Below, piece by piece: positions 1 through 34,927 of a stretch of DNA of 34,927 nucleotides (within the stretch, counting starts at the first letter, position 1; each line of letters opens with the position of its first letter). The translations under genes were made by a program, and so were the position numbers. The notes beneath the pieces were generated by a model. The model ran no database searches, had not been told where the DNA came from, and worked only from the letters and a program-made list of their open reading frames with translations. The DNA lies in assembly GCA_025928375.1 (NCBI GenBank), contig JAICJP010000006.1, positions 1-34,927 on the forward strand. Direction: 5' to 3'. Source of the stretch: Candidatus Sulfotelmatobacter sp. (GTDB lineage Bacteria > Acidobacteriota > Terriglobia > Terriglobales > Acidobacteriaceae).

Positions 1-668
1 ATCCGGTGCGCCCCGCAATATTGGATCGCTTGCCAGATGGATTCCTTGCCGAAACCTTCCCCCGCGTGAATCGTGATATTGAAGTTCTCGCGCTGAATGT
101 AATGAAAAGCGTCGACGTGCTTCTTGGGCGGAAATCCTCCCTCTTCGCCGGCCAAATCGAATCCCACGACTCCACGCGCGCGGAAATCAACGGCCAGTTC
201 GGCCATCTCCAACGACACATTCATATTGCGCATCGCGCAAATGATTAGCCCTGATTCAATGCCAAAGTCATGCCGACCCCGCGCCATTCCCTTCAGAACG
301 GCAGCGACGACCTGCTGATGACTCAAGCCTTTGTTCGTGTGAAACACAGGTGCAAAGCGGGTTTCGTAGTACACGACGCCATCGTCGCTCAGATCTGCAG
401 CCTGCTCGTAGGCGACGCGCTCCAGCGCTTCCTCGGTCTGCATGACTGCGATCGTATGTTTGAAGCCTTCTAAATACTTCCCGAGGCTCCCCTGATTTGC
501 GCCTTCATGAAACCACTTCGCAAGTTGGTTGGAATCCGCTTCCGGTAGAGCTTTATAGCCGGCGTCCCTGGCTAGTTCAATGATGGTTTGCGGCCGCAGC
601 ACTCCGTCCAGGTGCTCATGCAGCAGAACTTTCGGCAAAGATTGAAGGAGCGGCTGGTCTAACCTCAT
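1..668 (-). CDS. add: Adenosine deaminase family protein, 3' part cut by window edge
   Basis: Purine salvage enzyme that deaminates adenosine (or a related aminopurine) to inosine; metal-dependent amidohydrolase fold, cytoplasmic. The reading frame opens with ATG at 668 and runs off the window at base 1, giving 222 of the usual 330-350 residues. Seen: the N-terminal metal-binding HEHLDG motif (H17, H19) and, near residue 201, HAGEG, whose Glu is the general acid in this family. The last residues, around QYCGAHR, lead towards the downstream metal ligands, which lie outside the window. No longer in-frame start is available because an upstream ATG in another frame ends at once. The 146-bp gap to the next gene suggests its own promoter. 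The family call is secure; exact substrate (adenosine or adenine) cannot be fixed from the fragment. Confidence 0.93.
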   Translation of the reverse strand, partial: MRLDQPLLQSLPKVLLHEHLDGVLRPQTIIELARDAGYKALPEADSNQLAKWFHEGANQGSLGKYLEGFKHTIAVMQTEEALERVAYEQAADLSDDGVVYYETRFAPVFHTNKGLSHQQVVAAVLKGMARGRHDFGIESGLIICAMRNMNVSLEMAELAVDFRARGVVGFDLAGEEGGFPPKKHVDAFHYIQRENFNITIHAGEGFGKESIWQAIQYCGAHR

Positions 669-774
669 GTCGAGCCCATACGCGTCGGCAAAGAATTGCG
701 CACACTAGTATGGCACGCTCACAAGACGGTATTGGGAAATTGAAACCCAGGGCTAGGGTGATCTTGAATGAGTT

Positions 775-797
775 AATTACAAATTACCCAATTACCA
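775..797. repeat. Short AATTAC tandem repeat
   Basis: AATTAC starts at 775, 782 and 790, spaced 7 and 8 bases apart, in the AT-rich gap between the adenosine deaminase start and the end of the PoxB-like gene. The stretch is much more AT-rich than its surroundings. No hairpin or clear promoter is evident; function unknown. Confidence 0.45.
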
Positions 798-814
798 AAT
801 CTGCTTTGCCAGCT

Positions 815-2563
815 TCAGATCACTTCCCGAATCTTATCCTCAATGATGGTCTTTACGATTTTCTTTGTATCCTTTTCGCCTTTCAAGAGTGCTTCAGCAA
901 AATGAACCGCTTGTTCAAGCTTGATTTGCCCGGGCAAGGGTGGTTCGTTCTTGTCCACCACGGCTTCCACCAGCGCAGGGCCGTCATGCTGAAGAGCTTC
1001 CCGAAGCACGCGCTCAGCGTCTTTTGGATCATGAATGGTGAAACCAGCAGCCCCCGCGGCCTCCGCGTATTTCGCGAAGTCGATCGGCTGAAGATCTACC
1101 CCGAACTCGGGATTACCATCGAGCACCATCTGCTCCCATTTGATTTGGCCCAAAGAATTGTTCTTAATGATGATCACCTTTACCGGCAGCTTGTATTTGA
1201 CCAGGGTAGCCATTTCACCCATCAGCATGGTGAACCCGCCGTCACCAACTACGCAGACGACCTGTCGCCCGGGATACGCAACCGCTGCTCCGATGCTGTA
1301 AGGCAGTCCATTGGCCATGGTCGCGAGGGTGCCGGAGAGAGAAAACTTCATGTCACCCCGAATATCGATATAGCGCGCCGTCCAGGTCGCGACCGTGCCG
1401 CTATCGGATGAGATGATCGCATTGTCATCGAGTAAGTGATTCAAATGGTACGTCACGACTTGTGGCTTCATGGGCATATCCATACGAGTGCCACGTTCAT
1501 TCATGAGCTCGCGCCACTTGCCCATTCGCTTCTGGGCCTTTTGCAGGAAGTCTCGATCCTCTTTGCGTTTGAGAAGGGGGATCAACTCCTTGAGAACGGC
1601 TTGGGAGCCTCCGACCAAGCCCACGTCGACCGGATAACGCAAGCCGATGCGCGTGCTGTCGAGGTCGATTTGCACGCACTTTGCTTTGTTCGGTTTGGGA
1701 TAAAAATCCAGGTAAGGGAAGCTGCTGCCGATGATCAGCAGTGTGTCGCATTCCTGCATTGCATCCTGGGAAGGCGCCGTCCCCAGCAAACCCAGGCCCC
1801 CGGTAGTAAATGGGCTGTCGTCCGGCAACACAGCTTTCCCGAGTAGGGCCTTAATCACCGGGGCGCCGATCAAATCGGCAAGATCGGTAACCTCCTTGCC
1901 GCAGCCCAGCGCGCCGCGGCCAACCAGAATCGCGACCTTCGAGCCGTGGTTGATGATGTCCGCCGCTTTTTGAAGTTGCTGCTGTGGGGGATGTGGGTGC
2001 GAAGCAACATAGATATTCCGGCTGTGCTCCTTGACATTCATATTGGACCGCTGAGCGTCGGAGGATTTCCATTCCTGAATGTCTTTCGGAATGGTGACGT
2101 GTGAAACGGTGTGACGAGCCAGCGCCGTTCGGATTGCCTCGTCCATCACGTTGTCGACGTGCGCGGGACCCATAATGCGTTGGTTGTAGGCGGCAACGTC
2201 CATGAATAGCTTATCCAGGTCGACATCCTGCTGGAAATTCGTGCCGATCAGATCGTGAAAGGTGTGCCCAGTAATCGCGAGCACAGGCTGGCCATCACAT
2301 TTCGCATCGTAGAGGCCGTTGAGAAGGTGAATGCCTCCCGGGCCTGACGTAGCGATGCATACTCCCAGCCTGCCCGTGTATTTCGCGTAGCCGCAGGCAG
2401 CGAACGCCGCGGCCTCCTCGTGCCGAACTTGTATGAACTTCAACTTGTCTCGATGGGTCCGAAGGGCTTCAAACATTCCGTCTACTCCGTCTCCGGGAAG
2501 GCCGAAGATCACTTCTACTCCCCAATCGATGAGCCGCTCTACGATCATGTCTGCTACTGTCAT
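815..2563 (-). CDS. Thiamine-diphosphate enzyme, pyruvate oxidase/dehydrogenase (PoxB)-like
   Basis: Member of the ThDP-dependent family of pyruvate oxidase, acetolactate synthase and pyruvate:quinone oxidoreductase. Its 582 residues match the usual 550-600. Seen: N-terminal PYR domain with FGLPGDGVDG and the conserved Glu in RHEEAAA (about residue 49); a central nucleotide/FAD-type domain (IINHGSKVAILVGRGALG); and the C-terminal ThDP motif starting VGDGGF near residue 440 and ending at a KNNSLG Asn pair. ATG at 2563 is chosen over GTG at 2566 because AGGAG lies six bases before it. The likely reaction is oxidative decarboxylation of pyruvate to acetate, passing electrons to quinone or oxygen; acetolactate synthesis is less likely because no regulatory subunit gene is adjacent. 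It stands alone, with 240 bp upstream. Substrate is inferred from family resemblance only. Confidence 0.88.
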   Translation of the reverse strand: MTVADMIVERLIDWGVEVIFGLPGDGVDGMFEALRTHRDKLKFIQVRHEEAAAFAACGYAKYTGRLGVCIATSGPGGIHLLNGLYDAKCDGQPVLAITGHTFHDLIGTNFQQDVDLDKLFMDVAAYNQRIMGPAHVDNVMDEAIRTALARHTVSHVTIPKDIQEWKSSDAQRSNMNVKEHSRNIYVASHPHPPQQQLQKAADIINHGSKVAILVGRGALGCGKEVTDLADLIGAPVIKALLGKAVLPDDSPFTTGGLGLLGTAPSQDAMQECDTLLIIGSSFPYLDFYPKPNKAKCVQIDLDSTRIGLRYPVDVGLVGGSQAVLKELIPLLKRKEDRDFLQKAQKRMGKWRELMNERGTRMDMPMKPQVVTYHLNHLLDDNAIISSDSGTVATWTARYIDIRGDMKFSLSGTLATMANGLPYSIGAAVAYPGRQVVCVVGDGGFTMLMGEMATLVKYKLPVKVIIIKNNSLGQIKWEQMVLDGNPEFGVDLQPIDFAKYAEAAGAAGFTIHDPKDAERVLREALQHDGPALVEAVVDKNEPPLPGQIKLEQAVHFAEALLKGEKDTKKIVKTIIEDKIREVI

Positions 2564-2807
2564 CACACACTCCTGAGAATTCTGCGCACCGGATTCGCGG
2601 CGTTCGTTCGAGCTGTGCCTGAAAGGAAGGCGCGATTTTCAGATGGTTGGCGAATGCGGGTGGTTGCTCGCCAACACGAGCCTATTCCTGAGACATGCAA
2701 GTAGAGCAGCGACTTAGGGAGGAAGGTTTGCGAATCAGAGAGCACGAACACAGACGGGCGTCCATAGCGCCGCCATGAACAGGCGCAGTTCAGTGGACCT
2801 TTAACAG

Positions 2808-3065
2808 CTAGGCGCTTTTGTTCTTGCCCAAGACGCTGTCTTCCATAGCTTGAACGGCCGATTCAGCTGCCTGCCGCCCAACCTGCGACCCGAGTTCACC
2901 CGCTTTTTGTTTCGCTGTTTCTGCCGCCTGCTCCGCCTTTTGCCGGGGAAGATCCATCAACTCTTGTGCACCCTGCATGAGCGAGCGGCGGGTCTCCTCG
3001 CCGGAGGCCGGAGCAAACAGGAGAGAAATGCAAAAGCCAACTGCAAATCCGAGAATGAACCTCAT
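2808..3065 (-). CDS. YtxH-like small membrane-anchored protein
   Basis: An 85-residue protein with one hydrophobic N-terminal helix (FILGFAVGFCISLLFAPASG) followed by a charged, Ala/Gln-rich helical tail (repeated KAEQAAETAKQKAGE). The FAPxSGEETR signature after the membrane helix is typical of YtxH/gas-vesicle-like proteins, often linked to envelope or general stress. ATG at 3065 is preferred over GTG at 3077 because GGAG sits six bases upstream of it. The tail could form a coiled coil or amphipathic helix. It lies 98 bp downstream of the small-transporter pair on the same strand. Molecular function is unknown for the family. Confidence 0.75.
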   Translation of the reverse strand: MRFILGFAVGFCISLLFAPASGEETRRSLMQGAQELMDLPRQKAEQAAETAKQKAGELGSQVGRQAAESAVQAMEDSVLGKNKSA

Positions 3066-3175
3066 TGAAGTCTCCACTGGGTGCGCCAGTTATAGGCGCA
3101 CCCGGGATTGGATGAACAACTCCGTGCAAGTGTTTGCCGCCGTTCCGGAAATCGGCGTGCTGATTGGACAATCTT

Positions 3176-3538
3176 CTACCAACGCAGTAATACCACGCCA
3201 ATGACAACCAGTCCGCTTGCCGCCCAGCGCCGCCAGCGCACATCCTCTTTCAGGATGTATTTTGCCAATAAGGTTTCTACCAGGTAGCTGCTGGCCGTGG
3301 CCGGGATGGCAAAGCTCACGGTCGCAATCGACAGCAAAGACATGATGGCGAAAAACCCAATCGCCAGGGCCGCGATGCCTCCCAGTACCATCGGACTGCC
3401 GCCGATCGCTAGTAACAATTGCAGCAACGAGCGAAGACTCAGGTCCTCCACAGCGCCGATCCGCTTCATTCCCGCAGTATTCAGCAGGTCTCCAACCGTG
3501 TTTGAACTGGCGATGATGGCAACCAGGATCCATTTCAT
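3176..3538 (-). CDS. EamA/SMR-like four-helix transporter, second subunit of a pair
   Basis: A 120-residue integral membrane protein with four predicted helices, the size of small multidrug resistance proteins and of single EamA half-transporters. The last two helices carry the PATASSYLVETLLAKYILKEDVRWRRW pattern, in which a Glu/Lys-containing turn precedes the final helix, as in EamA domains. Its ATG overlaps the stop of the upstream four-helix gene (ATGA at 3535-3538), so the two are translationally coupled and probably form a heterodimer, as in ArnE/ArnF flippases. No substrate can be read from the sequence; no lipid A or arabinose genes are nearby. Confidence 0.82.
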   Translation of the reverse strand: MKWILVAIIASSNTVGDLLNTAGMKRIGAVEDLSLRSLLQLLLAIGGSPMVLGGIAALAIGFFAIMSLLSIATVSFAIPATASSYLVETLLAKYILKEDVRWRRWAASGLVVIGVVLLRW

Positions 3539-4005
3539 TGGGAGTGCTCCCGGTACTCTGCCTTGGAGGTCAGAGAGGGTGTCTCTTCAGCCAGAACTAC
3601 CGCAAGGGTAATGACGACGATGCCTAGCCAGCGTTCCCAGGAAATCCGGTCGCCTAAAACGAAATGTCCCGCAATCGCGATAAAAACGTAAGCGCTCGCG
3701 GTGACGGGGAGGACGAAGGTGAGATCGGCCCGGCTTAGCAGCGCCAAATCGCTGATCATCCATAGCGCCAGCGTACAACTGCCGGCCAGAACCCAGGGAT
3801 TGAGAAGCGCTCGAACGTAGTCAGCGGGCGAAGCGGAGATCGTTCTACCAACTTCCTGCATGCCATGGCTGAGACAGACGTTTCCCACTACATTCGTGAG
3901 CACAACGATGGCCGTGAGCAGGTGGGTTTTCGAGGTGAATGTGGGAGACTTGCTCTGCTCCAGAATCGGGGCGGTTCTTGCACTCCTTCGGCTCTGGTCC
4001 ACCAA
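3535..4005 (-). CDS. EamA/SMR-like four-helix transporter, first subunit of a pair
   Basis: A 156-residue membrane protein: a polar N-terminal tail of about 28 residues, then four hydrophobic helices (from HLLTAIVVL; LLNPWVLAGS; FVLPVTASAY; LGIVVITLAVVLA). The third helix has the same VxPxTASxY pattern as its partner, indicating duplication of one half-transporter gene. The start is uncertain: TTG at 4005 and GTG at 4002 are adjacent, with GGAG roughly a dozen bases upstream. Its stop overlaps the partner's start by 4 nt. The 138 bp upstream of it presumably carry the promoter. Lipid-linked sugar flippase or small-molecule exporter are both possible. Confidence 0.8.
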   Translation of the reverse strand: MVDQSRRSARTAPILEQSKSPTFTSKTHLLTAIVVLTNVVGNVCLSHGMQEVGRTISASPADYVRALLNPWVLAGSCTLALWMISDLALLSRADLTFVLPVTASAYVFIAIAGHFVLGDRISWERWLGIVVITLAVVLAEETPSLTSKAEYREHSQ

Positions 4006-4143
4006 ATCGCATCTCTCCGGGCTGAGTTTTGGAAACCGGCGATAAGATGCAGCGGCGCCGGAAAACTTTGCCGCTGGGGCACGTTTAGGCGTGCAGGCTA
4101 TTTGCTGCTAAAGCACACGCGTGAAATAGTGCTCTTGTTTTCT

Positions 4144-5007
4144 CTATACCTTGAGATTGCGAAGATACGGCACGCTGGCCTTCATCATCTCGAGTTTCAT
4201 CTCAACGAAATAGTTCTTGATACCCCCCGTTTTTGCAGCGCTAAAGATCTTGGTCCAGTCGAGCGACCCTTTTCCTACAGGCACAATTTTCTTCGTCGCC
4301 GCATCCCATCCTTGCACGTGCATGGAAACGAACCGCCCCGGGTATTTCGTGAAGTACTCGGCCGCATCATAGCCTTCGCTGATTGTGGAGACCTGGAATT
4401 GGAACTTGACTAGCTTAGGGTCGAGAAGTTCAAAAAGCACGTCGTAGGTGCGCTTGCCGTTGATCTTGGAGAGTTCGAACGTTTCGTTGTGCAGACCTTG
4501 CTGAATGCCGGCCTGGGCAGCACGTTCTCCCATCTTGTTGTATTCGTCGGCGGCGCGTTTCACGTCGTCCATCGTAGGATTCTTCGGCCCATCGAGGCTG
4601 GGCACCAGCATCTGCGTCAACCCCGCGTCTTTCGCCCATGCAATGCGATCATCCTGATTCTTTCTGAGTTCATCGATGCCGAAGTGCGAACTGACGCACG
4701 TGAGCCCCGCATCGGAGATGATCTTCTTAACTTCTGAGCCCTTGTACTTTGCGAGCCCACCGAAACCCTCGTCCGCATATCCCACCGGCGAGCACAGCTC
4801 AATGCTTTGGAAACCTGCGGCAGCCAATTGCTTGAGGGTGCCAGGAAAGTCCTTCGCAATCATCTCGCGCACCGGCCAGGTTTGGCATCCGATTGGCATG
4901 CTCAGTGGGTTCGCCCGCAGCTTGAGTACTCCCGCAGACATCAGGCCTATGGCCGCCGACTGCGCCGCGGCAACCTTGCAAAAGTCTCGTCTCGAAATTG
5001 CCAGCAT
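4144..5007 (-). CDS. Tat-exported xylose-isomerase-like TIM barrel (sugar phosphate isomerase/epimerase family)
   Basis: A 287-residue protein opening with a twin-arginine signal (SRRDFCK, then a hydrophobic AAAQSAAIGLMSAG run), so it is exported folded. The rest is a xylose isomerase-like TIM barrel: GFQSIELCSP (strand with metal-ligand Glu), VSSHFG, LHNETFE and FVEMKLE carry the His/Glu residues that bind a divalent metal in this family. AAGGAGG five bases before ATG supports the start. It sits 27 bp downstream of the Gfo/Idh/MocA gene, also Tat-exported; this pairing is common in carbohydrate catabolism of Acidobacteria, Planctomycetes and Bacteroidetes. It probably isomerises or epimerises a keto-sugar made by that oxidoreductase. 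Substrate not determinable. Confidence 0.86.
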   Translation of the reverse strand: MLAISRRDFCKVAAAQSAAIGLMSAGVLKLRANPLSMPIGCQTWPVREMIAKDFPGTLKQLAAAGFQSIELCSPVGYADEGFGGLAKYKGSEVKKIISDAGLTCVSSHFGIDELRKNQDDRIAWAKDAGLTQMLVPSLDGPKNPTMDDVKRAADEYNKMGERAAQAGIQQGLHNETFELSKINGKRTYDVLFELLDPKLVKFQFQVSTISEGYDAAEYFTKYPGRFVSMHVQGWDAATKKIVPVGKGSLDWTKIFSAAKTGGIKNYFVEMKLEMMKASVPYLRNLKV

Positions 5008-5034
5008 GAATGCCTCCTTGGATTCAGAACTCCG

Positions 5035-6591
5035 TTAGATCTCCCATCCTTTTCTGCGTTCAGGACGGATATAGTTTTGTGCGAAATCCGAGTTGTTCGC
5101 TTTCATGTTGGGACGGTCCCAGGTGAATCTCTGCCCGGTGCGGGCTGCCACATTCCCCAGCAGGAGCGTTTCCGTCACCATGCCTTCGAATTCAAAATTC
5201 CCTCCCGGCTTGACCTTCCCTCCCTTACAGGCGTCGAGCCACTCCCGTTCATTGCCAGGTGAACGCGGAAGTGTCTTGGGCGGTTGCTTGTAGGCATCCA
5301 TCCGAGATTGCGGGATCAGCCGAGGATGAGACCCGTTGAAGCCGCAGAGAATCTTGCCGCCATCTCCGACAAACAAAAGGCCCTCGTCCTCTTCTTCTTC
5401 AGGAATCTTGAACGGGCGATCGGGCTCCAGTTCGTCGGGGCGAGGGGGTTTCAGGCCACCGTCGTACCACGTGAACTTGACGGGAGGCATATCGCCGCGC
5501 GGTCCGAAATCGAAATGAATGAGGGAGGCTAGAGGATAAGTTTCATCGTACCGGTCAGTCGTACTGGCTTCCACGCTGACCGGGGCCTCGAGTTTCAGGA
5601 CGCGGAAGATGGTGTCAAAGCTATAGGACCCCATATCGCCGAGAGCTCCGCAGCCGAAGTCGCCCCAACCCCGCCATACGAACGGAAGATACGCGCGATT
5701 GAACGGGCGCTCGGGCGCCGGGCCCAGCCACAGATCCCAATCGAGGCCTTCGGGAACCTGTTCACTGTCCTTGGGTCGCTCCAATCCTTGCGGCCAGAAT
5801 GGCCGGCTTGACCAATTGACGACTTGACGCACCGGCCCAATCGCGCCGGCCCAAATCCATTCGCAAAGTTCGCGAGTTGCTTCGGACGCCTGATTGGCCA
5901 CCGCGATCTGTGTGGCCACTCCAGTTTCGCGGGCGATCTCGGCGACGCGGCGGGCTTCATAGATGGTGTGGGTCAGAGGCTTCTGGCAAAAGACATGTTT
6001 GCCCTTCCTCATTGCCGCTGCCGAAACTGCTGCATGCAGATTATCGGTGGTGCAAACCACCACCGCATCCACATCGTGTTCCTTCTCGAGTAATTCGCGG
6101 AAGTCGGTGTACGCTGCGCACCCGTGATACTGGCCCGAGCGCTGGTGCGTGGCATAGAGCGCATTCACGATCTGTTGGGCGGGCTCACGCCCGGCCACTC
6201 CGCTGGTAACTTTCAGCGAGTGACTCAGCTGTAGCGGCTGCTCCGGACTGAGCCACTCCCATCCAGAGTTCACGCCCAGCAGATTACGAACCGATTTACA
6301 AAACTCGTGATCGTCCCACTGCGGATATTGATCGCCCGTTTTCGCCACATCGCACACTGCAACGCCCTGAACATCCTTTTCCCGCAGGAAGCGAATCATC
6401 ACCCGCAATCCCTGCGCGCCCACTCCAATAAACGCAAGGTTGACTTTGTCGCTCGGTGGAACGTGCCCCGCGCCGCCCAATACATGACGCGGCACAATCG
6501 AGAACCCTGCCGCAGCTGCTGCGCTCTGCGCTATGAAGTCGCGGCGCGATACGAGGCCGGACGGATGAGGAGAACGAGATCGATCTTTCAT
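5035..6591 (-). CDS. Tat-exported Gfo/Idh/MocA family NAD(P)-dependent oxidoreductase
   Basis: A 518-residue protein. Start ATG at 6591 is chosen because GGGAGGATCT lies just upstream; an in-frame start 19 codons earlier has no such site. Order: Tat signal (SRRDFIAQSAAAAAGFSIVP), Rossmann domain (VNLAFIGVGAQGLRV), the family dinucleotide/catalytic segment GKHVFCQKPLTHT (usually CEKPL, here Gln before the catalytic Lys), then the alpha/beta substrate domain with WRGWGDFGCGALGDMGSYSFD. The C-terminus follows the long form found in Acidobacteria and Planctomycetes. It probably oxidises a sugar or inositol-like substrate with tightly bound NAD(P), outside the cytoplasm, with the downstream isomerase-like gene as operon partner. 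The promoter should lie in 6592-6860, which also holds a palindromic operator. Confidence 0.9.
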   Translation of the reverse strand: MKDRSRSPHPSGLVSRRDFIAQSAAAAAGFSIVPRHVLGGAGHVPPSDKVNLAFIGVGAQGLRVMIRFLREKDVQGVAVCDVAKTGDQYPQWDDHEFCKSVRNLLGVNSGWEWLSPEQPLQLSHSLKVTSGVAGREPAQQIVNALYATHQRSGQYHGCAAYTDFRELLEKEHDVDAVVVCTTDNLHAAVSAAAMRKGKHVFCQKPLTHTIYEARRVAEIARETGVATQIAVANQASEATRELCEWIWAGAIGPVRQVVNWSSRPFWPQGLERPKDSEQVPEGLDWDLWLGPAPERPFNRAYLPFVWRGWGDFGCGALGDMGSYSFDTIFRVLKLEAPVSVEASTTDRYDETYPLASLIHFDFGPRGDMPPVKFTWYDGGLKPPRPDELEPDRPFKIPEEEEDEGLLFVGDGGKILCGFNGSHPRLIPQSRMDAYKQPPKTLPRSPGNEREWLDACKGGKVKPGGNFEFEGMVTETLLLGNVAARTGQRFTWDRPNMKANNSDFAQNYIRPERRKGWEI

Positions 6592-6724
6592 AGAGAGATC
6601 CTCCCGAGCTGAGTTGGATGAGCAGATGATTTTACGGCGGACCCCCACCGCCGGAGCAATTCAATTGTCGCTGTTCCCACTGTGTGGAAATGCTCAACCC
6701 CATCATGCGCAATGACCTAGCAGC

Positions 6725-6738
6725 GTGATCGAAATCAC
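6725..6738. promoter_or_regulatory. CRP/FNR-like palindromic operator, copy 1
   Basis: The inverted repeat GTGAT-CGAA-ATCAC has perfect 5-bp arms around four bases, the architecture of FNR/DNR/CRP-superfamily sites (FNR: TTGAT-N4-ATCAA). It is centred in the 269-bp divergent region, about 123 bp before the sensor kinase start and 134 bp before the Gfo/Idh/MocA start. A near-identical copy is at 19727-19740: the 17-base string AGCGTGATCGAAATCAC differs from it at one position. No convincing -10 box could be placed on either side, so which gene it controls is unknown. Confidence 0.6.
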
Positions 6739-6860
6739 GGGCCGGGACCGTAGCAATCACGGAGCCGGAGGCTCACCCCAGATAGCCTTGATCAGGAGTA
6801 CGGCCCAATGCGATCACGGCCGGAGACTTCTATGCCAGGCACCCTCTGAGAGCGCCGCGA

Positions 6861-8501
6861 ATGCCTCGAAAACTCGGCCCCAAGCTGATCTTTTCTCTCA
6901 CCATCCTGATCGTCGCCATCAGCGGCATCAGCGGATACATCAATCTTCGCACCGAGAAGAAGCAGTTGGTCGAGACCATGATTCTGGGCGCCGATCAGCT
7001 TTCCCGAAGCATCACCAGCGCAACCTGGCATGCCATGCTGGACGACGATCGCAAGGCCGCGTACCAGATTATGCAGGTCATCGCCGACAAGCAGGGCGTC
7101 GACCGCATCCGCATGTACAACCGCGAAGGGCGAATGGTGTTCTCGACCGATCCTGGGGAGCATCCCTCGCTCACCACCCTCGACAATCAAGTCTGCGCCA
7201 GCTGCCACAACAAGAACGCCATCCGCAACAGCCCCACCCAGGACGCGCGGGTTCGATACGCCAAGTCGCCGGATGGCGTAAAGACCATCAACATGGTGGC
7301 TCCGATTTACAACGAGCCCTCGTGTAGCAATGCCGCTTGCCACGCGCATCGTGCGTCCACCAAGGTCCTTGGAGTGCTCGATGTCGGCTTGCGCCTGGAT
7401 CCCGTGCAGAAGCAAACCCGGGCGATTACGTTGCAGACCGTCGGTTGGACTCTGCTGGAGGTGGCGTTCGGAGCTGCGTTCGTCATTTTGTTCACCAAGC
7501 GCTTCGTGGCCACCCCGATTCAGGAGTTGATCGCGGGAACCAAGGCGGTGAGCGAGATGGAATTGGACCGGCCCATCACGATTGGCGCTGCGCGGCGCAG
7601 CCAGGAAGTCGACGAGTTGGTGGATTCGTTCAATCGAATGCGTGAACGCCTCAAAGTGGCGGTCAGTGAACTGAACGACATGCAGGCCACGCTCGAGAGC
7701 AAAGTGGATGAGCGCACCCAACAGCTCAAGGCGGCCCAGAAGAAACTGGTGCAGTCCGACCGTCTGGCCACTCTCGGGCAACTTGCGGCCAGCGTTGCCC
7801 ATGAGATCAATAATCCGGTCTCCGGCGTGCTGAACCTTTCCATGCTATTGGAGCGGCTCATGGCGAGCGGGGCGTACCCGGTGGGTAGAGAAGCTGAGTT
7901 CCGAAAATACTTGAGCATGATCTCAGCCGAGACCGCGCGCGTAGGCCGCATCGTTTCCGATCTGCTGGCATTTTCGCGGCGCTCCAAGCCGCAGCGCGCG
8001 CCTGCCGACCTGAACAAATTGGTACGGATGACGATCGGGCTGGCCGATCACAAGCTCAAGTTGATCAGCGCCGAAGTCGTTCTCGATCTGCAGGAAAATC
8101 TTCCCCTTGTGGAGTGCGACTCTTCCCAGATCCAGCAAGTGCTTCTCAATCTCGTGCTCAACGGCGCCCAGGCTATGCAGCCGCGCGGTGGAGGCAAGCT
8201 GACGATTCGCACGCGGCTGATCCCGCAAGAGGAGAGCGTGGAACTCTGCGTGCAGGATACGGGCGAGGGAATCGCTCCCGAAAACATTTCCAAAATTTTT
8301 GATCCTTTTTTCACCACGAAGGCGGAAGGAAAGGGCGTTGGGCTCGGCCTGGCGGTTCTCTATGGCATCGTCAAGGCGCACGAAGGGGAGATCGAAGTGG
8401 TTAGCCAGCGCAATGAAGGCACGATGTTCACCGTCACCCTTCCTCTCAAATCACGAGTGAACGCAGAAGAAGTGAAAGAAGTGCAGGTACAAGGTGTGTG
8501 A
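6861..8501 (+). CDS. Membrane histidine kinase with periplasmic heme-c sensor domain
   Basis: A 546-residue sensor. Order: TM1 about 7-28; a periplasmic domain of about 160 residues; TM2 about 192-212; HAMP about 214-266; coiled linker; HisKA with ASVAHEINNP (His314); HATPase with NLVLNGAQAM, DTGEGI and GKGVGLGLAV. The sensor domain has CASCH (C112-C115-H116) and CSNAACH (C155-C160-H161), a CX4CH spacing, followed by KVLGVLDVGL. Two covalent hemes are therefore likely, letting it sense redox state, oxygen, NO or similar; c-heme attachment implies cytochrome c maturation in the periplasm. Its TGA overlaps the GTG of the archaemetzincin gene, and the cognate regulator is the third gene. The start is fixed by a stop shortly upstream in the only alternative frame; no strong ribosome site is seen. 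Confidence 0.93.
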   Translation: MPRKLGPKLIFSLTILIVAISGISGYINLRTEKKQLVETMILGADQLSRSITSATWHAMLDDDRKAAYQIMQVIADKQGVDRIRMYNREGRMVFSTDPGEHPSLTTLDNQVCASCHNKNAIRNSPTQDARVRYAKSPDGVKTINMVAPIYNEPSCSNAACHAHRASTKVLGVLDVGLRLDPVQKQTRAITLQTVGWTLLEVAFGAAFVILFTKRFVATPIQELIAGTKAVSEMELDRPITIGAARRSQEVDELVDSFNRMRERLKVAVSELNDMQATLESKVDERTQQLKAAQKKLVQSDRLATLGQLAASVAHEINNPVSGVLNLSMLLERLMASGAYPVGREAEFRKYLSMISAETARVGRIVSDLLAFSRRSKPQRAPADLNKLVRMTIGLADHKLKLISAEVVLDLQENLPLVECDSSQIQQVLLNLVLNGAQAMQPRGGGKLTIRTRLIPQEESVELCVQDTGEGIAPENISKIFDPFFTTKAEGKGVGLGLAVLYGIVKAHEGEIEVVSQRNEGTMFTVTLPLKSRVNAEEVKEVQVQGV

Positions 8502-9046
8502 GCGAACTTTGCCTGGTGCCGATTGGCAGCCTGCCTCCGCAGGCACTGGAATGGATCGAGAACGCGGCCGCGGACTGGTTCCCCTTGCCCACGCGGCGCT
8601 TGCCGGCCATCGCCATTCCCGATCGTGCTTACGACGCAAGGCGAGGCCAGTACCAGTCGCTGGAATTTATGAAGACGCTGGCTCAATGCGCCCCCCGCGA
8701 TGCGTTTCGAGTGCTGGGAATCACGGATGTGGATCTGTCGATTCCCATGCTGAGCTTCTTGTTTGGACAGGCACAATTCGATGGCCCCATTGCCGTGGTT
8801 TCACTATGCCGCTTGCACCAGGAATTTTATGGCCTGCCTGCACAAGAGGCTCTTCTGCGGGAGCGCACCGTGAAAGAAGTTTTGCATGAGCTAGGGCACA
8901 CCTTCGGATTAGTGCATTGTTCCGACTCGACCTGCGCTATGAGTTTGGCGACGCATATCGAATTGGTGGACTCCAAGACAGAAAAATATTGTGCGCGATG
9001 CGGCACGCAGTTGGCGCAGAGATTCGCGCGAAACGGAGGAGTATGA
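8498..9046 (+). CDS. amzA: Archaemetzincin-type zinc metalloprotease
   Basis: A 182-residue protein beginning with GTG that overlaps the kinase stop (GTGA, 8498-8501). It carries the archaemetzincin signature: HELGHTFGLVHC, then C-x4-C-x-M, then a CARC pair about 16 residues on. The three His and Glu bind and activate the catalytic zinc, the four Cys form a structural second zinc site, and the Met makes the met-turn. The length agrees with the 170-190 residues of the family. No signal peptide is present, so it should act in the cytoplasm. Family members are mostly of unknown substrate. Its position between a sensor kinase and its response regulator, overlapping both by 4 nt, implies a role in that signalling path, possibly cleavage of a regulator or target; that is inference. 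Confidence 0.93.
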   Translation: MSELCLVPIGSLPPQALEWIENAAADWFPLPTRRLPAIAIPDRAYDARRGQYQSLEFMKTLAQCAPRDAFRVLGITDVDLSIPMLSFLFGQAQFDGPIAVVSLCRLHQEFYGLPAQEALLRERTVKEVLHELGHTFGLVHCSDSTCAMSLATHIELVDSKTEKYCARCGTQLAQRFARNGGV

Positions 9047-10398
9047 AAAAGCATTGGCCCATCCTGGTGGTCGACGACGAAGAGGTCATGTGCGAGTCCA
9101 TGGCGGCCTGGCTGCGCGAAGATGGCTATCGCGTGGACACCGCGCCCGACGGGCAGAAAGCGCTGGAACTGGCGCGAGCCGCCGATTACGCCATTTGCTT
9201 CGTCGACTTGAAGATGCCCGGCGGAATGGATGGCATTGAGACCATGATGGAGATCCACCGCATCCGGCCGGATGCCTCGATCATCATCATTACCGCCTAC
9301 GCGACTGTGGACACCGCCATTCAGGCGATGAAAGAAGGCGCGCAGGAGTACATCGTCAAGCCCTGCAATCCGCAGGAAATTTCCATGCTGGTGTCGCGCA
9401 TTCTCAAGCTGAAAAAGTTACAGAGCGAGAACGCCATTCTGCGCAAAAAGCTGGCGCGGCAGTACAAGCATCACGACATCATTACCAAGAATCCGCGCAT
9501 GGACGAAATTCTCGCGCTAACCCAGGATGTAGCCAGCCTGCGCAGCACCGTGCTGATTCGCGGAGAAAGCGGGACCGGAAAGGAGTTGGTGGCGCGGGCA
9601 GTGCATTTCTCCGGCAATAGGGCCGACAAGCCGTTCATCGCTGTGAGTTGCGCGGCACTGACCGAGACCCTGCTTGAGAGCGAATTGTTCGGGTATGAGA
9701 AAGGTGCTTTCACCGGCGCGGCCGGGCAGGCCAAGGGAAAATTCGAAGTGGCCGACGGAGGCACGATTTTTCTGGACGAGATCGGCGATATTTCTCCTAA
9801 ATTGCAGGCTGACCTTCTGCGCGTGCTGCAGGAGCGGCGCTTCTACCGCGTAGGCGGAACCCAGGAGGTGGAAGTCGATGTGCGAGTCATTGCGGCAACC
9901 AATAAGAATCTAGCCGAGGAAGTGCAGCAGGGAAGATTCCGCGAAGATTTGTACTATCGCCTGAACGTCATCGAAATCCAGCTTCCCCCATTGCGCGAGC
10001 GCCGCGAAGACATCCCGCTGTTGGCCGAGCATTTTGTGCAGCGCATCTCGTCAGAATTGGGGAAAGATGTCGCGGGCATCTCTGCCGACGCCCTCAAGGT
10101 GCTGATCGCCTACGATTGGCCGGGCAACGTGCGCGAACTGGAAAACGTAATCGAACGCGCCATCGTGACCTGCCGCAACGGCTCCCTGGAGTCGGCGGAT
10201 TTCTCCTGGCTACACCGGGATGCGAACCAGGCACAGGATTGGGAAGTGCCCGATGTTCCTCTGGGAGAATTGGAACGCCGCGCCATCGTTGCAGCCTTGG
10301 AGCGCAAACATGGTAATGTGAAGGAGGCTTCCAGTGCCCTGGGCATCGATCGCTCGACGCTCTACGACAAGCTCAAGCGTTACGAGATTTCTCATTAA
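9043..10398 (+). CDS. NtrC-family sigma-54-dependent response regulator
   Basis: A 451-residue activator. ATG at 9043 is chosen because GGAGG lies directly upstream and the preceding stop overlaps it (ATGA); longer forms would run back through the protease gene. Order: receiver domain with acidic pair DD (11-12), phospho-acceptor D55 (VDLKMPG), T84 and K106 (YIVKPC); AAA+ domain with Walker A GESGTGKE (174-181), the sigma-54 contact loop GAFTGA (221-226), Walker B TIFLDE (241-246) and an RLNVIEIQLPPLRER segment; Fis-type HTH near the end (GNVKEASSALGIDRSTLYDKL). It activates promoters bearing -12/-24 elements when phosphorylated, presumably by the heme kinase two genes upstream. I found no convincing -12/-24 promoter in the intergenic regions here, so its targets may lie elsewhere. 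Confidence 0.96.
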   Translation: MKKHWPILVVDDEEVMCESMAAWLREDGYRVDTAPDGQKALELARAADYAICFVDLKMPGGMDGIETMMEIHRIRPDASIIIITAYATVDTAIQAMKEGAQEYIVKPCNPQEISMLVSRILKLKKLQSENAILRKKLARQYKHHDIITKNPRMDEILALTQDVASLRSTVLIRGESGTGKELVARAVHFSGNRADKPFIAVSCAALTETLLESELFGYEKGAFTGAAGQAKGKFEVADGGTIFLDEIGDISPKLQADLLRVLQERRFYRVGGTQEVEVDVRVIAATNKNLAEEVQQGRFREDLYYRLNVIEIQLPPLRERREDIPLLAEHFVQRISSELGKDVAGISADALKVLIAYDWPGNVRELENVIERAIVTCRNGSLESADFSWLHRDANQAQDWEVPDVPLGELERRAIVAALERKHGNVKEASSALGIDRSTLYDKLKRYEISH

Positions 10399-10421
10399 GT
10401 ATGGATTTCAACGGGCGTTTC

Positions 10422-12101
10422 TCAATCATGCGGAGCGGAGTTCGGCAATCCCATGTGCGCACGAAGCTCCTGCCACTGCTGCATGACTCGCGAATCATGT
10501 GAGAGTTCGGCAGCCCTACGCAGCGAGTCCTCTGCCTTGGGAAGATTGTTGAGTTGGACGAAGCAATCCCCGAGACCCGCCCATGCATACCAATCTTGCG
10601 GGTACTCCTGGCTGACTTGCTGAAAGACTGGCATCGCCTCACTGCATCGCCCATCGTCGGCCAGTTGCAGCGCCACTTGCACATGAGCGTCTGCAAGGTT
10701 CTTAGCAACTGGAGCGTTGTGCGGGGCCAATTCGTGGGCGACGGTGAAAACCGTCAAATCATCTTTCCACTGTTTTTCTTGCGAGACGGCCAACACAGCG
10801 AACACAACGGCTAATAGTCCGGCTGCAGGCAATAATGGAACGCGCAGTTCCCCGGCGACGTGCCATACAGTCGCCACCAGAAGCATCAAGCCAGCCGAGG
10901 GCAGGTACGTGTATCGGCCATGCAGAAAGTCTCCTGGATTGAGAGCATTCAGGTCGAGCGTGAGAAGAATCGGCAGTCCCAACAGGAGCGTGCCGATTAC
11001 CAGGGCATACTCGACATTCGCGGCGTCTTGCGCTGGAAGGTCACGTCGAGCTTTTTTCCATGCCCAGATCAATGCCCACGCCAGGATCGCAACCGCGCAA
11101 GCCACGCCCAGCCCCGGCATGATGACCCCCCGGAAAGAAAACCGCTGGGCCAGAGTGGGATCTGCAAACGCGCGTGAGTGGTCGGGCCAGAGCAAGACCT
11201 TCACGTAGAACCAGAGCGTCGCCGGCCAGGACAGCAGCACGGTGCTCCAAGGCAAAGACTGGGTGCGGGACGCAAGCTTCCCTCCCAACGCATGGAACCG
11301 CATTAGAAGGTACAACCCCGTGACGCACAAAAACGGTACAGTGTGCCGGAGTGCCCGCCTCAGCCGAACTCGAAAATCTGCGTCTCCGTTCTCGCCTCGA
11401 GGCACGAGCAGCGGCAACGCAAAAATTAACACGGGAAATATGATCGATGTTTCTTTCGCAAGGAGTGCCGCAAAGCAAACGGCCGCGGAGGCGACCAGCC
11501 AGTACATCTGAGGCTGCGCGGCCTTCCTACTCCGGGCCGACTTGCGCGATGTTCGTTCGTGACTTCGGCCTTGAGGAACGACCGCTATCCACCTGAGGTA
11601 TAGAAGCAACGCACCCAAGATTGCCGCGGACATCAACGGATCGGGCACGGTGACCCACGCCACGGATTCCGTTTGTGCAGGATGCAAGGCGAATAGAGTC
11701 GCGGCGACTAACGCTGCGACGCGATCGCGCAGCAGTCTCAGCACCAGTAGTCCCAGCAAGACCGCAACTGCCAGGTGTTTCACAATGCTGAGCAGGTGCC
11801 ATCCCCATGGAGACATCGCGCTCAGAATGAAATTCATCCTCAGCCACAGGAGGAACAGAGGCCGATAGAAACTCGGAGGCCCGCCCGTGAATTGCGCCCA
11901 GACGTAGTTCGCGAAGTAGTCCCACACATGATCGGGGAACTGGATACGCGGATCACCCGTGAAACGGTGATCGTCGAGAACGAATTGAAAATTCAAGCCG
12001 GGGCTGTAAACGGCAAACACAACTGCGCCTAAACACAAAGCCACCACCAGGGAAGTCCGAACGGAGAGCAACTCCGGCACTGCAGTTAACGGCTTCAACA
12101 T
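10422..12101 (-). CDS. TMTC-like multispanning glycosyltransferase with C-terminal TPRs
   Basis: A protein of about 559 residues with roughly ten to twelve hydrophobic segments followed by a soluble tail. The first luminal loop has FVLDDHRF, the paired-Asp motif of GT-C enzymes such as TMTC and PMT O-mannosyltransferases; LLAKETSIIFP and FLHGRYTYLPSAG are also typical of bacterial TMTC-like proteins. The tail (from VAKNLADAHVQVALQL) contains about two TPR repeats. It probably transfers a sugar from a polyprenyl-phosphate donor on the outer face of the membrane; acceptor unknown. ATG at 12101 is used; a TTG at 12131 would add ten residues, and neither has a clear ribosome site. It converges on the response regulator gene with only 23 bp between stops. 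Confidence 0.8.
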   Translation of the reverse strand: MLKPLTAVPELLSVRTSLVVALCLGAVVFAVYSPGLNFQFVLDDHRFTGDPRIQFPDHVWDYFANYVWAQFTGGPPSFYRPLFLLWLRMNFILSAMSPWGWHLLSIVKHLAVAVLLGLLVLRLLRDRVAALVAATLFALHPAQTESVAWVTVPDPLMSAAILGALLLYLRWIAVVPQGRSHERTSRKSARSRKAAQPQMYWLVASAAVCFAALLAKETSIIFPVLIFALPLLVPRGENGDADFRVRLRRALRHTVPFLCVTGLYLLMRFHALGGKLASRTQSLPWSTVLLSWPATLWFYVKVLLWPDHSRAFADPTLAQRFSFRGVIMPGLGVACAVAILAWALIWAWKKARRDLPAQDAANVEYALVIGTLLLGLPILLTLDLNALNPGDFLHGRYTYLPSAGLMLLVATVWHVAGELRVPLLPAAGLLAVVFAVLAVSQEKQWKDDLTVFTVAHELAPHNAPVAKNLADAHVQVALQLADDGRCSEAMPVFQQVSQEYPQDWYAWAGLGDCFVQLNNLPKAEDSLRRAAELSHDSRVMQQWQELRAHMGLPNSAPHD

Positions 12102-12177
12102 CGGGATTGTGCCGGCGAGTCGAAAGGCCAAGGTTCATCTTCAACGCGGAAAAACTGCAAGGAATTGTCTCACAACC

Positions 12178-13170
12178 TCAGTTAGGCATGGAGGCCTGGC
12201 CGCTAGGGCAGGAGCCGATTTGGCGGGGATAGGACAGAGAGATAGACTTGCGCAGTTGCTGGTCTACAACGTTTAGCTTCCACCCGCGTGACCTTTTCAG
12301 AACTCCTGGCAGCTCTATGCCTAGCAAATACGGACTTGCGGTTTGCCGATATAGCAACGTCAAGGCAGCGCTCACCAGTTCTTGTCGCGCTGGGCTGACA
12401 GTGAAGTTCTCGGTCGTACTCGAATACCGCGCGCGAAGCATTGTGGGGTGAAAATCAATTACCGTGCCGCCCGTAGCTCGTGCGAGCTTTGCAGTGTCAT
12501 CGCTGCCGGGAAAGGGGTCGCCGTTCCACAAGAAATCTCGCAAGAGGAATACGTCCAAGCGGACAGACGCGCGTTGCAGTCGATCTTCCAATTGGGCGCT
12601 CTCTATCTGACTGCGGTTGTCCTCGCCATCCGTTATCACGTAAATCGCGTCACCGGGAGCCGCATTAGGAATGTGTTCGAGAACGTACTCGATAGCGTCC
12701 CTTAGGGCGGTTTTCCTACCTATCGAAGAGCTCAGGGCTTTTTTGCGTTGCGTTAGTTCTGATGTGAGCTGCTCCCGAGAAGCGGAAAAGTCCAGGGTTC
12801 CGTCTACTTGCTTATCAAAACCCAGCAAAGCGATGGAAACACTGGCAGGTAGTCGCTTTACCGCGTCTGCCGCGACCCAATAGGCAAGCTCAGCTTTCCC
12901 GCTGGCATTCATGCCCTCCTTCATGCTTTCACTGGTGTCCAGAAGGATTGCGACCCGGTTCGGCCCTGAAAAGAGGGTTGCTGCCGTGATCGCCAACGGC
13001 TTGTGATCCAGTTCAGCGGAGAAGGTGTTAACGCTAAGCTCACGGGGCACCTCGCCATGCGAGTCGAGAACGCCAACTGGGATGATGCGCCTCGTACATG
13101 GTGACTCTTGCGCATACAAAGAACATGCCAGAAGAAAAATGAACCTAACGCTACTAGCGGCACGGGCCAT
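12178..13170 (-). CDS. Secreted VWA-domain protein (VWFA-related Acidobacterial type)
   Basis: A 330-residue protein with an N-terminal signal peptide (SSVRFIFLLACSLYAQ, cleavage after YA) and a von Willebrand A domain. The MIDAS motif is DTSES near residue 78 (VAILLDTSESM), with YVITDGEDNRS supplying the later Asp. The short beta-rich start (IIPVGVLDSHGEVPRELSVNTFSAELD) before the VWA domain is the arrangement of the VWFA-related domain that is expanded in Acidobacteria, which supports the host guess. Such proteins probably mediate metal-dependent protein-protein contacts outside the cell; no partner is known. ATG at 13170 follows an adjacent TTG at 13173; no clear ribosome site. It lies 95 bp after the redox-complex operon on the same strand and may be its distal gene. 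Confidence 0.85.
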   Translation of the reverse strand: MARAASSVRFIFLLACSLYAQESPCTRRIIPVGVLDSHGEVPRELSVNTFSAELDHKPLAITAATLFSGPNRVAILLDTSESMKEGMNASGKAELAYWVAADAVKRLPASVSIALLGFDKQVDGTLDFSASREQLTSELTQRKKALSSSIGRKTALRDAIEYVLEHIPNAAPGDAIYVITDGEDNRSQIESAQLEDRLQRASVRLDVFLLRDFLWNGDPFPGSDDTAKLARATGGTVIDFHPTMLRARYSSTTENFTVSPARQELVSAALTLLYRQTASPYLLGIELPGVLKRSRGWKLNVVDQQLRKSISLSYPRQIGSCPSGQASMPN

Positions 13171-13265
13171 CAAGGAATTCTACTGCCTATTGTCAATTGT
13201 GTTGGGACTGAAACGGCGCCCGGCCGTGATCTAAACGCGGGCTCCTCGCTTCCGACGCCAGAGCC

Positions 13266-14090
13266 TCACCCTTGTAGGAACGTGTCAGCCAGCACCGTAT
13301 CCCAGTCCGCCGGAGGTACAACGTTCATCAGGTCGGGCATGAGGACGCCACCGTCCGCCAGAGCCGGCGCGGTATTGGGCGCGTGCAGTTGCAGTTGGAG
13401 TCGCTCCAGTTCGCGTGACATCCAGCCGTGTACTTCCGGGCCGCACAACAGATGGCGCAGCGTCGCAGGCTCGCGGAGTTCGAGGCGCGGGCGAATCTTT
13501 AGATACCAACCTTCTTTCGGGCCGCCAATGCCAACTACCGTGCCCTCAAGTGGAGCTCGAACCTCAATTTCGTGGCCGTTCTTCTTCATACGCCAGGCAG
13601 TCTGGTTCACTTCCAATCCCTGGCCGACCTCTGGAAGGCTCACCAAGTCGGGAGTTCCCACCAGACGAGCGGCGAGTTCATCGATGCCGACACTGACGGT
13701 TCCGTCTTCCTCCGGTTTCACCCATGTGTGCCCGCGATGGTAGTAGCGGTCGTCCGCGTAGTCGAGGCCCAAGGGGCCAACATTACCGGTGGCAGGCAAT
13801 ACCGCGAATTGGGAATATTTCTCGCAATGGCGGCAATCAAAAGCATTGTCGCAGGTGCGCGAGAGCACTCGTCCGGCGAGTTCGTGCCGGCAACGGCGGT
13901 CGGAGACGGGCAGTTCCGCGAACTGCGAACGCCACCACAGATCGATCGCCCGATGAGAGTGAAAGTCGCGGCTCGTCCGCCAAGCTGCAGACGCCACCGT
14001 GACTAGAATGGTGAGCACCACGGCGAAAAATAGCGACAGGAACAGAACGTGGCCGAGTGTCCAGTGAAAGCCATCAATTCCCGGAAACAT
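13266..14090 (-). CDS. Membrane-anchored GcvH-like protein with Cys4 module and no lipoyl lysine
   Basis: A 274-residue protein: one membrane helix (about 12-36), a Cys4 module (C67, C80, C86, C89, ending FDCRHC), then a domain clearly related to glycine cleavage H protein (YYHRGHTWVKPEEDGTVSVGIDEL ... SLPEVGQGLEV ... EVRAPLEGTVVGI). Aligned without gaps from PEVG to AP, the lipoylated lysine of GcvH is replaced by Gly in KKNGHEIEVRAP; two Lys lie two and three positions before it. The carrier function is therefore probably lost. It is the last gene of the redox-complex operon and its start overlaps the NrfD gene end by 17 nt, so it is likely a subunit or assembly factor of that complex rather than part of glycine cleavage; no gcvT or gcvP is nearby. 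Confidence 0.85.
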   Translation of the reverse strand: MFPGIDGFHWTLGHVLFLSLFFAVVLTILVTVASAAWRTSRDFHSHRAIDLWWRSQFAELPVSDRRCRHELAGRVLSRTCDNAFDCRHCEKYSQFAVLPATGNVGPLGLDYADDRYYHRGHTWVKPEEDGTVSVGIDELAARLVGTPDLVSLPEVGQGLEVNQTAWRMKKNGHEIEVRAPLEGTVVGIGGPKEGWYLKIRPRLELREPATLRHLLCGPEVHGWMSRELERLQLQLHAPNTAPALADGGVLMPDLMNVVPPADWDTVLADTFLQG

Positions 14091-15336
14091 GCGAGTCCCG
14101 TCCTTTCGGCGCAGCGAACAGCGGCAGATACCTGTATGAAAGCGAATACACGATCACGCCGTACGCGATCACGCCGGCGAAGCTCGCTACCTCCTGCCAA
14201 CTGGGTGTGTATTGCAGGAAATCATCAAAGGGCAGCGTAGGCAGGGCGAGCGTCTGCACAGTCAGCACGAAACGGTTCAGTAGCACGCCAGCGCAAGCCA
14301 TCGCGGCAGCTGTCAGGAGCCACGGTTTGCTGGCTGCGGTTTTGCGGAAAGTTAAAAGGAATGCCGGAAGCAACCCGAGCAGAATGATCTCGGCGAAGAG
14401 GATCGGCGTTCCGAATCCTTTATGCTGGTAGTACTGCCACGGAGCAAAACCTGCGGCCGGTGACGTGTAGTTCAGCCAGACCAGGGTGTCGATGCATTTA
14501 ACGGCGACGTAAATCGCGAGCAGCACTCCCGAAATGAATGCCAGTCGGCGGTAGAGTTCCTGCGGAACCAGCTTGCGGCCAGTCACCTTTTCGACCGTTG
14601 CGATAATCAGCACCAGAAAGCTCGGTCCGGAGGCGATCGCCGATAGGATGAAGAGGAAGAATGTGGAAGGCCAGATCAGAAATCCATCGCGAAACGCGAA
14701 AGGCCGTCCCCGTAGCACACCGTAAAGCCCGCCTAAAGATCCCTGATGAAAGAACGACAACAGTGTTCCCACAGCCGCGAGCACGGGAACCAGTTTGTGC
14801 AATTGATGTTCGAAAACCAGGAACGACGGCAACCTCCGCAGTTGCCGGTTGCGTAGCAGGATCGGAATGTACTCCAGGCTGAGCACCAGCAGGTAACACG
14901 AAATGCAGAAAGTGACTTCGGTCAGCATGGAATGCGTGTTGGGATGCCAGAAGGTGAACCATGCCCGTAGCGGCTGCCCGACATCGATCATCAGAATCGC
15001 AACCGCTCCGCTATAGCAAATGAATCCAACCACCACGGCGGTGTTGAGGATCGGTTTCAGTTCGACGCGCTTCAGGATGTAGACCAGGAATCCGGTGAAG
15101 AATGCGCCGGCGCCCAGTGCGATGATGCCGAGATCCAGAAAGATCCATAGGCCGAACGCAAAGCGGTTGTCCATGTTGGTCTGGTTCAGGCCGTAAAACA
15201 GACACAGCGCGGCGGCGTAAACGCCGACCGCCAGCAAGACGGCCCACGGGCTCAGCCACAGCAGAAAGCGCGACAGGGAAATGCGCTCCGCCCCGCGCGT
15301 GATCCATCGGGCATCGGTGAGGACCGTGCTAGCCAC
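14074..15336 (-). CDS. NrfD/PsrC/QrcD-type quinone-interacting membrane subunit
   Basis: A 420-residue membrane protein with about nine or ten helices, in the size range of NrfD, PsrC, ActC and QrcD. It anchors the peripheral ferredoxin and MopB subunits and holds the quinone site. Features include FGLWIFLDLGIIALGAGAFFTGF in the second helix region and RAWFTFWHPNTHSMLTEVTFCIS in the fourth, both typical of the family. It starts with GTG at 15336, with GGAGGTG just upstream, and overlaps the end of the ferredoxin gene by 8 nt. The conserved acidic and histidine residues used in proton transfer by relatives are not assigned here. Expected location: inner membrane. Confidence 0.93.
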   Translation of the reverse strand: MASTVLTDARWITRGAERISLSRFLLWLSPWAVLLAVGVYAAALCLFYGLNQTNMDNRFAFGLWIFLDLGIIALGAGAFFTGFLVYILKRVELKPILNTAVVVGFICYSGAVAILMIDVGQPLRAWFTFWHPNTHSMLTEVTFCISCYLLVLSLEYIPILLRNRQLRRLPSFLVFEHQLHKLVPVLAAVGTLLSFFHQGSLGGLYGVLRGRPFAFRDGFLIWPSTFFLFILSAIASGPSFLVLIIATVEKVTGRKLVPQELYRRLAFISGVLLAIYVAVKCIDTLVWLNYTSPAAGFAPWQYYQHKGFGTPILFAEIILLGLLPAFLLTFRKTAASKPWLLTAAAMACAGVLLNRFVLTVQTLALPTLPFDDFLQYTPSWQEVASFAGVIAYGVIVYSLSYRYLPLFAAPKGRDSHVSGN

Positions 15337-16078
15337 GTTGCACCTCCGAAGCTTGCGGCGAATTTGGTTCTGCCAGGGCTCTCACCCACGCCTCGTTCGA
15401 TTTGTAATAGAGCTTGGGCTCAGTCCCGAGCCGAGCCAGCAGCCGGAACGCCTGCGGCGAGTGCGCTTCCTTAGAAACTGGATCATTCGCATCTCCCAAG
15501 TCTCCAAAGTGAATCGCATTCGTAGAGCAAGCTTCGACGCAGGCCGGAACGTAATCGGCGGGATCGATTTCGCGCTTTCCTGCGACAGCTGCTTTTTCTT
15601 TGGCCGAATGCAGCCGCGCATGGCAGAGATTGCATTTCTCGACCACCCCGCGCATGCGCACAGCCACTCCCGGGTTGAGGCTCTTCTCCATTCCCGGAGG
15701 CCACGCCGGATCCCACCAGTTGAAATAACGCGCGTGATAAGGACACGCTGTCATGCAGTAACGGCAACCCAGGCAACGTTGCGCCATCTGCATGACGATT
15801 CCGGTTGCCTCGTCCACTTCCACCGCCTGTTGTGGGCAAACCTTCACGCAAGGTGTGTCGTGCTCGCAATGCATGCACATGATCGGGATAAATGCTTCGC
15901 GCCGGGTCTCGCCATTGTTTCCATTCGAGACTTTTCGGACGAGAAGGGGAGTGAGGCCGGTGCGAGCGGTGGCTTGCGGAAGCGCGGGAACATTATTTTC
16001 GGCAGCACAGGCCATCATGCACGCGCCGCAGCCGGTGCAGCGGTCGACATCGATGACCATCCCGTAACGTGCGCTCAT
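15329..16078 (-). CDS. Four-cluster [4Fe-4S] ferredoxin subunit (QrcC/NrfC/DmsB-like)
   Basis: A 249-residue electron-transfer subunit. Cys groups: CTGCGACMMAC (about 14-24), CMHCEHDTPCVKVCP, CLGCRYCMTACPY, and CNLCHAR combined with the later CVEAC; together these give the sixteen ligands of four [4Fe-4S] clusters, as in DmsB, PsrB and QrcC. It links the MopB-fold subunit to the NrfD subunit. No signal peptide is present; it would be carried across the membrane with the Tat-signal-bearing MopB partner, as in related complexes. Start: ATG at 16078 overlapping the MopB stop (ATGA), with AGGAGGAATGC upstream. The C-terminal tail beyond residue 210 is unassigned. Confidence 0.94.
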   Translation of the reverse strand: MSARYGMVIDVDRCTGCGACMMACAAENNVPALPQATARTGLTPLLVRKVSNGNNGETRREAFIPIMCMHCEHDTPCVKVCPQQAVEVDEATGIVMQMAQRCLGCRYCMTACPYHARYFNWWDPAWPPGMEKSLNPGVAVRMRGVVEKCNLCHARLHSAKEKAAVAGKREIDPADYVPACVEACSTNAIHFGDLGDANDPVSKEAHSPQAFRLLARLGTEPKLYYKSNEAWVRALAEPNSPQASEVQRG

Positions 16079-17742
16079 GCATTCCTCCTAGGCGGTTCCC
16101 GCAATCCGGATTCCTGGTAGAGCTTGGAGGCCAGTGGAGGCATTACCACGGGCTTCCACTGTGTTGCCCAAGTTTCAGCGGATACGGGGCGGGTCTGTGC
16201 CGGCCATTCCTTCAGATGGCATGCGAAAGCTTTGCTCAGCGATGCTTCGCCGGCCCAGACCGCACCCTTCCACAATTGCTCTTTGAAACTCTGAACCGAA
16301 CTGACTTTGTCGATCGCGGCAATTTGCTGCCCATAGAGGTTGCCTTCCCGCCGCCGGAACAGATCCTCGCAACGGCTGTCAATGATCTTTGCCGTCGTGG
16401 GCAGGCTGGCATCGAGGCTGCACAGGAATTGCGCGGCACTCTGCACCTCAATTGTCGCTTTCACTAGAGCCGGCGCGACCCCGTAAGTTTGTGCCGAGCA
16501 GCCTGGGGCTGTCGGGAGATCCGTCAGATCTTCCAAAAACCCGGGGGCGGGGAGCAGCCAGTCTGCTTTCGTAGCACCGCCGTCCCATGCCGCGAAGCGG
16601 AAGATCTCGGCCTCTACCTGTGGAACGAACTCCCAAGGCACGCTGGCGTCGATCAGTACCGCGCGCGCGTTTCCGATGGCGCTTTCAGCTGCGACATAGG
16701 GCTTCACTCCCTCAGAATGTGGCACGATCCCACCGCGGTTGCCGAGCGATCCCAACAGCACATTCAGGGCGGCAATTGCGGGATCGTCATCGCGCGCAAC
16801 GACGAGCGCTGGTGTTTTCGCGACCACCAGGCGTGCGAGTTCGCGAATGCGCTCGACGCTCAAGCCCGCCTGGGCCGACGATTCCGCCAGCGTCATGGAC
16901 GGGACCGGACTGTGCGCCGGAACCAGGTTCTGTTCAAGCAGCGCACCAGCCAATCCCGAAGCCAAAGCCGATTCGGAGCCTTCACGAATTTCTATCCATT
17001 GCCATGCGCGCGCGGCAGTTCGCGACAGGGAGGAATCGATCTGAATCAGCCGAAGTTGCGGATCGCTCAACCCCGCGCCGCTTTCGGCCCAGAGTCGAGT
17101 CAATCGCCCGGGAGTTCCCCAGCCATCCAGCAGCGGTGCGCCGAAACTGACGATCGTTCGAGCGTTCTCGAAATCGTATCCCAGGGAAGCGGCTGGAATC
17201 CCGGTCCATTGCTCATAAGGAGTGAATGCCCGGAGTTCAGGGGTGGCAACCACGCGATAGCTCCCCCCTTGCTTGCCGGCGAAGGTCTCCAGAACGGACG
17301 ATGCAGCGCGCCCGGAATAACCGTCGATCACTACCACCGGTCCTTCCTTGCTGGCTTTTGCAAACGCCGACTGCGCCTCCGCCCAAGTCGATAGGCTGGA
17401 GCCATGGCGAACGTTCCGAAGCCGCTGCGGATGCCAATTCAATTGATGTGCGGCAAATGCCAACGGGCACAACGCGCCTCGGCTAATCGGATGTGTGCTC
17501 GATCCCGCGACGCCGACGGCCCATCCGTTCGCCATACGAACTCGAAGGCCGCACGCCTTTGGACACAAAGTACAGAAGGATTGCTTTACCTCTACAGGAC
17601 CGCGCGTCGGCTGCGGAATCCACGGCCAGTTCTGGCTCCATATCGAAACATCATCCAATACTTTCCAGGGAACCGGGGTTGCGAGCAGGCCTGCCGCGGC
17701 TCCCGCGCCCCATACCAGCAGATCTCGCCGTGTAACCTTCAT
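16075..17742 (-). CDS. MopB-fold (molybdopterin oxidoreductase-like) subunit, short, QrcB-like
   Basis: A 555-residue protein. ATG at 17742 is preferred over a start 15 codons earlier because GAGGGG lies just upstream. Order: Tat signal (TRRDLLVWGAGAAAGLLA); N-terminal [4Fe-4S] site C57-x2-C60-x3-C64-x27-C92; MopB domains with FGAPLLDGWGTPGR. It is short for a catalytic molybdoenzyme (commonly 700-1000 residues), and I cannot find a Cys/SeCys at the usual metal-ligand region around YEQWTGIPAASLGYDFENA. In the Qrc complex and alternative complex III the MopB subunit does not carry molybdenum and serves as a structural or electron-transfer protein; the cytochrome-MopB-ferredoxin-NrfD order here matches Qrc. 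Active molybdoenzyme remains possible but less likely. Confidence 0.87.
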   Translation of the reverse strand: MKVTRRDLLVWGAGAAAGLLATPVPWKVLDDVSIWSQNWPWIPQPTRGPVEVKQSFCTLCPKACGLRVRMANGWAVGVAGSSTHPISRGALCPLAFAAHQLNWHPQRLRNVRHGSSLSTWAEAQSAFAKASKEGPVVVIDGYSGRAASSVLETFAGKQGGSYRVVATPELRAFTPYEQWTGIPAASLGYDFENARTIVSFGAPLLDGWGTPGRLTRLWAESGAGLSDPQLRLIQIDSSLSRTAARAWQWIEIREGSESALASGLAGALLEQNLVPAHSPVPSMTLAESSAQAGLSVERIRELARLVVAKTPALVVARDDDPAIAALNVLLGSLGNRGGIVPHSEGVKPYVAAESAIGNARAVLIDASVPWEFVPQVEAEIFRFAAWDGGATKADWLLPAPGFLEDLTDLPTAPGCSAQTYGVAPALVKATIEVQSAAQFLCSLDASLPTTAKIIDSRCEDLFRRREGNLYGQQIAAIDKVSSVQSFKEQLWKGAVWAGEASLSKAFACHLKEWPAQTRPVSAETWATQWKPVVMPPLASKLYQESGLREPPRRNA

Positions 17743-17752
17743 TGCTTTCCCC

Positions 17753-18343
17753 TCATTGATGGCATCCCAGGCAACCGACTTCCACATTGCGCTGCTTGTG
17801 ACACTCCTCGCAGTCGCTCATCTTCATGCCTTCATGTGGAGCGCGCCGCAAGCGCGACATCGAATGTCCCCAGATGTCGCGGCTGTACCCGCTGATGCGA
17901 TTCACTTCGTAGACGCGGACGCGATCCGACTCGCCGTAGGTGGAATGACATTCCGTGCAGGAAAGATTGGCGCGTTTCACGTGGATGGCGTGCGAGAACC
18001 ACACATTCGCAGGCTGCCGTGCATACGCGAGCCAGGGCGTGTCATGCCCGGGCTTGATATAGCTGTCTACCAGGATGGCTTCAGCCTTGCTCTCGCCGAC
18101 GCGCTCCGAATGGCATCCCGCGCATTTCTCCACGGCCGGAAGCCCGGCAAAGGTCCCGTCCTCGCGGATGGTGTGGCACTCGGCGCAATCGGCCACCCCG
18201 GATTTTTCCGCGTGAGTCTTATGTAGAAAGTCGAGCGGCTGATGCTTCTGCGAATAGAGCACGCGCGGAAAAACGACCCATCCCAGCAACAGTGCTACCG
18301 CCAGACCAAAAGCAAAAACGAAGCTGTTGCGCCATTTGCTCAC
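17753..18343 (-). CDS. Membrane-anchored pentaheme cytochrome c (QrcA/ActA-like)
   Basis: A 196-residue protein starting with GTG at 18343, which overlaps the stop of the upstream GcvH-like gene (GTGA, 18340-18343); a longer frame upstream only reads through that gene antiparallel to codon logic. One N-terminal membrane helix (about 7-27) anchors a periplasmic domain with five CXXCH sites: CAECH (53-57), CAGCH (74-78), CTECH (129-133), CEECH (178-182) and CLGCH (191-195), the protein ending one residue after the last. Additional His residues (H41, H44, H118, H121) are candidates for distal ligands. ActA of alternative complex III is also pentaheme and QrcA is hexaheme. It would pass electrons between the complex and soluble periplasmic cytochromes. 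Confidence 0.92.
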   Translation of the reverse strand: MSKWRNSFVFAFGLAVALLLGWVVFPRVLYSQKHQPLDFLHKTHAEKSGVADCAECHTIREDGTFAGLPAVEKCAGCHSERVGESKAEAILVDSYIKPGHDTPWLAYARQPANVWFSHAIHVKRANLSCTECHSTYGESDRVRVYEVNRISGYSRDIWGHSMSRLRRAPHEGMKMSDCEECHKQRNVEVGCLGCHQ

Positions 18344-19185
18344 CGCTCGACACTCCAATCCGTCCGGGAAAAGAAATGCTGGAACAGGCACACCAGGTCT
18401 TGCCGCGACAGTAGTCGTGCAACTCCCCGGACCGGCGTACCCCCGTCGCAACCGGGAGCGTGTGCCTCGTGAATTTCGCGGGCCAGGCGTTCCCGTTCCT
18501 GCGCTTGCCAGGCGGCCGCTTGCGGACCGGAAATGAGGCCCGCGCGCGTACGTCCGGGAACTTCCCAACCTTCAAACAGCCAGCCTGCGCCATAAGGGTC
18601 CGCGGTTAAACGGGCGGGATCACTCCGCACCCGGCTGTTGATCTTCTGAATCATCACTGGATTGGGAAAGCTGATCGGCCACTCCACTCCATGGACCGTG
18701 AGCGCCAGGGCAGGGCAGTGCGTGCCGCGTGACGAGACGAATGTAACTCCGTCCACCGTGCTCGCGATGTCGGCGACGAATCCGTCTACGCCGATGTGAC
18801 ACAGACCGGATGCTTCCGCATCCAGCCAGAGATGATTTTGGCTGTAAAGCAACGTGTTTGGCGGCGTAGTGGAGTGCGGTTGTGCCAGTTGCAAGTACGA
18901 ATCGCAGTAACGATAAGTGTTGCTGGCGCAGTTCGATAATTCCGAATCGCTGAATGGCACCAATTTCGGAATCGGAGAGACGCCGCAGTACTGCACCCGA
19001 ATGTCTTCCAAATGAGGACAGCGATCGCGCGGCGTTTTGCTCTTGGCCGCCAGTTCGCACTCCACATATCGGGGTGAGGCACAGCGCCCGCCCTCGCTAG
19101 CTCCCGGCCCGTCGAGAATCAGTTTGCGCACCGGGGCTGCATGGCAATATCGCGCTCGGCCTTCTCGCAAAAACGGGCAGGGCAT
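18340..19185 (-). CDS. GcvH-like protein with duplicated Cys4 module and no lipoyl lysine
   Basis: A 281-residue protein. ATG at 19185 is chosen because AGGAG lies upstream, overlapping the preceding stop codon; the gap to that gene is 4 bp. The N-terminal 95 residues hold two copies of a module of pattern C-P-x-L...Y-C...P-x-x-K-L...C-A-S-x-x-Y-x-x-C (C3, C14, C35, C43; C56, C67, C86, C94). The middle (from NTLLYSQNHLWLD, ending PYGAGWLFEGWEV) matches GcvH, but the lipoyl lysine position is Gly in VHGVEWPISFP. The C-terminal 90 residues are unassigned. No membrane helix or signal peptide is seen, so it may stay cytoplasmic and assist maturation, or bind metal through its Cys modules. Function unknown. 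Confidence 0.8.
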   Translation of the reverse strand: MPCPFLREGRARYCHAAPVRKLILDGPGASEGGRCASPRYVECELAAKSKTPRDRCPHLEDIRVQYCGVSPIPKLVPFSDSELSNCASNTYRYCDSYLQLAQPHSTTPPNTLLYSQNHLWLDAEASGLCHIGVDGFVADIASTVDGVTFVSSRGTHCPALALTVHGVEWPISFPNPVMIQKINSRVRSDPARLTADPYGAGWLFEGWEVPGRTRAGLISGPQAAAWQAQERERLAREIHEAHAPGCDGGTPVRGVARLLSRQDLVCLFQHFFSRTDWSVER

Positions 19186-19189
19186 GGCA

Positions 19190-19480
19190 TTACTCCTGCG
19201 GCTTCTTCGAAGTCTTGTCTTTCGACGCTTCGATGCGCTCGCCGCCATCCGCCATCGTCAAGCCAAACTCGGGGACGGAGAAGCTATGCGAACCTCCCTG
19301 CAAAAGCGCTTTCAGGTCGGCATCGATGTTGTTGAGGTTGACCGTTGGTGCTTTTCCAACCTTGCGAACCAGCAAGTCCCAGCCCACCGCGAAGAACACA
19401 ACCAGCAACGCGATTAAGGTCACAAGTCCCAGCCCGAAATTTGTGATGTTGAGCCACATAGTCCAATCTTCTCCAGCCAT
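19190..19480 (-). CDS. Small single-helix membrane protein, first gene of redox-complex operon
   Basis: A 96-residue protein with one strong hydrophobic helix (FGLGLVTLIALLVVFFAVGWDLLV) and a polar C-terminal tail of about 55 residues. ATG at 19480 is preferred over an upstream start because GAGGAGG lies nine bases before it. I do not recognise a named family. Leading the operon and directly preceding the GcvH-like gene, it may be a small accessory subunit of the NrfD complex, analogous in size to small subunits of other respiratory complexes, or an anchor for the GcvH-like protein. The tail motif NNIDADLKALLQGG could be a binding element. Function is inferred from position only. Confidence 0.72.
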   Translation of the reverse strand: MAGEDWTMWLNITNFGLGLVTLIALLVVFFAVGWDLLVRKVGKAPTVNLNNIDADLKALLQGGSHSFSVPEFGLTMADGGERIEASKDKTSKKPQE

Positions 19481-19838
19481 ACGAGGTGACCTCCTCGCCG
19501 ATCGAGACGGTCGGCATTCATACAAATGCACGTTCACGGCCACCATGTGAAATCAATGACTTCGGAGAAATTCGAGCCCTTGTGTGTTGGGATTGCCAAC
19601 GCGAGTTGTAGGAGATCCCGACGCGAGCTCCGCCGACGATGCGAGCACGTTCAGCGCGCCAGAATTCAATCCCAAAAAAATGGAGAGAGCCGCAGAAGAG
19701 AATTGTGCGTGTCGTCTCGTACAAGCGTGATCCAAATCACACGCCATCGCTCACTGCATCATTAAAAAGAACTTAGGTTCAATCTGCTCCGGCTGTTATG
19801 CGCTGCCGTTGCGACTTCTAGCAGATTCCGATTAGTGA
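19481..19838. other. Divergent intergenic region (about 360 bp)
   Basis: This gap separates the minus-strand redox-complex operon from the plus-strand DAHP-led operon. It contains the palindromic operator at 19727-19740, an A-run of seven at about 19674-19680, and an AT-rich stretch CATTAAAAAGA from 19760 that could hold a -10 element for the plus strand. Short frames here have no ribosome sites or recognisable products. No -12/-24 sigma-54 element was found on either strand. Confidence 0.55.
19727..19740. promoter_or_regulatory. CRP/FNR-like palindromic operator, copy 2, with possible downstream -10
   Basis: The inverted repeat GTGAT-CCAA-ATCAC has perfect 5-bp arms and shares 16 of 17 positions with the copy at 6725-6738. 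Its centre is at about 19733.5. A class II activator site at -41.5 would put the plus-strand start near 19775, and CATTAA at 19760-19765 falls close to the expected -10 place, so activation of the DAHP-led operon is plausible. The redox-complex operon start is 247 bp away on the other side, making direct class II control of it less likely. Protein identity unknown. Confidence 0.58.
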
Positions 19839-19844
19839 TTGCGA

Positions 19845-20756
19845 ATGAATGACTTACTAGAATGGCGCCCGGCCATGAATCCTAAATGGAACGGGCAGTT
19901 CTCCTGTTTCGATCTGGTCGCAAAATCCGACACGCGTTCGCGAACTGTAGTGCGCGTCCGTGAACTGGAGATCGGTGGCGATGACTTCGTGGTCATGGCG
20001 GGACCCTGCGCGGTCGAGTCCGAGACGCAATTACTTCAAACCGCCGAAGCGGTTGCCCGGGCCGGTGCCTCCATTTTACGGGGCGGAGCCTACAAGCCGC
20101 GATCGAGTCCCTATGCCTTTCAAGGCTTGGGAGTGGAAGGGCTCAAGTTCCTGCGCAAGGCACGCGAAGAGACTGGACTCGCGATCATCACAGAAGTGAT
20201 GAGCGAGGAAGATGTCCAACTCATCGCCGAATATGCCGACATCATGCAGGTGGGCACTCGCAGCATGGAGAACTACGCGCTGCTTGAGGCTCTCGGCCAA
20301 TGCGGACGGCCCGTTCTGCTGAAGCGCGGAATGACGGCCACGATTGAGGAATTGATGCGTTCCGCCCAGGTCATCGTCATGGCGGGCAACCCCGACGTAA
20401 TCCTGTGCGAGCGTGGCATTCGCACCTTTGAAACTGCGACCCGTAACACGCTCGACATTGCAGCCGTGCCGGTGTTGAAGACGGTGTCGCATCTGCCCGT
20501 GATTGTGGATCCGAGTCACGCGGCAGGCGTGCGCAGCCTGGTTCCGGTGCTCGCGCGGGCGGCGATTGTGGTCGGTGCCGATGGACTGCTCGTGGAAGTG
20601 CATCCCTGCCCTGAGCAGGCGATGAGCGATGGTGATCAATCCCTGACCTTTGGCGAATTTCGCCGCATGATGCGCGATCTGCAGCCCTACTTGGAACTTC
20701 AGCAGGAGGCGCGCCAGCTTCGTCCTCAACTCCTCGCAGCAGGAGGAGCCGATTAG
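19845..20756 (+). CDS. aroF: 3-deoxy-7-phosphoheptulonate (DAHP) synthase, type I-beta
   Basis: First enzyme of the shikimate pathway: condenses phosphoenolpyruvate and erythrose 4-phosphate to DAHP, cytoplasmic. 303 residues. Seen: [11 protein letters not shown] (metal-ligand C55), [15 protein letters not shown] (substrate phosphate and PEP binding), [21 protein letters not shown] and [11 protein letters not shown] (metal-ligand His), all standard for the KDO8P-synthase-like beta subgroup. No full ferredoxin-like regulatory domain is present; only about 45 residues precede the barrel. Start uncertain: ATG 19845, a TTG six bases earlier, or ATG 19875; no strong ribosome site. Its TAG overlaps the GTG of the heme propeller gene by one base, so a primary-metabolism enzyme heads an operon of exported proteins. 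Confidence 0.93.
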
Positions 20757-22111
20757 TGTTGCTGCGCCGCCTCACTGCCTTGTATCTCTTGCTCGTCGCG
20801 ACCGGACCTGCGGATCTCCAGTCGCAACCTGCCGCCGCGAACCCTGATCCATCATTCATTTACACGGTCGCCCAGGTATACGAGCCCTTGGCGTGGATGC
20901 GAGGCGAGGAACGGTTCTCCAAAGGTGCCGCACTCTTCATCAAAAATGGCAAAAGTGAACGCCCGCTGCTCCGCAATTTTGAATCGTCCGCGGATCCGAT
21001 AGTTTCCTTCGACGGACAACGCGTGCTGTTCGCCGGCAAGGCGCACCCCGCCGATCCCTGGCAGATCTGGGAAATCTCGTTGCAGGGCGGACCTCCACGC
21101 CGGATCACCACCAGCACTGAAGACTGCATTCGTCCCTTCTATCTTCCCGACGACCGCATCGTCTACGCGCGAAAGATTAATGGGCGCTTTGTCATTGAGG
21201 CTCTGGATCCGGGCGGCGGCAAACCGCTGGCCCTCACTCATATCCCCGCCAGCACTATTCCCAGCGACATCCTTCACGATGGACGGATCGTCTTCTCCGC
21301 GGGGAATCCCTTAGGCGTCGGCCAGACTCCGGAAATTTACACCGTCTATTCCGATGGCAGCGGCGTGGAGTCGTACCGTTGCGATCACAGCAGCGCGCGA
21401 CATTCGGCAAGGCAGCACAGTTCTGGCGATCTCATTTTTGTGTCGGCTAAAGGCTTGGGGCGCTTCACGTCAGCCCGGGCACAGGGCATCCGGCTCGACG
21501 CTCCGGCGGGCCAATTTGCAGGAGATTTTGCGGAGACCACAAAGGGCGAATGGCTGCTGTCCTGGCGACCGGATTCGAATTCAACTTTTCGCATCATGCG
21601 ATGGCAGCAGGGCAGCGAGCGCATGGAGCCTGTGATCGAGGAGCCGGGTGCGAGCCTTCTCCAACCTGCTTTGATAGCTTCGCGGCCCGTGCCTAACCGC
21701 CATCCCTCAGGTTTGCACGACTGGCCGAATGCCAATCTGCTTTGCCTCAACGCGTACACGTCAAAATCCCGATTCGCTCCGGGATCCATTCGTTCCGTTC
21801 GCATCTACGCGCACGACGGAAACAGTGGCACCAGCTTGCTAGGCAGTGCCCCGGTGGAAAGCGATGGATCCTTCTTCGTACAGGTTCCTGGGGATCAGCC
21901 GTTGCAGATCGAGCTGCTGGATGCCGCAGGCAAAACCCTGAAGCGGGAGTCCGGATTCTTCTGGATGCGGCGAGGCGAGCAGCGTGGCTGCGTGGGCTGC
22001 CACGCCGGCCCAGAAACGGCCCCTGAAAACGTGGTTCCGGCGGTTCTGCTGAAATCCACCACTCCGGCTGACCTGACCGGGAATGCACGAAATGCTTCGG
22101 AAGGGCATTAA
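20756..22111 (+). CDS. Exported beta-propeller with C-terminal heme-c site (HzsA middle-domain-like)
   Basis: A 451-residue protein with a short signal peptide (LTALYLLLVATGPA). It starts with GTG at 20756, supported by AGGAGGAG at 20741. The body contains propeller-type repeats (VSFDGQRVLFAGK, LPDDRIVYARK, LHDGRIVFSAG), followed by a beta-sandwich-like segment (GSIRSVRIYAHD ... LGSAPVESDGSFFVQVP) and a C-terminal MRRGEQRGCVGCH heme site (C412-C415-H416). The combination SDGSFF...GEQRGCVGCH resembles the middle domain of the hydrazine synthase alpha subunit, which is also found in many non-anammox bacteria. Hydrazine synthesis is not implied: no beta or gamma subunit is present. Probably a periplasmic or surface monoheme electron carrier or oxidoreductase. 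Confidence 0.83.
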   Translation: MLLRRLTALYLLLVATGPADLQSQPAAANPDPSFIYTVAQVYEPLAWMRGEERFSKGAALFIKNGKSERPLLRNFESSADPIVSFDGQRVLFAGKAHPADPWQIWEISLQGGPPRRITTSTEDCIRPFYLPDDRIVYARKINGRFVIEALDPGGGKPLALTHIPASTIPSDILHDGRIVFSAGNPLGVGQTPEIYTVYSDGSGVESYRCDHSSARHSARQHSSGDLIFVSAKGLGRFTSARAQGIRLDAPAGQFAGDFAETTKGEWLLSWRPDSNSTFRIMRWQQGSERMEPVIEEPGASLLQPALIASRPVPNRHPSGLHDWPNANLLCLNAYTSKSRFAPGSIRSVRIYAHDGNSGTSLLGSAPVESDGSFFVQVPGDQPLQIELLDAAGKTLKRESGFFWMRRGEQRGCVGCHAGPETAPENVVPAVLLKSTTPADLTGNARNASEGH

Positions 22112-22113
22112 TT

Positions 22114-23736
22114 TTGAAATCACGAATCTTCATTCTGCTGGTTCTGTCCTCCTCCCTGCTGGCGCAAGCACCGCCAAGCAACACTATTCGATTTGAGGAT
22201 GCCACCGCCAAATCGCTCATCCAGTTCACGCATAGCTTTGGCGCGCAAAAACTCGGATCGCTGCTTGAAAGCACAGGCTCCGGTTGTGTCTGGTTCGACT
22301 TCAACAATGATGGATTTCCCGATCTCTACGTGGCCAGTGGCAAGCCTCTGGGAGAGGGAATCCATCCGTATCCGCTGAAGCAACTACCCGCGCCTCCTCC
22401 ACACAATCATCTGTACCGCAACAACGGCAATGGAACCTTCACGGATGTGACCGATCAGGCTGGAGTTGCGGCCAACGTCTTCGGCACCGCCGCAATTGCA
22501 GCCGACTACGACAACGATGGATTCGTGGATCTTTTCGTCACCAGCTATGGAAAGGCGATCTTCTACCACAATAATGGTAACGGCACGTTCACCGACGTGA
22601 CCGCCAAGTCCGGAATCGATGTGGAGGGCTGGTCGATCAGTTCCACCTGGCTCGATTACGATCGCGACGGCTGCGTGGATCTGTTCGTGGGACGGTATGT
22701 GAAGTTCGATCCCAAGTATCGCAACTTTTATCCTGCCGACAATTATCCCGGTCCTCTCGACTACGCCAGCGATACCAACCGTCTGTATCACAACAACTGC
22801 AACGGCACGTTCACCGATGTCACCGACAAATCCGGAATCGGCGCGTACAAGGGCCGCACCATGGGTGCGACTGCGGCCGACTATGACGGCGACGGATATC
22901 CCGACATCTATGTCTCCAACGATAAGACCGAGAACTTTCTGTTCCACAATAAGCATGACGGAACGTTTCAGGAAGTCGCAGGCGATCTCGGGGTCGCTTA
23001 CGGACAGAATGGTGAGAGTACTTCCGCCATGGGCCCGGTGTTTGCGGACGTGGATGGTGACGCCCGCCTTGATCTGTTTGTGACCGATTCGAAATACAAC
23101 CGCCTGATGCGCAATGCGGGGGCGAACGGCTTCGAAGACATCGGCCCGGCTTCCGGAATTTCCCAGGCGAACGCGCAGTACACCAGCTGGGGAAGCGGTG
23201 TGTACGACTTTGACAACGACGGCGCCCTCGACATCATGATTTTTCACGGCGGCCTGGTCCACCTTGTGCCCCAGGAGCAGTCGCTGTTTCGGGGTTTAGG
23301 GAACGGAAAGTTCGTCGATGTCTCCCGCCAAGCCGGCGCGGTGCTCGAGGCCAAGACGGTCTCCCGTGGCGCGTGCTTCGCTGATTACGACAATGACGGC
23401 AAGGTCGATGCCTTCGTCGTGAATCTCGGAGCACCGGCCACATTACTCCGCAACATTACCCGGAACAACAATCACTGGCTAACGGTGAAGTTGAAAGGCA
23501 AGAAAAGCAATCGGGACGGCATTGGTGCACACCTGGAATTGCTTGCCGGAGGGCGCAAGCAAGTGGCGGAACGCACTGCCGGCTCAGGATACCTGTCGCA
23601 GGATGATGGGCGTGTTCAGTTCGGCCTGGGCAGCTCGGGCAAGGTCGACAAATTGACAGTGCGCTGGCCGAGCGGCCAAGAGCAAGTTGTGGAGAGTCTT
23701 GCCGTAGATCGCGTGCTAACGGTGGAGGAACCGTAA
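22114..23736 (+). CDS. CRTAC1-family protein: FG-GAP/VCBS calcium repeats plus ASPIC/UnbV domain
   Basis: A 540-residue secreted protein with a signal peptide (MKSRIFILLVLSSSLLAQA). TTG at 22114 is the start, with GGAAGGG about nine bases upstream and 2 bp after the preceding stop. Seven calcium-loop repeats of the form DxDNDGxxDLxV are visible (for example DFNNDGFPDLYVA, DYDNDGFVDLFVT, DYDGDGYPDIYVS), interleaved with YHNNGNGTFTDVT, which build an integrin-like propeller. The C-terminal 95 residues form the ASPIC/UnbV domain (NHWLTVKLKGKKSNRDGIGA ... GSGYLSQDDGRVQFGLG ... LTVRWPSG). Such proteins are abundant in Acidobacteria and Planctomycetes, of unknown biochemical role; surface binding is the usual proposal. 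Confidence 0.92.
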   Translation: MKSRIFILLVLSSSLLAQAPPSNTIRFEDATAKSLIQFTHSFGAQKLGSLLESTGSGCVWFDFNNDGFPDLYVASGKPLGEGIHPYPLKQLPAPPPHNHLYRNNGNGTFTDVTDQAGVAANVFGTAAIAADYDNDGFVDLFVTSYGKAIFYHNNGNGTFTDVTAKSGIDVEGWSISSTWLDYDRDGCVDLFVGRYVKFDPKYRNFYPADNYPGPLDYASDTNRLYHNNCNGTFTDVTDKSGIGAYKGRTMGATAADYDGDGYPDIYVSNDKTENFLFHNKHDGTFQEVAGDLGVAYGQNGESTSAMGPVFADVDGDARLDLFVTDSKYNRLMRNAGANGFEDIGPASGISQANAQYTSWGSGVYDFDNDGALDIMIFHGGLVHLVPQEQSLFRGLGNGKFVDVSRQAGAVLEAKTVSRGACFADYDNDGKVDAFVVNLGAPATLLRNITRNNNHWLTVKLKGKKSNRDGIGAHLELLAGGRKQVAERTAGSGYLSQDDGRVQFGLGSSGKVDKLTVRWPSGQEQVVESLAVDRVLTVEEP

Positions 23737-25731
23737 ATGCCGGCGCGAGCAGACACACGTAGGGACAGCCGCTATGGGGTGTTCAGTCGAGCGAAGCTCG
23801 ACAAGCTTTCCTCCGAGTCGCCCAGATCTCCCCAGCCCACAGCGCCCCCGACGCGTTTTCCTCGCAAACTGGCGCTGCTAGCCCGGTTCCTAAGCGTGGT
23901 CGCAGTAGCTCTCCTGGCCATCGCCGCCCAGCCCGCCCCCAGGCAGTCCGCAGCCACGCCGAAACAGCGCTACTTATCCCCGCTCGAAATGGCAATTACC
24001 CCCGACGGCCGCCTGCTGTACGTAGTTTGTCAGGACAGTGACGAGGTGAGAGTAGTGGAGGCCGCCTCCGGCAAACTCGTCAAATCCATCCTTGTGGGCC
24101 ATGTACCGCGCGCCATTGCCCTCTCGGCCGCCTCCAGGATTCTATTCATCACCAACGCCTGGTCCGACACCGTCTCCGTCGTCGACACCACCACCCTGCA
24201 AGTCGTCCGAACTCTGCCCACCGGCTTCGAGCCCAGCGGGGTCATCTTTGACTCCAGAGCCAATGCCCTTTACGTCGCCAACCGGCTCAGCAACGACATC
24301 TCCGTGATCGATTTCAAAACCGGCCAGGAAACCAAGCGCCTTCTGGCCGGAAGGGGCGCGAGCTATCTCTCTTTGTCTCCTGACGGAAAATTTATCTACT
24401 GCACGCACGTGTATTCCAATCCCGGCGCATTCCGCAGCCAGCCCGAATCAGAGATCACGGTCATTGATACAGCCACGCAAACCGTTGTCGAACGCAAGCC
24501 CCTGCACAATGTGGCGGGCGCGTTCCATCTGACCACCTCCGCCGATGGCAAGCTCTCCGTAGTGGCTCAGCTCAGGCCGAAGAATCTGATCCCGCTCGCG
24601 CACGTGGAGCACGGCTGGGTCTTCGGCGATTCCCTCAGTTTATTTGGATCTGACGTGGGCGGCATGGTCCAGATTCCTCTGGATGAACTCGATCGCTACT
24701 ATGCCCTGCCTTGGGGTGTAGCGATTGCGCCAGACAAGTCGAAGTTGTTCCTGACCACCGCGGGAGCTCAGAGCGTTACCGTAATCGATGTCCGGCGCTT
24801 GCTCCAGACGGTGCGCACGCGTCGACAACCCTTTGTCAATGATCTCTCCGCATCGGCGGATTACGTTTCCTCGAGAATTCCCGTCGGCCATAATCCGCGG
24901 GGACTCGCTCTGTCGCCCGATGGCAACCGCTTGTACGTCGCAAATCGTCTGGATGACACCATCTCGGTCATCGATACCACCTCCGAGAAAGTGATCTCGA
25001 CCCTCGATCTCGGCGGTCCAAAAGAGGTCAACGCCCTCCGCCGCGGTGAACGGTTGTTCTACACCGCGGAGTTTGCGTTCCAAGGTGGATTCGGCTGCTC
25101 CAACTGTCACATCGACGCGACCATTGACGGTCTCGAATGGGATCTTGAGCCGGATGGATTCGGCAAGGATATCGTCGACAACCGCTCGCTGGAGAATCTC
25201 GCCGGAACCGAGCCCTTCAAATGGAACGGCGGCAACCCGGATATGCCCACCGAATGTGGGCCGCGCACCGAAAAGTATTTCTTCCGCTCGCAAAGCTTCA
25301 ATTCGCAGCAGCTCACAGACCTGGTCACTTTTGTTTACTCATTGCCCTATCGCCCAAATCGTTACCGCCCGCCGAACGACGACTTGACTCCAGCTCAGGA
25401 GCGCGGCAAAGCCATATTCGAGCGCACCAAATCAAAGCAGGGTGCGGAGATCGCCGAAACCAACCAGTGTGGCTACTGCCACAGCGGTCCCAAATACACC
25501 AACCAGAGGCAGTTTGATATTGGCTCAGGAAAAGCGACCGATCGCTCGCCCATAATCGACGTGCCCCAGCTGCCCAACGTAGCCTACTCCGCGCCCTATC
25601 TCCATGACGGCTCGGCTCGCTCCCTCGAAGAAATCTGGACAGTATTCAATCCCAAGGAGACCCATGGAGTCACGAACGACTTAACCAAAGATGAGTTAAA
25701 CGACCTGATCGAGTACCTGAAGACGTTATGA
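23737..25731 (+). CDS. YVTN beta-propeller fused to diheme cytochrome c peroxidase-like domain
   Basis: A 664-residue exported protein. ATG at 23737 directly follows the upstream stop and has GGAGGAA seven bases before it. Order: an unusual 40-residue leader that includes a translated REP-like repeat (codons 9-22); hydrophobic signal region (LARFLSVVAVALLAIAAQ); a propeller with YVTN blades (SRILFITNAWSDTVSVVD, ANALYVANRLSNDISVID, GNRLYVANRLDDTISVID); then heme sites CSNCH (454-458) and CGYCH (578-582) and a closing LPNVAYSAPYLHDGSARSLEEI, the C-terminal signature of bacterial cytochrome c peroxidases and MauG relatives. It may reduce peroxide or oxidise a substrate bound by the propeller. 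Its stop overlaps the next start by 4 nt. Confidence 0.88.
   Translation: MPARADTRRDSRYGVFSRAKLDKLSSESPRSPQPTAPPTRFPRKLALLARFLSVVAVALLAIAAQPAPRQSAATPKQRYLSPLEMAITPDGRLLYVVCQDSDEVRVVEAASGKLVKSILVGHVPRAIALSAASRILFITNAWSDTVSVVDTTTLQVVRTLPTGFEPSGVIFDSRANALYVANRLSNDISVIDFKTGQETKRLLAGRGASYLSLSPDGKFIYCTHVYSNPGAFRSQPESEITVIDTATQTVVERKPLHNVAGAFHLTTSADGKLSVVAQLRPKNLIPLAHVEHGWVFGDSLSLFGSDVGGMVQIPLDELDRYYALPWGVAIAPDKSKLFLTTAGAQSVTVIDVRRLLQTVRTRRQPFVNDLSASADYVSSRIPVGHNPRGLALSPDGNRLYVANRLDDTISVIDTTSEKVISTLDLGGPKEVNALRRGERLFYTAEFAFQGGFGCSNCHIDATIDGLEWDLEPDGFGKDIVDNRSLENLAGTEPFKWNGGNPDMPTECGPRTEKYFFRSQSFNSQQLTDLVTFVYSLPYRPNRYRPPNDDLTPAQERGKAIFERTKSKQGAEIAETNQCGYCHSGPKYTNQRQFDIGSGKATDRSPIIDVPQLPNVAYSAPYLHDGSARSLEEIWTVFNPKETHGVTNDLTKDELNDLIEYLKTL
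23761..23802. repeat. REP-like double-hairpin element, copy 1 (translated)
   Basis: This 42-bp element matches the one at 25760-25801 at 37 positions. It consists of a first, decayed stem (GGACAGCCG against GGGGTGTTC) and a second intact hairpin GTCGAGCGAAGCTCGAC with 7-bp arms. It lies in frame inside the leader of the YVTN-cytochrome gene, encoding RDSRYGVFSRAKLD ahead of the signal peptide. Confidence 0.72.
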
Positions 25732-26951
25732 ACACGCGAATGAATGATGTCAATCGTATAGGGACAGCCGCCATCGGCTGTCCGGTCGAGCGAAGCTCGA
25801 CTGCGCGATGTTACCGAACAGCCATCCGGCGAGGCTGTCTACTGCTAGCGATGTTCGCCATCTTTGCCTCGTTGATGTTCGCGCAAGACCTCCCCACCTT
25901 CCGCTGGGAGAACTTCACCACCGCCAACGGCCTCCCCGACAATCACGTGTACTGCGTGCTAGTGAATGGCCAGCGCATATGGGCCGGCACGGACAATGGT
26001 TTGGGCCTCTACGAGAACGGCACCTGGAAAGTCTTCCGCCCGGCAGATGGGCTGGCGCATCAGGCGGTGCTCTCGCTGGCGCTCGACAAGCACACGGGTG
26101 ATCTCTGGGTCGGCACCATGGGCGGCCTCAGCCGCATCTCTGCCGGTCGCATCGACACCTACACGCAACTGAACTCCGGTTTAAGCAACGACATTGTGTA
26201 CGGAGTCGCTGTACAGGGCGACTCCGTCTGGACCGCGACCGCCGCAGGTGCCAGCCGCTTTAATCTCCGCACAGGGCAGTGGTCGCTCTTCAACGAGCGC
26301 AACACGCCCATGTTCGAGATCTGGAATTACGCGGTGAGCGCCGCCGAAGACAAGGTCTATCTCGCCGTGTGGGGCGGAGGAGTGTTGGAGTTCGATCAGG
26401 CGACCGAGCACTGGAAAGACTACAACGATCCCGACGGCGAGACTGAGATGGTGGTGATGAAGGACCAAGGATTGATTCACGAGATCACCACCTCGGTCAG
26501 CTATGTGGACAAGATTCTCTGGGTGGCTACGTATTTCGGCGCCAGCCGCTACGACGGCCGCTACTGGCATAACTTCCTGCAGAAAGACAGCGGCCTTCCC
26601 AGCAATTTCCTGAGCCAGGTCAAAGGACTCGACGCCAATCGCGCCTGGTTCTCGACCGATAAGGGGCTGGCATATTACGACGGCACAAACTGGGCGGTAT
26701 ACCGTCCCGCACTTGATACGCATAAGCCCGAGATGCTGGTGCGGGATGCCCAAGGAAACGTCAAGAACATACCGGTCCTGAGCGCTCCATCGCACAACTA
26801 CATCCTCGGGGTCGATTTCCAGGGTGACGATCTTTGGGTCGCGACTGCGCACGGTTTAAGCCACGGCATTCGACAGAAAGAATCTGTGAATCTCGCAAAA
26901 GTTTTCGGTAGCCAGGAAGGAAAGAAACCTAATGAGGGAGCCACTCAATGA
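25728..26951 (+). CDS. Exported Reg_prop-like beta-propeller protein
   Basis: A 407-residue protein. The ATG at 25728 overlaps the upstream stop (ATGA). After a leader of about 33 residues that includes a REP-like repeat, there is a signal peptide (CLLLAMFAIFASLMFAQ). The body is made of about seven blades resembling the ligand-binding propeller of hybrid two-component sensors (FTTANGLPDNHVYCVLVNG, IWAGTDNGLGLYENGTWKVF, DLWVGTMGGLSRI, VWTATAAGASRF, LWVATYFGASRYDG, AWFSTDKGLAYYDG, LWVATAHGLSHGI). No membrane helix or kinase domain follows, so it is a free periplasmic or surface propeller, perhaps a binding partner of the other exported products. Substrate unknown. Its stop overlaps the RidA start by 4 nt. 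Confidence 0.85.
   Translation: MNTRMNDVNRIGTAAIGCPVERSSTARCYRTAIRRGCLLLAMFAIFASLMFAQDLPTFRWENFTTANGLPDNHVYCVLVNGQRIWAGTDNGLGLYENGTWKVFRPADGLAHQAVLSLALDKHTGDLWVGTMGGLSRISAGRIDTYTQLNSGLSNDIVYGVAVQGDSVWTATAAGASRFNLRTGQWSLFNERNTPMFEIWNYAVSAAEDKVYLAVWGGGVLEFDQATEHWKDYNDPDGETEMVVMKDQGLIHEITTSVSYVDKILWVATYFGASRYDGRYWHNFLQKDSGLPSNFLSQVKGLDANRAWFSTDKGLAYYDGTNWAVYRPALDTHKPEMLVRDAQGNVKNIPVLSAPSHNYILGVDFQGDDLWVATAHGLSHGIRQKESVNLAKVFGSQEGKKPNEGATQ
25760..25838. repeat. REP-like hairpin element, copy 2 (translated, extended)
   Basis: The first 42 bp match copy 1 at 23761-23802. Here the first hairpin is intact: GGACAGCCG, loop CCAT, CGGCTGTCC (25762-25783). The second is GTCGAGCGAAGCTCGAC (25785-25801). 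A third, ACAGCC...GGCTGT with a 9-base loop, follows at 25818-25838. The element is read in a different frame from copy 1 and ends just before the signal peptide of the Reg_prop-like protein. Confidence 0.75.
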
Positions 26952-27430
26952 ATGTTCAGGAACTACTCGCCGAAGTAGCCACAGCACCAGTCGTGAAGCG
27001 GGCCGTCACAAACCACTCAACCTTGAACGAGGCGTATGACTACGGCAGCGCCTTTTCCCGCGGCATGCGGATCGATCTGAATGGTTTGACCATCCTTCTG
27101 ATTTCGGGGACAGCCAGCATTGACGACAAAGGACGAACTGTACATGTCGGCAACTTCCGGGCGCAACTTCGGCGTACGTACGACAACATTACAAAGCTGC
27201 TGGAGTCGGAAGGGGCGACCTGGCACGATATCGTCCGCACCACCTGCTACCTCCGCGACATAGAGCGCGACTATCAGGCCTTCAACGAAGAGCGCACGGC
27301 ATTTTTCAAAGAGCAAGGGCTGGATCCTTTGCCGGCATCCACCGGAATCCAAGCGATCCTGTGCCGTCCGGATCTTCTGATCGAAATTGAAGCCATCGCC
27401 ATGTTCCATCGCGAAACGCCGGAAGAATAA
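26948..27430 (+). CDS. RidA/YjgF/UK114 family protein
   Basis: A 160-residue protein, slightly longer than the 125-135 of classical RidA, with an N-terminal extension of about 30 residues. Seen: ISGTASIDDKGRTVHVGNFRAQLRRTYDNITKLLESEGATWHDIVR (the trimer-forming core) and CRPDLLIEIEAIA near the C-terminus, where the Arg is a candidate for the catalytic Arg of enamine/imine deaminases, though the spacing is two residues shorter than in RidA. No signal peptide, so it is the only evident cytoplasmic product in this operon besides DAHP synthase. GAGGGAG precedes its ATG. It may hydrolyse a reactive imine produced by the metabolism served by the operon; this is inference. Confidence 0.88.
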   Translation: MNVQELLAEVATAPVVKRAVTNHSTLNEAYDYGSAFSRGMRIDLNGLTILLISGTASIDDKGRTVHVGNFRAQLRRTYDNITKLLESEGATWHDIVRTTCYLRDIERDYQAFNEERTAFFKEQGLDPLPASTGIQAILCRPDLLIEIEAIAMFHRETPEE

Positions 27431-27446
27431 AGGAAGGAGTCGCTCC

Positions 27447-29348
27447 ATGCGCTTCGTATGCGTAACTGTAATCACGGTCGCGCTCGCTTGCGCGGCCTGG
27501 GCTCAAGATACGCCGGCGTGTGCCTGCGGCAAGAATCCTCCCGGCCCGCCCGCCCCTCGCTCGCTGAAGCCTTACAGCGGCGCGCCCGAGGACCTGCGAC
27601 CCTTCTCCAGATTCACCACGCCGTATCACGAGTACTATCAGGATCTCATCGAATACAACGGCGCGGCTCGCGAGATTCCAGATCCTGACCTGAACAGCAT
27701 CAACGATATTCCTATCGGATTCCTGGCTCCCCTGTACGATCACCCCGATCAGGTCCGGGGCGCGCACATGCTCAATGGCGCACAGATGGCTATCGATGAA
27801 GCGAATGCCGCCGGCGCCTATGGCGGCAAGCCTTTTCGTCTGATCACTCGCAACGACTACGATAACTGGCAGAACAGCAGTTCATCCGTCGCTGGAGTCT
27901 CGAAGGATTCCGCAATTTGGGGCGCAGCCTCGAACGATGCCGTTCGAATGATTTATGAGGACAAGGTCTGGGCCATCTTCGGCTCCATCAGTTCGGAGTC
28001 GACCCACATCGCCCTGCGTCTCACGCTGAAGGCCGAAACCCCAATCGTCAACAGCGCCTCCACCGATCCGACCATCCCCGAGACCATCATTCCCTGGTAC
28101 TTCACCGACCTTCAGGATGATCGAGTGCAGGGTTATACGCTCGCCCGGCATATCTACGGCGAACTCGGCCTGAAGCGAGTTGCGCTTTTGCGGATCAACG
28201 ATCGCTATGGCCGCTTTGGCGTGATCAAGTTTCGCGACGCTTCCCGCCGCCTCGGACATCCTGTCGTCATCGAGCAGAAGTTCTTGAAAAGGGATGCCGA
28301 CTTCCGTCATCAACTGCAGGTCATCGAGGATTCCCGGGTTGATGCCATCGTGCTCTGGACTGATATCGAGCAGACCGCAATGATCCTGCGCCAGATGCAG
28401 GATCTGGGCATGAAGCAGCGTGTCTTCGGCAGCCACCGTACGATCGGCGAGGAACTGATCAAGCTTGCCGGGCCCGCGGCGGAAAACTTTGAGGCGGTTT
28501 ATCCCTACGATCCCAGCCGCAACGATCCCCGCTGGATTGATTTCGTCGCCCGCTATGAGGCTCGCCACCACGAGAAGCCCGACCACTTCGCCGCGCTCGC
28601 TTATGACCAGATGCGAATCCTGCTGGACGCCATCTGCCGCGCGGGGCTGAACCGTGGCCGCATTCGGGATGCGCTCACCGCATTAACCAGCTACAAGGGC
28701 GTCACCGGTGACATGGTGTTCGATCCCAACTGCAAGAACATTGCTCCGTTGTTTCTGGCGCAGGTTGAGAATAACCAGATTTCATACCGCCGGATTACGA
28801 TGGAGAAACCGTACGCTCGTGTGGGCGAAACCGGCGTTCAGTACTCTGGACCTCCCACAACTAACCAGAATGCCGCCGACCTGAAAATCGGAATCTTCGG
28901 TCCGCACGCAGAGATGGTGGTGAGATCACCGGAGGCACAAGATTATCTTTCGAAACTAAACGCACACGGCCAGCACTATTCAATGCTAGCTATTCCGTCG
29001 GATGGCTCATGGGGCAAATCTTCCAGCCACCTGGTCAAAGCGGTTTATGAGGAGCACGCCCTGGCTCTCATTGCGCTGGATCGGCCTTCGAGCCATCTCG
29101 CCGAGCAGATTGCCGTCAAGTCCTTCATCCCGGTGATAGCCATCTCATCTGATCACGCGCTCACGTCCACGAACATTCCATGGATGTTCCGGCTACCTGA
29201 CAATACTCAACTGGATAAGGCGCTTGCCTGCTTATTGGCCGCGATCGAACAGGCAGGCCCGAACCGATCAGGAATCCGCGCGAGCTTGGCTTCGGGCCAG
29301 CCCATGGCAGGGATAAGCTTTGGTCCCACCGGAGAAGGCATGCAGTAA
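27447..29348 (+). CDS. LivK-type periplasmic binding protein with a second partial binding lobe
   Basis: A 633-residue exported protein. ATG at 27447 is chosen because AAGGAAGGAG lies upstream and a typical signal peptide follows ([18 protein letters not shown]). A short Cys/Pro-rich stretch ([14 protein letters not shown]) precedes a type I binding domain ([47 protein letters not shown]-like ligand loop; [17 protein letters not shown]) spanning about 80-450. A second segment ([20 protein letters not shown] to the end, about 150 residues) looks like a shortened second binding domain. No permease or ATPase genes follow, so it may be a receptor or sensor partner rather than a transporter component. 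It is the last gene before a 100-bp gap. Confidence 0.86.
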
Positions 29349-29449
29349 GCTCCTCGAGCCAGTTCCGCAACCCCACTTTGGACTGCCCTAATTCCGGCAA
29401 AACAATCCGTTTCCCAATCCCACAGAGCCAAGCAAAATTCGTACAATCA

Positions 29450-30442
29450 ATGACATCGTTTCCAATTCCTAAGGGGAACTCGGTTCCGGTGAACACAAGC
29501 CAAGCTCAAAGAGTGCGGGTCATCGACTCGCATACAGGCGGCGAACCCACTCGACTGGTGGTGAGCGGCGGGCCTGACCTTGGCAAAGGAAGCCTGGCGG
29601 AGAGGCTTCATCGTCTCTGCGCCGAGCACGATCGCTTTCGCTCGGCAGTCGTCAACGAGCCGCGCGGCTCCGATGTTATTGTAGGTGCGCTGTTGTGCGA
29701 GCCCCTCGATCCCGCTTGTGCTGCTGGTGTCATCTTTTTTAATAACGTGGGTTACTTGGGGATGTGTGGGCATGGAACCATCGGTCTGATCGCAACCCTG
29801 CATTTCATGGGCCGGATTGGGCCCGGAACGCATCGGATCGAGACTCCGGTCGGCACCGTGACCGCAGTCCTGCACGACGACGGACAGGTTACCGTCAATA
29901 ATGTTGCGAGCTATCGTTTCGCAGCCAACGTTCCCGTCACCGTCGCGGGATACGGAACTGTGCACGGTGACGTCGCTTGGGGAGGGAACTGGTTCTTCCT
30001 GGTGCGCGAGCACTCGATGACGCTCGCGCTCGACAGCATCGAGGAACTGACCAACTTCACCTGGGCAATCCGGCGCGCTCTCCGCGACCAGGGGATTACG
30101 GGAGAGAACGGCCACGAGATCGATCACATTGAACTCTATGCCCCGTCCGACATAACGGGAATCGACAGCAAGAATTTCGTTCTATGCCCCGGGAAAGCTT
30201 ATGATCGATCTCCCTGTGGAACCGGCACCAGCGCCAAGCTCGCCTGCCTGTATGCCGATGGTAAGATTCGCGAAGGCCAGGTATGGAAACAGGAGAGCAT
30301 CGTCGGTACCGTGTTTGAAGGTACTATTTCAGTGCGCGATGGCAAGATATATCCCAGCATCAAGGGTTCGGCTTTCGTAAACTCAGAAGCCGAACTGGTC
30401 CTTGACCCACGAGATTTGTTTTGCTGGGGTATTCGATCGTGA
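29450..30442 (+). CDS. Proline racemase family enzyme, probably 4-hydroxyproline 2-epimerase
   Basis: A 330-residue enzyme. Both catalytic Cys are present, in MCGHGTIG and in [11 protein letters not shown]; in the dehydratase members the first is Thr, so a racemase/epimerase is expected. Other family marks: [13 protein letters not shown] at the N-terminus, VDNNVA-like VNNVASYRF, and IELYAP. It interconverts trans-4-hydroxy-L-proline and cis-4-hydroxy-D-proline, or D- and L-proline, in the cytoplasm. Start uncertain: ATG 29450, or GTG 29489, which is preceded by AAGGGGA about a dozen bases upstream and would put the start nearer to the usual position. No hydroxyproline catabolic genes follow; galactokinase is 52 bp downstream. 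Confidence 0.9.
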
Positions 30443-30494
30443 ATCGCAGGACCAGTAGTTTCCGTCGGTTAAGCGCTTAAGGGGAAAAACCGGA

Positions 30495-31655
30495 TTGGTA
30501 AACTTGCGCGAACTTGCCCAGCAGTTCGAGGAGCGCTTTAGGAATGCGCCCAGGATTTTCCGCGCGCCTGGCCGCGTGAACCTCATCGGCGAGCACACCG
30601 ATTACAACGAAGGTTTCGTGATGCCCGCCGCCGTTGAGTTTTCCAGCTTGGTCGCCATTGCTCCCCGGAAGGACCGCAAGCTGCTCATTCAATCCAACCA
30701 GTTTCCCGGAGATCTCGAGTTCGATGTCGATCGTCTGCCTGCCCAGCGCACCGGTACGTGGCGGGACTATGTGCTGGGCGTCGCACTCGCCCTCCGCCAG
30801 CATGGAAGTGATTTGCAGGGAGCGAATCTGCTGGTGCACGGAAATGTGCCCATCGGCTCAGGGCTGAGTTCCTCTGCTTCTATTGAAGTGGCCTCCGCTC
30901 TCGCCTTTATCAGTCTCGACAGTAAACGATTCTCACTTCCAGAAATCGCCAAACTCTGCCGGCAGGCAGAAAACGAATACGTCGGCGCCCGGGTCGGGAT
31001 CATGGATCAATTTGTGTCTTGTATGGGAAAGGCAGGACACGCTCTACTTCTGGACTGTCGCTCGCTGGAGTTTCAGTTTGCTCATATTCCCGCCGGCATC
31101 GAACTCGTGGTCTGCAATACCATGGTCAAACACGATCTGGCCACCGGCGCCTACAACCAGAGGCGCGCGGAATGCGAAGAAGGCGTTCGTTTCTTCGCCA
31201 AAGCCGACCCGGGCATCCGCGCTCTACGGGACGTCTCCTCTGAAATGCTGGAGCGGATTGGCGGCGATCTTTCTCTCACGATTCGCAAGCGGTGTACGCA
31301 CGTGATCCGGGAGAATCAGCGCACTCTCGATGCCGCCCGCGCTCTGGGGGACGGCGATCTGGCGCGCATGGGGAAGCTGATGCGTGAGTCGCATGAGAGC
31401 TTGCGCGACCTCTACGAAGTAAGCTGCCGGGAACTCGATGCCATGGTGGCTGCGGCGGAAGGACTGCCGGGCTTCATCGGCGGACGCATGACTGGCGGCG
31501 GCTTTGGCGGTTGCACCGTCAATCTGGTGCGGGAAGAGAATGCCGCTGACTTCTCTTCTCAAATTGCCCAACGTTATTGCCAGGCCACTGGCATCACCCC
31601 GCAAATTTACCCCTGCCATGCCGATAACGGCGCGCAAGAACTCAGCCTGAGTTAG
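30495..31655 (+). CDS. galK: Galactokinase
   Basis: A 386-residue GHMP kinase that phosphorylates galactose at C1 with ATP (Leloir pathway), cytoplasmic. Seen: APGRVNLIGEHTDYNEGF, the galactokinase signature (about 24-41); GNVPIGSGLSSSASIEV, the GHMP ATP-binding loop; and GGRMTGGGFGGCTVNL near the C-terminus, with MDQFVS before it. The length is normal. It starts with TTG at 30495, ten bases after AAGGGG; no nearby ATG is in frame at the right place. No galT, galE or galM is visible in the window. Its stop region overlaps the end of the converging GNAT gene by 14 nt. Confidence 0.96.
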   Translation: MVNLRELAQQFEERFRNAPRIFRAPGRVNLIGEHTDYNEGFVMPAAVEFSSLVAIAPRKDRKLLIQSNQFPGDLEFDVDRLPAQRTGTWRDYVLGVALALRQHGSDLQGANLLVHGNVPIGSGLSSSASIEVASALAFISLDSKRFSLPEIAKLCRQAENEYVGARVGIMDQFVSCMGKAGHALLLDCRSLEFQFAHIPAGIELVVCNTMVKHDLATGAYNQRRAECEEGVRFFAKADPGIRALRDVSSEMLERIGGDLSLTIRKRCTHVIRENQRTLDAARALGDGDLARMGKLMRESHESLRDLYEVSCRELDAMVAAAEGLPGFIGGRMTGGGFGGCTVNLVREENAADFSSQIAQRYCQATGITPQIYPCHADNGAQELSLS

Positions 31656-32187
31656 CTTGCGCTTCCGTGTTCGGAGCCCAGCCTTGCAATTTCACCAGCC
31701 AGTCTGCGGGTTCGGGCAGTATCGCAAACTTGGGTATCTGGCCCCGCACCATCGCCACTTCATCACAGCAATGAAATCGCGGGCAGGCATGGCAATCCTT
31801 GTAAATCTTGTCCGGTAAATCCTCGCGTTGGGCCACGGAAAAGCCCTGTCCCGCGAAAAAGTCCGGCTTGCGCGTAAACAGGCAGATGCAGTCCACCCGG
31901 TGCCGCCTGGCTTCTAGCAACAGCGCTTTCACCAGCCGTCCACCGCCGCCTTTGCCCTGGGCCCAGGGAGCGACGGTGATGGACCGGATCTCCGCCAGAT
32001 GTGTTCCGTAGAGATGCAGGGCGCCGCAGCCAATGATCTTTCCATCCTCTTCAAGAACTGCGAAATCCCTCACGTTTTCGCAGATCTCCGGCAGGGTGCG
32101 CGGCAGCAGCGTGCCATCACCGGAGTACGCCGCGATGAGTTCGTGAATGTGCTTGGCGTCGGGAAGGATTGCTTTACGCGTGCGCAT
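31642..32187 (-). CDS. GNAT N-acetyltransferase, probable short N-acetylglutamate synthase
   Basis: A 181-residue GNAT protein. Start ATG at 32187 lies inside the end of argH (14-nt overlap) and has GAGGAGG four bases before it; a longer frame begins 15 codons upstream without such a site. Seen: acetyl-CoA loop QGKGGGGRLV, AEIRSITVAPWAQG before it, a Cys-rich loop KDCHACPRFHCCDEVAM, and a C-terminal LPEPADWLVKLQGW. As the last gene after argF-argG-argH it most likely makes N-acetylglutamate, the first arginine-pathway intermediate, like short NAGS proteins that lack the kinase-like domain. The Cys-rich loop, also seen in related sequences, could bind metal. Substrate inferred from family and context. 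Confidence 0.82.
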   Translation of the reverse strand: MRTRKAILPDAKHIHELIAAYSGDGTLLPRTLPEICENVRDFAVLEEDGKIIGCGALHLYGTHLAEIRSITVAPWAQGKGGGGRLVKALLLEARRHRVDCICLFTRKPDFFAGQGFSVAQREDLPDKIYKDCHACPRFHCCDEVAMVRGQIPKFAILPEPADWLVKLQGWAPNTEAQANSG

Positions 32188-33573
32188 GGACCTCCTCGCG
32201 AAGCGACTCGATGAATTTTTTTGCAGCTGCAATTGCCTGTTTGACTTGGCCGGGAGCCGTTCCTCCTCTTACGTCATGCATCGCGAGCACAGAGGAAAGG
32301 GACAGCGATTCAAAAAAGTCCTCGCCGAACGCTGGACTGAGTGATTGAAGCTCTGCCAGCGGCAAATCGCGCAATTCGCATCCGCGCTCCAGGCAAAGCT
32401 GCACCGCCTTGCCCACGCGCTCATGCGCCAGGCGGGATGGGATGCCGCGTTTGGCCAAATACGTCGCCGCGGCCCAGGCATTCATGAATCCAGAATCTGC
32501 GGCTGACTGCATCCGCTCGTAATTGAATTCCACCGACTTCATCCACCCTGTAACCAGCGGCAGTATCTCCAGCACCGTATCCGCGCTGCCGAACAGCGGT
32601 TCCTGCGTTTCCTGCAGATCCTTGTTGTAAGCGAGAGGCAGGCCCTTGATTGAGACCATCAGCGCGGTCAGATGCCCAAGAACTCGCCCGCTCTTTCCCC
32701 GCACAAGTTCCAGCAGATCCGGATTCTTCTTCTGTGGCATGGCGCTGCTGCCCGTCGAATATGCTTCCGGCAAGCTGATGAATCCGTATTCCTGGGTGGA
32801 GAAAAGAATCATCTCCTCAGCCCAGCGGCTCAAATGCAAGGCAAGCTGCGATAGGACACTCACGAACTCAACCACAAAATCCCGATCGCTCGTGGCATCG
32901 ATGCTGTTGCCTGTCGGAGCAGTGAATCCCAGCTGACTCGCCATCAGCATTCGGTCGAGGGGCAAAGTTGCTCCCGCCACCGCACCCGAGCCAAGAGGGC
33001 ACACGTTCAGCCGCTTGCGGCAATCCATCAGCCGGTCAGCATCGCGCAAAAACATCTGGACATACGCCAGCAGCCAGTGGGCCAGCAGCACGGGCTCCGC
33101 CCGCTGCAGGTGCGTGTAGGCCGGCAACGCCGCGCCGCTCGCCGTTTCAGCCCGATCCACAAACACTGCGCAGAGTTCCGCCAGTTGATTCCGCAACTCA
33201 TCAATCGCGGCCCTGACGTACAGCCGCAAATCGGTCGCGATCTGTTCGTTGCGGCTGCGCCCGCTGTGCAACTTGTACCCCGTATCCCCGATCAGGGCCG
33301 CCAGCTTTTTTTCGACAAAATGGTGTACGTCTTCCGCTTCCTCGTCCTGCAGAAACTCCGAAGATGCCGAAGCGCGTTGCAGGATCTGCTGCAATCCCTG
33401 CACGATGCTGATCAGTTCGTCGGCGGAAATGATCTCGGCATTCTTCAAGGCATGCGCATGCGCCTCGCTGGCAGCAATTTCGTAGCGCAGCAGGCGGCAA
33501 TCGAAATCAAACGACCTCTGCCAGCGCTCAAAATCACCGTCCAGCGCCTGCCGGAATCTGCCCGACCACATCT

Positions 33574-33577
<4 letters not shown>
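32174..33577 (-). CDS. argH: Argininosuccinate lyase
   Basis: A 467-residue enzyme of the fumarase/aspartase superfamily that splits argininosuccinate into arginine and fumarate, the last step of arginine synthesis; a cytoplasmic tetramer. Seen: MWSGRF at the N-terminus, HSGRSRNEQIATDLRLY, the TAYTHLQRAEP-like segment AYTHLQRAEPVLLAHW with the catalytic His, and the superfamily signature GSSAMPQKKNPD (about 275-286) with the catalytic Ser. Its ATG overlaps the argG stop by 4 nt, and its end overlaps the GNAT start by 14 nt, so all three are one transcript. Length is normal. Confidence 0.97.

Positions 33578-34927
<1,350 letters not shown>

Follow-up and report, generated by a model that had tools for sequence, protein, structure and literature searches.

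The window, i.e., the whole stretch of 34,927 nucleotides from Candidatus Sulfotelmatobacter sp. that was analysed, carries a seven-gene operon at 13266-19480 on the minus strand according to its list of open reading frames (ORFs). The genes are ordered as small transmembrane (TM) protein, GcvH-like 1, QrcA, QrcB, QrcC, QrcD and GcvH-like 2, and neighbouring genes either overlap by 4-17 bp or are separated by gaps of 4-10 bp. Seven genes on one strand, in this order and with overlaps or short gaps, were also what the original prediction had described, and all of the ORFs were found to be present. A scan for promoters and terminators detected 0 and 8, respectively, compared with 1.9 and 6.8 in shuffled sequences. 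The features are as follows:

19190..19480, minus strand: ORF of a small single-TM protein of 96 aa with the motif GLTMADGGE
18340..19185, minus strand: ORF of GcvH-like 1, 281 aa, with two tandem four-Cys modules, a non-lipoyl GcvH fold and a C-terminal DGG
17753..18343, minus strand: QrcA-like cytochrome c with five CxxCH and an N-terminal hydrophobic stretch
16075..17742, minus strand: QrcB-like MopB protein with a Tat-like start (start at about 17742; the ORF extends from 17787)
15329..16078, minus strand: QrcC-like iron-sulfur subunit with Fer4 repeats
14074..15336, minus strand: QrcD-like NrfD/PsrC membrane subunit
13266..14090, minus strand: GcvH-like 2, with an N-terminal TM helix, C-x12-C-x5-C-x2-C, a non-lipoyl GcvH fold and a C-terminal LADGG

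The likely GTG start of QrcA at 18343 overlaps the stop codon of GcvH-like 1 (GTGA). In the alignments of GcvH-like 1, the start was placed one codon later, at 19182.

The best NCBIfam models for the four core proteins were QrcA-D, and the qrcA-B-C-D genes are contiguous in the window, in the same order as in QrcABCD of Desulfobacterota. QrcA passed the cut-off of its model (NF041781; 213 bits, cut-off 180), QrcB (NF041783; 228 bits, cut-off 440) and QrcC (NF041782; 324 bits, cut-off 400) scored below theirs, and QrcD (NF041784) reached 565 bits, within 6 bits of its cut-off of 570. Among the 11 strong relatives in the second phylum sample (the phylum of G336), 7 had a QrcD above the latter value, strong being defined as >560 bits for QrcD and >300 bits for GcvH-like 2. 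Pfam matches in the operon comprised the MopB Fe4S4 domain (Molybdop_Fe4S4 in QrcB, 33.7 bits, cut-off 22.7), Fer4 repeats, NrfD and GCV_H. Five CxxCH motifs were present in QrcA of the window and of all 61 relatives, compared with the six hemes given in a review table (PMC8076601). Because of these five motifs and the score shortfalls, the core was classed as a Qrc-type variant and not as canonical QrcABCD. The motif C-x2-C-x3-C-x(20-35)-C occurred in 64 of 72 QrcB sequences, whereas QrcB is described without redox cofactors in the relevant passages of PMC13059093. In QrcD, D68, Y108, D118, S136, Y148 and R355 were invariant in all 81 sequences; they match the residues mutated in N. vulgaris QrcD, i.e., D70, Y110, D120, S138, Y150 and R358 (PMC13059093), by number only (offset two, then three) and not through an aligned N. 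vulgaris sequence, and the check covered these six quinone-site and proton-path positions.

Judged from its profile matches, the core is of the Qrc type and not an alternative complex III (ACIII). In ACIII, ActB is a fusion of the MopB and Fe-S proteins, and a second NrfD protein (ActF) and ActD/E are present. Cytochrome, MopB, ferredoxin and NrfD proteins are common to both systems in outline, but the MopB and Fe-S genes are separate here, there is a single NrfD gene and QrcA-D are the best-matching NCBIfam models. It is hardly credible that the locus is an operon for ACIII or another known molybdoenzyme in which two gcvH genes are mere bystanders, as the GcvH-like proteins are not GcvH and GcvH-like 2 follows QrcD in 79 of 80 related loci. 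Of the earlier label "Qrc/ACIII-like operon", the Qrc-like core was retained on the basis of the NCBIfam scores and QrcD residues, whereas ACIII, like an ordinary molybdoenzyme, was discarded in view of the subunit models and the genes present. A PDB sequence search with the MopB protein returned other molybdoenzymes only.

The related loci were the best 80 of 463, ranked by similarity to the clade of the window, and more distant Qrc clusters therefore lie outside the sample. All seven genes scored above the strict thresholds in 53 of the 80, and a single order and strand were found in all of these complete loci; this exceeds chance, although the loci are related and not independent. The remaining 27 were contig ends or split hits, with the only exception being L091, in which QrcC, QrcD and GcvH-like 2 were present, the upstream half was missing and the QrcB frame ran into unrelated sequence. 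The small TM protein was detected in 57 of the 80 loci, and the single locus in which GcvH-like 2 was not seen after QrcD (L076) ends 145 bp beyond the QrcD frame. By their record titles, loci of the seven-gene form came from Acidobacteriota, Bacteroidota/Ignavibacteria and other lineages. In Acidobacteriota, strong QrcD and strong GcvH-like 2 were found in the same 5 genomes (297 searched for QrcD and 247 for GcvH-like 2), and in the phylum of G336 in the same 11 of 296 genomes, with 19-142 bp between the two by match ends in all 11. The distances of QrcD correlated with those of the extra proteins (r 0.74-0.83) and with those of QrcA-C (r 0.76-0.85; n = 53), all of these values being inflated by shared descent alone. 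Viral contigs yielded no relative and PADLOC and PHROGs gave no match; the matches listed in the plasmid searches included distantly related NrfD/HybB genes as well as hits that were GcvH or had no annotation.

Linkage of the GcvH-like genes in homologous clusters had been set beforehand as a test, and it was kept in the loci examined outside Desulfobacterota. The conservation of the extra genes in these loci speaks against their absence from homologous clusters there and supports, at the level of gene content, the GcvH-like genes as a conserved part of the cluster. Compared with QrcABCD of Desulfobacterota, for which the absence of the extras is based on papers about N. vulgaris, three extra genes are present here. 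Two additional GcvH-like proteins had been predicted; both are indeed conserved in the cluster, but the number of extras has to be raised to three, because the small TM protein has the same DGG motif and linkage.

The small TM protein of the window had no Pfam or NCBIfam match, and scattered weak Pfam matches were found in some of its relatives. MADGG or LADGG was present in 56 of 57 of these proteins, and the charges flanking the TM stretch suggest a tail in the cytoplasm. Against GCV_H (Pfam cut-off 22.2), GcvH-like 1 scored 20.5 bits, just below the cut-off, and GcvH-like 2 scored 35.2 bits. In the AF2 structures, predicted one protein at a time (pLDDT 90.2 for GcvH-like 1 and 91.5 for GcvH-like 2), the best Foldseek matches were the H-proteins of E. 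coli (E 8.2e-8) and T. thermophilus (E 1.0e-8), respectively, and a PDB sequence search with GcvH-like 2 returned H-proteins only. Although the fold is the same as that of GcvH/H-like proteins, the profile matches are weak (20-38 bits, vs GcvH cut-offs of 116-117) and the lipoyl lysine is missing. The lipoyl column was gapped in all 59 rows of GcvH-like 1 and held K in only 7 of 78 rows of GcvH-like 2, in which G was commonest. Both proteins have Cys modules and a DGG tail, and GcvH-like 2 a membrane anchor. Four of the eight Cys of GcvH-like 1 were invariant and the other four were conserved in 90% or more of the 58 rows; the four Cys of GcvH-like 2 were invariant in all 77 rows. DGG occurred near the C-terminus of the three extras in 56/57, 60/60 and 76/79 sequences, and of QrcA-D in 0/61, 5/72, 2/79 and 2/80.

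The reading as a true lipoate-bearing GcvH, of the kind found with LbpA in sulfur oxidizers (PMC6067878), was dropped for want of a conserved lipoyl lysine. According to the alignments and predicted models, the two proteins share only the GcvH fold and are not lipoyl carriers, and the name "GcvH-like" is apt for the fold but not for the lipoyl site, the added Cys modules or the C-terminal DGG. The twelve conserved Cys of the pair, in three four-Cys sites, could hold Fe-S clusters, through which the extras would connect QrcD and the cytoplasm as a transmembrane electron conduit; this we consider highly improbable. Such four-Cys sets could equally bind structural zinc. Moreover, QrcD is described without cofactors in the relevant part of PMC13059093, and thus there is no known electron path across the membrane.

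GcvH-like genes accompany NrfD modules beyond Qrc as well. In two phylum samples, a GcvH-like gene lay within 5 kb of 28 of 39 HmcC/HybB-like NrfD genes (15/24 and 13/15), and nine of the 39 had one on both sides; 11 had none within 5 kb on their own contig. These HmcBC/HybAB-type Fe-S/NrfD modules resemble the operon in their nearby GcvH-likes but differ from it in the lack of a QrcA or QrcB profile match, which was found in none of the 16 neighbourhoods read, 15 of them chosen because GcvH-likes were present. In these neighbourhoods, DGG was present in 21 of 23 GcvH-like hits and archaemetzincin-like genes were near in 12. Relatives of the L156 histidine kinase occurred in 13 (11 of these with CxxCH) and of the L156 sigma-54 regulator in 14 (one weak), both families being assigned by Pfam. 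In the fusion at L166, both Cys types are joined in one GcvH-like protein that adjoins kinase and regulator genes, with no NrfD gene within the 16 kb read. The kinase and regulator relatives and this fusion are consistent with the extras being a redox or quinone sensor arm, whose Cys sites on the inner face would sense the state of the NrfD module and relay this to signalling proteins. However, neither a kinase nor a regulator is among the seven operon genes, and for the operon this role appears improbable. Searches of the open-licence PMC literature found no paper with both GcvH and NrfD, with GcvH and Hmc as whole words, or with archaemetzincin and NrfD; GcvH-like together with quinone returned a single paper, which deals with lipoic acid in S. 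aureus.

Based on the results of this study, the operon seems on balance to encode a Qrc-type menaquinone reductase with a three-protein accessory module, whose members are probably constitutive subunits on the cytoplasmic face of QrcD, and we hold this reading with modest confidence. By homology, electrons from the periplasm would enter at the pentaheme QrcA and, through the QrcBC head, reach menaquinone on the periplasmic side of QrcD. The protons would be drawn from the cytoplasm, which would make the reaction electrogenic. The small TM protein and GcvH-like 2 would each be anchored by one N-terminal helix with the C-terminus in the cytoplasm, and GcvH-like 1, having no TM helix, is probably cytoplasmic. 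The three proteins would probably assemble at the proton entry side of QrcD and stabilise or gate it, and would not act by lipoyl transfer.

Gene linkage as such does not favour subunits, as assembly factors or regulators would also show it. In N. vulgaris, moreover, purified Qrc has four subunits and its four genes in trans restore the growth of the mutant, according to the relevant passages of PMC13059093, and Qrc chemistry as such therefore does not require the extras. The extras could be assembly or maturation factors, with the Cys-rich GcvH-fold pair loading or proofreading QrcB/QrcC in the cytoplasm before Tat export and being absent from the finished complex. This alternative is rather unlikely. 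It would agree with the functioning of the N. vulgaris complex without extras (PMC13059093), with the predicted cytoplasmic position of the two anchored extras, the Tat-like start on QrcB and the tight gene overlaps, but not with the membrane anchors themselves. Furthermore, related GcvH-likes adjoin Fe-S/NrfD genes in neighbourhoods that have no QrcB-profile match (0 of 16), so that a role as MopB chaperones only is unlikely. Beyond the subunit reading preferred here for the operon, it is possible, though we propose it only tentatively, that non-lipoyl GcvH-fold proteins with a C-terminal DGG, together with single-TM proteins that have a DGG tail, make up a general partner module on the cytoplasmic side of NrfD-type quinone complexes across several phyla. 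These proteins would then share DGG for docking, and at the inner side of the membrane subunit the module would couple or gate proton uptake or report the redox state, its members being constitutive Qrc subunits outside Desulfobacterota.

In the relevant passages of PMC6303296, PMC8076601 and PMC13059093, Qrc is presented as a complex of four subunits that occurs in sulfate reducers of the Deltaproteobacteria/Desulfobacterota, and one acidobacterial sulfate reducer with Qrc is described (PMC10564751). The qrcABCD genes of this acidobacterium, MAG CO124, were transcribed under anoxic conditions; the locus assigned to it by record title (L109) holds all seven genes, and the passages on qrcABCD in that paper do not mention the extra ones. 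Sulfate respiration was rejected as the context of the operon, since dsrA was present in only 7 of 51 genomes (the own genome and 50 others, covering 50 of the 80 loci) and absent from the own genome (84% complete) and from 43 of the 50 others; judging from this gene content, Qrc chemistry probably does not depend on sulfate respiration. As a possible electron source, a hydrogenase was considered: in the own genome there is a single strong match to the [NiFe] large subunit, and its neighbours resemble, by eye, a small subunit with a Tat signal, an Fe-S protein and an NrfD protein. With this NrfD-like set of neighbours, the hydrogenase may reduce quinone itself, and it was set aside as it is not a clear donor to Qrc.

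On the cytoplasmic face, the proton entry side, no Qrc subunit is named in the relevant passages of the four papers (PMC6303296, PMC8076601, PMC13059093 and PMC10564751). Three conserved proteins predicted at this face would give a direct handle on electron-proton coupling in NrfD proteins, and the recurrence of related GcvH-likes next to another NrfD family points to an undescribed partner family.

Reading of the open reading frames bore out the seven genes of the original prediction, in the order that it had given and all on one strand:

13266-19480, minus strand: small TM protein, GcvH-like 1, QrcA (cytochrome), QrcB (MopB), QrcC (iron-sulfur protein), QrcD (NrfD) and GcvH-like 2.

In window coordinates, overlaps of 4 bp, 8 bp and 17 bp were found for QrcB/QrcC, QrcC/QrcD and QrcD/GcvH-like 2, respectively, and the junction sequence indicates that the likely QrcA start overlaps the end of GcvH-like 1 through GTGA. 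The only two gaps among the operon junctions measure 4 bp and about 10 bp. The G+C content of the operon (0.595) is near that of the window (0.579).

A QrcD scan of GTDB genomes yielded 463 relatives, of which the best 80 were taken on. By their titles these 80 belong to Acidobacteriota, Bacteroidota/Ignavibacteria, KSB1, Eisenbacteria and Kryptoniota, with Candidatus Sulfotelmatobacter supplying the nearest ones. Conserved linkage of the GcvH-like and small TM genes (the extras) with the Qrc core was confirmed: under strict score limits all seven genes were complete in 53 of these best 80 loci, with identical order and strand in 53/53. Under a looser assignment, GcvH-like 2 follows QrcD in 79/80 loci, the sole exception (L076) ending 145 bp past the QrcD frame; 60/80 contain GcvH-like 1. 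In 19 of the 20 loci lacking GcvH-like 1 the contig starts within the operon or <300 bp before the first frame of the operon visible on it; in one of these 19 (L092) QrcB is split. The other, L091 (3581-7081), lacks the operon's upstream half, and its QrcB frame enters unrelated upstream sequence, which may reflect misassembly or true loss. A tandem pair of GcvH-like 2 genes lies 3' of QrcD in L119 (2371-3990).

Strong QrcD matches (>560 bits) were found in 5 of 297 Acidobacteriota genomes, the next best score dropping from 565 to 176 bits, and strong GcvH-like 2 matches (>300 bits) in 5 of 247, the same five genomes (next best, 152 bits). In what is here called the Bacteroidota sample, the phylum of G336, which is the genome of locus L100 (Ignavibacteria), strong QrcD occurred in 11/296 genomes and strong GcvH-like 2 in the identical 11, with match ends 19-142 bp apart in 11/11. 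The cluster is patchy, since the one listed genome of the window's genus (G084, 100% complete) yielded neither a QrcD match (at E 1e-40) nor a match to GcvH-like 2 (at E 1e-12).

The best NCBIfam models for the core were QrcA for the cytochrome gene (213 bits, cut-off 180), QrcB for MopB (228 bits, below the cut-off of 440), QrcC for the iron-sulfur gene (324 bits, below 400) and QrcD for NrfD (565 bits, cut-off 570). According to PMC13059093, function of N. vulgaris QrcD was abolished by mutations at D70, Y110, S138 and Y150 and survived those at D120, R358 and E413. D68, Y108, D118, S136, Y148 and R355 occur in the window QrcD and are invariant in it and its 80 relatives; the equivalence is by residue numbering, shifted first by two and later by three, and covers these six QrcD positions. 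Because the Qrc models scored best and these residues match by number, the core is most likely an electrogenic cytochrome c:menaquinone reductase, as judged from sequence. In keeping with the predicted pentaheme cytochrome, five CxxCH are present in the window QrcA and in 61/61 relatives, whereas a review tabulates six hemes (PMC8076601). A C-x2-C-x3-C-x(20-35)-C motif was present in 64/72 QrcB sequences, some of the 72 ending at contig edges, although QrcB is described as lacking redox cofactors (PMC13059093).

Among 51 Qrc-bearing genomes, mostly MAGs, dsrA was found in seven; it was looked for and not found in the window's own genome, the one genome of the set with a completeness figure (84%). 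Locus L109, with all seven operon genes, belongs to MAG CO124, whose qrcABCD genes are transcribed under anoxic conditions (PMC10564751). A separate own-genome locus, L197 (G000:C467:1921-7092), appears Hyd-2-like by eye, with a Tat-signal small subunit, an Fe-S protein, an NrfD-like protein and an [NiFe] large subunit.

An H-protein fold is predicted for both GcvH-like proteins (AF2 pLDDT 90.2 for GcvH-like 1 and 91.5 for GcvH-like 2), H-protein being the best Foldseek match (E 8.2e-8 and 1.0e-8). When the lipoyl column was set by alignment to the canonical GcvH of the same genome, GcvH-like 1 had a gap in 59/59 rows and GcvH-like 2 had K in 7/78, G being commonest (31). GcvH-like 1 carries eight Cys in a pair of similar modules; across 58 rows, four of the eight are invariant and the remaining four are present in at least 90%. 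The GcvH-like 2 motif C67-x12-C80-x5-C86-x2-C89 is invariant (77/77). The small protein consists of one TM stretch and a tail, and in GcvH-like 2 a TM helix lies at the N-terminus. Orientation of membrane proteins can be read from the positive-inside rule, by which the C-termini of both are predicted to be cytoplasmic.

GcvH-like genes also accompany a second type of NrfD, HmcC/HybB-like, as in locus L156:

Gene 1: GcvH-like
Gene 2: HmcB-like Fe-S protein (profile score under cut-off)
Gene 3: HmcC/HybB-like NrfD with triheme c7 domain (Hmc/Hyb scores under cut-offs)
Gene 4: GcvH-like with C-x12-C-x5-C-x2-C
Genes 5-7: histidine kinase, sigma-54 regulator, archaemetzincin

A GcvH-like gene lay within 5 kb of second-type NrfD in 15/24 Acidobacteriota cases (leaving out two rows, G265 and G292, absent from the GcvH-like 2 genome list) and in 13/15 of the Bacteroidota sample. 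Such NrfD genes were flanked on both sides in three and six cases, respectively, so the predicted bracketing stands for Qrc here and is not peculiar to it. Sixteen neighbourhoods were read, 15 chosen because they hold GcvH-likes and one around the second NrfD of the own genome. Genes related to the Fe-S and NrfD genes of L156 occurred in 15 of the 16, to its kinase in 13 (11 with CxxCH), to its regulator in 14 (one weak) and to its archaemetzincin in 12, with no QrcA or QrcB matches. The HmcBC/HybAB-like module was seen in L156-L165, L167-L170 and L043 (G000:C164), the last carrying its Fe-S, NrfD, kinase and regulator genes in the own genome; another own-genome contig (L041, G000:C282) encodes a third non-lipoyl GcvH-like protein with a hydrophobic N-terminus and QDGG. 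At L166:7583-8731, a 383-aa protein combines a Cys stretch of the GcvH-like 1 type, the Cys motif of the GcvH-like 2 type, a GcvH domain and PDGG; it adjoins relatives of the kinase, regulator and archaemetzincin, with no NrfD gene within the 16 kb read, and GcvH-likes are thus not wholly bound to NrfD. In L167, a 95-aa Cys module stands alone.

The extras share DGG within the last 110 residues (small TM proteins 56/57, GcvH-like 1 60/60, GcvH-like 2 76/79; families gathered by homology, members therefore not independent), against 0/61 in QrcA, 5/72 in QrcB, 2/79 in QrcC and 2/80 in QrcD. It also occurred in 21/23 GcvH-like matches and 15/187 other called ORFs of the 16 neighbourhoods; ten of those 15 are 63-89 aa proteins with FAQDGG, leaving 5/177. 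In L163, L164, L165 and L170, two to three such proteins each (63-89 aa, single-TM by eye, FAQDGG[KE] near the C-terminus) adjoin the second module.

Divergence of the extras correlates with that of QrcD (r 0.74-0.83), as it does for QrcA-C. The main rival explanation is that the extras are assembly factors, and the second that they form a sensor arm. Four genes suffice for Qrc in N. vulgaris (PMC13059093), which counts against the extras being subunits here. The subunit reading is nevertheless favoured because of the near-absolute linkage in the loci seen, the correlated divergence, the membrane anchors and the shared motif. From their sequences, the extras are most likely subunits of a Qrc variant, and would lie on the cytoplasmic side of the complex.
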